From Lysobacteraceae bacterium NML93-0399 (GTDB lineage: Bacteria; Pseudomonadota; Gammaproteobacteria; Xanthomonadales; Xanthomonadaceae), in assembly GCA_002307375.1 (NCBI GenBank), contig NTJI01000001.1:62001-126000 (forward strand): a stretch of DNA of 64,000 nt. Reading direction: 5' to 3'. A program made the translations under genes and the position numbers. Positions 1-64,000 of this stretch are shown here, one piece after another (position 1 is the stretch's first letter; every line of letters starts with the position of its first letter). Under the pieces are notes generated by a model. That model saw nothing but the letters and a program-made list of their open reading frames with translations, had not been told where the DNA came from and ran no database searches.

Positions 1-1295
1 TCGCGCTCGAGCTGGAAGAACTGCGGCATCGCGACCAGGTCACCGGCCTGCTGAACCGCCCAAGATTCCTGCGCGCGCTCGAAGACGCCGTCGACGATGC
101 CGCGCAGTCGGATGGCCAATACGGCTTCCTGATGCTCGAACCCGATCATCACCAGCAGCTGCTGGCCGACATCGGCCTCGACCATGCCGATGATCTTCTG
201 GCGGCGAACGCCGGGCGCCTGCAGTCGCTGGTCGGCGCCGAGGCGACGGTGGCCCGTTACGGCGGCCATACGCTGGCCGTCCTGCTCCCCGGCCACGACT
301 ACCACGCCACTGTTGCAGTGGCCGACCGCATCCGCGCCGGCTTCGCGGACCATGTGTTCGAGATCGGCGAGCGTTCGAGCGTGATCACCGTCAGCATCGG
401 CGGCGTGCAGGTGGGCGAGAAGATCGCGAACGTCGGCCAGGTGCTGGCGCGCGGCACGGCGGCGCTGGAATCGGCGCTTGGCACCGGCGGCAACCGCTGC
501 GAGGTCTTCGACCCGAGCGCAGTGGACCGGGTCGAGGAAGAACGCATCCAGGCCTGGGTCGCACGGCTGCGCGGCGCGCTCGACAACGACGGCTTCGTGC
601 TGCACTACCAGCCGGTCATCAACCTGCAGGGCGACAACGCGGCGGTCTACGAAATTCTGCTGCGCCTGGATGGCGGCGACGGCGAGCTCATCGCACCGGG
701 CACGTTCCTGCAGATCGCCGAAGACAACGACATGCTCGGCGAGATCGACCGTTACGTCGCCACCCGCGCGATCGCGTCGATCGGCGAGCGCCTGCGGCTG
801 GGCCAGCCGACCACGCTGCTGGTCAAGGTCAGCCAGGCATCGCTGGACGGTGATGGATTCGCCGATTTCATCGGCGAACAACTGGCTTCGCACCAGGTGC
901 CCGGCGAGTACCTGGTCCTGCAACTGCCCGAAGCGAAGGTGTTCACGCACCTCAAGGCGACGCAGGCGTTCGCGGCGCGCCTCGGCCGATTCGACGGTCG
1001 CTTCGCGCTCGAACAGTTCGGCGTGGGTCTGGACTCGTTCCAGCTGCTCGGTCACCTGCAGCCGCACCTGCTCAAGCTCGATCGCAGCTTCACCGACGAC
1101 CTGCCCAACAACCCGGAGAACCAGGCGCGCGTGGGCGAGATCGCGCGGCGCGCCCGTCAGGAGGGAATCCGCACGATCGCCGAGTTCGTGCAGGATGCGG
1201 CCAGCATGTCGATCCTCTTCGGTGCCGACATCGATTACGTGCAGGGAAACTTCCTCGCCGCGGCCGGCCCCGGCATGCACTACGACTTCGAGTAA
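1..1295 (+). CDS. fimX: FimX-like degenerate GGDEF-EAL protein (5' partial)
   Basis: The reading frame is open from base 3, so the gene starts before the window. The visible part begins with a GGDEF-domain start (DQVTGLLNRPRF), but the GGDEF signature reads RYGGHTLAV, so cyclase activity is unlikely. The EAL domain keeps its fold (FVLHYQPVINLQGD), yet EAL is replaced by EIL in YEILLRL and the DDFG-type motif reads EQFGVGLDSF. It is therefore probably catalytically dead. The NLQGD-YE-LLR arrangement and the C-terminal YVQG...HYDFE resemble FimX, a c-di-GMP receptor for type IV pilus motility. Its place next to the rpf genes, whose RpfG degrades c-di-GMP, fits a receptor role. Upstream REC/PAS domains cannot be seen, so the FimX name is inferred from the C-terminal half only. 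Confidence 0.65.
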   Translation, partial: ALELEELRHRDQVTGLLNRPRFLRALEDAVDDAAQSDGQYGFLMLEPDHHQQLLADIGLDHADDLLAANAGRLQSLVGAEATVARYGGHTLAVLLPGHDYHATVAVADRIRAGFADHVFEIGERSSVITVSIGGVQVGEKIANVGQVLARGTAALESALGTGGNRCEVFDPSAVDRVEEERIQAWVARLRGALDNDGFVLHYQPVINLQGDNAAVYEILLRLDGGDGELIAPGTFLQIAEDNDMLGEIDRYVATRAIASIGERLRLGQPTTLLVKVSQASLDGDGFADFIGEQLASHQVPGEYLVLQLPEAKVFTHLKATQAFAARLGRFDGRFALEQFGVGLDSFQLLGHLQPHLLKLDRSFTDDLPNNPENQARVGEIARRARQEGIRTIAEFVQDAASMSILFGADIDYVQGNFLAAAGPGMHYDFE

Positions 1296-1319
1296 CGCCG
1301 CCTCGCAGCGGCGCGCGGG

Positions 1320-1787
1320 TCACTCCAGCGCCGGCGTCCACGACAGGCTGGTGATCCGCCATTCGCCACCACGCAGGCGCCAGCCGCTTTCGATGCGCCA
1401 CGCGCGGGCGGCATCGGGAAGCAACGCATTGCCGTCGCGTCCCGACAGCGCCGCCAGCGTGCGCACAGTGGCCCGGTTCTCGCCCTGCAGTGTGACCTGG
1501 AGGGGGCCGCTCACCACCTTGATGCGCTGATGGCGGAGCATGAGCGCCGCGGCCAATCTGCGTGCGTCGCGCCGGTCCATGCCTTGCGGACCGATGAAAT
1601 CGTCGTCGAGCACATCGGCCACCGCGCCCGCGTCACGCGACTCGATCGCCGCTTCGAGCGCCGCGACGCGCGCGCGGATCGCATCTTCCGGCGCGCTCCG
1701 GCCGCAGCCGGACAGCAGCGCCGCAAGCAGCATCGCCGCGACGATGCATGGCCAGCGCGCCGGCATGACGCAATTGCGATTTCGCAT
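1320..1787 (-). CDS. Predicted lipoprotein, NTF2-like (155 aa)
   Basis: The N-terminus has a basic start, a hydrophobic stretch (IVAAMLLAALL) and a lipobox LSGC, so it should be a lipoprotein. The mature part begins with an acidic/alanine helix (DAIRARVAALEAAIESRDAGAVADVLDDDF), typical of NTF2/SnoaL-like domains, and ends in beta-rich sequence (WRLRGGEWRITSLSW). The start at 1787 is chosen because a GGGAAG ribosome site lies just upstream; a second ATG at 1766 would shorten only the n-region. It is convergent with the FimX-like gene and divergent from rpfB. The function is unknown. Confidence 0.7.
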   Translation of the reverse strand: MRNRNCVMPARWPCIVAAMLLAALLSGCGRSAPEDAIRARVAALEAAIESRDAGAVADVLDDDFIGPQGMDRRDARRLAAALMLRHQRIKVVSGPLQVTLQGENRATVRTLAALSGRDGNALLPDAARAWRIESGWRLRGGEWRITSLSWTPALE

Positions 1788-1939
1788 GTGTCTTCCCTGC
1801 TCCCGAACTTCGAACGTGCATGCATGCGCGCCGCACCGCGATGCGCCTTGCCTCCCCCAAAAGCCTATGCTCCAATCGAACGAATTGCACAGGTACGCTC
1901 ACCAGTTCGAGTGACGGCCTTCAATCAGGGAGGGGTTGC

Positions 1940-3619
1940 ATGACCGATCAACGTCCGTGGCTGGCGAACTATCCCGCGGGCGTTCCCGCACAGATCGATC
2001 CGGGCCAGTACAGCTCGGTGACCGCGGTTCTCGACGAGGCCATCGCGAAATTCCGCGATCGTCCCGCGTTCTCCAGCATGGGCCGCACGATCACCTACGG
2101 TGAACTCGATGCGCGCAGCCGCGACTTCGCCGCGTATCTGCTGGGCGAGCTGAAACTCAAGAAGGGCGATCGCGTGGCGATCATGATGCCCAACTGCCTG
2201 CAGTATCCGATCGCGACGTTCGGCGTACTGCGTGCGGGCCTGACGGTGGTCAACACCAACCCGATGTACACCGCGCGCGAGCTGCGACACCAACTGGTCG
2301 ACTCGGGCGCCGCCGCGGTGCTGGTCCTCGACAACTTCGGCAAGACCGTCCAGGACGTCTTGCCCGACACACAGGTCAAGCAGGTCATCACCACGGGCCT
2401 TGGCGATCTGCTCGGATTCCCGAAGGGCGGGATCGTCAATTTCGTGCTCAAGCACGTCAAGAAGATGGTGCCCGACTACAACATCCAGGGCGCGGTGCGC
2501 TTCCGCGATGTCATCGCCGCTGGCCGCAAGCACGAGCTGCCGCCGGTGTCGATCACACTCGAGGACATCGCGTTCCTGCAGTACACCGGCGGCACCACCG
2601 GCGTGGCCAAGGGCGCGATGCTCACCCATCGCAACCTGGTCGCGAACATGCTCCAGGCGTCGGCGTGGATCGGTCCGCTGGCGCGCGAGGGCGAGGAAAC
2701 CATCGTCACGGCGCTGCCGCTGTACCACATCTTCGCGTTGACGGCGAACGGGCTGGTCTTCATGCGCCTGGGCGCGAAGAACATCCTGATCACCAATCCG
2801 CGCGACATGCCCGGCTTCGTCAAGGAACTCAAGCGCGAGCCCTTCACGGCGATCACCGGCGTCAACACGCTCTTCAACGGCCTGCTCAACACGCCCGGCT
2901 TTTCCGACATCGATTTCAGTCCCCTGCGCCTGACCCTGGGCGGCGGCATGGCCGTGCAGCGTTCGGTGGCCGAGCGCTGGAAGAAGACGACCGGCGTGAC
3001 CCTCGTCGAGGCCTACGGGCTGACCGAAACGTCGCCCGCAGCCTGCATCAATCCGATGGACCTGGCCGAGTACAACGCTTCGATCGGCCTGCCCGTGCCG
3101 TCGACCGATGCCTGCATCAAGGACGAGGACGGTCGCCAGCTGCCGGTCGGCGAAGTGGGCGAGCTGTGCATCCGCGGGCCGCAGGTCATGCGCGGCTACT
3201 GGCAGCGCCCCGAGGACACCGCCTCCACCATCGATGCCGACGGCTGGCTGCACACCGGCGACATGGCGAAGATGGACGAGAAGGGCTTCTTCTACATCGT
3301 GGATCGCAAGAAGGACATGATCCTGGTGTCCGGCTTCAACGTGTATCCCAACGAGGTCGAGGACGTCATCGCGATGCTGCCGGGCGTACTCGAGGTCGCG
3401 GCGATCGGCGTGCCGGACGAAAAGTCCGGCGAGGCGGTCAAGGTGGTGATCGTCCGCAAGGACCCGTCCCTCACAGCCGAGCAGGTCAAGGCGCATGCGC
3501 GTGAGCACCTGACCGGTTACAAGCATCCGCGCATCGTCGAGTTCCGCACCGAACTGCCGAAGACCAACGTCGGCAAGATCCTGCGCCGTGAACTCCGCGA
3601 CGAAGCGCCAAAAACGTGA
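1940..3619 (+). CDS. rpfB: RpfB, fatty acyl-CoA ligase of the DSF system
   Basis: 559-aa AMP-forming acyl-CoA synthetase of the FadD type. Visible motifs are the phosphate loop YTGGTTGVAKG (from residue 215), YGLTETSP (from about 359), HTGD (438-441) in the hinge region, and the C-terminal catalytic lysine K546 in PKTNVGKILRR. It activates long-chain fatty acids to acyl-CoA. In Xanthomonas RpfB is a fatty acyl-CoA ligase involved in DSF turnover and fatty-acid recycling. The start at 1940 is preceded by GGGAGGGG; an in-frame upstream ATG at 1820 would add 40 unrelated residues and was rejected. It lies immediately before rpfF, the standard rpf order, which supports the name over generic fadD. 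Confidence 0.92.
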   Translation: MTDQRPWLANYPAGVPAQIDPGQYSSVTAVLDEAIAKFRDRPAFSSMGRTITYGELDARSRDFAAYLLGELKLKKGDRVAIMMPNCLQYPIATFGVLRAGLTVVNTNPMYTARELRHQLVDSGAAAVLVLDNFGKTVQDVLPDTQVKQVITTGLGDLLGFPKGGIVNFVLKHVKKMVPDYNIQGAVRFRDVIAAGRKHELPPVSITLEDIAFLQYTGGTTGVAKGAMLTHRNLVANMLQASAWIGPLAREGEETIVTALPLYHIFALTANGLVFMRLGAKNILITNPRDMPGFVKELKREPFTAITGVNTLFNGLLNTPGFSDIDFSPLRLTLGGGMAVQRSVAERWKKTTGVTLVEAYGLTETSPAACINPMDLAEYNASIGLPVPSTDACIKDEDGRQLPVGEVGELCIRGPQVMRGYWQRPEDTASTIDADGWLHTGDMAKMDEKGFFYIVDRKKDMILVSGFNVYPNEVEDVIAMLPGVLEVAAIGVPDEKSGEAVKVVIVRKDPSLTAEQVKAHAREHLTGYKHPRIVEFRTELPKTNVGKILRRELRDEAPKT

Positions 3620-3644
3620 TGGATTTCTCAATTGCTGAGTGACG

Positions 3645-3726
3645 CTGAACGCTTTAGGCGTTCAGGCCTTTGAAATCCTTGCCCTTTTCGCCCGATGCGC
3701 GCATAGAAGCGCGCATCGGGCGAAAA
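3645..3726. repeat. Tandem hairpins between rpfB and rpfF
   Basis: Two inverted repeats lie in the 171-nt gap. The first has 8-bp arms at 3645-3652 and 3658-3665. The second has perfect 18-bp arms at 3685-3702 and 3709-3726 around a 6-nt loop. The second stem starts with TTTT and ends with AAAA inside the stem, and no T-run follows it on either strand, so it is not a textbook intrinsic terminator. Its position suggests control of rpfB readthrough into rpfF or mRNA stability, but this is inference. Confidence 0.8.
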
Positions 3727-3790
3727 CCTTACACGACGGGACGCCCCTGCCGGCGGCCCGACCGGCGGGAAGTCCTACAGGGGATTTCCA

Positions 3791-4705
3791 ATGCACAACG
3801 TCGAGCTGCTGCACGGCGCCAGTACCGCCGCGCTTGCCACCATCCGTACCGAACATGACGCCTCCAATGATTCGCATTGGTGCTTCATGCATGCGCAGCA
3901 GGCGTTTTCCGACCCGACCTATCGGGCCTGTTTCTCGCCCTTGCTGCTGCGCGAACTGCGCCTGTTCGCCCGCCAGACCATCGATGCCATCGCCACCCGC
4001 GCCGCGGTGGAGCCGGGCCACGTCTCGCACATCGTGCTCGGCTCGGACGCACACGTGTTCAACCTCGGCGGCGACCTCAAGCTGTTCGCATCGCTGATCC
4101 GCGACCGCAACCGCGACGGTCTGCTGCACTACGCCAGCGAATGCGTCGACAACATCCATCTGTTGCACACGCGCCTGCACCGCAATGCGCACACCGTCGC
4201 GCTGCTCGAGGGCGACGCGCTCGGTGGCGGCCTCGAACTCGCGCTGGCCTGCCAGACCATCGTCGCCGAGAGCGGCGTGCAGATGGGTTTCCCGGAGGTG
4301 CTGTTCGGACTGTTCCCGGGCATGGGCGCCTACTCGCTGCTCGTACAGAAAGTCAGCCCGAAGGTTGCCGAGGACATGATGCTCAATGGCCGCATGTACA
4401 GCAGCGACGAACTGCATGCGATGGGCATCGTCGATGTCCTGGTGCCCAAGGGCGAAGGCACGCGCGCCGTGCACGAGGTGATCCGCCAGAACCGCCGTAT
4501 CGCGGCCGCGCGCCTGGCCCTGCACGAGGTGCGCGAGGGCGCGCATCCGGTCACCCACGATGAACTGATGCGCATCACCCGGATCTGGGTCGATACCGCG
4601 CTGCATCTCGGCGACCGCCAGCTGCGGACGATGGAGCGGCTGGTGCGCGCGCAACTGCGCCGGCCCGAGGCGACGGATGCGCCTGCGGCGGTCGAAGTCG
4701 GCTGA
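3791..4705 (+). CDS. rpfF: RpfF, DSF synthase
   Basis: 304-aa crotonase-fold enzyme that makes DSF-family cis-2-unsaturated fatty acids from acyl-ACP using combined thioesterase and dehydratase activity. The family blocks are present: VFNLGGDL (89-96), GDALGGGLELAL with catalytic-type E149, and GFPEVLFGLFPGMGAY with E169. The two glutamates have the same 20-residue spacing as E141/E161 of Xanthomonas RpfF. The C-terminus carries RITRIWVDTALHLG and the RTMERLVRAQ block. An AGGGG ribosome site precedes the ATG. It follows rpfB and ends 20 nt from the convergent end of rpfC, the classic arrangement in which RpfC can repress RpfF. Confidence 0.96.
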   Translation: MHNVELLHGASTAALATIRTEHDASNDSHWCFMHAQQAFSDPTYRACFSPLLLRELRLFARQTIDAIATRAAVEPGHVSHIVLGSDAHVFNLGGDLKLFASLIRDRNRDGLLHYASECVDNIHLLHTRLHRNAHTVALLEGDALGGGLELALACQTIVAESGVQMGFPEVLFGLFPGMGAYSLLVQKVSPKVAEDMMLNGRMYSSDELHAMGIVDVLVPKGEGTRAVHEVIRQNRRIAAARLALHEVREGAHPVTHDELMRITRIWVDTALHLGDRQLRTMERLVRAQLRRPEATDAPAAVEVG

Positions 4706-4725
4706 CCGGAAGCCGCCGGCCCGGG

Positions 4726-6873
4726 TCAGCCGTTGTCGGACCCGGGCCTGCCGGCGCGCGGCAGATCACCTCGCTCGCGCAACGCCGCGAGCGCCTGTTC
4801 GAGTTGCTGCGCGAGCGTCTGCAACAGTCCACGCCATTCGTTGAGCAGTTGTTCCGAACGCATGCGCATGCCGGTCGAGGCCGTATCGGCCAGCCGGATC
4901 GCCCCCATGTTGCCGGCCGCGCCCTTGAGTGCATGACAGGCGTCGCGCGCGGCGTCCCACTGCTGGGCCTGCGCGGCGGCCTCGAAATCGACCAGGCACT
5001 TGCGTGCATCGCGCGCGCACTCGCCCAGAAAACGCTGCACGAACGCCTCGCCCAGCCCCATCTCCCGCAGTTCGTCGAGGATGTGCTGGGAGATCACGCT
5101 GCCGTCGCTCTGGGGCGGGGGCATCCGGTTGGCCGTCGCCTCCGCCGCAGACGGGGCACCGGTCGCGATCTCGACCAGTTTCTCGAGCAGGCGTTCGACG
5201 ACGATCGGTTTGGTCATGTAGGCGAACGCACCGGCCTTGATGCAGGCCTCGCGCGCGTCCGCGGTGGCATCGGCGGTCAACACGATGAACGGCGTCCTGC
5301 GTCCGCTGCCCGCTTCCATGAAGCGCGTCTGGCGGATGATGTCCAGGCCGTCGGCCCCGGGCATGTGCAGGTCGGTGATCACCGCATCGAAGGTCTGCGC
5401 CTCCAGCGCGACCAGCACGTCGTCTCCGTCGTCGACGACGTGCGGCCGGTGGCCGGCCTTTTCCAGCAGGCGCCGCAGCACCATGCGGTTGGCCGGCTGG
5501 TCGTCGGCCACCAGGATGCGCATGGGCTCGATGCGCGCGCGGTGGCGCACGAACGGGTCGTCGAACGGAATCACGTTGCTCGCCGCGGCAGGCGCGCCGA
5601 GATCGCGCGCGACCACGCCCAGCGGCAGCTCGATCCAGAAGTGCGACCCTTCGCCCAGTCGACTCTCGACGTGGATGCGCCCGCCCATCTGCTCGGTCAG
5701 GCCCTTGGCGATCGTCGTGCCCAGCCCGGTACCGCCGAAGCGCCGCCCCAACCCGGTGTCGACCTGTTCGAACGCGTCGAAGATGCCTGCCAGCGAATCG
5801 GGCGGCATGCCGATGCCGGTGTCGCGCACGGAGAACCGCAGCTGCGCCGTGTCCGCGCCCTCCTCTCCGTCGAGCCGGTCGATGGACAGCGACACGTGGC
5901 CGCGCTCGGTGAACTTGATCGCATTCGACAGCAGGTTCACCAGCACCTGGCGCAACTGGTTGCTGTCGCCGTGCAGAAGTGTCGGCACGCCGTCGGCCAC
6001 CGCGACGTCGAACCGCAGGTTCTTGGCATGCGCGCTGGGCGTGAGCATCACCTGGACGCCGCGGACCAGTTCGGCCAAGGAGAAATCGGCGTGGCTGCTG
6101 CGGAACTTGCCCGCTTCGATCTTGAAGATGTCCAGCACGTCGTCGACCAGCGCCTGCAGGGCCTTGGCCGAGGTCTGGATGACATGCGCACTGTCACGCT
6201 GTTCGGCGCTCAGCGGCGTGGTGACCAGCAGATCCGACATGCCGATGATGCCGTTGAGCGGCGTGCGGAATTCGTGGCTCATATTGGCCAGGAACCGGCT
6301 CTTGGCCTCGCTGGCCGCCTTGGCCGCACGCGTGGCCTCGGTCAGCGCCCGCAGCAGGGAACTGAGATACAGCGGCACGGCGACCAGGCCGACCAGAAGC
6401 CCGATCGCCAGGGGCAGGTTCTGCTGCCAGTACGGCGTGAGCGCGATGGCAGTGCCGAAGGTGACGAATGCGAAACCGATCGCCGTATACAGATACCGCG
6501 GCCCGAAACGCAGGCCGTTGCCGACCGTCACCCACATGATCACGACATACAGCCAGGCCAGCAGGTCGCCGAGCAGGAACAGCCCCACGCCCATCAGGCT
6601 GTAGTCGGCGATCATGCCGAGCACGCGGCGCGGATGCGATACGCCCGGCCGCCACACCAGCCAGCCGACGATGCCCAGCGCGACGCCGAACTCGATTGCC
6701 AGATAGGCTTCCGACAGCCAGAGCGCCTGCTCGACACCGGGCCTGCCGGCGACGAACAGCTTCAGATAGGCGTAGATGACGACCAGCATCACCAGGCGGA
6801 CCGTCGCCTGGCCGTGCTCGCTGTCGGGACGCCCGTCCAGCCGGCCCCGCAGCCATCCGATGGCGGCGCGCAT
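4726..6873 (-). CDS. rpfC: RpfC, DSF hybrid sensor kinase
   Basis: 715-aa inner-membrane hybrid histidine kinase that senses DSF and phosphorylates RpfG. Order: an N-terminal cytoplasmic tip ([16 protein letters not shown]) matching RpfC, about five membrane segments to residue 175, HisKA with [15 protein letters not shown] (H200), HATPase ([32 protein letters not shown]), a receiver domain ([11 protein letters not shown]501; K in MTKPI) and a C-terminal HPt domain ([12 protein letters not shown]647). Start 6873 is chosen over 6921 because the next 15 residues align with known RpfC N-termini and the upstream 16 do not. The ATG lies 10 nt after the rpfG stop, so rpfG-rpfC form one unit. RpfH, present between them in X. 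campestris, is absent. Confidence 0.95.
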
Positions 6874-6883
6874 GGTCACCGCC

Positions 6884-7936
6884 TCACTGCAGCGGGCCGG
6901 CCCGTCGGCCCGACCTCGCACAGATCTGCTCCAGACGCGGCACGTTCGACAGCATCGCCTCGACGCAGCGCGGGTCGAAATGACGGCCGCTGTTCTCGGC
7001 GATGTAGGCCAGCGCCTCCTCGATCGACCAGGCCCGCTTGTAGGGACGCTTGGAAATCAGGGCGTCGAACACGTCCGCGATCGCGACGATGCGCGCCTCG
7101 AGCGGAATTTCCTCGCCGGCCAGGCCATCGGGATACCCGGTGCCGTCGAAACGCTCCTGGTGACGCAGCGCAATCAGCGCACTGAGCTGGACGAAACGGT
7201 TCTGGCTGTCGCTGAGCAACTCGTAGCCGATGCGCGGATGTTCGCGCATGGTCGCCATTTCCTCGGCGGTCAGCGGGCCGGGCTTCATCAGGATGGCATC
7301 GGGAATGGCGATCTTGCCCAGGTCGTGCAGCGGCGCGGCCAGCTCGATCATCCGCACCTCTTCCTCGGACAGGCCCATCGCATCGGCGACCATGCCGGCG
7401 ACCGCGGCCACGCGTTCGAGGTTGGCGCTGGTGCTTGCATCGCGGTAGGCGATCGCACGCGCCAGCCGGGTCAGGGTCTCGCGTTCGCGCTCCTCGACCT
7501 CGTGCATGCTCTTGAGCAGGCGCTGCTCGAGCGACAGCGCACGCTGCTTCACCGATTCGGACTGCTGACGCAGCTGCAGCAGATTGCGGCAACGCGCCCG
7601 CAGTTCGCGCGGGCGCACGGGCTTGACGAGGAAATCGATGACCCCCGCCTCGAGCGCGGCCTGTCGGATCGGCTCATCGCCGACCACGGTCACCAGCACG
7701 ATCGGCACGTCGCGGTGCAGCAGCGGCTTGCGGAACCGGCGCGCGAATTCCAGGCCGTCGACCACCGGCATCCGGTAGTCGAGCAGCAGCAGGTCGGGGC
7801 GATGTTCGTCGCACCACTGCAGCGCCGCCTGCGGGTCGCCGAAATCGAAGACTTCGAGCTCGGGGCTGATGTCCTCAAGGATATGGCGCAGCATGGTCCG
7901 CGCAGACGTCTGATCGTCGACGATGACGATGTTCAT
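6884..7936 (-). CDS. rpfG: RpfG, REC-HD-GYP response regulator
   Basis: 350-aa response regulator that in Xanthomonas degrades c-di-GMP when phosphorylated by RpfC. REC domain: VDDQTS, phospho-acceptor D53 in LLLDYRMP, K in [13 protein letters not shown] domain: [10 protein letters not shown] (H204-D205), [11 protein letters not shown] (H233), and a GYP motif in DGTGYPDGL. The block that is HHE in catalytic family members reads HQE here (H259-Q260-E261), so one metal-binding histidine seems substituted; this is listed as a finding. GAGGAG lies upstream of the ATG. It is the first gene of rpfG-rpfC and is preceded by a 164-nt gap from lysS. Confidence 0.95.
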
Positions 7937-8100
7937 GCCACAGCACTCCTCACGCTCGCTCCCCGACGCCGCATCATCGCGGGCCTACCATACGGGAAGC
8001 AAGTCCCGCGCCATTCACAGCGAAATCCCTACGCCGGGTTCGGATTTTCCCGATTGCAGGAGCGCACCTGATGGATGTCGCGGGAGGTCAGAGACTGCCG

Positions 8101-9621
8101 TTACGCGTCCAGCTGCGGCCGCATGTACGGGAACAAAAGCACGTCGCGGATCGAGGACGAGCCGGTCATCAGCATCACCAGGCGATCGATACCGATGCCC
8201 AGGCCGCCGGTGGGCGGCAGGCCGACTTCGAGCGCGCGGATGTAGTCCGCGTCGTAGTGCATGGCCTCGTCATCGCCGCCCTCGCGGGCATCGACCTGGG
8301 CGCGGAAGCGTGCGGCCTGGTCTTCGGGGTCGTTGAGCTCGGAGAAGCCGTTGGCGATCTCCTTGCCGCCGATGAACAACTCAAAGCGGTCGGTGATGCC
8401 GGCCTCGCTGTCGGACTCGCGCGCCAGCGGCGAGACTTCCACCGGGTAATGGGTGATGAAGGTCGGCTGGATCAGCCCGGTCTCGACGGTCTTCTCGAAG
8501 ATTTCCAGCAGCAGCTTGCCCCAGCCGTAGCCGGCCTTCACGTGCACACCCAGGCGCGCGCAGTGCGCGGCCAGTGCCTCGCGGTCGCGGCAGTCGGCGA
8601 CGCTGATCTCGGGATTGAGTTCGCGCACCGCTTCTTCGAGCTTCCAGCGGCGGAAGGCCGGGCCGACGTCGATCGCATTGCCGTCCCATTCCAGCGCGGT
8701 CGTGCCGACAGCCTGCGTGGCGACATCGCGGATCAGCGACTCGGTCAGGTCCATGACTTCTTCGTAGGCCACGTAGGCCTCGTAGAGTTCGAGCATCGTG
8801 AACTCGGGGTTGTGCCGGGTCGACACGCCCTCGTTGCGGAAATTGCGGTTGATCTCGTACACGCGCTCGAAGCCGCCGACGACCAGGCGCTTGAGGTACA
8901 GCTCCGGCGCCACGCGCAGGAACAGATCGAGATCGAGCGCATTGTGATGCGTGGTGAACGGCTTGGCCGCGGCGCCACCGGCGATGTAATGCATCATCGG
9001 CGTCTCGACTTCGAGGAAGTCGCGGCCATCGAGCCACTGGCGGATCGCGCCGATGATGCGCGAACGCTTGACGAAGACCGCGCGCGCATCGGGCGAGACG
9101 ATCAGATCGACATAGCGCTGGCGATAGCGCTGCTCGACGTCGCTCAGGCCATGCCACTTGTCGGGCAGCGGACGCAGCGACTTGGTCAGCAGGCGCAGCG
9201 ATTCGGCCTTGACCGACAGTTCGCCGGTCTTGGTGCGCATCAGTGTGCCTTCGGCCGCGACGATGTCGCCGACATCCCAGCCCTTGAACGCGTCATAGCG
9301 CTCACCGAGCGCTGCCGACTGCAGAAACAGCTGCAGGCGGCCGCTGACGTCCTGGATCTGCGCGAACGCAGCCTTGCCCATGATGCGCTTGGCCATCAGA
9401 CGCCCGGCCACGGCGACACGCACGCCTTCGGCTTCCAGCGCTTCGCCGGTCCAGCGCTCGGCATCTTCGTAAACGGTCTGCAGCGCACCGGCCTCGTCAC
9501 GGCGGCGGAAGTCGTTCGGGAACGCGACGCCCTGCCCGCGCAGCGCCGCCAGTTTGCCGCGACGCTCGGCGATCAGGGTGTTCTCGTCGGCGGTCGGTGG
9601 CGTGGCGGGCTGCTGGGTCAT
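8101..9621 (-). CDS. lysS: Lysyl-tRNA synthetase, class II
   Basis: 506-aa class IIb aminoacyl-tRNA synthetase that charges tRNA-Lys. The N-terminal OB-fold ([18 protein letters not shown]) and catalytic domain are complete: motif 1 around [13 protein letters not shown], motif 2 [18 protein letters not shown], motif 3 [15 protein letters not shown]. The length matches the E. coli enzyme (505 aa). The start at 9621 (MTQQPATPP) is preferred; a longer in-frame ATG at 9711 adds 30 unrelated residues. It follows prfB, as in many proteobacteria, with a 132-nt gap. Confidence 0.97.
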
Positions 9622-9753
9622 GAGGATCTCGAAAAACAGAATCGGAAACGGTGGAGGCGACAGCGACGGGCGCCCTCGCCCGGGAGGCACCATGCCGGTG
9701 TCTGCCGGCATGGCGATGGAACATCCGGTGACCGCGCGTCGCGCGGCCCGGAC

Positions 9754-10882
9754 TCAGTTGGCGTCGACGCGTTTGGCGCCGGCTTCGAGGCCGGACTTGA
9801 GCGCGGCTTCGACGAATTCGTCGAGATCGCCGTCGAGCACCTTCTGCGTGTCCGAGCGCTCCACGCCGGTGCGCAGATCCTTGATGCGGCTCTGGTCGAG
9901 CACGTAGTTGCGGATCTGACTGCCCCAACCGATGTCGGACTTGGTCGCTTCCAGCGCGTCTTTTTCGGCGTTGCGCTTCTGCAGCTCCAGCTCGTAGAGC
10001 TTGGCGGCCAGCATCTTCATCGCGTTGTCGCGGTTCTGGTGCTGGCTGCGGCCGGTCTGGCAGGCCACGACCGTATTGGTCGGGATGTGCGTGATGCGCA
10101 CCGCCGACTCGGTCTTGTTGACGTGCTGGCCACCGGCGCCGGACGAGCGGTACACGTCAGTGCGCAGGTCGGCCGGGTTGATGTCGATCTCGATGTTGTC
10201 GTCGATCTCGGGTGACACGAACACCGAGGTGAAGCTGGTATGCCGGCGGTTGTCGGAGTCGAACGGCGACTTGCGCACCAGACGGTGCACGCCGATCTCG
10301 GTCTTCAGCCAGCCATAGGCGAAGTCACCCTCGATGCGCACCGTCGCCGACTTGATGCCCGCGACTTCACCGCCGGAGACTTCCATCAGCTCGGTCTTCC
10401 AGCCACGGCTCTCGGCCCAGCGCAGATACATGCGCAGCAGCATTTCGGCCCAGTCCTGGGCTTCGGTGCCACCGGCACCGGCCTGGATGTCGACGAACGC
10501 GGCCGCGCCGTCCATCTCGCCGGAGAACATGCGCTGGAACTCGAGCTTGTCGACCTGCCCGGCGTACTGCTCGACGTCTTCGACCACCGCCTGCGCGGTG
10601 TCCTCGTCGTTCTCCGATTCGGCCAGCTCCAGCAGCTCGCTGGCGCCGTCGAGCCCTTCGGTCAGGCTGCGGATGCCATTGACGGTCTTGTCGAGCGTCG
10701 AGCGCTCGCGTCCCAGCGCCTGTGCGCGCTCGGGATCGTTCCAGATGTTCGGGTCTTCGAGCTCGCGCTCGACTTCTTCCAGACGCTCGCGACGGGCGTC
10801 GTAGTCAAAGATACCCCCTCAGCGCATCCAGCCGACCACGGAGGTCGACGATGCGCTGGCGGACGGGATTGAGTTCAATCAT
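9754..10882 (-). CDS. prfB: Peptide chain release factor 2 with programmed +1 frameshift
   Basis: RF2 recognises UGA and UAA in the ribosome A site. The gene is split in two frames: codons 1-25 ([10 protein letters not shown]... ending LRGYL) read from 10882 to an in-frame TGA at 10805-10807. Translation then shifts +1 to GAC and continues ([18 protein letters not shown]) to 9754, giving 375 aa. The release loop GGQ ([16 protein letters not shown]) and the SPF anticodon-like motif (RKSPFDS) are intact. This is the conserved autoregulatory arrangement, not a mutation. It is followed by lysS. Confidence 0.97.
10804..10822 (-). promoter_or_regulatory. prfB +1 frameshift signal
   Basis: On the minus strand an internal Shine-Dalgarno-like AGGGGG sits one codon before the slippery CTT followed by TGA and C (AGGGGGTATCTTTGAC). 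This is essentially identical to the E. coli prfB site. When RF2 is scarce the ribosome pauses at UGA, slips from CUU to UUU and reads on, so RF2 controls its own level. Confidence 0.97.
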
Positions 10883-10918
10883 GGGCCAGGAAGGTCCGGG
10901 GAAACCAGCGATTCTAAC

Positions 10919-10946
10919 AAGGCCGCGGCGACAAGTCCGCGGCCTT
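10919..10946 (-). terminator. Hairpin terminator after the PPC-repeat gene
   Basis: Perfect 10-bp GC-rich stem (arms 10919-10928 and 10937-10946, 8-nt loop) between the end of the PPC gene and the start of prfB. On the minus strand it is followed by a moderately T-rich TTGTTAGAAT. It probably separates prfB transcription from the upstream gene. Confidence 0.65.
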
Positions 10947-10961
10947 GGGGCAATCGCGCCC

Positions 10962-12293
10962 TCAGCGCCGTTCGAGCGAGATGCGGTATTCACCGCCCTC
11001 GCTGCTGTCGACCGACGAGGCCTCGACCACGTAGGTGCCTGCTTCCAGCCGATGGGCGATGCGTGCGTTGAGTGCGCCGCCGCCGTCGTCGTCGCTGGTG
11101 ACTTCCTGCCCGTCGCGGGTCAGGCGCAGATAGCTGTCGATCGCGTCCGAATCCATGGCGAGCACGTAGTCGCCCGCGCTGCGGATGGAGACCGTCCAAC
11201 GGTCCGTCATGCCGGGCAGCAGCGTGACCGATGCCGGACGCCCCACCGCCAATGCACCGCCACCCGCGCCCTCGGGCACTTCGCTTGCGGCAAGGGAGAG
11301 GGTGTAGATACCCGCGCCGGAGGTCGCTGCAGTGGCCCGCAGGTTGTAGATTCCCGGCTCGAGCATCAGGTTGATGCGCGAATCGAGGCCGTCACCACCG
11401 TCATCGTCGGTCTTGTCGACACCGTTGCCGGTCAGCTGCAGCAGCGAATCGATCTCGCTGCTGCGCATGTCGATGCGGACCACGCGACGGGCCGGAAGCG
11501 TGAAGGTGTAAGCGTGCGCGGTGCCTTCATACAGGCCGCTGACGGTACTGCCGACGGTCAGTTCACCACCATCGCGCAGTCCGCCTTCGGGCAGCGCCCG
11601 CTCGGCGACACGGATCTGGTACATGCCGTTGACGCGCTCGCTGCCATAGCCCTCGGCCGACAGCGTGTAGCGGCCAGGCGACAGCCGGGCGCTGATCCGC
11701 GCATTGGTGCCGTCGCCGCCATCGTCGTCGTTGAGCGACACGCCGGGGCCTTCGAGGCGGAGAAAGGCGTCGAAATCTTCGGACAGCATGTCGATGGTGT
11801 AGAGACCCTCGCGGTCGATCTGCAGCGGCAGCTGGCGCTTGCCGTCGGTCCAGTCGCTGATCGACGCGCCGACTCCCAGAACCCTGCCGTCATAGGCTTC
11901 GATGGCCGCGGCCTGAAGCGTGAAGGGGCCATAGGCGCTCGCATCCACGCCGCTGACGGCGATGGTGTACGTGCCGGCACGCTTCGCGCGCACGACCAGC
12001 GACGCGGATTCGCGGTGCGGATTGGAGGCGGCCACGAGTTCGTTGTCGTGGAACGCGGCAAGCCGGCCGCGCAGCGCGCCTTCGAGCGTGAACGAGGCCA
12101 CCTGCCCTTCGCGCAGGGCGACACGGTAGAGCTGGCTGCGGGAGCCGTCCTGATGATTGAGGCTGGACTGACTGGTGATCTCGCCGCGACGCTCGGCGCC
12201 CAGCGAGAGCGTCTCGCCCGGCGAGGCGGCCGCGTGAGCGACCGGCGACAGCGCCAGTGCGATGGCGAGCGCCAGTGTGTGGACAGTCTTCAA
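10962..12293 (-). CDS. Secreted PPC-repeat protein
   Basis: 443-aa exported protein starting at TTG 12293, chosen because a GGGAGA site precedes it and a signal peptide follows immediately (hydrophobic core TLALAIALAL, cleavage after AHA). The mature chain is about four tandem beta domains of the bacterial pre-peptidase C-terminal (PPC) type. Three of them carry an Asp-rich loop (NDDDGGDG, TDDDGGDG, SDDDGGG) followed by N/S-A/S-RI, and a YxLS/YRIS strand ends the units. Such domains usually accompany secreted peptidases; here no catalytic domain is present. It sits between recJ and prfB. The function is unknown; adhesion or an extracytoplasmic binding role is inference. Confidence 0.8.
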   Translation of the reverse strand: MKTVHTLALAIALALSPVAHAAASPGETLSLGAERRGEITSQSSLNHQDGSRSQLYRVALREGQVASFTLEGALRGRLAAFHDNELVAASNPHRESASLVVRAKRAGTYTIAVSGVDASAYGPFTLQAAAIEAYDGRVLGVGASISDWTDGKRQLPLQIDREGLYTIDMLSEDFDAFLRLEGPGVSLNDDDGGDGTNARISARLSPGRYTLSAEGYGSERVNGMYQIRVAERALPEGGLRDGGELTVGSTVSGLYEGTAHAYTFTLPARRVVRIDMRSSEIDSLLQLTGNGVDKTDDDGGDGLDSRINLMLEPGIYNLRATAATSGAGIYTLSLAASEVPEGAGGGALAVGRPASVTLLPGMTDRWTVSIRSAGDYVLAMDSDAIDSYLRLTRDGQEVTSDDDGGGALNARIAHRLEAGTYVVEASSVDSSEGGEYRISLERR

Positions 12294-12389
12294 GCGTGTC
12301 TCCCGGAACTGGAAAGGGGAACGGCGCCGATGAAATCCGGCGTCGTCGGCGCGTATTCTGCGCCCCCATTCATCATTCTGCACGCGGAT

Positions 12390-14117
12390 TCAACCGTGCG
12401 CGGGCGTCCGGTGTTCGACGACCAGTTGCACCGCGTCGCCGCCACGATAGTCGTCGGGTGCGAGACGGTAGACCACATGCTCGCGCGCGGCAGGTGCGAC
12501 ATCGCGCCAGCCGCCGAAATGGATCGCCGACAGCGGCTTCGGATGCCCGTCCAGGCGCAAGGTCAGTTTGAGATGCCGCGTGCCGACCACGCGCCAGTCG
12601 ACGACGGCGAATTCGCCGTCGAACTGTGGCTCGGGAAAGCCCTGCCCCCACGGCCCGGCATCTCGCAGGTGCGCGGCGTGGACGATGTCGAATTCCTCTG
12701 CCCGTAATGCACCGTCAGTGAGGATCTCCGCGCGCAGCAGCGCCGGGTCGAGCAGGCGGTCGACGGCCACAGCGAACGCGGCGGTGAACGCATCGAGATG
12801 ATCGCGCCGCAAGGTCAGTCCGGCCGCCATGGCATGGCCGCCGAAGCGCTCGATGAGTTGCGGATGGGCGACATCGACCGCCGCCAGCACATCGCGGATG
12901 TGCAGGCCGGGAATCGAACGGGCCGACCCGCGGAGCTGGTCGCTGTCGGGTTCGGCCGGCGCGAATGCGATCACCGGGCGGTGCAGCGCGTCCTTCATCT
13001 TCGAAGCGACCAGTCCCACCACGCCCGGATGCCATTCGGGATCGAACAGGCACACGCCCGCCCCGGCCGTTTCGACCGGCGTCGCCCTGGCGATGGCGGC
13101 TTCGGCGTCGTCGAGCATCGACTGCTGCACCGCGCGTCGCTCGGCATTGATCTGGTGCAGCGTGTCGGCCAGTTCGCGGGCGTGCGCCGCGTCGTCACTG
13201 AGCAGGCATTCGATGCCGATCGCCATGTCCTCGAGCCGGCCGGCGGCATTGATGCGCGGCCCGAGCGCGAACCCGATGTCGGCCGCAGTCAGGCGCGCAG
13301 CCTCGCGCCCGGCGATCTCGACCAGCGCATGCAGACCGGCGCAACCGCGGCGCGCGCGCAGCCGGCGCAGACCGGCCGACACCAGGGCGCGATTGTTGGC
13401 ATCGAGCGGGACGAGGTCGGCGACGGTGCCAACCGCGACCAGGTCGAGCAGGCTGCCGAGATCGGCCGCGGCCGCGCGTGCATCGCCCTGCCCGCGCAGT
13501 CGCGCGCGCAACGCCATCAGCACGTAGAAGATCACCCCGACGCCGGCCAGCACCTTGCTCGGGAACGTGTCGCCGGGCAGGTTCGGATTGACGATCGCAT
13601 CGGCAGGCGGTAATGCCTCGCCCGGCAGATGGTGATCGGTCACCAGTACCTGCCATCCGAGTGCTTTCGCCGCGGCGATGCCGATGTGGCAGGCAATGCC
13701 GTGATCGACGGTCACCAGCAGGGACGGCGCCAGGTGCACCAGCGAGTCGACCAGCGCCGGCGACAGGCCGTAACCGTGCGTCACGCGGTTGGGCACCGCG
13801 TGCACCACGTCGACCGCGCCGAGCATGCGCAGGCCGCGCACGGCGACCGCGCAGGCCGTCGCGCCGTCGCAATCGAAATCGCCGACGACCAGGATCCGCT
13901 CGCCGCGTGCGATCGCGCCGGCCAGCAGCTCCGTCGCCGCCTCCATGTTCGACAGGCCATCGGGCGGCAACAGCTGGGCGAGCCTGGGCTGCGCGCTCGC
14001 CAGATCGTGCGCGCCACGGCTGGCGTAGATGCGGCGCAGCAGCGGCGGCACCGTCGACGGCCAACCGTCCGCGATCGCGGCGTCACGCCGCCGGATGACG
14101 GGCGCTTCGCGGCTCAT
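12390..14117 (-). CDS. recJ: Single-stranded-DNA exonuclease RecJ
   Basis: 575-aa DHH-family 5'-3' ssDNA exonuclease for recombination and mismatch repair; E. coli RecJ is 577 aa. Metal-binding motifs are visible: DFDCDGATA (motif I), VTVDHG (motif II), VTDHHLPGE (DHH motif III) and GPRINAAGRLEDM (DHHA1-side motif). Its ATG overlaps the rpfE stop (ATGA at 14114-14117), so translation is coupled to rpfE. Confidence 0.96.
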   Translation of the reverse strand: MSREAPVIRRRDAAIADGWPSTVPPLLRRIYASRGAHDLASAQPRLAQLLPPDGLSNMEAATELLAGAIARGERILVVGDFDCDGATACAVAVRGLRMLGAVDVVHAVPNRVTHGYGLSPALVDSLVHLAPSLLVTVDHGIACHIGIAAAKALGWQVLVTDHHLPGEALPPADAIVNPNLPGDTFPSKVLAGVGVIFYVLMALRARLRGQGDARAAAADLGSLLDLVAVGTVADLVPLDANNRALVSAGLRRLRARRGCAGLHALVEIAGREAARLTAADIGFALGPRINAAGRLEDMAIGIECLLSDDAAHARELADTLHQINAERRAVQQSMLDDAEAAIARATPVETAGAGVCLFDPEWHPGVVGLVASKMKDALHRPVIAFAPAEPDSDQLRGSARSIPGLHIRDVLAAVDVAHPQLIERFGGHAMAAGLTLRRDHLDAFTAAFAVAVDRLLDPALLRAEILTDGALRAEEFDIVHAAHLRDAGPWGQGFPEPQFDGEFAVVDWRVVGTRHLKLTLRLDGHPKPLSAIHFGGWRDVAPAAREHVVYRLAPDDYRGGDAVQLVVEHRTPAHG

Positions 14118-15073
14118 GCGTCAGTTGCCGCGTGCGGCGCCCACGCGCGGCGCCATACCCGCAGGCGATGGCGGCGACGCAGGGTCCGCACCTCGCCTGC
14201 TTCGTCGTCGATCACCAGCGTGGCGATCCGCCCGTCCGCGAGGGCGTCGAGCGCGGGACGCAACCAGTCCTGCTGCAACTGGCGTAGGTCACGCAGACCC
14301 ACGAGATCGAACAGCGCGCCGGCGCGCAGCGCCGGCAGTGCGTCGGGGAGCGCTTCGACCGTGCCCGACTGCGCGGCCAGGGCGTGCAGCGTGGCATCGC
14401 CCGTGTACGTCTGCGTCGAAGCTGCGGCCACGCCCGCAACTGCGGGAAGAACACCGCCGCCCCAGAACCACAGCGCGTTGACCGGCGGCAGACCGGACGC
14501 GAGCCGCCGCGCGTTCCAGGAATGGTTGTGCAGCAGAACCTGGGCCTCGGTTCCGAGCGCACGCCAGCGGCGCGCCTCGGGCCCGGCATCTTCATCGTGA
14601 TCGGCCAGATCGGTGCCCAGTGCGTCCGAAGGATCGGGAAACATCGGCACGCGAACGTCGCCCGGCAGACGCAGATACCAGCGGGCCGGCGATGGCGCAT
14701 CGAGAACGAAGCCGGCGTCGGCGAACACCGGCTGCAACGCCGGCAACAGCGCATCGACATCGGCCTGGGTCAGGCCCAGCGTGTCGCCGTGTCCCATCAG
14801 ACGCACGCCGTTGATGTCCGGCCGCAGCCAGGCCGGATCGGCGCGCAACCACGCCGCGCCGTCGACGGCGGCATCACCGACATCGACCTGCCGCGACAGC
14901 GCCGCGAGCGGCCAGCTGTCGCCCGGGAGCGCCACGTGTCGCGCCAGCTGCGCGCGGCGGCCGGACGCATGCGCGACCACGTCGGCACGACCGAACGCGC
15001 GCGCGACATCCGGCTGCCAGCGCTGCGCGCCGAAACGGGCGGGCGCTGGCAACAGCAGTACGACCGAGGTCAC
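14114..15073 (-). CDS. rpfE: RpfE, phosphoglycerate mutase-like protein
   Basis: 319-aa protein in the position and with the sequence character of Xanthomonas RpfE, a protein annotated as phosphoglycerate mutase-like that mildly affects extracellular enzyme and polysaccharide production. Recognisable parts are an N-terminal LLLPAPARFG, RPDINGVRLMGHGDTLGL and NALWFWGGGVLP. The start is GTG at 15073 (cac on the plus strand). It lies 16 nt downstream of greA and overlaps recJ by 4 nt. No catalytic residues can be assigned from the sequence alone. Confidence 0.85.
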   Translation of the reverse strand: MTSVVLLLPAPARFGAQRWQPDVARAFGRADVVAHASGRRAQLARHVALPGDSWPLAALSRQVDVGDAAVDGAAWLRADPAWLRPDINGVRLMGHGDTLGLTQADVDALLPALQPVFADAGFVLDAPSPARWYLRLPGDVRVPMFPDPSDALGTDLADHDEDAGPEARRWRALGTEAQVLLHNHSWNARRLASGLPPVNALWFWGGGVLPAVAGVAAASTQTYTGDATLHALAAQSGTVEALPDALPALRAGALFDLVGLRDLRQLQQDWLRPALDALADGRIATLVIDDEAGEVRTLRRRHRLRVWRRAWAPHAATDA

Positions 15074-15089
15074 GCGGGCACGGCCTGGC

Positions 15090-15566
15090 TCAGCCGACGT
15101 ACTCGACGCTGACGATGTCGTAGTCGCGCGTGCCGCCCGGCGCGTCGATGCTGATGCTGTCGCCTTCGTGCTTGCCGATCATCGCGCGCGCGACCGGCGA
15201 GGAGATCGCGATCAGGCCCTGTTTGATGTCGGCCTCGAGGTCGCCGACGATCTGGTAACGCTTCTCTTCGTCGGTCTCGGCATCGGCAATCGTCACCGTC
15301 GCGCCGAAGACCACCTTGTCGCCGGCATTGAGCTTGGCCACGTCAATGACATCGGCGTGCGACAGCTCGCCTTCGAGCTGCTTGATGCGGCCTTCGATGA
15401 AGCTCTGCTGCTCGCGGGCGGCGTGGTATTCGGCGTTCTCCTTCAGATCGCCGTGCGCACGCGCTTCGGAGATCGCTTCGATGACCGCCGGCCGCTTCAC
15501 GGACTTGAGTTCTTCGAGTTCTTCGCGCAGGCGCTGGGCGCCGCGCAGGGTCATGGGTGCGCGCAT
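15090..15566 (-). CDS. greA: Transcription elongation factor GreA
   Basis: 158 aa, the standard GreA length. The N-terminal coiled coil with acidic tip ([22 protein letters not shown]) and the C-terminal FKBP-like domain ending [18 protein letters not shown] are intact. It rescues backtracked RNA polymerase by stimulating transcript cleavage. A GGAGG ribosome site precedes the ATG. It lies 18 nt after carB, so it is probably co-transcribed with carAB. Confidence 0.98.
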
Positions 15567-15584
15567 GGGCGTGCCTCCGTGGTG

Positions 15585-18851
<3,267 letters not shown>

Positions 18852-18852
18852 G

Positions 18853-19974
<1,122 letters not shown>

Positions 19975-20104
19975 GAGGTCTTCGCCTACGTCAGGTTGCA
20001 GGAAACCGCCAGAGCGGTGGAAACCGGTCCGGAGGTTTTGGGTTCAGGCGAGCGGGAATTGTACGGGTCCGGCCCGCCGCGCGCCAGCGATCCGCACGCG
20101 ATGT

Positions 20105-20845
20105 TCAGCCGCCGCGCTCTCGGCCCGGCGTGGCGCCGAGGAGGTCGGCGATCGCATGCTGGCCCGGTGCACGGCCGGCCAGGCGTGTGGCCACGTGCAA
20201 CGCGCCGCTGGCGAAGATGTCGCGATTGGTCGCCCGATGGACCAGCTCGACCCGCTCGCCGTTGCCGGTGAGCTGCACCAGATGTTCGCCGACGATGTCC
20301 CCCGCACGGATCGACGCATAGTGCGGGTCGGCGCCCTGCCCGGCCGCAGCCTCGCCCAGGGTCAATGCCGTGCCCGACGGCGCATCGAGCTTGCGCGTGT
20401 GGTGCGATTCGACGATGTCGCAATCCCAGCCCGGCAGCATGGCCGCGGCGCGCGCGACGAGTTCGCGCAACACCGCGACGCCGAGGCTGAAGTTGGACGC
20501 CCAGACGACCGGAATCGATCCGGCCGCAGTGTCGAGCGCGGCGCGCTGCACATCCTCGAGACCGGTGGTGCCGGACACGAGCGCTGCGCCGCGTTTGACG
20601 CACAGGGCCAGCAATGGATCGAAGCCGGCTGGCAGGCTGAAGTCGACTGCGACATCGAACGCCGGTACGCCGCCGAGTTCGGACGCGCCGAAGTACGGCA
20701 CGCCGTCGATGACCCTTTGTCTGGGCGCACGGCCCGACACCGCGGCGACGATTTCCAGATCGTCACGGTTCGCACCCAGGCGCAGCAGGGCCTGGCCCAT
20801 GCGGCCGGAGGCGCCGTGGATCAGCACGCGCGTGCGCGCGCTCAT
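20105..20845 (-). CDS. dapB: 4-hydroxy-tetrahydrodipicolinate reductase
   Basis: 246-aa enzyme of the lysine/diaminopimelate pathway. The nucleotide-binding GASGRMGQA (11-19) and the active-site block ESHHTRKLDAPSGTA (H148, H149, K152) match DapB. The ATG at 20845 is used; the frame stays open upstream to 21892, but that stretch is antisense to the SDR gene. It is 130 nt upstream of carA on the same strand. Confidence 0.97.
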   Translation of the reverse strand: MSARTRVLIHGASGRMGQALLRLGANRDDLEIVAAVSGRAPRQRVIDGVPYFGASELGGVPAFDVAVDFSLPAGFDPLLALCVKRGAALVSGTTGLEDVQRAALDTAAGSIPVVWASNFSLGVAVLRELVARAAAMLPGWDCDIVESHHTRKLDAPSGTALTLGEAAAGQGADPHYASIRAGDIVGEHLVQLTGNGERVELVHRATNRDIFASGALHVATRLAGRAPGQHAIADLLGATPGRERGG

Positions 20846-21052
20846 GCGGGCACCCCGTCGATGCGGAGACGACGAACGGCTGGCTGAAGGCGATCGATAT
20901 GCATGGCCGCATTCTAGCGATGCCGTGGCCATGGGCGCGCACCTGCGCGCGATGCGGCCGGCGCATCTGCGCGCCATTGCGCTTGCCCGGCCGGCAGACG
21001 CGCGAGTGTGCGTGCCGCTAGGCTTGGCGGCCCCCGATCGAGGAGTCTTTCC

Positions 21053-21814
21053 ATGCAGCTGTCCGACCAGATCGTCCTCGTGACCGGCGCCGGCCGTGGC
21101 CTCGGTCGCGACATCGCCCTCGCCTTCGCCCGCGAAGGTGCGCGCGTGATCGTCAATTACCGACGCAGTCGCGACGCGGCCGAAGCGCTCGCCGCGCAGA
21201 TCGGTCCGCGCGCGATCGCGCTGCAGGCCGACGTCACCCGGCGCGAGGAGGTCGATGCACTGTGCGCGCACGCACGGGCGCATTTCGATGCCGGCATCAC
21301 GACCGTGGTGAACAACGCGCTCGTCGATTTCGCTTTCGACGGCGATGCCCGTGCCCGGGCCGACGCGATCGAATGGCCGGCGTTCGCGGCGCAGTTCGAA
21401 GGCAGCGTGCGCGGCGCCCTGCACACCGTGCAGGCCACCTTGCCCGGCATGCGGGAACGCGGCTTCGGCCGTGTCATCAACATCGGCACCAACCTGTTCC
21501 AGAACCCGGTCGTGCCCTATCACGACTACACCGCGGCCAAGGCCGCCCTGCTTTCGCTCACCCGCACCCTGGCCGGCGATCTGGGCCCGGACGGCATCAC
21601 GGTGAACATGCTCTCGGGCGGGCTGCTGCGCACCACCGACGCCAGTGCCGCGACGCCGGAGGCTGTGTTCGACTACATCGCCGCGAACACGCCGCTGCGC
21701 AGCGTGACCACGCCTGTCGAGTTCGCCGATGCGGTGCTGTTCTTCGCCTCGCCCTGGGCGCGCGCGGTGACCGGGCAGAACCTCGTGGTCGACGGCGGGC
21801 TCGTGCGCGACTGA
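21053..21814 (+). CDS. Short-chain dehydrogenase/reductase (FabG-like)
   Basis: 253-aa Rossmann-fold SDR. The cofactor loop is TGAGRGLG (10-17), the structural motif NNA is present, and the catalytic YxxxK reads YTAAK. The usual catalytic serine 12-13 residues before the Tyr is replaced by T/N (NIGTNLFQ). The protein ends with the typical NLVVDGGLVRD. A GAGGAG site precedes the ATG; an ATG at 21008 was rejected as lacking one. It is divergent from dapB and sits alone, so the substrate cannot be predicted. Confidence 0.88.
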   Translation: MQLSDQIVLVTGAGRGLGRDIALAFAREGARVIVNYRRSRDAAEALAAQIGPRAIALQADVTRREEVDALCAHARAHFDAGITTVVNNALVDFAFDGDARARADAIEWPAFAAQFEGSVRGALHTVQATLPGMRERGFGRVINIGTNLFQNPVVPYHDYTAAKAALLSLTRTLAGDLGPDGITVNMLSGGLLRTTDASAATPEAVFDYIAANTPLRSVTTPVEFADAVLFFASPWARAVTGQNLVVDGGLVRD

Positions 21815-21974
21815 GCGTTCCATCGACGGAGATCTGCGTGGCGTCCGTCGGCGCCGCGTCACGTGCGCGACATGTCGCCATGCGCGGGTCAAGCGGCGCG
21901 TCGAACCTTAGCCATGCGAACGGTCAAATTTTCACCAGCGCTCGAAGGCCCGCATCGCAAGCGGGCCGGCAAGG

Positions 21975-22027
21975 CTTGTCCACAGACTTGTCATCACATC
22001 ATCCACAGCCGCTGTGGATGAAGTCCG
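21975..22027. promoter_or_regulatory. DnaA-box module 1
   Basis: Contains TTGTCCACA (21976-21984), TCATCCACA (21999-22007) and its mirror TGTGGATGA (22013-22021). The last two form a perfect 10-bp inverted repeat around CCG. All resemble the DnaA box TTATCCACA on one or the other strand. Confidence 0.7.
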
Positions 22028-22209
22028 GGTTAGTCAGCAGACGTCATCCGGTCAAGCGCAAGCGCACGTGGCGCGGCCGTCTGCCCCGGTATCGATTTCT
22101 GCTCATGCGCGACGATGCGCGAGCGCGTGCGCAGGTCAAGCCCATTCGCGGTGACCGCTCCGCAACACTGGCGAAAGAATGACCACGCCTTCGGCGTGCC
22201 GACACGAAG

Positions 22210-22270
22210 CCATCCACAGCGCTTATCCACACCTTTGTCATCAGGCCATCCACACCCGATGTGGATACCG
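22210..22270. promoter_or_regulatory. DnaA-box module 2
   Basis: Contains an exact consensus DnaA box TTATCCACA (22223-22231), flanking CCATCCACA (22210-22218 and 22246-22254) and a reverse TGTGGATAC (22260-22268). The order and spacing match modules 1 and 3. Confidence 0.75.
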
Positions 22271-22350
22271 CGTCGGCTAGGTCGCCGGCGCCCGCGAGTC
22301 AAGCGCCTCGCACGCGAAAACGCGGCCGGGCCGCGCCATGGCGGGATTTG

Positions 22351-22378
22351 ATGCACGTTCGAGACCTCGAACGTGCAT
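22351..22378. repeat. Perfect 13-bp palindrome inside the DnaA-box island
   Basis: Arms 22351-22363 and 22366-22378 are exact reverse complements (ATGCACGTTCGAG) around a 2-nt centre. It has no T-run, so it is more like a protein-binding site than a terminator. Confidence 0.75.
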
Positions 22379-22448
22379 GTGCCCTCGGTCACACTGGCGA
22401 GGAAATGACCAGCGCCGCCCAAGCCTGCACACACGCGCACTTGCATCG

Positions 22449-22502
22449 CTTATCCACAACATTGTCGACACGCGATCCACACCCGCTGTGGACGAAATCC
22501 GC
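22449..22502. promoter_or_regulatory. DnaA-box module 3
   Basis: Contains a second exact TTATCCACA (22450-22458), CGATCCACA (22473-22481) and reverse TGTGGACGA (22487-22495). The alignment with modules 1 and 2 is gap-free over about 50 bp. Confidence 0.75.
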
Positions 22503-22540
22503 CTGTCTCTCGCGCATACATGGCGACGGCGACAGACACG

Positions 22541-22565
22541 AAAACGCCCGGCCAGGGCCGGGCGT
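22541..22565 (-). terminator. Terminator of the hrcA-grpE-dnaK-dnaJ operon
   Basis: On the minus strand a 10-bp GC-rich stem (ACGCCCGGCC with its complement, 2-nt loop) is followed directly by TTTTCG, 26 nt after the dnaJ stop. Good intrinsic terminator. Confidence 0.85.
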
Positions 22566-22591
22566 CTCGAAGTCTCGAAAGCAGCAATCGC

Positions 22592-23725
22592 TCAGGACGT
22601 CATACGGTCCCAGAACCCTTTGACGCCATCCATGAAAGTGCTCGACTTGGGCGAATGCCGGCGCGCGTTCTCCTTGGTGAACGTCGCCTCGAATTGCTCG
22701 AGGATGTCGCGCTGCTCGGCCGTCAGATTGACCGGCGTTTCCACGACGACCTTGCAGTAGAGATCGCCCGGCCCGCGGCTGCGCACCGATTTGACGCCCT
22801 TGTCGCGCAGGCGGAACACCTTGCCGGTCTGCGTCTCGGACGGCACGCGGATCTCCGCCTCGCCACCCAGCGTGGGAACGCGGACGGTGTCACCGAGCGC
22901 AGCCTGCGAGATCCGCACCGGCACCTCGCAATGCAGGTCGTCGCCGTCACGCTCGAAGATCGCATGCGGACGCACCCGCACTTCGACGTAGAGATCGCCC
23001 GGCGGCGTGCCCGCGGGACCTGCCTCACCCTCGCCCGACAGACGGATGCGGTCGCCGGTATCGACACCGGCCGGCACCTTCACCGACAGCACCTTCTCGT
23101 CCTCGACACGGCCGGCGCCATGACAGCGCTTGCAGGGATTGGCGATGATCTGACCCTGCCCGCCGCAATGCGGACAGGCCTGCTGCATGGTGAAGATGCC
23201 GCGCTGCATGCGCACCTGGCCGCGGCCGGCGCAGGTGGAACAGGTCTCGCGCTTGCCGTCTTCCGAACCGCTGCCGTCGCATTCGTCGCAGGCCGCCAGG
23301 GTCGGCAGCTCCACACGCTTCTCCACGCCGGCGACGGCTTCCTCGAGGTCGAGCTCCATCACGTAGCCGACGTCGGCACCACGACGCGGGCCGCCACGTC
23401 CGCCGCCACCTCCGAAGATGTTGCCGAAGATGTCGCCGAAGATGTCGCCCATGTCGGCGCCGCCGAAGCCCGGCCCCGCATTGCCGCCGCCCATGCCGTG
23501 CTCGAACGCGGCATGGCCATGCTGGTCGTACATGCGCCGCTTGCCGCCGTCCGACAGCACCTCGTAGGCCTCCTTGCACTCCTTGAACGCAGCTTCCGCG
23601 GCGGCATCGCCCGGATTGCGGTCGGGATGGTGCTTCATCGCACAGCGGCGATAGGCCTTCTTGAGTTCGTCTTCGGTCGCGCTGCGGGTGACGTCCAGCA
23701 CTTCGTAGTAGTCGCGTTTGCTCAT
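22592..23725 (-). CDS. dnaJ: Chaperone DnaJ
   Basis: 377-aa type I Hsp40. The J domain carries HPD ([11 protein letters not shown]), followed by a Gly-rich linker ([21 protein letters not shown]) and four CxxCxGxG-type zinc repeats ([32 protein letters not shown]). C-terminal substrate-binding domains complete it. It stimulates DnaK ATPase and delivers substrates. It is the last gene of the operon, separated from dnaK by a terminator-like hairpin, so it may be expressed at a lower level. Confidence 0.98.
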
Positions 23726-23731
23726 ACGGCA

Positions 23732-23850
23732 GTGATTCGTAATTCGTGATTGGTGATTCGAAAAAGCGCGCTTGACCCCGAGTCGCGAAAGAAAGAAGCG
23801 GAACCGGGGCTCCGCTTCTTCCAGTCACGAATCAGGAATCGACCAATTAC
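23732..23850. repeat. Inverted heptad repeats around the dnaK-dnaJ hairpin
   Basis: Four tandem 7-bp units (TGATTCG, TAATTCG, TGATTGG, TGATTCG; 23733-23760) lie on the dnaJ side. Complementary copies (CGAATCA, CCAATTA) lie at about 23828-23850 on the dnaK side. Together they form an outer imperfect stem enclosing the hairpin at 23793-23820. The right edge touches the 3' end of dnaK. Confidence 0.7.
23793..23820 (-). terminator. Hairpin between dnaK and dnaJ
   Basis: Perfect 10-bp stem (arms 23793-23802, 23811-23820, loop ACCGGGGC) followed on the minus strand by TCTTTCG. It could attenuate readthrough from dnaK into dnaJ or protect the dnaK 3' end. Confidence 0.7.
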
Positions 23851-25766
23851 GACTTCTTCTCGTCGTCCTTGACCTCGGTGAACTCCGCGTCGACCACGTC
23901 GTCAGACTTCGGTGCATCGCCCGGGGCCGCACCGGCCTCGCCCTGGCCGGCCGCACCGGCGGCTGCGAACAGCTGCTGGGCGACTTCCTCGAGGTGCTTG
24001 GACTTGGCCTCGATCTGGCCCTTGTCGTCGCCCTTCATCGCGGTTTCGACTTCCGCGATCGCGGCTTCGGCGTTGCCGATCAGATCGCCCGGCAGCTTGT
24101 CGCCATTGTCCTTGATCGCGCTGCGGGTGCTGTGCACCAGCGCATCGGCCTGGTTGCGCGCGCCGACGAGCTCTTGGAACTTCTTGTCGTCCTCGCGGTG
24201 CGCCTCGGCATCGGCGACCATCCGGGCGATCTCGTCGTCCGACAGGCCCGAACCGGCCTTGATCTCGACCTTCTGCTCCTTGCCGGTCTTCTTGTCCTTG
24301 GCCGACACGTGCAGGATGCCGTTGGCGTCGATGTCGAACGACACTTCCACCTGCGGCATGCCGCGCGGCGCCGGGTCGATGCCGGTCAGGTCGAACCGCG
24401 CCAGCGACTTGTTGAAGCGGGCCTGCTCGCGCTCGCCCTGCAGCACGTGCACGGTCACGGCCGACTGGTTGTCGTCGGCGGTCGAGAACGTCTGCGAGGC
24501 CTTGGTCGGGATCGTGGTGTTCTTCTCGATGATCTTGGTGAACACACCGCCCAGGGTTTCGATGCCCAGGCTCAGCGGGGTCACGTCGAGCAGCAGCACG
24601 TCCTTGACGTCACCGGCCAGCACGCCACCCTGCACCGCCGCGCCGATCGCCACGGCCTCGTCGGGGTTGACGTCCTTGCGCGGCTCCTTGCCGAAGAAGT
24701 CGGCAACGGCCTGCTGGACCTTGGGCATGCGGGTCTGGCCACCGACGAGGATGACCTCGTTGATGTCGGACGCGCGCAGGCCAGCATCGTTGAGCGCGAT
24801 GCGGCAGGGCTCGATCGACTTCTTGATCAGATCCTCGACCAGCGCTTCGAGCTTGGCGCGGGTCAGCTTGATGTTCAGATGCTTCGGGCCAGAGGCGTCT
24901 GCGGTGACGTACGGCAGGTTCACCTCGGTCTGCTGGCTCGAGGACAGCTCGATCTTCGCGCGCTCGGCCGCGTCCTTCAGGCGCTGCAGCGCCAGCGGAT
25001 CCTTGCGCAGGTCGATGCCCTGATCCTTGTTGAACTCCTCGACGAGGTAGTCGATGACGCGGGCGTCGAAGTCTTCGCCGCCGAGGAAGGTGTCGCCGTT
25101 GGTGGCCAGCACCTCGAACTGCTTCTCGCCGTCGACTTCCGCGATCTCGATGATCGACACGTCGAAGGTGCCGCCGCCCAGGTCGTATACGGCGATCTTG
25201 CGGTCACCGCCCGACTTGTCGAGGCCGTAGGCCAGCGCGGCCGCGGTCGGCTCGTTGATGATGCGCTTCACATCCAGACCTGCGATGCGGCCGGCGTCCT
25301 TGGTCGCCTGGCGCTGGCTGTCGTTGAAGTAGGCCGGCACCGTGATCACCGCTTCGGTGACCTTTTCACCCAGGTAGTCCTCGGCGGTCTTCTTCATCTT
25401 CTCGAGAATGCGCGCGGAGACTTCCTGCGCGGAGAGCTTCTTGCCGTCGCTCGTCGACACCCAGGCATCGCCGTTGTCGTGCTCGAGGATCTTGTAGGGC
25501 ACCAGGCCGATGTCCTTCTGGACCTCGGCATCCTTGAACTTGCGGCCGATCAGGCGCTTGACCGCGAAGAAGGTGTTGCTGGGGTTGGTAACGGCCTGAC
25601 GCTTGGCCGACGCGCCCACCAGAACTTCGCCGTCCTTGGTGTAGGCGACGATCGAAGGCGTGGTGCGGTCGCCCTCGCTGTTCTCGATGACCTTGGCCTT
25701 GCCGCCGTCCATGATCGCCACGCACGAGTTGGTCGTGCCGAGGTCGATGCCGATGATCTTTGCCAT
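23847..25766 (-). CDS. dnaK: Chaperone DnaK (Hsp70)
   Basis: 639-aa Hsp70. The ATPase domain begins [15 protein letters not shown] and contains the phosphate-2 block [13 protein letters not shown] and [10 protein letters not shown]. The substrate-binding domain contains [14 protein letters not shown], and the acidic lid ends [15 protein letters not shown] precedes the ATG. It folds and refolds proteins with DnaJ and GrpE, its operon partners. Confidence 0.99.
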
Positions 25767-25878
25767 TGCGGGGATTCCTCTAAGAGATTGCGTATCTGGG
25801 TGACGGCTGGGCCGTCGATGCCGGGTATCTGGGGACGTGCAACACAGCGTTCAAGCGCCGTGTGCAGGTGCGCGCAGG

Positions 25879-26412
25879 TCAGTCGGCCTTGGCGACGACG
25901 ACCATCGCAGGCCGCAGCAGGCGCTCGTTGAGCAGGTAGCCCTTCTGGAACACCTGCGCCACCGCGCCCGGCGGCACGCCCGGCACCTCGACGATGCTCA
26001 TCGCCTGGTGGTGCTCGGGGTTGAACGGCTCGCCCGGCGCCGGCGCCACGGTCGACAGGCCGTTGCTCTCGGTCGCCTTGGTCAGCTCGCGCAGCGTCAG
26101 CTCGACGCCGCTGCGCAGCGGATCGGCTTCGCCAGCGCTGGCCAGGCCGGCTTCGAGCGCGTCGAATACCGGCACCAGCGCCGACAGCAGACGCTCGTTG
26201 GCGAAGCGGCGGGCACTCTCGACCTCGCGCGCCAGGCGCTTGCGCTGGTTTTCGAGGTCGGCGCGCTCGAGCAGACTCTGCGCGCGCAGCTGTTCGAGTT
26301 CGGCGCTGAGCAGTTCGACCTGCTCGGCCAGTTGCTGTTCGACCGAGGTCTGGGCCTCGCCGTCGGTGTCGTGGAATTCGGGGGTCTGGGAGTCGTGCTG
26401 GGGCTGGGTCAT
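25879..26412 (-). CDS. grpE: Nucleotide exchange factor GrpE
   Basis: 177-aa GrpE: a Gln/Asp-rich N-terminus, a long coiled coil (LAEQVELLSAELEQLRAQ...) and the C-terminal beta domain block HHQAMSIVEVPGVPPGAVAQVFQKGY. It releases ADP from DnaK. It lies 64 nt after hrcA and 112 nt before dnaK. Confidence 0.98.
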   Translation of the reverse strand: MTQPQHDSQTPEFHDTDGEAQTSVEQQLAEQVELLSAELEQLRAQSLLERADLENQRKRLAREVESARRFANERLLSALVPVFDALEAGLASAGEADPLRSGVELTLRELTKATESNGLSTVAPAPGEPFNPEHHQAMSIVEVPGVPPGAVAQVFQKGYLLNERLLRPAMVVVAKAD

Positions 26413-26476
26413 GTCCGGTTCCGGGGCGGTCGTCTGGCCGCCGACGGCACCAGCTATGGGGCCGGCCGGCCGTGAT

Positions 26477-27520
26477 TCAAGACTCCGGATGCAAGGCAGC
26501 CCCCAACAGGCTGGCCGTGGCCTGCACCACCGGGATCACCCGGTCGTAGGCCATGCGCGTGGGACCGATCACGCCCAGGACGCCCAGGGTGCGCCCCGCC
26601 GCGCTGTAGGGCGCGGTGACCAGCGACATGCCCTCCAGCGGCGCCAGTCCGGTCTCCTCGCCAATGAAGATGCGCACGCCCGGGGCCCGGATCGTGCGTT
26701 CGAGCAGCTGCAGGATCTCGCGCTTGCGGGCGAAGGCTTCGAACAGCTCGCGCAGGCGGTCGAGATCGGACAGGTCCTGCACCCCGATCAGCCGGTTCTG
26801 CCCCGCCAGCAGCATGCCCTCGTCGCCGGGCACCAGCGCCTGCTCGGCCAGTTCCATCGTCTGCGACAGCAGCGCTTCCATCTCGTCACGGGCGTGACGC
26901 AGTTCATCGACCAGAGCAGCACGGATGTCGCCCAGCGGTCGGCCGGCGAACTGCTGATTGAGATAGTTGGCGACACGCTCGAGTTCGGCGGCCTCGAAAC
27001 TGCGACGGGTCTGGATGATGCGGTTCTGCACCTCGTGGTCGGCGAAGACGATGATCGCCATCACCCGCTGGCCGTCGAGCGGCACGAAATCGATGTGCCG
27101 GAACGCGAGCTGCTCGCGGCGTGGCACCGAGACCACGCCGACGAAATGGGTCATCGCCGATACCAGTTCCGACGCACTGCCCAGCAGCGACTGCTGTCCA
27201 CCGATCGCGCCGAGTTCGCCGCGCAGACGTTCCATTTCCGGCGCGCGCAGCGGCTTGACCTGCAACAGCGAGTCGACGAACACGCGGTAGCCCTGCGCGG
27301 TCGGCACCCGCCCGGCCGACGTGTGCGGCGAGACCAGCAGACCCGACTCCTCCAGGTCGGCGAGGATGTTGCGGATCGTCGCGGCGCTGACGTCGAGGCC
27401 TGCGTGGCGGGCCAGCGTCTGCGAACCGACCGGCTCGCCGTCCTGGATGTGGCGCGCGATCAGCGTGCGCAGCACCTGACGCGCGCGCGGGTCCAGGGGA
27501 TGACGGGTCTCGGACGGCAT
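26477..27520 (-). CDS. hrcA: Heat-inducible transcription repressor HrcA
   Basis: 347-aa repressor. The winged-helix N-terminus has DPRARQVLRTLIARHI and GLDVSAATIRNILADLEESGLL; a GAF-like dimer domain and the conserved SPHTSAGRVPT follow. HrcA binds CIRCE elements, but no TTAGCACTC/GAGTGCTAA pair is visible in the window, so its operator is elsewhere (for example at groESL) or diverged. Start 27520 is picked by family alignment; the upstream ribosome site is weak. It is first in the chaperone operon and divergent from recN. Confidence 0.96.
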   Translation of the reverse strand: MPSETRHPLDPRARQVLRTLIARHIQDGEPVGSQTLARHAGLDVSAATIRNILADLEESGLLVSPHTSAGRVPTAQGYRVFVDSLLQVKPLRAPEMERLRGELGAIGGQQSLLGSASELVSAMTHFVGVVSVPRREQLAFRHIDFVPLDGQRVMAIIVFADHEVQNRIIQTRRSFEAAELERVANYLNQQFAGRPLGDIRAALVDELRHARDEMEALLSQTMELAEQALVPGDEGMLLAGQNRLIGVQDLSDLDRLRELFEAFARKREILQLLERTIRAPGVRIFIGEETGLAPLEGMSLVTAPYSAAGRTLGVLGVIGPTRMAYDRVIPVVQATASLLGAALHPES

Positions 27521-27647
27521 GCGGGCGGTATACGGCCCCGCTGCAGGCGATGCAAGCGCCGCACGGCGTTCTCCGACCGTGAGACGGCCACGCGGTATCC
27601 AGCACGCGTCTACACCGCCGCGATCGGCCAAGGCACAATCCGCACCC

Positions 27648-29333
27648 ATGCTGACCCATCTCGCCATCCGCAATTTTGCCGTCGCCAGCCAGTCGGATCT
27701 GGAGTTCGGCGCAGGACTGACCGTCATCTCCGGTGAAACCGGCGCCGGCAAGTCGTTGCTGGTCGATGCGCTGGGTTTTCTGTCGGGCCAGCGCGCCGAC
27801 AGCGGCATCGTGCGCCACGGAGCCGAACGCGCGGAACTGCACGCGGAGTTCGCGCTCGACGATGCCGCGCCCGCGCTTCGCTGGCTGCGCGAGAACGAAC
27901 TCGACGACGGCGGACTCGAAAACGGCATGGTCTGCCAGCTGCGCCGCACCCTGCGCGCCGACGGCGGCTCGCGCGCGTGGATCAACGGGCGTCCGGCAAC
28001 GATCGCCCAGCTCGGGGAGCTGGCCGGCCATCTGGTCGAGATCCACGGCCAGCACGAACACCAGGCCCTGCTCGCGCGTGGCAGCCAGCTCGCCCTGCTC
28101 GATGCGCAGGCCGGGAACGCGAAGCTGCTCGCCGACGTGCGCGCGGCCACGCAGGCCTGGCGCGCGCTCAGTGACGAGCGCGAAGCGCTCGTGGGCATCG
28201 GCGATGTCGGCGAGCGTCGCGATTGGCTGCGCCATCAGCTCTCCGAGCTCGACGGCGAATCGCTGGCCGAGGATGCGGTCGCCGAGCTGTTCGCCAGCCA
28301 CCGGCGCCACGCCAATGCAGCCGGCCTCATCCAGACCTGCGACGCGGCGCTGCTGCGCATGCGTGGCGACGATGCCCTGGGTCTGCCGCAGGCGCTGCAG
28401 GCGCTTCGGCACGATCTGGGCCGGATGCGCGCGCATGAACCGCGGCTGGGCGATGTCGACGCCATGCTCGACACGGCTGCGATCCAGCTCGACGAGGCCA
28501 CGCGCCTGCTCGACCAGGTGCGGGACGATCTCGATATCGATCCCGATGCGCTGGCGACACTGGAAGCCCGGCTCGGCCGCCTGCACGAACTGGCACGCAA
28601 GCACCGCGTCACACCCGAGGAACTGGGACAGGTGCAGGCGCGCCTGACCGCCGAACTCGAAGCACTCGACGGCGCCGGGGACCGCCTGCGCCAGCTCGAC
28701 GGCGAGATCGAAGCGGCATTCGCCCGCTGGCGCACTGCTGCCGACACGCTCGGCGCGGCGCGGCGCAAGGCGGCCGAGGCGCTGTCGGCGGCGACCACCG
28801 CGCTGATCCACGAACTGGGCATGGGCGGCGGCGTGTTCGAGGTGGCGATCGAGCCGCTCGAAGTCACGCGCCCCGACCCGCAGGGCGCCGAACGCGTGGA
28901 GTTCATGGTGTCGGCCAATGCCGGCCAGCCGCCGCGTGCCTTGCGCAAGGTCGCGTCAGGCGGCGAACTGTCGCGCATCTCGCTGGCGATCGAGGTCGCC
29001 GCGCTCGGCCACGACGCCGTGCCGACGATGGTGTTCGACGAAGTCGATTCGGGCATCGGCGGCGCGGTGGCCGACATCGTCGGCCGCAAACTGCGCGCAC
29101 TCGGCGCCAGCCGACAGGTGCTGTGCGTCACCCATCTCCCGCAGGTGGCGGCCAAGGGTCATGCGCACTACCGCGTGCACAAGGCTGCGGCAGAGGGCGC
29201 GACCGAAAGCCATGTGACCCGACTCGACGAGCGCGCACGCGCCGAGGAGCTGGCGCGCATGCTCGGCGGTGTCGAGGTCAGCAAGGAAGCGCGTGCGGCG
29301 GCCCGCAAGCTGCTGGCGACCGCCGACGCCTGA
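27648..29333 (+). CDS. recN: DNA repair protein RecN
   Basis: 561-aa SMC-like ATPase for double-strand break repair (E. coli 553 aa). Walker A is GETGAGKS (29-36), a coiled-coil middle follows, the ABC signature is ASGGELSRISLAIEV and Walker B is TMVFDEVDSGIGG. Start 27648 is preferred over 27519, whose extra 43 residues overlap the hrcA promoter region. It is divergent from hrcA with a 127-nt gap. Confidence 0.97.
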   Translation: MLTHLAIRNFAVASQSDLEFGAGLTVISGETGAGKSLLVDALGFLSGQRADSGIVRHGAERAELHAEFALDDAAPALRWLRENELDDGGLENGMVCQLRRTLRADGGSRAWINGRPATIAQLGELAGHLVEIHGQHEHQALLARGSQLALLDAQAGNAKLLADVRAATQAWRALSDEREALVGIGDVGERRDWLRHQLSELDGESLAEDAVAELFASHRRHANAAGLIQTCDAALLRMRGDDALGLPQALQALRHDLGRMRAHEPRLGDVDAMLDTAAIQLDEATRLLDQVRDDLDIDPDALATLEARLGRLHELARKHRVTPEELGQVQARLTAELEALDGAGDRLRQLDGEIEAAFARWRTAADTLGAARRKAAEALSAATTALIHELGMGGGVFEVAIEPLEVTRPDPQGAERVEFMVSANAGQPPRALRKVASGGELSRISLAIEVAALGHDAVPTMVFDEVDSGIGGAVADIVGRKLRALGASRQVLCVTHLPQVAAKGHAHYRVHKAAAEGATESHVTRLDERARAEELARMLGGVEVSKEARAAARKLLATADA

Positions 29334-29376
29334 CGTTATCCGATGCGCTGCACGCGCACTGGCGCGCCGTTCGGTA

Positions 29377-29446
29377 TGTAGGAGCGCGCTGGCGCGCGAA
29401 AAAGGCCTTCCCGTGAAAGCCCGTCGCGCGCGAGCGCGCTCCTACA
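29377..29446. repeat. Single GTAG-type REP pair
   Basis: Two inverted copies of TGTAGGAGCGCGCT...CGCGCGA (29377-29399 forward, 29424-29446 reverse) differ by one base. They form a BIME-like hairpin between the convergent recN and fur, 44 nt after recN. Confidence 0.8.
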
Positions 29447-29514
29447 CAGCGCATCAGCGCTCGGTCTTACCGAAAATTGCTTTCACCGGCGAAAGCGTGG
29501 CGCACTGAAGCGAA

Positions 29515-29919
29515 TCAGCGCTTCTTGCGTACGTAGAGCACCAGCGAGTGCTCTTCGAGGATGTAGCCGTGCTGTTCAGCGATCTGCCGCTGCAGGGCTT
29601 CGATCTCGTCGCTCTCGAACTCGATGATCTTGCCGCTGTCGACATCGACCATATGGTCGTGATGACCACCACGGTCGAGTTCGTAGACGGCGTGACCGCC
29701 TTCGAAGTTGTGCTTGAGCACGAGGCCTGCCGCCTCGAACTGGGTCAGCACGCGGTATACGGTCGCCAGTCCGATTTCGTCGCCCTGCTCGAGCAGCTGG
29801 CGATAGATGTCCTCGGCGGTCATGTGCTGGCGCGGCGTACGCTGTTCCAGCAATTGCAGGATCCGCATCCGCGGATGGGTGACTTTCAGTCCGGCCTTGC
29901 GCAGGTCGAGCGATTCCAT
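29515..29919 (-). CDS. fur: Ferric uptake regulator Fur
   Basis: 134-aa iron-responsive repressor. The N-terminal winged helix (GLKVTHPRMRILQLLEQ, GLATVYRVLTQFEAAGLV) is followed by the metal site GHHDHMVDVDSGKIIEFESDEIE. The zinc CxxC pair seen in many Fur proteins is replaced by VDVDS, so no structural CxxC zinc site is expected. A CTGGAGAC ribosome site precedes the ATG. It is divergent from bamE/omlA, as in Xanthomonas. Confidence 0.96.
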   Translation of the reverse strand: MESLDLRKAGLKVTHPRMRILQLLEQRTPRQHMTAEDIYRQLLEQGDEIGLATVYRVLTQFEAAGLVLKHNFEGGHAVYELDRGGHHDHMVDVDSGKIIEFESDEIEALQRQIAEQHGYILEEHSLVLYVRKKR

Positions 29920-30051
29920 GATGTCTCCAGAACAGGCCGGTGAGAACGGGCCGGCATTCCACTGGCGGTTGAACGCCAGCTGCCTGAATCGCGGTCGCGG
30001 CGTGGCGCGCAGTGTATCATCGGCCGGTCATTCCAGGCCGTCTCCAACGCC

Positions 30052-30435
30052 ATGCACAAGCTTCTTCTCGTTCCGGTTCTCGCCTTGGCCACCAGTGGCT
30101 GCGGCCTGCTGTACAAGCAGCCGATCTACCAGGGCAACCTGATCGATGCATCGGCGGTCGAGCAGCTGCAGGTCGGCATGGGCAAGCCGCAGGTCGAGGC
30201 GCTGCTGGGCACGCCGTCGATCGCCGACCCCTTCCATCACCAGCGCTGGGATTACACCGCCTCCGAGCGCGTGAATCGTCGCGGCCAGACCACGATCAAG
30301 AACTTCACCGTGTTCTTCGAGAACGACCAGCTCGCGCGCTGGGAAGGCGAGTACTTCCCCAAGCGCGACGAGGAACTGGCCGCGCAGATGCGCAAGTTCG
30401 GCAACCTGCCGCGCGAGCGCGGCAACCGTCGCTGA
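30052..30435 (+). CDS. bamE: Outer membrane assembly lipoprotein BamE (OmlA)
   Basis: 127-aa SmpA/OmlA lipoprotein of the BAM complex. The signal peptide ends at lipobox ATSGC. The mature part has the BamE fold with the conserved LQVGMGKPQVEALLGTP and a C-terminal FFENDQLARWEGEYFP. The divergent fur/omlA pairing is the known Xanthomonas arrangement. Confidence 0.95.
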   Translation: MHKLLLVPVLALATSGCGLLYKQPIYQGNLIDASAVEQLQVGMGKPQVEALLGTPSIADPFHHQRWDYTASERVNRRGQTTIKNFTVFFENDQLARWEGEYFPKRDEELAAQMRKFGNLPRERGNRR

Positions 30436-30445
30436 TCCAGCAGTC

Positions 30446-30724
30446 TCAGCCCGCGCCGCGGCTTGCGGCGGCGCGGCGGCGCCGCGCGTCCTTGGGCTCG
30501 GCCTGCAGCGCTTCGAGCAGTTCGAGGCGGTCGCCGTCGCGGAGCACGTGGCCGGCCTGCACCCGCACGCCGAATACCGCGTAGCCCGCCACTCGTACGA
30601 GCGCCTCGGGCGCAGATGCCTGCACGGCGATGAGCGCCTCCTGCACGGTTGCACCTTCGGTCAACGTCAGCGGCCACGTCCGGTGATGGCCGGGATGGGC
30701 CCGCACCACGGTCACGCGTATCAC
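30446..30724 (-). CDS. ratB: RatB/RnfH-family ubiquitin-like protein
   Basis: 92-aa protein of the RnfH (UPF0125) family with a beta-grasp fold: TLTEGATVQEALIAV, GVRVQAGHVLRDGDRLELLEALQAEPKDARRRRA. The start is GTG at 30724, overlapping the ratA stop (GTGA), so translation is coupled. This pairing is the ratAB toxin-antitoxin-like operon of E. coli, where RatB's role is unclear. Confidence 0.88.
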   Translation of the reverse strand: MIRVTVVRAHPGHHRTWPLTLTEGATVQEALIAVQASAPEALVRVAGYAVFGVRVQAGHVLRDGDRLELLEALQAEPKDARRRRAAASRGAG

Positions 30725-31155
30725 TCGGCGGGCTCGCGCTCGGCCACGCGGATGAAGTCGTCGACCATGCGGTCGGCCAGTCCGCGGAAGCCGAGCGTCA
30801 GCGCAGGCAGCATGAGCCGGCTCGAAGGCTCGAACTCCAGCAACAGCGTGACCTTGCACGATTGCGCATCGAGCGCGCGAAAGGTCCAACGGCCATGCAA
30901 CGACTTGAATGGCCCGTCGCGCAGCTGCATGTCGATCGTATGCGGCGGGCTCAGCGTGTTTTCGGTGGTGAACCAGGTACGCAACCTGCCGAGCCCAAGG
31001 TCCAGCCGCGCAACCATGCGCGTGTCGGACGCTTCCTGGACTTCGGCCGCATCGCACCACGCGAAACGGCGCGGATAGGCGGGGACATCGTTGACCAGCG
31101 CGAACATGCGCTCGGCGGGCTGCCCGACGAGGGCACTACGTTCGATCTTGGGCAT
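30721..31155 (-). CDS. ratA: RatA, START-domain ribosome-associated protein
   Basis: 144-aa START/polyketide-cyclase fold protein beginning MPKIERSALVGQPAERMFALVNDVPAYPRR. In E. coli RatA blocks 70S assembly; in other bacteria the family is linked to coenzyme Q binding (Coq10-like). It is divergent from smpB with only 38 nt between starts, the usual ratAB/smpB order. Confidence 0.93.
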   Translation of the reverse strand: MPKIERSALVGQPAERMFALVNDVPAYPRRFAWCDAAEVQEASDTRMVARLDLGLGRLRTWFTTENTLSPPHTIDMQLRDGPFKSLHGRWTFRALDAQSCKVTLLLEFEPSSRLMLPALTLGFRGLADRMVDDFIRVAEREPAE

Positions 31156-31193
31156 GACTCGCCTGAGGGACCTGCTTGAAGGACAATGGACGG

Positions 31194-31694
31194 ATGAGCA
31201 AGAAAAGCGGTGGCAGCAAGGATAAGGCAAACAGCACGGGCACCATCGCGCTGAACAAGCGCGCGCGCCACGAGTACCACATCGAGGATCGCTTCGAAGC
31301 AGGTGTGGCGTTGCAGGGCTGGGAACTCAAGGCCATCCGCGCCGGCCGTTCCAACATCGGCGAAAGTTATGCGGTGGTGCTCAAAGGCGAACTGTTCCTG
31401 ATCGGCGCGCAGATCACGCCGCTCACGCAGGCGTCAACGCACGTGATCGCCGACCCGCACCGCTCGCGCAAGTTGCTGCTGCACAAGCGCGAGATCGACA
31501 TGCTGATCGGCCGGGTGCAGCGCGACGGCTACACCATCGTGCCGACCGCGCTCTACTGGAAGGGCAACAAGGTCAAAGCCGAGATCGCGCTGGCCAAGGG
31601 CAAGCAGAAGCACGACAAGCGCGATGCCGAGCGCGATCGCGACTGGGCGCGGGACAAGCAGCGCGCCATGCGCGCGCACAACAAGAACGCCTGA
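31194..31694 (+). CDS. smpB: SsrA-binding protein SmpB
   Basis: 166-aa tmRNA partner for ribosome rescue. The OB core ([42 protein letters not shown]) is followed by a basic C-terminal tail ([19 protein letters not shown]) that enters the mRNA channel. Its RNA, ssrA, is 2.4 kb away. Confidence 0.97.
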
Positions 31695-31786
31695 GTGTCG
31701 GCGAGTGCGTGAGCGCGAGCCGCGCGATTCGCGCCGCTGCACCGGTCTGACACGAAGGTCGCGCCCGGTGCACGCGTGCGAATTGT

Positions 31787-33982
31787 TCAGGGGCGCGGCT
31801 GGGGCGCCAAGGTAAAGCGGAACGTCGCGCCGCCGCCCGGCCGGCTCTCGGCCGAGATCGTGCCGCCATGGCGCTCCACGATGCGGCGCACCGAGGCCAG
31901 GCCGACGCCGTGCCCCTTGAACTCGTCGTCGCGGTGCAGGCGCTGGAACGGGCGGAACAGCTTGCCAGCGTACTCGGCATTGAAGCCCGCACCGTTGTCG
32001 GCGACGTAGAAGACCGCGCCGGGTTCGACGCCGAACTCGATCGTCGCGCGCGCGGCGTTGGCAGTGAACTTCCACGCATTGCCGAGCAGGTTCTCCAGCA
32101 GATTGCGCACCAGGGCGGGGTCGCCCTCCGCGCGCAGGCCGGGCGCGACGCGCACCGCGACCTCGCGTGCGGGTTCGGTCTGTCGCAGTTCGGCAATGAC
32201 ATCGTGCGCCATCCGCGTCAGATCGACCGGCGCGCGCTTGAACTCACCGCGGCTGATCCGCGACATCTGCAGCAGCGCATCGATCAGCGCATCCATGCGC
32301 GCGGCCGCGTTGCGCACGCGGGCGAGATAGTCCTGGCCCTGAGCGTCGATCAGTGCAGCGTAACGCTCGGCGAGAATGCGACCGAAGCCGTCGATGCTGC
32401 GCAGCGGGGCGCGCAGGTCGTGCGAAACGATGTAGGCGAACGACTCGAGTTCGTGGTTGGCCTGGGTCAGTTCGCGCGTGCGCTCCTCCACGCGCGATTC
32501 CAAAGTGCGGTTGAGCGCATGCACCTGCGCTTCCGCCCGCCGCCGCTCGGTCACATCGTCCACCTGCACCAGACGCGCGATATCGCTGTCCGCATCGCCC
32601 GGCATCAGGGTGGAGGCGAGCTGCACTTCGCGGATGTCGCCATCGTGCCGCCTCAGACGCCGCGTACTGCGATTCACGCCTTCGTGCAGCACCTGCAATT
32701 CCTGGGTCCGGGTGACATCGTCGTGACCGTCGACGAGATAATCGCGCAGCGCCGTGCCGCTCAGCGCTGCCTGGCTGACACCGGCGATCTCCGCCATCGC
32801 CGGGTTGCTCTCCACGATGGCGCCGTGGCGGTCTAACAACACCATGCCGATGGCCGAGTACTGCATCGCGTTGCGGAAACGCTGCTCGCTGCGACGGTAG
32901 GAATCGCTGAGCCGGTGTGCGAGCGACTCGGCGCGCGACTGCGTCTGCGCCAGGGCCATCACCACCGCGAACAGCAGCAGCGAAGCAAGAACGCCGGCGA
33001 TCAGCGTGGCCTGCAGCTCGCGCATGCCGGCCGAGGTCAGCGGCCCCACCGGCTGGAAGTCGTAACGCCAGCTGCGGCCGTAGAGTTGCTGCGTCACGCT
33101 GTGCAGCACACGCGCCTCTCCGTCGGCGCCATCCACCCAGCCATCCGAAGCCAACAGCGGCGCCGCTGCCTCGTCGGTGATGTCGACGACGCGAAATGCG
33201 AGGGCGTGACCGACGGGAATGCGCGAACGGCCGATGAACTCGGCAGTCCGGAACGGCGCGTACACCCAGCCCACCAGCGCGTTCTCGCGTCCGGCCTGCG
33301 AGATCGGCAGGCGTGCGGTGCGATAGACCGGCGCGAACATCAGCACGCCCGCCTGTCCTTCGCGCCCATACTGGCGCAGGCGCACCGGCGCACTGAGCCG
33401 GACCTCTCCGCTGTCGCGCGCTGCATCCATTGCCGCACGCCTGACCGGGTCGCTGTACTGGTCGTAGCCGATCGCCAGCCGACTCGATTCGAACTCCGGC
33501 TCGAAATAGAGGATCGCTCCGTAATGCGGCCGCACACCGCGCGGGGTCAGGGTGAACAGGCCATCGCCGTCCTCGCGCTGGCGCAGTTGCAGTTCGGCGA
33601 GCGAACGTGGATCCAGATATGCCACGTAGCCCAGGCCCATCAGGCCGGGCAGCTGGCGGCGGATGTCGAGCCCGTCGACGTAGCCACGCCACTGCCGTGA
33701 GGCCGGCGTATCCACCGCCGCGCTGTGGAGTGCGACACCGCCGCGGATGCTCAGCTCGTACTGCAGCAGGCGCTGCCGCACGGTATCGGCCAACTGATCG
33801 GCATCGGCAATGAAGGCTGCTTCGGCCAGCCGGCGCTCGCGCTCCCCTGCCCCGCGCGCATAGAGCGCGACCATCAGCAGCGAACCGATCAGCACCAGTA
33901 CGGCCAGCACGTGGCTGCGCCGAGGCCGCCATCTGGAAGCGGCGACTGCAGGGGGATCGCGACGTGGCGTGGACGCTGCCAT
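31787..33982 (-). CDS. CHASE-PAS sensor histidine kinase (orphan)
   Basis: 731-aa membrane kinase: TM1 about 22-43 (VLAVLVLIGSLLMVALY), an extracytoplasmic CHASE domain (GYVAYLDPR, FEPEFESSRLAIGYDQYSDP), TM2 about 325-347, PAS about 365-480, a coiled coil, HisKA with YIVSHDLRAPLRS (H521), and HATPase (LLENLLGNAWKF, DNGAGFN, GHGVGLASVRRIVERHGG). Start 33982 is used because a longer frame runs antisense through the tmRNA. No response regulator is adjacent, so its partner is unknown. CHASE domains bind small extracellular ligands. Confidence 0.9.
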   Translation of the reverse strand: MAASTPRRDPPAVAASRWRPRRSHVLAVLVLIGSLLMVALYARGAGERERRLAEAAFIADADQLADTVRQRLLQYELSIRGGVALHSAAVDTPASRQWRGYVDGLDIRRQLPGLMGLGYVAYLDPRSLAELQLRQREDGDGLFTLTPRGVRPHYGAILYFEPEFESSRLAIGYDQYSDPVRRAAMDAARDSGEVRLSAPVRLRQYGREGQAGVLMFAPVYRTARLPISQAGRENALVGWVYAPFRTAEFIGRSRIPVGHALAFRVVDITDEAAAPLLASDGWVDGADGEARVLHSVTQQLYGRSWRYDFQPVGPLTSAGMRELQATLIAGVLASLLLFAVVMALAQTQSRAESLAHRLSDSYRRSEQRFRNAMQYSAIGMVLLDRHGAIVESNPAMAEIAGVSQAALSGTALRDYLVDGHDDVTRTQELQVLHEGVNRSTRRLRRHDGDIREVQLASTLMPGDADSDIARLVQVDDVTERRRAEAQVHALNRTLESRVEERTRELTQANHELESFAYIVSHDLRAPLRSIDGFGRILAERYAALIDAQGQDYLARVRNAAARMDALIDALLQMSRISRGEFKRAPVDLTRMAHDVIAELRQTEPAREVAVRVAPGLRAEGDPALVRNLLENLLGNAWKFTANAARATIEFGVEPGAVFYVADNGAGFNAEYAGKLFRPFQRLHRDDEFKGHGVGLASVRRIVERHGGTISAESRPGGGATFRFTLAPQPRP

Positions 33983-34028
33983 CACGACAGCATAACGACC
34001 GCCTGCGGCCGCAGCACCCGCGCCAACG

Positions 34029-34054
34029 AAAAAGCCGGACCCGAAGGCCCGGCT
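34029..34054 (-). terminator. tmRNA terminator
   Basis: Minus strand: AGCCGGGCC, TTCG tetraloop, GGTCCGGCT, then TTTTT. Strong intrinsic terminator 12 nt after the tmRNA 3' end. Confidence 0.9.
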
Positions 34055-34065
34055 TTCGCTGAAGA

Positions 34066-34418
34066 TGGTGGAGGTGGCGGGAATTGAACCCGCGTCCGAA
34101 GGCACTCCATCCCCGGTACTACATGCTTAGCTCGCCGTTGGATCTCGCCCCGGAACAGCACGGCGCGCAAAGCGCATCCCGGAGCCAGCCTGTGAGTTCA
34201 ACCACGGCAGACAGGCGGCCGCCGCGGCTGGTTCCCGTGATAATGACCCTACATCCACGAGCACGGGCACAAGTGGGTTCGGGGCTTACGCCTTAAGCGG
34301 CGAGAGCGTAGTTGTCGTCGTTGGCAACTATGAGTTTGCCGCTGGATTTACGAGGAAAGCTGCCCCCTCGGCATGCACCAGGCAATTTCGCGACCCCCGT
34401 CGAAGCCAGTGCACCCCC
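34066..34418 (-). ncRNA. ssrA: tmRNA (SsrA)
   Basis: About 353-nt transfer-messenger RNA. The 5' GGGGGTG pairs with CACCTCC before the encoded A-CCA at 34066, and the T-arm GGTTCAATTCCCGCC is present. The tag frame (34293-34325) encodes [10 protein letters not shown] then TAA. It rescues stalled ribosomes with SmpB and tags nascent chains for proteolysis. Confidence 0.97.
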
Positions 34419-34448
34419 GGGAATCAGAACATCGCTCTGACCTGCGCA

Positions 34449-34476
34449 AGTATAGGGCCGCCACCGCGCTTCTCAA
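34449..34476 (-). promoter_or_regulatory. tmRNA sigma70 promoter
   Basis: Minus strand TTGAGA (34471-34476), a 16-nt spacer, then TATACT (34449-34454), about 30 nt upstream of the tmRNA 5' end. Confidence 0.75.
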
Positions 34477-34611
34477 GCGCCAGTGTTGCGGCGCGCGCCT
34501 GCGGTTCATCGCCGTGCACGTCACCAACGGCGAGGCGGCTGCCCGCTGGCCAATATTCTTGCCCCCGGCTATACGTGTGCGTTCGCTCGGCTCCGCTGCT
34601 AGCATGCGCGT

Positions 34612-34715
34612 CCCATTGGGGAGTAGCCGGCTTCCGCATCGCGGAAGCGCCTGCGTCAACACACTCGATCTTTGCGGTCGTGGTGCAGGCAACCAGATCC
34701 GGTAGGCGAGACCAG
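34612..34715 (+). ncRNA. yybP-ykoY manganese riboswitch
   Basis: Leader of mntP with the conserved pieces of the Mn2+ riboswitch: GGGGAGTAG (about 34618), CGTCAACA (about 34654), GGTGCAGG, and GGCGAGACC (about 34704). Mn2+ binding should turn on the downstream exporter. About 80 nt remain to the mntP start, enough for an expression platform. Confidence 0.88.
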
Positions 34716-34793
34716 CGGTATTCCGGCGCAACGTGGTTGGGCGCGTCGGCGTGCCGTGCCTCGCCTTCCGCCCGGCCTGAAGCAGTGCCCGCA

Positions 34794-35387
34794 ATGTCCT
34801 TCCTCTCGATCATCCTGATCGGCTTCGCCATGTCGACCGATGCGTTCGCTGCCGCGATCGCCAAGGGGGCGGCGATGCAGCGACCGCGTTTTCGCCACGC
34901 CCTGCGCGCAGGGCTGATCTTCGGTGTGATCGAAGCGCTGACACCCGTCGTCGGCTGGGCACTGGGGCTGGCCGCCGCGCCCTACGTCAGTGCCTGGGAC
35001 CACTGGATCGCCTTCGTGCTGCTCGGGGCTCTGGGCGCCCGCATGGTATGGGCGGGCCTGCGCCAGCAGCCGTCGGACGCGGACAGCGACCGCGACAGGC
35101 CGCACCGCTTCTGGAGCCTGGCCGCCACCGGTTTTGCGACCAGCATCGATGCGATGGCGGTCGGTGTGGGACTGGCATTCCTCGACGTCAACATCCTGCT
35201 GGTGGCGGGTGTCATCGGGACCTGCACGCTGGTCATGGTCACGGCCGGCATCATGCTCGGACGCGCACTCGGCGCAATTGTCGGCCGACGGGCGGAAATC
35301 GTCGGCGGACTCATCCTGATCGTGATCGGCAGCCTGATCCTGTACGAACACCTGTCCGGCCGCGGCGGGGCCATCGGCGTGGTCTGA
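34794..35387 (+). CDS. mntP: Manganese efflux pump MntP
   Basis: 197-aa inner-membrane exporter with about six membrane segments in two repeats. The key motifs [17 protein letters not shown] and [17 protein letters not shown] carry the acidic residues of the family. Start 34794 follows the riboswitch; the frame is open further upstream through the riboswitch but has no protein-like content there. Confidence 0.95.
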
Positions 35388-35451
35388 CGGTTCACGGAGC
35401 ACAGACAGCGCCCTGCCAATGCTGGCGTTTCGCCATCGCCGGGAATCCGCC

Positions 35452-35949
35452 ATGAAGGTCCGTCGCGTCTACAGCACACGTTCCGTTCCCGAGGCAGAGG
35501 CCGCCGTCCGCGCCGCACGCGAAGCCGGCATCGAAGACGCCGATGTGTCCCTGGTCGCCCGCGGCGACATAGAACTGCAGGCCTTGCCCGAGCATCAGAA
35601 GGAAGCGCCCACCGATTTCAAGCACGCAGCGATGCGCGGAGCAGGCATCGGCGGCGCTACCGGCCTGCTCGCCGGCCTGGTGGCCGTCGCCGTTCCGCCG
35701 CTCGGGTTGACGCTTGCCGGTGTCGCACTCACCACGCTCGGCGGCGCCGCGGTCGGCACCTGGGCGTCGTCACTGGTTGGTGCATCCCTGCCCGACCCGG
35801 TGCGCCGGAAATTCGAGGGCGAGATCGAATCCGGGCGCGTTCTGGTAATCATCGATGCCGAAGGCGAGACGCTCGAGCGTGCCGAAGCCGCGCTGCGGGA
35901 CGCTGGCGCGATCCATCTGCCCTACGAAGAGCCGTCCGCGCTCAACTGA
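35452..35949 (+). CDS. Conserved hypothetical protein with Gly-rich hydrophobic core
   Basis: 165 aa. An N-terminal ferredoxin-like segment (VRRVYSTRSVPEAEAAVRAAREAGIEDADVSLVAR) precedes a Gly/Ala-rich hydrophobic stretch (about 60-105), and a C-terminal beta-alpha segment (GRVLVIIDAEGETLERAEAALRDAGA) follows. The layout resembles DUF1269-like or general-stress membrane-associated proteins, but the family is not certain. It lies 64 nt after mntP and may be co-transcribed. Confidence 0.75.
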   Translation: MKVRRVYSTRSVPEAEAAVRAAREAGIEDADVSLVARGDIELQALPEHQKEAPTDFKHAAMRGAGIGGATGLLAGLVAVAVPPLGLTLAGVALTTLGGAAVGTWASSLVGASLPDPVRRKFEGEIESGRVLVIIDAEGETLERAEAALRDAGAIHLPYEEPSALN

Positions 35950-35958
35950 GCGTCGACT

Positions 35959-36276
35959 TCAGGCCATTTCGCACGCCGTATGCGCGACGAATTCGCGCTC
36001 CCGATCGATCCACACCGACGGCGCGCGATCGGAGCGCCTGATCACCACAGCCTTGCGGAACCCTTCGCGAGTGCCGTCCGGCCGCTGCATGGCGACGTCG
36101 ATGCAGACCACCTCTCCGTTCTGAAGCACCCGGGGATTGCGGAATGCCACGTCGACCGGATTTCGCAGCTGATCGAGAATGAGTCCGCGCGCAATCGACA
36201 GCGGATCATCCGCATGTGTTGCCGCCGCTGCTGCGATCAGACAGAACGCGACTGCTGCGCGTAGAAGTGGCCGCAT
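35959..36276 (-). CDS. Small predicted periplasmic protein
   Basis: 105 aa with a clear signal peptide (MRPLLRAAVAFCLIAAAAATHA). The mature part (ILDQLRNPVDVAFRNPRVLQNGEVVCIDVAMQRPDGTREGFRKAVVI) has two cysteines that could pair. Unknown family. The start lies 21 nt from the tRNA-Ser 3' end on the same strand; a longer frame into the tRNA is an artefact. Confidence 0.7.
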   Translation of the reverse strand: MRPLLRAAVAFCLIAAAAATHADDPLSIARGLILDQLRNPVDVAFRNPRVLQNGEVVCIDVAMQRPDGTREGFRKAVVIRRSDRAPSVWIDREREFVAHTACEMA

Positions 36277-36296
36277 CACGCGGGAGTATCCGGAAT

Positions 36297-36386
36297 TGGC
36301 GGAGAGAGTGGGATTCGAACCCACGGAAGGTTTGACCCTTCGGCGGTTTTCAAGACCGCTGCCTTAAACCACTCGGCCATCTCTCC
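36297..36386 (-). tRNA. tRNA-Ser (UGA)
   Basis: 90 nt including an encoded CCA. Acceptor GGAGAGA pairs with TCTCTCC; the anticodon loop CTTGAAA gives anticodon TGA; a long variable arm typical of tRNA-Ser and T-arm GGTTCGAATCC are present. Confidence 0.97.
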
Positions 36387-36459
36387 GATGTCCACCACTT
36401 CGCTACCAGGGCCGCTGACGCGGCGTCGGCGGTTTGGCCATCGGCCTTCCGCCTCCGGA

Positions 36460-36485
36460 TCAAGACCGCTGCCTTGACCACGCGG
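36460..36485 (-). repeat. Partial tRNA-Ser copy
   Basis: The 26 bases align to the D-arm/anticodon stretch of the neighbouring tRNA-Ser (36350-36375): the first 16 are identical, the rest diverged. It lies 74 nt upstream of the tRNA 5' end. It cannot fold as a tRNA. Confidence 0.7.
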
Positions 36486-36515
36486 AACGCCGCGCCTGAG
36501 CGCGGCGTCGTCGCG

Positions 36516-37517
36516 TTAGGCCATTGTCGCACGCACCGCGGCGTTGGAGATACGCGGCGGCGGGACAGCGCCCGGCGTCGGCTTCTTCTCGCAATTGCGG
36601 CAGTCGAGGCTGGAGGCTTCGATCAGCGGCGGCAGCTTTTCGGCCAGGAAGTCGATGAAGACACGCACCGCCGGCAGCAGGCCGCGACGCGAAGCGAATA
36701 CGGCGTGGGCGATGCCCTGCGGCAGGTGCCAGTCGGGCAGCACCACTTCGAGTTCACCGTTGCGCACGGCCTCGGCGCACAGCGTTTCGGGCAACATCGT
36801 GATGCCCAGCCCCTGCTTGGCCAGCGCCATCAACATCGGGAAATCGAAGCCCGCGACGCGCGGCTTGAGTTCGACGCGACGCGTCGTGCCGTCGGCGGCC
36901 TGCAGGTCCCAGCGCTGCTTCACCTCGTCCTCGCCCATGCTCATGGTGGTGTGCTGGTCGAGTTCGTCAGGATCCTTCGGTCGGCCCATGCGGTCGAGAT
37001 AACCGGGGCTGGCGACCAGCAATTCCTGGATCTGGCCGAAGCTGCGCATCACCAGGCTGCCGTCGTCGTCGAGCTTGGAGCGCACGCGCACCGCGACGTC
37101 GAAGCCTTCGTTGATGACATCGACGCGCCGATTGCTGACGTGCAGTTGCACGCGCACCTGCGGATAGCGCGCGAGGAACTCGGGCAGCATCTGCGGAATC
37201 GACTGCTGCGCGATGCTGACCGGCACGCTCGCGCGCACCAGGCCGCGCGGCTCGGCGCTGAGGCGGTCGACGACCTCGCGTGCGGCGGTGGCCTCGGCCA
37301 GCATCGACTGGGCATGGCGGAACACGCTCTGACCGACGTCGGTGACCGCAAAGCGGCGCGTCGAGCGCTGCAGCAGGCGCACGCCCAGATCGTTCTCGAG
37401 CTGGCTGATCCGCCGGCTCAGACGGGACTTCGGAATGCCGAGCGCACGCTCGGCGGCCGCGAAGCCGCCGTGTTCGACGACCATCGCGAAGTAATAGAGA
37501 TCGTTGAGATCCTGCAT
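36516..37517 (-). CDS. LysR-type transcriptional regulator
   Basis: 333 aa. The N-terminal winged helix (LNDLYYFAMVVEHGGFAAAERALGIPKSRLSRRISQLE) and a substrate-binding domain (VRVQLHVSNRRVDVINEGFDVAVRV, GLGITMLPETL) are present. A 30-residue C-terminal tail with two cysteines (DCRNCEKKP) is unusual. It is downstream of serS on the same strand, with no divergent target gene, so its regulon cannot be inferred. Confidence 0.93.
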   Translation of the reverse strand: MQDLNDLYYFAMVVEHGGFAAAERALGIPKSRLSRRISQLENDLGVRLLQRSTRRFAVTDVGQSVFRHAQSMLAEATAAREVVDRLSAEPRGLVRASVPVSIAQQSIPQMLPEFLARYPQVRVQLHVSNRRVDVINEGFDVAVRVRSKLDDDGSLVMRSFGQIQELLVASPGYLDRMGRPKDPDELDQHTTMSMGEDEVKQRWDLQAADGTTRRVELKPRVAGFDFPMLMALAKQGLGITMLPETLCAEAVRNGELEVVLPDWHLPQGIAHAVFASRRGLLPAVRVFIDFLAEKLPPLIEASSLDCRNCEKKPTPGAVPPPRISNAAVRATMA

Positions 37518-37624
37518 GGAAGCCTCGCTGACGGAACAATCCTACATATTGGAACAGGCTCATTCCAATCATGCAACAGAATCGACCTATCGGTGCAATC
37601 GCCTGACGCTATGCAGCAATGCAC

Positions 37625-39704
<2,080 letters not shown>

Positions 39705-39781
39705 GACGCCGCGCACGCTGCACGCAACCTGCACAGGGCGCGTGGGACGCTGCCGCTCCCATTCAGGAAGGAGATGCGGCC

Positions 39782-40333
39782 ATGAATACACCGGTGCAAC
39801 GTCCGATCGATCCGTCGCCGCAGACGCCTCCGCCGGAGGCGCCGCGCAAGGGTTCCAGCCCGCTGCTGTGGATCCTGTTGCTCGTGGTGCTGGTCGCGCT
39901 GGGCTGGTATGCACTGAGCGAGCGCGGCACGGGTGACACCACCGAGTTGCCGCCCACGCCGGTCATCGAGGATCCCGACGCGCCGCCGGCCGAACGCGAG
40001 CCTGCGACGCGCACCTCCCCGCGCGCCGAGTCGGCGCCCGCGCAGCCGGCCGATCGCGATGCGCGTCCGGTCGCGCAGCCGGAGATTCCATATCCGCCGG
40101 CCGCGGCGCGTAGCCGCGAGGAGGGTTCGCTGGTGCTGCTGGTGCAGGTCGATGCCGATGGCCGCCCCGGCGAGGTGACGGTCGAGACGCGCAGCGGCTC
40201 GCGTGATCTCGACCGCGCAGCGCAGCAGGCCGTGCGTGACTGGAAGTTCGAACCGGCGATCCGGGGCGGCAAGCCGGTCGCCAGCGCAGTGCGCGTGCCG
40301 ATCGACTTCACGCTGGACGACGCGCCGCGCTGA
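39782..40333 (+). CDS. TonB-family energy transducer (second of two)
   Basis: 183 aa with the same layout as its neighbour: anchor LLWILLLVVLVALGWYAL, an Asp/Glu/Pro spacer and a TonB domain (PYPPAAARSREEGSLVLLVQVDADG, DRAAQQAVRDWKFEPAIRGGKPV). AGGAAGGAG precedes the ATG. The two genes lie 77 nt apart and look like an old tandem duplication with diverged spacers. Confidence 0.88.
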   Translation: MNTPVQRPIDPSPQTPPPEAPRKGSSPLLWILLLVVLVALGWYALSERGTGDTTELPPTPVIEDPDAPPAEREPATRTSPRAESAPAQPADRDARPVAQPEIPYPPAAARSREEGSLVLLVQVDADGRPGEVTVETRSGSRDLDRAAQQAVRDWKFEPAIRGGKPVASAVRVPIDFTLDDAPR

Positions 40334-40358
40334 CACCGGCGCCAGCCGCAGTCGACAG

Positions 40359-40386
40359 AACGCCCGCGTCGCAGGACGCGGGCGTT
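40359..40386. terminator. Bidirectional terminator between tonB-like and aroA
   Basis: Perfect 12-bp stem (AACGCCCGCGTC and complement, GCAG loop) between convergent genes, with TTT on the plus side and AA/TT at the stem ends. It likely serves both strands. Confidence 0.8.
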
Positions 40387-40421
40387 TCACTGTCGTCACC
40401 CGCACCCGGCAGGACGGTCCC

Positions 40422-41735
40422 TCAGTCCGCGCGTAGCGCGCATCCCATCGACTGCGCCAGCGTCAGGAATCCTGGAAACGAGGTCGACACGTTCGCGGTG
40501 TCGCCGATGCGGACCTCGCCGCGCGCCCGCTGGCCGGCGACGGCGAAGGACATCGCGATTCGGTGATCGCCGTGACTTTCGACGTGCCCGCCGCCGAAGC
40601 CTCCGGCGCTGCCGGTGATCGTCGCGCCGTCGTCCACTTCCTCGATGTCCACGCCGAGCGTGCGCAGACCGCTCGCCATCGTGGCGATGCGATCCGACTC
40701 CTTGACCCGCAGTTCGTGTGCGCCGGTCACGCGAGTCGTCCCCGAGGCGCACGCTGCGGCCACGAACAGGGCCGGGAACTCGTCGATCATGTCCGGCACA
40801 TGCTGCTCGGGCACATCGATACCGCGCAGCGCCGCGTGACGCACGCGCAGGTCGGCGACGGGCTCGCCGCCCTCCTCGCCCGCATCCGATTCGACGATGT
40901 CCGCGCCCATCAGTCGCAGCACGTGGAGCAGTCCGGTGCGCCGCGGGTTCATGCCCACGCGGCGCAGCAGCAGATCCGAGCCGGGCACGATCGACGCGGC
41001 GACGAGGAAGAACGCCGCCGACGAGAAGTCGGCCGGTACGCGCACGTCGGTGGCGCGCAGCCGATGCCCGCCGGTGATACGCGCGATACCAGGCGCGAAG
41101 TCGATCGGCCAGCCGAACGCGGCGAGCATGCGTTCGGTGTAGTCACGCGTGGGCCGCGACTCGTGCACGACGGTCTCGCCATCGGCGTACAGACCGGCGA
41201 GCAGCAGGCAAGACTTCACCTGCGCGCTTGCAAGCGTGTTGTCGAATTCGATGCCCGTCAGACGCTGGCCACCGTGCACGCGCAGCGGCGGCAGGCCGCC
41301 GGCGTCGGTGTCGATGCGTGCGCCCATCCGCGCCAGCGGCTCGGTGACGCGCCGCATCGGTCGCTTTGACAGCGACGCATCACCCACCAGCGTGCTGTCG
41401 AAGGCCTGGCCGGCGAGCAGGCCGGCGAGCAGGCGCATGCCGGTGCCGGCGTTGCCGCAGTCGAGCGCGCCGTCTGCGGCGCGCAGGCCGTCGATGCCGA
41501 CGCCGTGCACGACGCGCACGCCCGGCGCCGGCGTCTCAATCGAGACCCCCATCCGACGGAAGATCGCTTCCGTCGCGCGCGCGTCTTCGCCCTCGAGAAA
41601 GCCTTCGATGCGCGAGGTGCCATCGGCCAGCGCGGCCAGCATGATCGCGCGATGCGACACCGACTTGTCGCCCGGAACCTGCACGTGCCCGCGCAACGGC
41701 GCGCCGGGCGCCGCGATCCACGCCATGTCGTTCAT
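40422..41735 (-). CDS. aroA: 3-phosphoshikimate 1-carboxyvinyltransferase (EPSP synthase)
   Basis: 437-aa shikimate-pathway enzyme joining PEP to shikimate-3-phosphate. Motifs: VPGDKSVSHRAIML at the N-terminus, DCGNAGTGMR, SRPTRDYTERML, and ELRVKESDRI. The ATG overlaps the pheA stop (ATGA), so serC-pheA-aroA is one coupled operon. Confidence 0.97.
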   Translation of the reverse strand: MNDMAWIAAPGAPLRGHVQVPGDKSVSHRAIMLAALADGTSRIEGFLEGEDARATEAIFRRMGVSIETPAPGVRVVHGVGIDGLRAADGALDCGNAGTGMRLLAGLLAGQAFDSTLVGDASLSKRPMRRVTEPLARMGARIDTDAGGLPPLRVHGGQRLTGIEFDNTLASAQVKSCLLLAGLYADGETVVHESRPTRDYTERMLAAFGWPIDFAPGIARITGGHRLRATDVRVPADFSSAAFFLVAASIVPGSDLLLRRVGMNPRRTGLLHVLRLMGADIVESDAGEEGGEPVADLRVRHAALRGIDVPEQHVPDMIDEFPALFVAAACASGTTRVTGAHELRVKESDRIATMASGLRTLGVDIEEVDDGATITGSAGGFGGGHVESHGDHRIAMSFAVAGQRARGEVRIGDTANVSTSFPGFLTLAQSMGCALRAD

Positions 41736-42934
41736 GGCACGGCCACCGGGTAGGACCCGAGTACGCGGACTTCGCCGGCGAATGCGTCGATCTCGCCGAG
41801 CGCATCCTTGAGCGGCGACTCGTCGACATGGCCGCTGACTTCGATGAAGAACGCGTACTGCCACAGCGCGCCGTGGGCGGGCCGCGACTCGATGCGGTTC
41901 ATGCTGATGTCGCGGCGCGCCAGCGGTTCGAGGATGCGATACAGCGCACCGGGCTGATCGCGGATGAAGACCATCAGCGAGGTGCGGTCATTGCCCGACG
42001 GTGGAAACGCACCGCGGCCGATGACAAGGAAGCGCGTGGTGTTGTCGCTGCGGTCCTCGATGGGACCTGCGATGACCTGCATGCCATAGACGTGCGCGGC
42101 GTTCTCGCCGGCGATCGCCGCCGCGTCATCGGACTTCTTTGCCCGGCGTACGGCCTCGGCATTGCTGACCACGGCCTGCTTCTCGACGCCCGGGAGATTC
42201 TCGCGCAGCCAGCCCTTGCACTGCGCCAGCGACAGCCCGTGTGAGTACACGCGTTCAATGTCCTCGATGCGGCCGGTGCGTGAGAGCAGGTACTGGTGCA
42301 CACGCAGTTCGACTTCGCCACAGATCTTCAGCGGTGAGGTCAGGAACATGTCGAGCGTGGACTGGATGGTGCCCTGCCCAGAGTTCTCGACCGGCACCAC
42401 GCCGAAATCCGCGTGGCCGGCCGCGACTTCGTCGAACACCTCTTCGATGCTCGCCAGCGGCAGGCCCTTGGCCGAGTGGCCGAACTGCTTGTGCACGGCC
42501 TGCTGCGAGAACGTGCCCTCCGGCCCCAGATAGCCGATCTTCAGCGGCTCCTGCTGCGCCAGGCACGCGGACATGATTTCGCGGAACAACCGCACCAGCT
42601 CCGTGTCCGACAGCGGGCCGTCGTTGCGGTCCACAACCCGGCGCAGCACCTGCGCCTCGCGCTCGGGACGGTAGTAGTCGACGGCCGCGGCAAGCTTGCC
42701 CTTGGCCTTGCCCACCTGGCGCGCGAACTGCGCGCGCTCGGCGATGAGCGTCTGGATCTGATGGTCGATGCCGTCGATCTGCGCGCGCACGGCGGCGAGG
42801 TCGGGCTTGGCCACGGCGGCCATCGCAGCGGCTCTCACGCTTTCGGTCTTCGACGCTGCAGCCTTCTTCGCCTGTGCAGTCGCCGGCTTCTTCGCCTTTG
42901 TGGAGGCCTGCGCCTTCTTCTTGGAATCAGCCAT
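41732..42934 (-). CDS. pheA: Chorismate mutase/prephenate dehydratase (P-protein)
   Basis: 400-aa bifunctional phenylalanine-pathway enzyme. AroQ mutase helix ([19 protein letters not shown]...VGKAKG), dehydratase blocks ([33 protein letters not shown]), and a C-terminal ACT domain with GALYR and IESRP, the Phe-binding feedback site. The first 40 or so residues are a Lys/Ala-rich extension ([20 protein letters not shown]) not needed for either activity. It starts inside the end of serC (8-nt overlap). Confidence 0.96.
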
Positions 42935-44027
42935 TGCGCTTCTGGAAATCCTGCATGTAATCGACGAGGGCGCGCACGCCATCGACCGGCATCGCGTTGT
43001 AGATTGACGCGCGCATGCCGCCGAGCACGCGGTGTCCCTTGAGGCCGATCAGCCCGGCCTCGCGCGCACCGGCGAGGAACTCCGCGTTGCGGGCTTCGTC
43101 GGCGAGGAAGAACGGCACGTTCATGCGGGAACGCACGCGCGCGTCGATGTCGTTGCGGTAGAAGCCGCCCGAGCCGTCAATCGCGGCATAGAGCAGTCGC
43201 GACTTCTCGTTGCTGCGGCGGTCGAACTCGGCGGTGCCGCCTTCATCGAGCATCCAGCGGAACACGAGCCCGGCGACATACCAGTTCCAGGTCGGCGGCG
43301 TGTTGAGCATGGAATCGTTCGCGAGCTGCGAGCGGTAATCGAAGATGTCGGCGCGCGGCTGGCCGGCACGCTCGAGCAGGTCGCGACGGATGATCACCAC
43401 CGAAATTCCGACCGGGCCGAGGTTTTTCTGCGCACCGGCATAGATCACGCCGTAGCGCGAAATGTCGATCGGCTCGGACGCGATGCTGGAACTGAAATCG
43501 GCGAACAGCGGCACATCGCCGGTGTCCGGCGCCGGCTCGCCCCAGGCGGGCCGGTACTCGACGCCGTGGATGGTCTCGTTGGCGGTGATGTGCACGTACG
43601 CCGCGCCCGGCGTCAGCCGCCACGACGCACGTTCGGGAATCGTGCGATAGCCCTCGCCCTCGCCACTCGCGGCGATATTGAGGTGCACGGACGGCGTGAG
43701 CTGCTTGAGCGCGGTCTTGCCCCAGTGACCGGTGACCACATAGTCGACCGTGTCGCCTGCGCTGGCGAAATTCAGTGGCAGCAGCGCCTGCGCAGTGGTG
43801 GCACCGCCGGGCAGGAACAGCACCGCGTAATCATCCGGCACGGCGAGCAGTGTGCGCAGGTCGGTTTCGGCCCGGGCGGCAACCTCCATGAACTCCGGCC
43901 CGCGATGGCTCATCTCCACGATCGACGCGCCGGCCTCGCCCCATTCGAGCATGTCCGCCTGCGCCTGTTTCAGCACGCTTTCAGGCAATGCGGCCGGTCC
44001 GGGAGCAAAGTTGTACGCACGCGCCAT
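42927..44027 (-). CDS. serC: Phosphoserine aminotransferase
   Basis: 366-aa class V PLP aminotransferase for serine and pyridoxine synthesis. [19 protein letters not shown] is the family start, and the PLP lysine is in [14 protein letters not shown]. It is the first gene of serC-pheA-aroA and divergent from msrP. Confidence 0.97.
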
Positions 44028-44160
44028 CGAGGTCTCCACTGGACGGAATTTGAGGGCGGCAAGTATGCCGCAGCGCAACAGTTTGACGTGCCGGCAATGG
44101 TTGCGCTGGCAACGTCTGTCCACCGCCCGGCTACTGGCGCCCCGCGCCGAGGAGTGCGCC

Positions 44161-45129
44161 ATGTCGATACGCGATGCGTTACGGATTCCCGAGTCCGAAA
44201 TCACCGATGAAGCCGTCTATCGCGATCGGCGCCGGTTGCTGGCGCTGATGGCGGCGGCCCCCGCGCTTGGCCTTGCCGGATGCGCGGACGCCGAACCCCC
44301 GCCGCCTTCGACCACTCCGGTCACACCGGCGCAGGCACGCAGCGGTTTTCGCACCGACGAGCCGCTGACCCGGTACGAGGACATCACCACCTACAACAAT
44401 TTCTACGAGTTCGGCACCGGCAAGAGCGACCCGTCTCGTGCTGCCCGAACCTTGCGCACCTCGCCGTGGACGGTCGAAGTCGGCGGCGAATGCGCCAAAC
44501 CCGGCCGCGTGGCGCTCGACGATCTGCTCCGTGGCATCGCCAACGAGGAACGCATCTACAGGCTGCGTTGCGTCGAGGGCTGGTCGATGGTGATTCCGTG
44601 GAGCGGCGTGCCGCTGGCCTCGGTACTGCGGAAATTCGAGCCGAACGCGAACGCGAAGTTCGTCGCCTTCACCACGCTCGCCGACCGCGAGCAGATGCCC
44701 GGCCTGCGCTTCCGTTCGATCCGCTGGCCCTACCGCGAGGGTCTGCGCATCGACGAGGCCATGCACCCGCTGGCGTTCCTCGCCACCGGTCTGTACGGCA
44801 AAACCCTGCCGCAGCAGAACGGCGCGCCGCTGCGGCTGGTGGTGCCGTGGAAATACGGCTTCAAGAGCATCAAGTCGATCGTCGAGATCCGCTTCGTCGA
44901 ACGCATGCCCAGCACCGCGTGGAACGACCTGCAACCGTCGGAATACGGCTTCTTCAGCAACGTCAATCCGGCGGTCGACCATCCGCGCTGGAGCCAGAAG
45001 ACCGAACGCCGCATTGCCGGCACCGGCAATCGCCTGCTGGCCAACCGCATCGATACGCGGCCGTTCAATGGCTACGCCGATCAGGTGGCGTCGCTGTACG
45101 CGGGCATGGACCTGCGCAAGTGGTACTGA
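44161..45129 (+). CDS. msrP: Periplasmic methionine sulfoxide reductase, molybdoenzyme subunit MsrP
   Basis: 322-aa sulfite-oxidase-fold enzyme that repairs oxidised methionines in envelope proteins. A Tat-type signal with RRR before a hydrophobic run ([19 protein letters not shown]) is present; C41 sits in a lipobox-like LAGC, so lipidation is possible. The molybdenum ligand is C137 in [15 protein letters not shown]. Its electron donor MsrQ follows. Confidence 0.96.
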
Positions 45130-45809
45130 CATCCACGCGCGCCGCGCGCCCGCCTAGTCGGACGCCCGGGGGCGTGGTCGCGGCCAAGGTGTTCGTGCAT
45201 CTTGTCTGCCTGGCGCCCATCGCCTGGCTGGCCTGGCGGGTGTGGCAGGTGCTGGGCGGGACCAACGTCGATGCGCTCGGAGCCGAGCCGGTCGTCGCCA
45301 TCGAGCACGAACTGGGCATCGGCGCGCTGCGGCTGCTGCTGATCACACTGGCGATCACGCCATTGCGGCAACTCGGCGGCTGGACGGTGCTGCTGCGCTT
45401 CCGGCGGATGCTGGGGCTGTACGCGTTCGTCTACGCCAGCCTGCACTTCGGTGTGTGGCTGGCGCTGGACCTGGTCGGCGATCTGTCGCAGGTGGCCACG
45501 GAGATCGCACGCCGTCCCTACATCACCGTGGGCTTCCTGGCCTGGCTGCTGCTGGTGCCGCTGGCGATCACGTCGACCAAAGGCTGGATGCGGCGCCTGG
45601 GCCGCAACTGGAGCCGGCTGCACAAGGCGATCTATGCGATCGCCGCGCTGGCGGTGTTGCACTTCTGGTGGATCGTGAAATCCGACTGGCGCGAGCCCGC
45701 GCTGTATGCGGCGATCCTCGCGTTTCTGCTGGGCTGGCGTGTGTGGAAAGCGCTTGGACGTCGCCGCGCGACTGCTGCGGCCGGCCGCGTTGCGTCGCCC
45801 GGACCGTAA
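45120..45809 (+). CDS. msrQ: MsrQ, heme-binding membrane subunit
   Basis: 229 aa from a GTG at 45120 that overlaps the msrP end by 10 nt; an alternative GTG at 45174 gives 211 aa. About six membrane segments of the ferric-reductase-like family with heme histidines in [10 protein letters not shown] and [21 protein letters not shown]. It passes quinone electrons to MsrP. Confidence 0.93.
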
Positions 45810-45902
45810 GGGCGTTCGCCGCGATCGGCAGCGAGCGTCGAGGGCGATTGGGTTAGTGCCGAATGCTGACACTGCCGATCTGGGCAAGCGTTCCTGGTGA
45901 AG

Positions 45903-46127
45903 CCCCATCGCGCGCAAGCACGCTCCTACAGGGGCGCTTCGTGTAGGAGCGACCTTGGTCGCGACCGGCTTTCCCGGCCACGCCCCATCGCGCGCAAGCG
46001 CGCTCCTACAGGAGTGCGCTTCGTGTAGGAGCGACCTTGGTCGCGACGGCTTTCCCGGCAACGCCCCATCGCGCGCAAGCGCGCTCCTACAGGGGCGCTT
46101 CGTGTAGGAGCGACCTCGGTCGCGACA
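45903..46127. repeat. GTAG REP array, three units
   Basis: Three alternations of CATCGCGCGCAAGCGCGCTCCTACA and TGTAGGAGCGACCTTGGTCGCGAC, with TGTAG at 45942, 46024 and 46103. It fills the gap between the convergent msrQ and the FHA gene. Spacers vary slightly (79-82 bp period). Confidence 0.85.
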
Positions 46128-46153
46128 GGCTACCCGGGCCTGCGCCGCGACGT

Positions 46154-46954
46154 TCAGGCCGCGCCGTACAGCAGCAGCGCGGCGAGCAGGCCTGCAAGCA
46201 CCACTGCCGCAAGCAACAGCCACGGCAATGGAAGGCCGCCGCCACCTTGCGTGGGCGCGTCTTCCAGCAGGGGCGCGGCGACCACCGCGTCGTCCGGGTC
46301 GAGCGGCTGCACCGCGCGCGCGGGCGCCTCCACCACGAAGCGGTGATGGGCGTCGAACACCACCTGGTCGCCCGCCTGCAGCAGCGCATCGCGCATCGGC
46401 TCGCCGTTGACCACACTGCCATCGGCCGAGCCCAGGTCGGTCAGCCGCACCTGCGTACCGACACGTTCCAGCCGGGCATGGCGCTCGGCAAATCCCGGTT
46501 CGTCGATGCGGATGTCGGCCTCGCCGAGGCGTCCCACCAGACGCGGGCGGTCGAGTGTGAAGCTGCGCCCGTGGTAGCGGCCGCCCACGCCGCGCAACAC
46601 GATGCGCGGGTCGGCCTCCGCGTCCTCGGGAGCCAAGCCGGCCGGCGGGACGATCGCAGACACCGGCGCGCCCGCGACCAGCCGCAGTTCGTGCCCGTCG
46701 ACGAAGATCGCATCGCCCGTGCGCAGCATCGCCATGCGCCGCACCTGCCGGCCGTTGACGTGCACGCCCTGCACGCCATCACTCACCGTCAGCCAGACGC
46801 CCCGGCGATCGACGCAGAAGCGCACGCTCGGTTCGCTGCCGTCGGTGATCGGCGCGAGCGCGTCGTCACCACGACGGCCGATGCCGTGCACACCGACGTC
46901 GAGCGGCAGTTCGGGTTCGTCGGGCGTGGGAAAACGCAGCTTGAGCGCGGTCAT
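46154..46954 (-). CDS. Tandem-FHA membrane protein
   Basis: 266 aa. The first FHA-like region (residues about 10-95; VHVNGRQVRRMAMLRTGDAIFVDG) is degenerate. The second (about 115-205) has the phosphothreonine-binding pattern GRLGEADIRI, ERHARLE and GSADGSVVNGEPM. One C-terminal membrane anchor (LPWLLLAAVVLAGLLAALLLY) puts the FHA domains in the cytosol. FHA domains read Ser/Thr-kinase signals; no kinase or phosphatase gene is adjacent. Confidence 0.85.
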   Translation of the reverse strand: MTALKLRFPTPDEPELPLDVGVHGIGRRGDDALAPITDGSEPSVRFCVDRRGVWLTVSDGVQGVHVNGRQVRRMAMLRTGDAIFVDGHELRLVAGAPVSAIVPPAGLAPEDAEADPRIVLRGVGGRYHGRSFTLDRPRLVGRLGEADIRIDEPGFAERHARLERVGTQVRLTDLGSADGSVVNGEPMRDALLQAGDQVVFDAHHRFVVEAPARAVQPLDPDDAVVAAPLLEDAPTQGGGGLPLPWLLLAAVVLAGLLAALLLYGAA

Positions 46955-47050
46955 GCGGCGGGAATCTAGCACGAGCGCTCGATGCATCGTCACTTGGACG
47001 CAGCACGTCGCGCACGCACAATGCGCCTCCAGACATTCCGCGGAGGCCAC

Positions 47051-47323
47051 ATGGCCGGCATCGACATCCAACACCCCCACTCGCTGCCGCCCGAGCAGGC
47101 CCGCAGCGCCGTCGAATCGGTGGCCAAGACGCTCGCCGAGCGTTTCGACATGCAATACGGCTGGTCGGGCGACACGCTCAACTTCAGCCGCTCCGGCGTG
47201 GACGGCGCAATCGACCTGCTGCCCGGCGCCCTGCACGTGACCGCGAAGCTCGGCTTCCTGCTGTCGGCCATGAAGGGGCCGATCGAATCGGAAATCCGCC
47301 GCGTTCTCGCCGAGAAATTCTGA
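47051..47323 (+). CDS. Polyhydroxyalkanoic acid system family protein
   Basis: 90 aa, beginning MAGIDIQHPHSLPPEQARSAVESVAKTLAERF and containing WSGDTLNFSRSGVDGAIDLLPGALHVTAKLGFLL, matching the small PHA_gran_rgn family. GGAGG precedes the ATG. The family is linked to PHA granules by genome context only. It is divergent from the FHA gene. Confidence 0.85.
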   Translation: MAGIDIQHPHSLPPEQARSAVESVAKTLAERFDMQYGWSGDTLNFSRSGVDGAIDLLPGALHVTAKLGFLLSAMKGPIESEIRRVLAEKF

Positions 47324-47441
47324 GCCCCCGCCGGCGCAGGGACGCCTTGCCCGGCGCGTTGCTCGGCGCTGATCCGAGCACGCCGGGCGCTCCGGGCGGC
47401 TCGGGTATCCTGCGCGCCTGCAAGCGGACACGGACAACGGC

Positions 47442-48359
47442 ATGACCACCCAGTGGCTGGTCGCGATCGGGGTGGCCTTGGCCATTGGATGCGCGGCGTC
47501 ATTCTTCTTTCTCACCTTCCAGCGCCGGCGTGACGAAACCGCGGCCGGCATCGTGGCGCTGTCGGCGATCTCGTGGCGTGGCTTCATCGGCATGGTGCTG
47601 CAGGCCCTGCGTCGTCGGGGCTATGTGCAGGTGGTGGACCAGGAGGAGGCCTCGGGCGACCGCGACTACGTGCTCGAGCGTGACGGCGGCCGCTGGATCC
47701 TGTCGTGCAAGCACGGCGCGACTTATGTACTTGGACGCAATGCGGTGCAGGCGCTGTCGAGCGAAGTGCTGCTGAAGAATGCCGTCGGCGGTCTGCTCGT
47801 CACTCAGGGCCGGATCGACGCGGAAGCCCGCAACATCGCGGCGCGTCAGCGCGTCGGACTGCTCGACGGTCCGACCCTGTGGCCGGAACTGCGCGACCTC
47901 ATGCCGGCCGGCGAGTTCGAGGCCATCCGCGCGCGTACCGGTCTGCTCGCGCGCCGCCGGGTCCTGCTGGGCTGGCTGTTCGCCCTGCTGGCGGGTGTGG
48001 CGACGTTTCTGGCGATGCCGGCGGTCGAGACCGAGGCGCCAGGCGCGACCCTCGACACGCCGAGCGCCGACGTCGGTGGCGCGCCCGTGCGCATCGAGGC
48101 ACCGCCGCACGCGCCGATCGAAACACAGCGCGCCGATCTCGTCCGCGCCCTGGGCACCCTGCCGGCCGTCCAGCGCGCGGTCTGGGCCACCGGCTCCACG
48201 TTGCAGGTGTACCTGGAACGCGTCGACGACAAGGCCAGTGTGGATGCGATCTGCGCGCAGGTCCTGCGCCAACCGGACCTGACGTCTTCGCGCCTGCAGC
48301 TCACACCGCCCGCCGGCAGCGACCAGGCCACGCGCTTCCTGCAGTGCCGGAGTTTCTGA
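47442..48359 (+). CDS. Membrane protein with Mrr-like nuclease domain
   Basis: 305 aa: TM1 about 4-26, a cytoplasmic domain resembling the Mrr/PD-(D/E)XK fold (FIGMVLQALRRRGYVQVVDQEE, DRDYVLERDGGRWILSCKHGATY with K90 in the CKH signature), TM2 about 174-192, and a 110-residue extracytoplasmic tail. The catalytic acid upstream of CKH is uncertain. Mrr proteins cut modified DNA, but the two membrane anchors make a restriction role doubtful. No methylase is nearby. Confidence 0.75.
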   Translation: MTTQWLVAIGVALAIGCAASFFFLTFQRRRDETAAGIVALSAISWRGFIGMVLQALRRRGYVQVVDQEEASGDRDYVLERDGGRWILSCKHGATYVLGRNAVQALSSEVLLKNAVGGLLVTQGRIDAEARNIAARQRVGLLDGPTLWPELRDLMPAGEFEAIRARTGLLARRRVLLGWLFALLAGVATFLAMPAVETEAPGATLDTPSADVGGAPVRIEAPPHAPIETQRADLVRALGTLPAVQRAVWATGSTLQVYLERVDDKASVDAICAQVLRQPDLTSSRLQLTPPAGSDQATRFLQCRSF

Positions 48360-48422
48360 GCGGTCGCATGGGACCTTCGCTGCGTCCATTCGCGGGGTGC
48401 GAGGACGATCCGCATCCCCCGC

Positions 48423-48451
48423 TTGTCGCCAGCGCGATTCGCCCGTAGAAT
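48423..48451 (+). promoter_or_regulatory. tRNA-Val promoter
   Basis: TTGTCG (48423-48428), a 17-nt spacer, TAGAAT (48446-48451); the tRNA starts 83 nt further on. Confidence 0.65.
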
Positions 48452-48533
48452 TCGCGTCCCGATCGCGCCGCCCCCAACGGGAATGGCGCTGACGAGACGG
48501 CACCGACCCCGCGTCGACCGCTCGCAAGAATCC

Positions 48534-48608
48534 GGGCGGTTAGCTCAGCGGTAGAGCATTGCCTTCACACGGCAAGGGTCACAGGTTCGATCCCTGTACC
48601 GCCCACCA
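48534..48608 (+). tRNA. tRNA-Val (CAC)
   Basis: 75 nt with encoded CCA. Acceptor GGGCGGT/ACCGCCC, anticodon loop TTCACAC (anticodon CAC), T-arm CAGGTTCGATCCCTG. Confidence 0.97.
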
Positions 48609-48627
48609 GACACAGCAAGTGTGCGAC

Positions 48628-48652
48628 AAGCCGGCCCTCGGGCCGGCTTTTT
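48628..48652 (+). terminator. tRNA-Val terminator
   Basis: Ten-bp stem AAGCCGGCCC / GGGCCGGCTT with a 2-nt loop and a run of five T. Confidence 0.9.
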
Positions 48653-48818
48653 CGTTCGCGTCGTTTCCGGCGCGGATGCTTCGATCCGCGACACGTTCTG
48701 AACGCCCGCCACGTCTTGTCGCATGCCGCTCGATGCATGTGCGCTTGAACTTGCCGCCTGCACACCCGCTGCACGACGCCGCGCCTACCGTGGCGCACCT
48801 TCAGGACATTCCACTGCC

Positions 48819-49637
48819 ATGCGTGTACAGGCCGGCTGCGAACTTTCGATCGAAACCGACGCAGCCAGCCCGGTCGTCGCGATGTTGCGTCCGCGCGATG
48901 GACGCGCGCACTGGCAGGTCAACGGCCGGCGCGGATTCGAGTCGAGCCACGGCTTCGACGAGCACGTCGACGGTTTCGGCAATCGTTGCCAGCGCTTCGT
49001 GTTGCCCAAGGGGCTGACCCGGATCCGGCTCGACACCGCCGTCGACACCGCGCCCGACATCAGCGTCGCACCCGACGCGCCGGCCATCGAGCCCGGCGCC
49101 CTGCCCGCCGACACCCTGCAGTTCCTGCTGCCCAGCCGCTATTGCCCGTCCGACCGCGGCGCGATGTGGGAGCGTGCACGCGCGATCGTCGCCGACGCCG
49201 CGCCTGGTTATGCGCAGGCCGAAGCCATCCGGCGGTGGATTGCCGCGCATCTGGAGTATCGCTACGGCGTGAGCAATGCCAGCAGTGACGCGCAGGACAC
49301 GCTCGATGCCGGCGCCGGCGTGTGCCGGGACTTCGCCCACGTCGGCATCACCTTGTGCCGCGCGCTCGACATTCCCGCGCGCATGGTCGTGGGCTGGCTG
49401 CATGACCTCAAACCGATGGACATGCACGCCTGGTTCGAGGCGTATCTGGGCGATGCCTGGTACACGTTCGATGCGACGCAGGCCGCGCCGCGCGGCGGCC
49501 GTGTGGTCATCGCACATGGCCGCGACGCCGCCGACGTCGCCTTCCTCACCACCTACCGGCCCCTGCGCACGCTGTCGCTGCGTGTGTGGGCGGATCTGGA
49601 ACCGGGATCGGACGACGATCTCGGTCGCGCGGCCTGA
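48819..49637 (+). CDS. Transglutaminase-like cysteine protease-fold protein
   Basis: 272 aa. An N-terminal beta-sandwich domain is followed by a transglutaminase core with the triad C169 (GAGVCRDFAH), H203 (MDMHAWFEAYL) and D218 (WYTFDATQ). Family members are amidohydrolases or crosslinkers, often in a peptide-modification cluster with ATP-grasp, alpha-E and zincin proteins. Here only the zincin follows, 3 nt downstream. Confidence 0.9.
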   Translation: MRVQAGCELSIETDAASPVVAMLRPRDGRAHWQVNGRRGFESSHGFDEHVDGFGNRCQRFVLPKGLTRIRLDTAVDTAPDISVAPDAPAIEPGALPADTLQFLLPSRYCPSDRGAMWERARAIVADAAPGYAQAEAIRRWIAAHLEYRYGVSNASSDAQDTLDAGAGVCRDFAHVGITLCRALDIPARMVVGWLHDLKPMDMHAWFEAYLGDAWYTFDATQAAPRGGRVVIAHGRDAADVAFLTTYRPLRTLSLRVWADLEPGSDDDLGRAA

Positions 49638-49640
49638 CCC

Positions 49641-50723
49641 GTGCAGCTCTTCAAGTGCTCGCACTGCGAGCAGGTGCTGTATTTCGAGAACACCGCGTGC
49701 CTGCGCTGCGGCAAGACGTTGGGGTTTCTGCCCAAGACGCTGACGCTTGAGGCGCTGGACCTCGAAGGCGATGATTGGGTCGTGCCAACGCGGCCGCAGT
49801 CGCGCCATCGCTTCTGCGCCAATGCACAGCACTCGGCGTGCAACTGGCTGCTGCCGGCCGATGATCCGCACGACTACTGTCGCGCATGCCGGCACAACCG
49901 CACGATTCCCAATCTCGACGATCCGCAGCGGTTGACCGCGTGGCAGAAAATCGAGGTCGCCAAGCGCCGTCTGTTCTACACCCTGCTGCGTCTGCAGCTG
50001 CCGACGCCTGCACCCGACAGCGGCGACCCGCAACCCCTGTCATTCGATTTCCTCGACGATCCGCCAGACGGGCCGAAAGTGATGACCGGTCACGACAACG
50101 GCCACATCACCATCGCGCTGTCGGAAGCCGACGACGCCGCGCGCGAGGCCACGCGCCTGGCGATGGGCGAGCTCTACCGCACGCTGCTGGGGCATTTCCG
50201 CCACGAGAGCGGGCACTACTACTGGGACCGGCTGGTGCGTGACGCCGGCGATGCGGAACTGGCGCGCTGCCGGGCCCTGTTCGGCGACGACACGCGCGAC
50301 TACGCGGGCGCGCTGCAGGACTACTACGCACACGGCGCGCCGGCCGACTGGCAGGCCGCCTACGTCAGCGCCTACGCGACCATGCACCCCTGGGAAGACT
50401 GGGCCGAGACCTGGGCGCACTACCTGCACATCGTCGACACGCTCGAGATGGCCTCGGCCTTCGGTATCCGCATCGCACCCGACGTCACCGAAGACGCGAC
50501 CATGGAAGCCGATCTGTCGTTCGATCCGCACCGGGTGGCCGACGTGCAGCGGCTGATCGACGCCTGGCTGCCACTGACCTGGGCGATCAACAGCCTCAAC
50601 CGCGGCATGGGCCACGCGGACCTGTACCCGTTCGTGATCGCGCCGCCGGTCGTGGAGAAGATGGGCTACATCCACGGCCTGGTACGCCGCGCGCGGCTCG
50701 AACAGCGCGCGTGCGACGCCTGA
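49641..50723 (+). CDS. Zinc-ribbon zincin metallopeptidase
   Basis: 360 aa, GTG start. Two N-terminal zinc-binding regions (CSHCEQV...CLRCG; FCANAQHSACNW...YCRACRH) and a catalytic HESGH (H188-E189-H192). This matches the putative zinc-binding metallopeptidase family (DUF2248-like) that neighbours transglutaminases. The start is 3 nt after the transglutaminase stop, so the two are co-translated. The substrate is unknown. Confidence 0.88.
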   Translation: MQLFKCSHCEQVLYFENTACLRCGKTLGFLPKTLTLEALDLEGDDWVVPTRPQSRHRFCANAQHSACNWLLPADDPHDYCRACRHNRTIPNLDDPQRLTAWQKIEVAKRRLFYTLLRLQLPTPAPDSGDPQPLSFDFLDDPPDGPKVMTGHDNGHITIALSEADDAAREATRLAMGELYRTLLGHFRHESGHYYWDRLVRDAGDAELARCRALFGDDTRDYAGALQDYYAHGAPADWQAAYVSAYATMHPWEDWAETWAHYLHIVDTLEMASAFGIRIAPDVTEDATMEADLSFDPHRVADVQRLIDAWLPLTWAINSLNRGMGHADLYPFVIAPPVVEKMGYIHGLVRRARLEQRACDA

Positions 50724-50755
50724 TCGTGCGCCCCGCGTTCGCGGGGGCACGATCG
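50722..50755. terminator. Bidirectional hairpin between zincin and slyD
   Basis: GATCGTGC-G-CCCCGC, loop GTTC, GCGGGGGCACGATC, overlapping the zincin stop codon; no clear T-run. It probably terminates both convergent genes. Confidence 0.6.
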
Positions 50756-50762
50756 GACGCGA

Positions 50763-51233
50763 TCATGCCGCGCGGGCGACCTGGCCGGCCTGCTTCTCGT
50801 CGTCGGTCGACTCACGCACGTCGACCACCTCGATCGCGAAATGCAGGGTCTTGCCGGCCAGCGGATGGTTGCCGTCGATCTTGACCTCGGTATCGCCCAC
50901 CTCGACCACGGTCACCAGCATCGGGCCGGCGCCGCCCTGGGCCTGGAACTGCATGCCCGGCTCGATGGTGTCGATGCCCTGGAAGGCCTGGCGCGGCACT
51001 GCCTGCACGAGGCTGTCGTTGCGCAGGCCGTAGCCCTCTTCGGGCTGCACGTCGACATTGAGCGTGTCACCGGCCTTGCGGCCCTCGAGCGCCTTTTCCA
51101 GCCCCGGCACAATATTGCCGCCGCCATGGAAATACGGAAGCGGGCTGGCGTTCTTCGAGCTGTCGATGACGTTGCCGTCGTCGTCGGTGAGGGTGTAGTG
51201 GAACGTGGCGACGCGCGCAGCGGCGATCTCCAT
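50763..51233 (-). CDS. slyD: SlyD-type FKBP peptidyl-prolyl isomerase
   Basis: 156 aa. The FKBP domain (FHYTLTDDDGNVIDSS, LPYFHGGGNIVPGLEKALEGRKAGD) with inserted IF chaperone domain (VQPEEGYG...AVPRQAF) and NHPLAGKTLHFAIEVVDVRE are complete. The His/Cys-rich nickel-binding tail of E. coli SlyD is missing, so it acts as a folding helper without the metal tail. GGAG precedes the ATG. Confidence 0.93.
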   Translation of the reverse strand: MEIAAARVATFHYTLTDDDGNVIDSSKNASPLPYFHGGGNIVPGLEKALEGRKAGDTLNVDVQPEEGYGLRNDSLVQAVPRQAFQGIDTIEPGMQFQAQGGAGPMLVTVVEVGDTEVKIDGNHPLAGKTLHFAIEVVDVRESTDDEKQAGQVARAA

Positions 51234-51439
51234 GGAGGACTCCTTGGATGGAATGAAGGGAGGGGTGTACTGCAGAAAGCACCGGAAAACCCACGGTGCA
51301 GCGATGCAACGCCGTTCACGATACCGGCCATGGCGCGGGGGCGCAAACCGCGGCTGCCGGCGGTTCGAGCCCCGTACACTTCGCCGCCCACGTCGTCGCG
51401 CCCGCACGCATGGCGCACGTCCTCGAGCCGGAATCGCCT

Positions 51440-51922
51440 ATGCACAGCCCCGACAACGCCGAGCCGTCCCCGCAGATCTGGGTGGATGCCGACGCCTGCC
51501 CGGTGGTGATCCGCGACATCCTCTTCCGCGCCGCCGAGCGCGCGGGCGTGCAGACGACCTTCGTCGCCAACCAGTTCCTGCGCACACCACCCTCGCGCCA
51601 TATACGCGCGCTGCAGGTGTCGGGCGGCTTCGATGTCGCCGACGATGCGATCGCAGCACGTGCGAGATCGGGTGATCTCGTCGTTACCCAGGACATTCCG
51701 CTGGCTGCGCGCGTGATCGAGCGCGGCGCCGAGGCCATCGACCCGCGTGGCGCGCGCTTCACGGCCGACAACATTGCCGAGCGCCTGTCGATGCGGAACT
51801 TCATGGACGAGTTGCGCGGTGCAGGCGTGCAGACCGGCGGCCCAGCCGCATTGCATGCGCGGGACCGGCAGGCGTTCGCCGGCCAGCTCGACCGCTGGAT
51901 CGCCGCGAGCGCCGTGCGCTGA
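51440..51922 (+). CDS. YaiI/YqxD family (DUF188) protein
   Basis: 160 aa with the family motifs [45 protein letters not shown] and [21 protein letters not shown]. It has a PIN-like fold and the function is unproven. Divergent from slyD; the start at 51440 avoids an N-terminal extension with no similarity. Confidence 0.92.
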
Positions 51923-51979
51923 GACACTCTGGCGACGCGCCGCCTCCCCGTCGGCGGCGAAATGCGGTCCAATGCGCGG

Positions 51980-52975
51980 ATGTCATCGTCCCGATCCTCC
52001 GCCACGCCGCCGCGCCTGCATCCCCGCAACCGCCACCAGGGCCGCTACGACCTCAAGCGGCTGGCCCGCGTGTCGCCGCAGCTGCAACCCTTCCTCGTGC
52101 GCACGCCGGCCGGCGAAACCAGCGTGGATTTCGCCAATCCGCGTGCGGTCCGGCTGCTCAACCAGGCGCTGCTCAAGGCCGACTACGGCATCACCCATTG
52201 GGACATTCCCGAGCAGTATCTGTGCCCGCCGGTGCCCGGGCGCGCCGACTACATCCACGGGCTCGCCGATCTGCTCGCCGCCGACCGCGACGGTGCGCTC
52301 GTGCGCGGCGCGTCCGTCCGCGTGTTCGACCTGGGCACCGGCGCCAACGTGATCTACCCGCTGCTGGGCCATACCGAATACGGCTGGCGCTTCGCCGGCT
52401 CGGACATCGATGCGACCGCACTGCGGATCGCCGAGACGATCGTGCATGGCAACGACCTGCACGCGGACATCGAACTTCGCGCACAGACGCTGCGCGGCCA
52501 TCTGTTCCATGGCGTGATCCGCCCTGGCGAGCGCTTCGCGGCCACCATGTGCAACCCGCCGTTCCACGCGTCGGCGGCCGAGGCCTCGCGCAGCGGACGC
52601 ATCAAGCGCGCCAACCTCGCCGCGCGCTCCGAAGGCCCGCCGCGGGCCTCGCGCAAGCTGCCGCTCAACTTCGGCGGCCGCGACGGGGAGCTCTGGTGCC
52701 AGGGCGGCGAGGCGCGCTTTGTGCGCAAGATGATCCGCGAGAGCGTCGACTTCGGCGCGCAGGTGCTGTGGTTCACCAGCCTGGTCTCGAAAGCCGTCCA
52801 CCTGCCGGGCCTGCGCGCGGAACTGCGCAAGACCGGCGCGACCGAGATCCGCGACGTACCGATGGCGCAGGGCAACAAGCAGAGCCGCTTCCTGGCGTGG
52901 AGTTTCCAGACGCCGCAGGACCGCCGTGACTGGTGGGCGGACGGGCACCCCACGCCAGATCAGGGCAAGCGCTGA
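51980..52975 (+). CDS. rlmF: 23S rRNA (adenine-1618-N6)-methyltransferase
   Basis: 331 aa RlmF (YbiN). SAM site VFDLGTGANVIYPLLG, catalytic NPPF in MCNPPFHAS, and the family blocks RYDLKRLARVSPQLQPF and GELWCQGGEARFVRKMI. It modifies A1618 of 23S rRNA. A second in-frame ATG at 51962 is possible. Confidence 0.94.
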   Translation: MSSSRSSATPPRLHPRNRHQGRYDLKRLARVSPQLQPFLVRTPAGETSVDFANPRAVRLLNQALLKADYGITHWDIPEQYLCPPVPGRADYIHGLADLLAADRDGALVRGASVRVFDLGTGANVIYPLLGHTEYGWRFAGSDIDATALRIAETIVHGNDLHADIELRAQTLRGHLFHGVIRPGERFAATMCNPPFHASAAEASRSGRIKRANLAARSEGPPRASRKLPLNFGGRDGELWCQGGEARFVRKMIRESVDFGAQVLWFTSLVSKAVHLPGLRAELRKTGATEIRDVPMAQGNKQSRFLAWSFQTPQDRRDWWADGHPTPDQGKR

Positions 52976-53055
52976 CGCCAGCGCCGGGGCTCACCCGGCG
53001 CCGCGACGCACATGCGCCACCTAGGCTGGGGCTCCCGTCGCCTGGAGTTCCCCCC

Positions 53056-53421
53056 ATGGCCCTGCGTCTGAGGCGCCTTGCATGCGTGACCCTGTCGGCC
53101 CTGCTGTTCTCGACGCAGGCCCCGGGCCAGACGGGTGAACAGGGCTTGCTGTGGCGCGACGGCGATCCCTTCGTGTTCTGCCGTCACGGGATGAAGCACA
53201 CACCGCGCGCCTGGATTCCGGTGCCTGATTACACACGAACACCGCCCACGCCGACGCCCGGCTACTGCCCATGGCCGACGCCTTTCTGCTACTACCAGAC
53301 CGGCTGGTCCTGGGACGAGATCTTCGCCTACTACGCCTATCTTCAAATCTGCCCGCAGGCCGAGCGCTCGGGACGCTGGCAAGGACCGGGTGACGGCACC
53401 CGGTCGCCCTATTCGCACTGA
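53056..53421 (+). CDS. Small secreted protein, Pro/Tyr/Cys-rich
   Basis: 121 aa. A signal peptide (LRRLACVTLSALLFSTQAPGQ) precedes a short mature chain with four cysteines and clusters such as TPTPGYCPWPTPFCYY and WSWDEIFAYYAYLQICP. No family recognised. It follows rlmF by 80 nt and is convergent with the next gene. Confidence 0.65.
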   Translation: MALRLRRLACVTLSALLFSTQAPGQTGEQGLLWRDGDPFVFCRHGMKHTPRAWIPVPDYTRTPPTPTPGYCPWPTPFCYYQTGWSWDEIFAYYAYLQICPQAERSGRWQGPGDGTRSPYSH

Positions 53422-53462
53422 GCAATAAAGGGTTGCCGTCGACGGGCGCAACGACTGGCCGA

Positions 53463-53792
53463 TTACGCCGGGTCGTGACCCCAGTTCTTCAGCGAGTAGC
53501 GCCACGGCGTCTCGCTGATGTCGCCGTCGGGCCGCTGCGCCAGATGGCGGTGCACATAGCCGGCCACCCTGCGCATGTGTGCGAAGTCGTCATCGGTGTA
53601 ATCGTCCTGCCGCGTGCGCAGCAACTGCACGATGCGTCGCCCGGACGCATGGCCGACCGATTCGCCGCCGTCCTCGCCCTTCGCGCCGACGCTTCGCGAG
53701 GCATCGGTGTCGAGCCAGCGTTCGAGTTCGGCCGGCGCCATGTTCACCGCGTCGCGGAACGCGTCCAGTGCCTCGCGATCGGCGTCCTTCAT
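53463..53792 (-). CDS. DUF3140 family protein
   Basis: 109 aa with the DUF3140 core MAPAELERWLDTDASRSVG, GESVGHASGRRIVQLLRTR, DDDFAHMRRVAGYVHRHLAQRP and YSLKNWGHDP. Often paired with DUF2945, as here (4-nt ATGA overlap). Function unknown; DNA binding has been suggested for the family. Confidence 0.92.
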   Translation of the reverse strand: MKDADREALDAFRDAVNMAPAELERWLDTDASRSVGAKGEDGGESVGHASGRRIVQLLRTRQDDYTDDDFAHMRRVAGYVHRHLAQRPDGDISETPWRYSLKNWGHDPA

Positions 53793-54007
53793 GCGCCGCC
53801 GGTCCGCTTCAGCGCCCCGGGTTTGTGCGCCGCCTTGGCGCCGGTTTTGTCGCTGACCACCAGATACTGCGGATCATCAGGCGAGGCGGAGACCTTGTGC
53901 CCCTTGATGGTCGTATCCGATGTGAGCTTCTTCTCGACCTTGCCCTCGGTCCTGCCTTGCGAGGTCTGCCATGTGACGTGGCTGCCCTTTCTCAACGATC
54001 CGGCCAT
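53789..54007 (-). CDS. DUF2945 (HVA1/TUDOR-like) protein
   Basis: 72 aa: LRKGSHVTWQTSQGRTEGKVEKKLTS then PQYLVVSDKTGAKAAHKPGALK, the DUF2945 pattern. Small SH3/TUDOR-like fold. First gene of the coupled pair with DUF3140. Confidence 0.9.
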   Translation of the reverse strand: MAGSLRKGSHVTWQTSQGRTEGKVEKKLTSDTTIKGHKVSASPDDPQYLVVSDKTGAKAAHKPGALKRTGGA

Positions 54008-54145
54008 CGGTGGCTCCTGGATGGGTGCGCGCGCAGCCTGACGCGCGTGATGCCCGCTGACGGTGAAATCCCGGTGTTCAGTTCACCGTCTAGCGTGAGA
54101 TCGACGGCTGTTAGCATGCGGCCGCGGTCGCCCTTCCCCACCCGC

Positions 54146-54895
54146 ATGACCACGCCCCTGCCCGCCATTCCCATCGCCATCCGCAGCTACGGCGCCGACA
54201 GCACGGTGGACCGCCACGACTTCGCCCAGCTCGTGCTGCCGCTTTCGGGCGAACTGGCGATGGACATCGCCGGCCGCGAAGCGCGACTGGACCGTCATGT
54301 CGCGGCGTTCGTCGAAACCGGGGCGCGTCACGACCAGATCAGCGCGGTCGCGAACCGCTCGATCATCGTCGACCTGCACGCCGGCGCGCTCGAGGATTGC
54401 GCCGGCGAGCGTCTGGCGCGGCTGCGCTATGTCGCCCTGTCGCCTGACGCCATCAGTCTCGTCGACTACATGGGCGTCCAGGTGGCGCGCGGCCCGGTGC
54501 CGGCGCATCGGCTGCGCCTGTGGACGCCATTGCTGGTGGATGCCCTGCTCGGCGATGCCTGCCGGCCCGTGTCCCGCCTGGCGCGGCTGCTGCCCGCCGT
54601 GGAAGCGCAGCCGGCGCGCAACTGGACGGTCGATTCGATGGCCGACCACGTCGGCGTGAGCGCGAGCCGGCTGCATGCGCTGTTCCAGCAGGAGCTGGGA
54701 CAGACGCCACGCACCTGGCTGGCCGCGGTGCGCATGGGCCGGGCCGAACACCTGCTCGCACACACCGCCTGGCCGATCGCCCAGATCGCCGCTGCCTGCG
54801 GATATGCCGACCAGAGCGCGCTGACCCGCGCCATGCGGCGCGCCACCGGTACCACGCCCGGCCAGACCCGGCGACAGGCGCGAGCCCGGGCCTGA
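54146..54895 (+). CDS. AraC-family transcriptional regulator
   Basis: 249 aa: an N-terminal cupin-like sensor and a C-terminal double helix-turn-helix (NWTVDSMADHVGVSASRLHALFQQELG, AWPIAQIAAACGYADQSALTRAMRRATGTTPG). It is 71 nt upstream of the EamA transporter, which it may control. An upstream ATG at 54116 is possible. Confidence 0.9.
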   Translation: MTTPLPAIPIAIRSYGADSTVDRHDFAQLVLPLSGELAMDIAGREARLDRHVAAFVETGARHDQISAVANRSIIVDLHAGALEDCAGERLARLRYVALSPDAISLVDYMGVQVARGPVPAHRLRLWTPLLVDALLGDACRPVSRLARLLPAVEAQPARNWTVDSMADHVGVSASRLHALFQQELGQTPRTWLAAVRMGRAEHLLAHTAWPIAQIAAACGYADQSALTRAMRRATGTTPGQTRRQARARA

Positions 54896-54966
54896 AATCC
54901 GCCAGTTCCGGTCAAGACCTCGGGTGCGCGGCGCGCCTAGGCTGTGCGGCCCGACGGAGATCGCGC

Positions 54967-55923
54967 ATGGCAGCCACCCACAACCAGACCCGGCTGGGCA
55001 TCGTCTGCGGCATCGGCGCCGGTGCGCTGTGGGGCCTGGTGTTTCTGGCCCCGGAACTGGTCGGCGACTTCGCGCCGCTGCAGCTGACCATCGGCCGATA
55101 CGTATTCTTCGGGCTGTTCTCGGCGGTGCTGCTCGCGCCGCTGTGGCGTGGCCTGATGCCGGCGCTCACGGCTTCGGACTGGCGGGCGCTGGTGTGGCTC
55201 GCGCTGAGCGGCAACATCGTCTACTACGTGCTGCTGTCGAGCGCGGTGCAGTTGGGTGGCATCGCGATAACGTCGCTGGTGATCGGCTTTCTGCCGGTCG
55301 CTGTGACCGTCATCGGCAGCCGCGACCAGGGCGCGCTTCCGCTGCGCCGGCTCGCGCCGTCGCTGCTGCTGTGCGCGGCAGGAGCGCTGTGCATCGGCTG
55401 GCAGGCGCTGTCGAGGCCGGCAGACGGCGACGTCGGGCGGCAATTGCTCGGCCTGCTGTGCGGCGTCGGCGCGCTGGCGTCCTGGACGTGTTTCGCGGTG
55501 ACCAACAGCCGGCGTCTGGCGCGGTTGCCGCAGATTTCGGTCCACGCCTGGAACCTGCTGACGGGCGTGGTCACCTGCGCGCTGACATTGCTGCTGGTGC
55601 CGCTGGCGATGTGGTGGCATCCGCAGCCCCACGCCGCATCCGCCTGGCTGTGGTTGATCGCCGTGTCGGCGGGTGTGGCGCTGTTCGCCTCGATGCTCGG
55701 CAACGCCTTGTGGAACCGCATGAGCCGGCTGCTGCCGTTGACACTGGTCGGCCAGATGATCCTGTTCGAGACATTGTTCGCGCTGGTGTATGGCCTGGCC
55801 TGGGAAGGCCGACTGCCGACGTGGCCCGAGACCTTCGCGTTCGCGCTCGTAGTCGCGAGCGTGGTGACGTGTCTGGCCGCTCACCGGACGCCACGCGCGC
55901 TCGCGCAGTCCACGCCCGGGTGA
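54967..55923 (+). CDS. EamA/DMT-family transporter
   Basis: 318-aa permease with about ten membrane segments in two EamA repeats; starts GIVCGIGAGALWGLVFLAPEL. The substrate is unknown; relatives export metabolites or amino acids. It follows the AraC regulator on the same strand. Confidence 0.88.
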   Translation: MAATHNQTRLGIVCGIGAGALWGLVFLAPELVGDFAPLQLTIGRYVFFGLFSAVLLAPLWRGLMPALTASDWRALVWLALSGNIVYYVLLSSAVQLGGIAITSLVIGFLPVAVTVIGSRDQGALPLRRLAPSLLLCAAGALCIGWQALSRPADGDVGRQLLGLLCGVGALASWTCFAVTNSRRLARLPQISVHAWNLLTGVVTCALTLLLVPLAMWWHPQPHAASAWLWLIAVSAGVALFASMLGNALWNRMSRLLPLTLVGQMILFETLFALVYGLAWEGRLPTWPETFAFALVVASVVTCLAAHRTPRALAQSTPG

Positions 55924-56029
55924 GCGGCGTCGCGCCGCGAGTGCACGAAAACGACGACGGATTCACTGCTGCGATGCGATTGATCGGGCCCACGCCCGCG
56001 CCATCGCACCCCGTCTGCAGGAGACTCCC

Positions 56030-57061
56030 ATGTCGCACGACGCTCCCGACCCGCTCGCATCGCGCCGACGCGCCCTCAATCTGATCGGCGCCGGCCTGGT
56101 CGCCGGTCCGGCGGCGTTCGCCGCCGGCGGCGCGGCAGCGCAATCGACGCCGGCCGCGGCCGGGGCCGACGCAGCGCGCCCGCGCATGCAGGACCCACGC
56201 CAGCAGTATCCGCGGCCGCCTTTCGCCGCCCAGACACAAGCCTGGCCCGGGTTGGCGTCGAAGATGCAGCCGCCACCCGACCACGGCGAGCGCAGCTATG
56301 TGGGATCCGGCCGCCTGGCCGGACGCCGCGCGCTGATCACCGGCGGCGATTCGGGCATCGGCCGCGCCGCGGCGATCGCCTATGCGCGCGAAGGCGCCGA
56401 CGTGGCGATCAACTATCTGCCGGCCGAGGAATCGGACGCCCGCGAGGTCGTCGCGCTCATCGAAGAGGCCGGTCGCAAGGCCGTCGCCATCCCCGGCGAT
56501 CTGCGCGACGAGCGGTTCTGCACGCAGCTGGTCGAGCGCGCGGCCGCCGAGCTCGGCGGACTCGACATCCTCGTCAACAACGCCGCCATGCAACGCGCGC
56601 AGGCATCGATCCTCGACATCACCACCGAGCAGTTCGACGCCACGATGAAGACCAATCTCTACGCGACGTTCTGGCTCAGCAAGGCCGCCATTCCGCGCAT
56701 GCCGGCCGGCGCGGCGATCATCAACACCGCCTCGATCGTCGCCAGCGATCCGCCGGCCGCCCTGCTCGACTACGCCGCGACCAAGGGCGCACTGGTGACC
56801 TTCACCAAGGGCCTGGCCAAGCAGCTCGCCGAGCGAGGCATCCGCGTCAACGCCGTCGCGCCCGGGCCCTACTGGACACCGCTGCAGCCCAGCGGCGGCC
56901 AGATGCCCGATCAGCTGCCGCAATTCGGCAGCGATTCGCCGCTGGGCCGCCCCGGCCAGCCGGCAGAGATCGCCTCGCTGTTCGTGCTGCTGGCCTCGCA
57001 GGAAGCCAGCTACACCTCGGGCAACGTCTTCAGCAGCACCGGCGTGGGCGGCGACGCATGA
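56030..57061 (+). CDS. Tat-exported short-chain dehydrogenase
   Basis: 343 aa. The N-terminus has a twin-arginine signal (SRRRALNLIGAGLVAGPAAFAAGG), then a Pro/Gln-rich linker and an SDR domain of the YghA/general-stress-39 type: TGGDSGIGRAAA, NNAAMQ, catalytic S in NTASIVASD, YAATK, and the end YTSGNVFSSTGVGGD. A cytoplasmic cofactor fold with a Tat signal implies export of the folded enzyme with bound NAD(P). It lies upstream of a DUF4126 gene. Confidence 0.9.
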   Translation: MSHDAPDPLASRRRALNLIGAGLVAGPAAFAAGGAAAQSTPAAAGADAARPRMQDPRQQYPRPPFAAQTQAWPGLASKMQPPPDHGERSYVGSGRLAGRRALITGGDSGIGRAAAIAYAREGADVAINYLPAEESDAREVVALIEEAGRKAVAIPGDLRDERFCTQLVERAAAELGGLDILVNNAAMQRAQASILDITTEQFDATMKTNLYATFWLSKAAIPRMPAGAAIINTASIVASDPPAALLDYAATKGALVTFTKGLAKQLAERGIRVNAVAPGPYWTPLQPSGGQMPDQLPQFGSDSPLGRPGQPAEIASLFVLLASQEASYTSGNVFSSTGVGGDA

Positions 57062-57107
57062 GCACGCGCCACGCCCACAACGTCCCCCACATCGGAGCAC
57101 TTCACAT

Positions 57108-57599
57108 ATGGCATTGATCCACTCGATCCTCATGGGCGCCGTCGCCGGCATGCGCGCGATGACGCCGCTGGCGACCGTCGCCCATGCCGCCTGCAACGGC
57201 ACCCTGCCCCGCGGCAACGGCGCGCCGCGCCTGTTGTCCAACCGCGTCGCCTCGATCGGTGCCAAGGCGCTCGCCGCCGGCGAACTGGCCGGCGACAAGC
57301 TCGAGCATGCGCCCGACCGAATCGTGCCGGCCGGCATGCTGGCGCGCATCGTCACCGGCGCGATCGCGGGCGCAGCGCTCGCACCGCGCGAACAGCGCGG
57401 ACTGGCCGCCGTTCTCGGCGCTGGCGCGGCTGTCGGCACCGCGATGCTGACCTTCGACCTGCGCGTGCGCGCCATGCGGCGCTTCGGGCAGAAGACCACC
57501 GGCGCGGTCGAGGACGCGATCGCCCTCGGCAGCGCCACGCTGATCGCCCGCAGCGCCGCGCCCAGGCCGCGTCGCATGGCGTGGTTGCGCGACCGCTGA
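57108..57599 (+). CDS. DUF4126-family membrane protein
   Basis: 163 aa with hydrophobic Gly/Ala segments ([60 protein letters not shown]). It follows the SDR gene by 46 nt. Function unknown. Confidence 0.85.
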
Positions 57600-57621
57600 G
57601 ACCGGGCAAAACGGACCGGTC

Positions 57622-58271
57622 ATGACCCCGCGCGATGTCGCCGCGGACGCGATAGCGCTTGCCAAGCCGGTCGACGATGTGCCGACCGGCAGCCTCGCGG
57701 CGCTGCGCCGCGCGGCGAAGGACTGTCGGCGCTGTCCGCTGTGGCGCCCCGCCACACAGACCGTGTTCGGCGCCGGTCGCGCACGTGCGCGCATCATGCT
57801 GATCGGCGAGCAGCCCGGCGCGCAGGAGGACCTCGCCGGCGCGCCGTTCGTGGGGCCGGCGGGCAGCCTGTTGCGCGAACTGCTGGGAGCGGCGCAGATC
57901 CCGGTCGACGCGGTCTACATGACCAATACCGTCAAACACTTCAAGTTCCAGCCGCGGGGCAAGCGTCGGCTCCACGTGCGCGCCAATGCCGCCGAACAGG
58001 CTGCATGTCGGCCGTGGCTGGCCGCCGAACTGTTGCGCGTGCGCCGCAAATCGCCGTCGCACTCGGCGCGATGGCCGCGCGGACACTGTTCGGCAACGCG
58101 TTCCGCCTGACCCGCGAGCGAGGCGAACTCCGGCCGCTCGATACACGCACCCGTGCATTGGCCACCTTGCATCCGTCGGCTATCCTGCGGATGCGGGGCC
58201 CGGAGCGCGAGCGCGCACAGGACGCCCTGCTGGCCGACCTGCACACCGCGCGGGCGACCCTCGGCGGCTGA
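57622..58271 (+). pseudogene. UdgX-type uracil-DNA glycosylase, frameshifted
   Basis: N-terminal frame (57622 to about 58047) has the family-4/UdgX features: cysteines in [28 protein letters not shown], and the UdgX insertion with its histidine RGKRRLHVRAN. The frame then fails; a second frame (to 58271) carries the rest (PQIAVALGAMAARTLFGNAF, and catalytic-side HPSAILR). One missing C in GTGCGCC(C)GCAAATC near 58044 restores a normal ELLRVRPQIAVALG. UdgX excises uracil and binds covalently to DNA. The break may be real or a sequencing error. Confidence 0.85.
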
Positions 58272-58388
58272 GACATCGACCCGGCGCAGGCGTGCAGATT
58301 CGTCGCGGTGGGCAACTTCTGGCGCTGCGATCACGACTGCCGGATCGGAGGATCGGGACACTCGCGTCTCCGCCGGAAGGAGCGCGCC

Positions 58389-59261
58389 ATGCGATTGCAT
58401 CACCTCAACTGCATCTCCACCTGTCCGCTCGGCGGGCGGCTGATGGACGGCCGCACCCAGGCGCTGGTCGCGCGCGGCGAGCTGTGTTGCCACTGATTGC
58501 TCGCCGAAACCGCCGACAGTCTGGTGCTCGTCGACACGGGCCTGGGCATGCGCGACGTGCTGCAGCCGCGTACGCGCCTGAGCCGGTTCTTCCTGGCGCT
58601 CGTGCACCCGGACCTGCGCGCCGAGATGACCGCGGTGCGGCAGATCCAGCGGTTGGGATTCAGGCCGCAGGACGTGCGTCATATCCTGCTGTCGCACCTC
58701 GACTTCGACCACGCCGGCGGCCTCGACGACTTCCCCCACGCGCGCGTCCACATGCTGGAGCGGGAACGCATGCATGCCCAGCGCCAGCACAGCTGGCTCG
58801 ACCGGCAACACTTCCGTCCGCAGCAGTGGTCGAGCGCAGCGCGGTGGCACACCTATGACAGCGCCCAAGGCGACGCCTGGATGGGGTTCGATTGCGTACG
58901 CGCGCTCGAAGGGGTGCCACCCGAACTGCTGCTGGTGCCCCTGCCCGGGCACACCCATGGGCACGCGGGCATCGCGCTCGACACCCCGTCAGGCTGGCTG
59001 TTTCTGGCCGCCGACGCCTACTTCCACGCCGGCGAGATGCAGACGACGCCCGGGTGTCCGCCGGGGCTGCGGGCCTACCAGTGGATGATGGAACTCGATC
59101 GTCCTGCGCGCCTGCACAACCAGCATCGTCTGCGCGAGCTGCGTCATCGCCAGACCGGGATGGAGTTTTTCTGCTCGCATGATGTTTCCGAATTCGAGCG
59201 ACTCAGCGGTCGGTCAGCGGGCGTGCCGGTGCCGCGCACGGGGTCCACGCAGGCGGCATGA
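58389..59261 (+). pseudogene. Metallo-beta-lactamase-fold hydrolase with in-frame TGA
   Basis: Starts at ATG 58389 after GGAAGGAG: MRLHHLNCISTCPLGGRLMDG, then ...ELCCH, TGA at 58494-58496, and LLAETADSLVLVDTGLG in the same frame. Homologues of this type have a residue (usually Cys) where the TGA is. The zinc motif HLDFDHAGG, GHTHGHAG and SHD are intact. A start downstream of the stop (TTG 58497) would lack the first strand. The enzyme resembles lactonase/glyoxalase-like MBL hydrolases. Simplest reading: a nonsense mutation or base error; selenocysteine cannot be excluded. Confidence 0.8.
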
Positions 59262-59340
59262 GGGCGATTGCGCATCGCGGAGGCGTTTGCCGGGAGACGG
59301 CCCATCGCGGAGCGCGCCTGTGCATCACGGCATCCATCCA

Positions 59341-59749
59341 TGTAGGAGCGACCTCGGTCGCGATGGGCATTCTCGGACAAGCCCGATCGCGCGCCAGCGC
59401 GCTCCTACACGAAGCGGCGCTCCTCTGTAGGAGCGACCTTGGTCGCGATGGGCTGTCCCGGGAGGGCCCCATCGCGCGCAAGCGCGCTCCTACACGAAGC
59501 GGCGCTCTTCTGTAGGAGCGACCTTGGTCGCGATGCGCTGTCCCGGGAGGGCCCCATCGCGCGCAAGCGCGCTCCTACACGAAGCGGCGCTCTTCTGTAG
59601 GAGCGACCTTGGTCGCGATGCGCTGTCCCGGGAGGGCCCCATCGCGCGCAAGCGCGCTCCTGCACGAAGCGGCGGTCTTCTGTAGGAGCGACCTTGGTCG
59701 CGATGGGCTGTTTCAGGAGAGCCCCATCGCGCGCGAGCGCGCTCCTACA
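59341..59749. repeat. Exact 85-bp tandem GTAG REP array, five units
   Basis: TGTAGGAGCGACCTTGGTCGCGATG begins at 59341, 59426, 59511, 59596 and 59681, exactly 85 bp apart. Each is followed by a spacer and the inverted arm CGCGCAAGCGCGCTCCTACA. Units differ by only a few bases. The array fills the 580-bp gap after the MBL gene; no other feature is seen there. Confidence 0.92.
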
Positions 59750-59840
59750 CAAGTGCGTCGAAGCCCGCACCCCGCAAGTCTCAACATCCGCGAACCGCGG
59801 CGCCTACAATGCGCGCCCCCTCGGCACCCGGTCGCAGCGC

Positions 59841-60674
59841 ATGGACATCGTCGTACTCGAAGAACTCAAGGCCTACATCGACCCGTTGACGCCGGACGAG
59901 CACGAGGCGCTCGAGCGCAGCCTGCTGGCCGAAGGCTGCCGCGATGCGCTGGTGCTGTGGGGCAACGTGCTTGTCGACGGCCACAACCGCTACGGCATCT
60001 GCCAGAAGCACGGCATCGCCTTCAACACCATCCAGAACACGCGCTTCCAGTCGATGGAGGACGTACATCTGTGGATGATCGAACAGCATCTGGGCCGGCG
60101 CAGCGTGTCCGATTACCAGCGCGGCGTGCTGGCGCTGCGCAAGCGCGACATCATCGCCGCGCGTCAGCAGGCCCAGCGCATGGCCGTCCTGCAGCCGGCC
60201 GCGGATGCCGAGCCCGAGACACCCGCGCACGACACCGAAGACCGGCCGCCGTGGGACGACGCGCCGTCAATGGTCAGCCGCGCCGAACTGGCACGCGAGG
60301 CCAAGCTCAGCAGCAACCAGGTGGCGATGATCGAACGCATCCACGCGACCGCCACGCCCGAGGTGGTCGAGGCGCTCAAGTCCGGCGCAATCTCGATGAG
60401 CGCCGCCGCGGCCGTCGCCAGCCTGCCCGAAGACGAACAGCGCAGCGCTGCGCAGGCCGGCAAGGCCGAGCTGCGCCAGGCTGCCAAGCGTGCCCGCGAT
60501 GCTAGGAAGCGGCCACGCAGCGGGGCCGATGGCGAAGCCGCGACCGAAGCGGACGGTTCGACACCCGACGCCAAGGCACTGCAACGCCGCGTGCTGGAAC
60601 TCGAACGCGAGAACGAAGATCTGCGCGGACAGATCGAGATCCTGCAGAACCAGATCGTCCGGTTGCGCGGCTGA
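59841..60674 (+). CDS. ParB-like N-terminal domain protein
   Basis: 277 aa. ParB-type N-terminal fold (VLEELKAYIDPLTPDEHEALERSLLAEG, LVLWGNVLVDGHNRYGICQKHG), a KorB-like helix region (LAREAKLSSNQVAMIERIHATATPEVVEALKSG), an Ala/Arg-rich linker and a C-terminal coiled coil (LQRRVLELERENEDLRGQIEILQNQIVRL). It lacks a ParA partner and parS-like sites nearby, so it is more likely a regulator than a segregation protein. Confidence 0.85.
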   Translation: MDIVVLEELKAYIDPLTPDEHEALERSLLAEGCRDALVLWGNVLVDGHNRYGICQKHGIAFNTIQNTRFQSMEDVHLWMIEQHLGRRSVSDYQRGVLALRKRDIIAARQQAQRMAVLQPAADAEPETPAHDTEDRPPWDDAPSMVSRAELAREAKLSSNQVAMIERIHATATPEVVEALKSGAISMSAAAAVASLPEDEQRSAAQAGKAELRQAAKRARDARKRPRSGADGEAATEADGSTPDAKALQRRVLELERENEDLRGQIEILQNQIVRLRG

Positions 60675-60768
60675 TCGATCGGCGCACCCGGCGCCTTTCA
60701 TGAACGCCCGCGCGCGGCGCGGCGGCCATGCATGAGACACTGGCCCGCTCATTCGCAGTGGAGTGTTC

Positions 60769-60903
60769 GTGGCCAAGCCCAACTACGCATTCGAAAAACG
60801 CCAGCGCGAGCTGGCCAAGAAGAAGAAGCAGGACGAGAAGGACGCCAAGAAGCGCGCCGAGCGCGACGCGGCCAGGGGCAACGCCCCGACGGACGCCGGC
60901 TGA
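60769..60903 (+). CDS. Small Lys-rich conserved protein (44 aa)
   Basis: GTG start at 60769; begins AKPNYAFEKRQRELAKKKKQ and is very basic, ending RGNAPTDAG. A protein of this kind is recurrent in Xanthomonadaceae. Function unknown; nucleic-acid or ribosome association is a guess. Confidence 0.75.
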   Translation: MAKPNYAFEKRQRELAKKKKQDEKDAKKRAERDAARGNAPTDAG

Positions 60904-61051
60904 CGTCCACCGCGCAGGTCGTATGGTCTGGAGTTCTCAGACGAGCGGCCGAACGCTTTACGCGGTGACGCCGCCATGCGCGTCGCACGCAGACGCGGGA
61001 ACCGCAGATCAATCACGCCTGAGCCGGTCCGGGGCGCAGCCTTCGGGCCGG

Positions 61052-61273
61052 TCAGTCGCGCCGCCTGCGCTCGCGCGATTCGCCAGCTGGCGTATTGGCG
61101 TCTGCCCGGTCCTCGTCGGTTGCAGGCTCGACGTCTTCCATCTCGCCGCTCAGCTCAGGTGTGGAGACCCCGAACGCGCGCGGCCACACTTGGCCGCTCT
61201 GCTCGATGTCCTGTTCGGGCACCGCGCCTTCCTGCTTGAGGAATTTTTCGCGCATTGTCTTCTCGTCACCCAT
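61052..61273 (-). CDS. Small acidic hypothetical protein
   Basis: 73 aa from ATG 61273: MGDEKTMREKFLKQEGAVPEQ, then EMEDVEPATDEDRAD and a basic tail RERRRRD. Charged, no hydrophobic core, possibly disordered. The frame upstream of 61273 is not convincing. Confidence 0.55.
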   Translation of the reverse strand: MGDEKTMREKFLKQEGAVPEQDIEQSGQVWPRAFGVSTPELSGEMEDVEPATDEDRADANTPAGESRERRRRD

Positions 61274-61414
61274 GTCCGGTCTCCGTGATGTGCCGCGCAC
61301 GATGCGCATGCGAATGACCGTTCTAGTGGCGATACCGTGGCTTTGCGGTGAGCAGTGGATGACATCAGGCGCGACGCGCGGACGCAGCGTCTGCGAAAGA
61401 CGCGCCATGCAGGC

Positions 61415-62059
61415 TCACACGGAAGCTGCTGCAGCGGGCACCCGGTCCCCATGCGGACGCGTACCTCGCCGCTCGATGCGGAAGTCGATCGGTTTGTAGC
61501 TGAAATTGTTGGACTGCCCCGCCGAACAGGCGGTCATCGCCACGATCAGCGGCATTTCGGCGCGCAGGCGCACGTGATCGCCCGGCCGGCTCAGCGGCGG
61601 CAATACCGCGACCTTGCCGTCGGCATCGAAGGTGACATGCATGAAGATGTTGAATGCCACCGGGATGCGGTCGACATCGATGCCGTACGGCGCCAGCGCC
61701 GACGCGAGGTTGCCTTCGCAGCCCGGCCGCCCTTGCTTTTCGCCGTAGAGTTTTTCGAACATCGTCTTCGAGCACGGTGTCAGGGTGAAGTCGTGCCGGC
61801 CGCAGGTGTCTTCGAGGATCGTGAACATCGGCGTGCTGCGATTGGAGTACAGCGTGTCGCCGGTGGTGAGCAGATAGCGCGAGGCGTAGTCGATCGAGCG
61901 GCCCGACGACAGGTATTCGCGGGTGTCGTCGCGGGCGAACGCGGTCAGATCGCTGACCTGTTGCCCCATCGGGTCGATGACGACGAGCTCGTCGCCGGTG
62001 TCCAGTTCGATCGCGTGGCCCGAGCACGGCGCGATACGGACGGTTTCCTGCGCCGCCAT
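61415..62059 (-). CDS. DUF1989, urea-carboxylase-associated family protein
   Basis: 214 aa with APCSGHAIELDTGDELVVIDPMGQQVSDL, LEDTCGRHDFTLTPCSKTMFEKLYG, NIFMHVTFDADGKVA and SRPGDHVRLRAEMPLIVAMTACSAG, typical of DUF1989. The family is linked to urea and guanidine metabolism. Its start overlaps the upstream stop by one base (TGATG), so it is translated with the GntA-like gene. Confidence 0.9.
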   Translation of the reverse strand: MAAQETVRIAPCSGHAIELDTGDELVVIDPMGQQVSDLTAFARDDTREYLSSGRSIDYASRYLLTTGDTLYSNRSTPMFTILEDTCGRHDFTLTPCSKTMFEKLYGEKQGRPGCEGNLASALAPYGIDVDRIPVAFNIFMHVTFDADGKVAVLPPLSRPGDHVRLRAEMPLIVAMTACSAGQSNNFSYKPIDFRIERRGTRPHGDRVPAAAASV

Positions 62060-62799
62060 CACTTCGGGCTCCGTACGCGGAACGGGCAGGTCCAGTCCGG
62101 CTCGGCCTTGCGGCCGCTGTACTGGCGCGTCTCGGCCGCGGCGCCGAAATCGGCGAGGTTCGGATTGATCGAGCCCTGCAGCGCCCTGTCCCGCGCACGC
62201 GTGGCGGCCTGCATCTTCTGGTAACGCCCGTCGGCGCGCAGCTGCTCGAACTGACGGTGCGAATTGAACACCAGCGCCGGCGAGGAAAAGCGTCGCGCGA
62301 TGCGCGAGGCGCCGGGATGCAGACCGATCACGAAGAAAGGATGTCCGGCGAGACTGAGACTGAAGTGCGGGTCGTCGGGATTGCGGCTCACGTCCGCGGC
62401 CCAGGGAGTGCCGCGACGCACGTCGAGATCGTGCAGGCGCTGCAACTGCGACCACAGCAACGCTTCGAAACGCTGCTCGTCCGTGTCGTCGGGCCCGTCG
62501 AACACCGCGACGAACGAATGCACGGTGCGGTCATCCTCGGGAGCGCCGTCGACGACACCCGAAAATTCCGCCAGCGCATCGAGCAGCGGCGCATCGTTGG
62601 CGCGGTCGCCCAGACGTCCGAATGCGTGCGGGCGGATCGCACCCTTGGCCAGCGCGGCCTTCGAACCGACGCACGGAAACTCCGGCGCATCGACGAAGGC
62701 GAGAAACCTGCGGCCGGCGTCGCCGCCCGGGTCGGCAGTTGATGCGGAAGAGGTGCGCGCGGCGTAGGGGCAGCTGGGTCGCAAGGGTCTGGCGATCAT
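62059..62799 (-). CDS. GntA-like heme-dependent N-hydroxylase (YqcI/YcgG family)
   Basis: 246 aa of the YqcI/YcgG family: FPCVGSKAALAKGAIRP, HSFVAVFDG, WSQLQRLHDLD, DDPHFSLSLAGHPFFVIGLHPGASRIARRF and LVFNSHRQFEQLRADGRYQKM. Members include GntA, which N-hydroxylates a guanidino amino acid in guanitoxin biosynthesis. With DUF1989 it forms a two-gene operon; the substrate here is unknown. No other guanitoxin genes are visible. Confidence 0.85.
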   Translation of the reverse strand: MIARPLRPSCPYAARTSSASTADPGGDAGRRFLAFVDAPEFPCVGSKAALAKGAIRPHAFGRLGDRANDAPLLDALAEFSGVVDGAPEDDRTVHSFVAVFDGPDDTDEQRFEALLWSQLQRLHDLDVRRGTPWAADVSRNPDDPHFSLSLAGHPFFVIGLHPGASRIARRFSSPALVFNSHRQFEQLRADGRYQKMQAATRARDRALQGSINPNLADFGAAAETRQYSGRKAEPDWTCPFRVRSPK

Positions 62800-62996
62800 G
62801 GAGGGTGGCCGGGCCGGATGGCCTGTCTGGAAGTTGTGGCCGAGGCTAGGCAGGCCGATGCCACGCCGATGTGTATCTGCCGCACGCCGGCCCCAAGCCG
62901 GTTCACCGCGCAGCGGGCGAGGTGAGCGTGGCGTGCAGCGCACCCGCCGCGCCTGGCCCGATACACTGCGCGCCCGTTTGCATCGCAGTCGCCGAC

Positions 62997-63719
62997 ATGT
63001 CCGAACCCATCCGCCTGGCCAGGCGTGTCGCCGAAATCGCAGGCTGCTCACGCAGCGAGGCCGAGCAGTACATCCAGGGTGGCTGGGTGCGCGTCGACGG
63101 TCGCATCGTCGAGCTGCCGCAGCATCCGGTGTCGAGCGAAACGGTGAGCCTCGATCCTGACGCGCGTCTGGACGCGGTGGAGCCCGCCACATTGCTGCTG
63201 CACAAGCCGCCTGGCCTCGATGTCTTCAACGATGCCACTGCCCTCGCCGCCTTTATCGAGCCGGCGGCGCAGTGGGACGGCGACGCCTCCGGCGTGCGCC
63301 GCCTGCACCGGCATTTCCATCGCCTGCAGCCGCTGGTGCCGCTCGATCGCGAGGCCAGCGGCCTGATCGTGCTGACCCAGGACGGTCGCGTGCGCCGACG
63401 CCTGACCGAGGATCTGTCCGCCATCGAGCAGGAATTCGTCGTCGAGGTCGACGGCACGCTCGCACCCTGGGGGCTGGCCCGGCTCAACCACGGGCTCGAA
63501 TTCGAGGGGCGAAAGCTGCCGCCGGGCAAGGTCAGCTGGCAGAACGAGGTGCGGCTGCGTTTTGCGCTCAAGGGCGTGCGCCCGGGGCAACTGCAGGCGA
63601 TGTGCGCGCAGGTCGGACTGCAGGTCGTATCGCTCCGCCGGCTGCGGATCGGTCGCGTGTCGCTGGCAAAGATGCCGGTCGGCGCCTGGCGTTATCTGCC
63701 GGTCGGGGAGCGCCTCTGA
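62997..63719 (+). CDS. S4-domain RNA pseudouridine synthase (RsuA/RluF type)
   Basis: 240 aa. N-terminal S4 RNA-binding domain (RLARRVAEIAGCSRSEAEQYIQGGWVRVDGR) and a catalytic domain with PLDREASGLIVLTQDG (D117) and FALKGVRPGQLQAMCAQVGL. It makes pseudouridine in rRNA; the exact target (RluF-like) is inferred. Start 62997 was chosen by family length. Confidence 0.9.
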   Translation: MSEPIRLARRVAEIAGCSRSEAEQYIQGGWVRVDGRIVELPQHPVSSETVSLDPDARLDAVEPATLLLHKPPGLDVFNDATALAAFIEPAAQWDGDASGVRRLHRHFHRLQPLVPLDREASGLIVLTQDGRVRRRLTEDLSAIEQEFVVEVDGTLAPWGLARLNHGLEFEGRKLPPGKVSWQNEVRLRFALKGVRPGQLQAMCAQVGLQVVSLRRLRIGRVSLAKMPVGAWRYLPVGERL

Positions 63720-63732
63720 GCGGGGCCGAGCT

Positions 63733-64000
63733 TCACACTGGCGGGTGCACGCGCTGCAGGAAGTCGCGGATCAGCGCGGTGACCGCGTCGAGGTGGGCTT
63801 CCAGCCGCCAGTCTCCGCCGTCGATCCGATGCAGCTCGGCATCGGGCAGGTCGCGCAGATACGCCCGCGGCGAGACCTCGGGCATGTAATTGGTCGCGCG
63901 GCCCCCAGACGACCAGCGTCGGTGGGCGATACGCCAGGTAGGCGCGATGACAGACGAACCAGTCGCGATTGGCCTTCAGGCCGACCAGCACGTCGGTGAT
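63733..64000 (-). pseudogene. Alpha/beta hydrolase, C-terminal part, frameshifted
   Basis: Partial gene entering from beyond the window: KANRDWFVCHRAYLAYRPPTLVVWGPRD is the C-terminal beta strand region of an alpha/beta hydrolase. The frame then fails near 63888-63891; a second frame gives NYMPEVSPRAYLRDLPDAELHRIDGGDWRLEAHLDAVTALIRDFLQRVHPPV, with the catalytic-His position at GGDW. One extra A in CAATTACATG explains the break. It may be a pseudogene or a base error. Confidence 0.7.

Follow-up and report, generated by a model that had tools for sequence, protein, structure and literature searches.

The window analyzed in this work, a stretch of 64,000 nucleotides from a Luteimonas-like bacterium, harbors an intergenic island toward which both neighbouring genes point, that is, an SDR gene on the forward strand and, on the reverse strand, the dnaJ gene of a grpE-dnaK-dnaJ cluster (the gene names around the island are our reading of the ORF translations). 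No promoter-like site was detected between positions 21700 and 22700; the same interval contains two terminator-like hits, neither of which overlaps a DnaA box, and one of them (22184-22198, reverse strand) touches the palindrome of unit 2 listed in Table 1. A scan of positions 18000-30000 against Rfam gave no match. Farther along the window, at positions 34066-34418, a tmRNA gene with its tag was recognized.

The island embeds three modules of DnaA boxes, each consisting of a forward box 1, 3 bp, a forward element W, 2 bp, a forward box 2, 5 bp and an inverted box 3, which can be written as TTRTCCACA>, 3 bp, TTGTCNNCA>, 2 bp, NNATCCACA>, 5 bp, < inverted box. Order and spacing are the same in 3/3 modules, a statement already made in an earlier sequence-only reading of this DNA and now borne out by inspection of the sequence, by a repeat finder and by a box scan. 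That reading placed the module starts at 21975, 22222 and 22449; the number of modules stands, while box 1 begins one base later in each, the modules spanning positions 21976-22021, 22223-22268 and 22450-22495 with start-to-start distances of 247 and 227 bp (the repeat finder reports them as a three-copy family). The two exact consensus boxes that it counted are the TTATCCACA copies serving as box 1 in modules 2 and 3, module 1 having TTGTCCACA instead. What it called a TTGTC element reads as a weak forward DnaA-type box (W), TTGTCATCA or TTGTCGACA, because some relatives carry TTGTCCGCA at this very position. A perfect 13-bp inverted repeat, ATGCACGTTCGAG, is also present between modules 2 and 3, at window positions 22351-22378.

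Table 1. Features of the island and of its three units (positions are those of the window).
Feature	Position	Strand	Basis or remark
Intergenic island between convergent gene ends	21815..22591	.	SDR ORF end 21814 (+), dnaJ ORF end 22592 (-)
GTCAAG flank of unit 1	21888..21893	+	further copies start at 22051, 22135, 22298
Unit 1 Fis-like palindrome CGGTCAAATTTTCACCA, 1 mismatch to TGGYSAWWWWWTSRCCA	21921..21937	+	motif scan
Module 1 box 1, TTGTCCACA	21976..21984	+	sequence, box scan
Module 1 weak box W, TTGTCATCA; counterpart of DARS box III by register	21988..21996	+	sequence, register argument
Module 1 box 2, TCATCCACA; counterpart of DARS box II	21999..22007	+	sequence, box scan
Module 1 box 3, inverted TCATCCACA, 5 bp from box 2; counterpart of DARS box I	22013..22021	-	sequence, box scan
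Unit 2 Fis-like palindrome TGGCGAAAGAATGACCA, 1 mismatch	22169..22185	+	motif scan
Extra ATCCACA directly ahead of module 2	22212..22218	+	sequence
Module 2 box 1, exact TTATCCACA	22223..22231	+	sequence, box scan
Module 2 weak box W, TTGTCATCA	22235..22243	+	sequence
Module 2 box 2, CCATCCACA	22246..22254	+	sequence
Module 2 box 3, inverted GTATCCACA	22260..22268	-	sequence, box scan
Unit 3 Fis-like palindrome TGGCGAGGAAATGACCA, 2 mismatches	22395..22411	+	motif scan
Module 3 box 1, exact TTATCCACA	22450..22458	+	sequence, box scan
Module 3 weak box W, TTGTCGACA	22462..22470	+	sequence, box scan
Module 3 box 2, CGATCCACA	22473..22481	+	sequence
Module 3 box 3, inverted TCGTCCACA	22487..22495	-	sequence, box scan

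By number alone, single boxes do not stand out in the window, with 13 one-mismatch boxes versus 7.7 expected and 13 reached in 5 of 100 shuffles, so the evidence rests on their arrangement. Indeed, with up to six mismatches allowed, the module pattern is matched three times in the real 64-kb window and never in 20 dinucleotide shuffles.

The host genome (3.57 Mb in seven contigs) contains six modules at three sites: three in the island, two at C2:153 kb and one at C2:613.9 kb. With six copies at three sites, the island is not a repeat scattered over many loci, the outcome that the sequence-only reading had regarded as damaging to its proposal; dnaA, whose location that reading had suggested checking, was found at C1:1573542, away from the module sites. 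The gap between dnaA and dnaN contains an exact DnaA box and an AT-rich stretch, and is likely oriC. A second or cryptic replication origin in the island might be suggested by DnaA boxes lying in an intergenic stretch; however, the island does not exceed 50% A+T in any 40 bp, versus 73% in the dnaA-dnaN gap, and in view of this missing AT-rich stretch and of the likely oriC we rejected this explanation as extremely improbable. The genome also encodes a Fis homologue (45% over 82 aa), DnaA itself and an Hda-like ORF starting MSSPSPQLPLAL. The QLPLAL at the start of the latter is what we take to be a clamp-binding site, and Hda-type inactivation of DnaA is likely to be present in this host. Since DnaA, the Fis homologue and the Hda-like protein with QLPLAL are all encoded, it is probable that ADP-DnaA is formed and that it would have to be recharged.

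Each module is preceded by a Fis-like palindrome. In 80 units picked by the box pattern alone, the TGGYSAWWWWWTSRCCA palindrome (up to four mismatches) starts 54-56 bp before box 1 in every unit, the mean in mononucleotide-shuffled flanks being 3.08 of 80; it has zero or one mismatch in 59 of the 80, and at three mismatches or fewer it was recovered in 78 of 81 units versus 0.4 after shuffling. The strict Fis consensus GnnYAnnnnnTRnnC is less frequent (15/81 units, shuffled mean 7.4) and has no match anywhere in the island of the window. The IHF consensus (one mismatch at most, either orientation) occurs in a single unit out of 81, and a search of the forward strand of the island for both IHF orientations, with up to two mismatches, gave one match, at 22224, within a box.

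When the units nearest to dnaJ are compared in 10 genomes, boxes 1, 2 and 3 are 98-100% identical and W is 90% identical, with values of 62% for the palindrome and 35% for the sequence outside. Paralogous units agree in 42% of the palindrome and in 34% of the sequence outside boxes and palindrome, versus a chance level of 28%, in agreement with the diverged repeat units described previously. Because the box pattern served to pick the units, the identities of the boxes arise partly by construction, those of the palindrome do not. Almost no consensus exists outside the span from palindrome to box 3, and the interval between palindrome and box 1 shows a weak one. As for short flanking motifs, GTCAAG stands beside many Luteimonas units (window, loci L007 and L008), and its reverse, CTTGAC, is found in many units of Pseudoxanthomonas and Stenotrophomonas, where it lies in the interval from palindrome to box 1; in some of the class elements described below, it adjoins the core.

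Allowing up to three mismatches, the module pattern was retrieved from 98 of the 297 genomes drawn from the family (14/54 genera), with no match of the backward control; a pattern one base shorter between W and box 2, which represents an unplanned spacing control, matched 0/297, own genome included. A relaxed pattern (one mismatch at most in 18 bases) was found in 133 of 297 genomes and 24 of 54 genera, with none in the control; for the four-box module this number is an upper limit, since it also takes in certain >3>5< elements and one-mismatch rows of doubtful status (the rows were inspected in part), and 98/297 is the stricter count. The module is not universal, given that 10 of the 18 genomes of a same-genus draw are without even a relaxed match, the other eight including a doubtful single one (G232). 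In a collection of named genomes the exact pattern occurs in 45 stretches (several per genome), all with Lysobacteraceae names, which comprise Luteimonas, Pseudoxanthomonas, Stenotrophomonas, Xanthomonas and other Lysobacteraceae; membership in the family was confirmed for boreopolis and Luteimonas, the remaining named genomes presumably belonging to it as well.

The conservation in relatives, on which the sequence-only reading had staked its proposal, was thus found, and it extends to the sites. On the basis of tblastn with the genes of the window, L007 and L008 (rows counted by hand), 10 genomes, including all eight Luteimonas-named ones, have the module beside dnaJ and in the vicinity of dapB and carA; it adjoins an fdhA-like or VOC gene in seven and lies between GST and prpF in two; dnaJ also falls inside 8 kb in L111, L125, L143, L145 and L146 (Stenotrophomonas) and in L140 (boreopolis). 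The island is one member of a family-wide set. The number of module matches at dnaJ is 1-4 per genome, and relaxed matches reach eight per genome in genus g29. These several copies per genome, the tandem arrays and the variable copy number at dnaJ might be those of a decayed repeat family or mobile element without function; against this, the boxes are kept (in part by selection of the units) while the flanks have diverged to near chance, the sites are common to different species, viral contigs gave no exact match of the pattern and plasmids no match of the island by blastn, all of which makes such an origin very unlikely. No single rule was seen in the tandem spacings (126, 136, 227, 246 and 325 bp). 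Tandem pairs exactly 126 bp apart occur in six Pseudoxanthomonas stretches and one of Xanthomonas (L110, L119, L129, L131, L135, L136, L138), several of which show a CCTTGC..GCAAGG hairpin between palindrome and box 1; another genome carries three identical tandem modules 137-139 bp apart (G107:C44:41015, 41154, 41291).

The orientation of the neighbouring genes bears on a possible role in gene expression. A called gene is present on either side of 38 module loci, and these loci comprise 24 convergent, 11 tandem and 3 divergent cases. The 120 gaps of at least 100 bp in the same stretches comprise 36 convergent, 62 tandem and 22 divergent ones; orientations were assigned by crude scoring of ORFs, and the 38 do not include the 14 modules located at the ends of stretches or the 3 inside called ORFs. 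Several other Luteimonas genomes have tandem instead of convergent neighbours at their dnaJ site. An element under DnaA or Fis control that regulates or terminates transcription of dnaJ or the SDR gene would be in keeping with the adjoining heat-shock operon, with the inverted repeat formed by boxes 2 and 3 and with the terminator-like hit touching the unit-2 palindrome, and the related core situated before priA (see below) could regulate priA. Nevertheless, the position of the island between convergent gene ends with no promoter-like site found, the excess of convergent loci over background (as far as the crude gene caller goes) and the absence of terminator-like hits over the boxes render this role very unlikely.

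In E. coli, the DARS sites recharge DnaA, the initiator of chromosome replication, and DARS2 requires IHF. DARS1 and DARS2 both read box I >, 5 bp, < box II, 3 bp, < box III, with the head-to-head pair at 2608+/2622- of L012 and at 2136+/2150- of L013, respectively. According to PMC5742627, DARS sites have in common a box I opposite to boxes II and III with equal spacing in DARS1 and DARS2, and head-to-head contact of DnaA on boxes I and II is prominent, ADP-DnaA oligomers releasing ADP there. Boxes 2 and 3 of the module stand head to head with the same 5-bp gap as the I-II pair (80/80 units, although the gap was fixed in the selection pattern), box 3 (I) is opposite in orientation to box 2 (II) and W (III), and the module is likewise intergenic and located between oriC and terminus; on the other hand, its counterparts of boxes II and III are 2 bp apart where DARS has 3 bp, and a fourth box is present compared with a three-box core. 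Like DARS1 (101 bp, three-box core), it carries further forward box(es) beside box II, but the fourth box is strong, there are several copies and a palindrome lies at a fixed distance. DARS2 (455 bp, core plus IHF and Fis sites) is reported, in PMC4245941, PMC8682772 and PMC5742627, for E. coli and E. coli-proximal species such as Vibrio cholerae and Shewanella, and its IHF site is placed between the core and FBS2-3 (PMC4245941, with which our consensus hits agree); modules differ in having no IHF consensus and in the distance of 37-39 bp that separates their Fis-like site from the first box. The DARS2 region (L013:2321) contains a 17-bp sequence, TGGCGAAAGATCAACCA, with three mismatches to the Lysobacteraceae palindrome, close to an exact DnaA box at position 2347.

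Of the 369 genomes drawn from the class, 266 contain the plain DARS core (>3>5<, up to two mismatches), which is represented in 201 of 272 genera. A phylum draw yielded it in 144 of 299 genomes, some of them outside the class, and neither draw gave a match of the backward control. E. coli DARS2 has four mismatches to the core pattern and is therefore missed at this threshold; the pattern was checked on family f183, of whose 11 genomes in the phylum draw 8 match, six of the eight being one base off the E. coli DARS1 core (a 32-base match). The gene priA lies within the stretch (about 1.5 kb each side) at 21 of the 53 class loci fetched (L043-L064, L069, L148-L177), which include at least two pairs from the same place; this link was first seen on inspecting ten loose-pattern class loci. 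In E. coli no such core exists between priA and rpmE. The host genome possesses one DARS core, at C1:790791 (L178:700, L184:2292), directly before priA and with one mismatch, which is accompanied by a perfect IHF consensus at -102 and by the palindrome at -70 with three mismatches. Our searches of an open-licence library gave no report on such an element before priA or in Xanthomonas-type bacteria. The occurrence of the four-box module outside the family was considered and rejected: the pattern without W (up to two mismatches) matched 26 of 369 class genomes, and the non-family rows inspected were three-box >3>5< elements or box pairs. Neither rpmH nor dnaA motifs were detected near those loose-pattern class loci.

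Of 70 class-type elements, 53 have an IHF consensus (one mismatch at most), mostly between -99 and -103 (shuffled mean 8.5); 32 have the strict Fis consensus, 19 of them at -69 (shuffled mean 7.8); and 27 have the palindrome (three mismatches at most), 22 of them at -69 to -71. In these 22 elements box III starts 66-68 bp after the start of the palindrome, and in the modules W starts at the same distance of 66-68 bp; from this shared register it follows that W answers to box III and boxes 2 and 3 to boxes II and I, box 1 having been added. Modules and class-wide core therefore have in common the palindrome-to-box III register, the I-II pair and the putative Fis-type site, whereas the core keeps the >3>5< arrangement and an IHF consensus at about -101 and is mostly matched one to three times in a genome. 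Relative to this usual core, box III is weakened in the module and a further strong box stands 12 bp upstream, a combination that might be expected to raise occupancy.

To relate the modules to the replication arm, we considered eight single-contig relatives together with the host contig C1 (the two-contig genomes G233 and G287 and the host C2 sites were left out), with genome lengths rounded to 0.1 Mb and the terminus taken as the point opposite the origin. The island is 1.49 Mb from dnaA on C1, that is, 0.84 of the way to the opposite point. All 23 zero-mismatch loci lie beyond the middle of the arm, on the side of the terminus (0.53-0.93), and at 19 of them the module points against the fork; as related genomes share loci, these 23 represent perhaps ten independent cases. 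One-mismatch loci deviate, 2 of 7 being in the terminus half. The same calculation puts E. coli DARS1 at 0.66 and DARS2 at 0.41, the modules being nearer the terminus than DARS2. In four genomes of genus g29, two or three variant modules (G277:C1:879632, G179:C1:798775, G209:C1:755786, G195:C1:1055673), with TCCACG in box 2, form a cluster of their own at 0.35-0.43 of the arm and are oriented with the fork.

The main alternative to a recharging function is a sink, in which the modules would hold DnaA, in any nucleotide state, off oriC, or promote ATP hydrolysis like datA. This reading is compatible with modules that each hold several strong boxes and that occur repeatedly in a genome, six times here and with as many as eight relaxed matches in g29. 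There is also a precedent in B. subtilis, which resembles the present case in having several DnaA-box clusters outside oriC; PMC13220808 states that deletion of six such clusters leads to early initiation. In contrast, pure titration needs neither a head-to-head pair with a fixed 5-bp gap nor a palindrome at a fixed register, and late-replicating sites would presumably serve poorly just after initiation. The module shares with E. coli datA, compared through its description, the clustering of DnaA boxes away from oriC; datA, however, acts with IHF, its minimal form consisting of boxes 2, 3 and 7 plus one IHF site (PMC5742627), and this consensus was not found in the modules. On balance, a sink appears possible but not probable. 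The sequence-only reading had suggested a site of the datA or DARS type: the anatomy (5-bp pair, palindrome register, conserved site) supports the DARS half well, the datA half being weaker because an IHF consensus site was not found.

We are therefore inclined, with somewhat more confidence than doubt, to regard the island as a tandem of three conserved DnaA-box elements that would work like E. coli DARS, recharging ADP-DnaA. According to this recharging model, ADP-DnaA would assemble on the head-to-head boxes, shed its ADP and leave ready for ATP, the palindrome possibly acting as a Fis-type support site, and the DnaA so recharged would help in timing the next initiation. The features that we count against it are the 2-bp II-III gap, the fourth box, the rarity of the IHF consensus, the few strict Fis matches, the identity of only 42% between paralogous palindromes, a position nearer the terminus than that of DARS2, the lack of a match in 10 of the 18 same-genus genomes and the tandem neighbours in several Luteimonas. 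Since the II-III gap differs by 1 bp, a box has been added and the IHF consensus was not found, we do not file the module as a DARS; what we claim is that it likely "works like" one, short of DARS membership.

The data reported here point to a DARS-core element in most of the class genera sampled (201/272) and to a multiplied derivative of it in one family, both of which are concrete pieces of DNA for testing. It is tempting to speculate, although we consider it rather improbable as a whole, that Lysobacteraceae possess a terminus-side, multi-copy recharging array made of four-box derivatives of a gammaproteobacteria-wide DARS element and spread through late-replicating gene gaps. If this were true, recharging capacity would double only as the forks near the terminus, and hence the completion of one round of replication would license the next.
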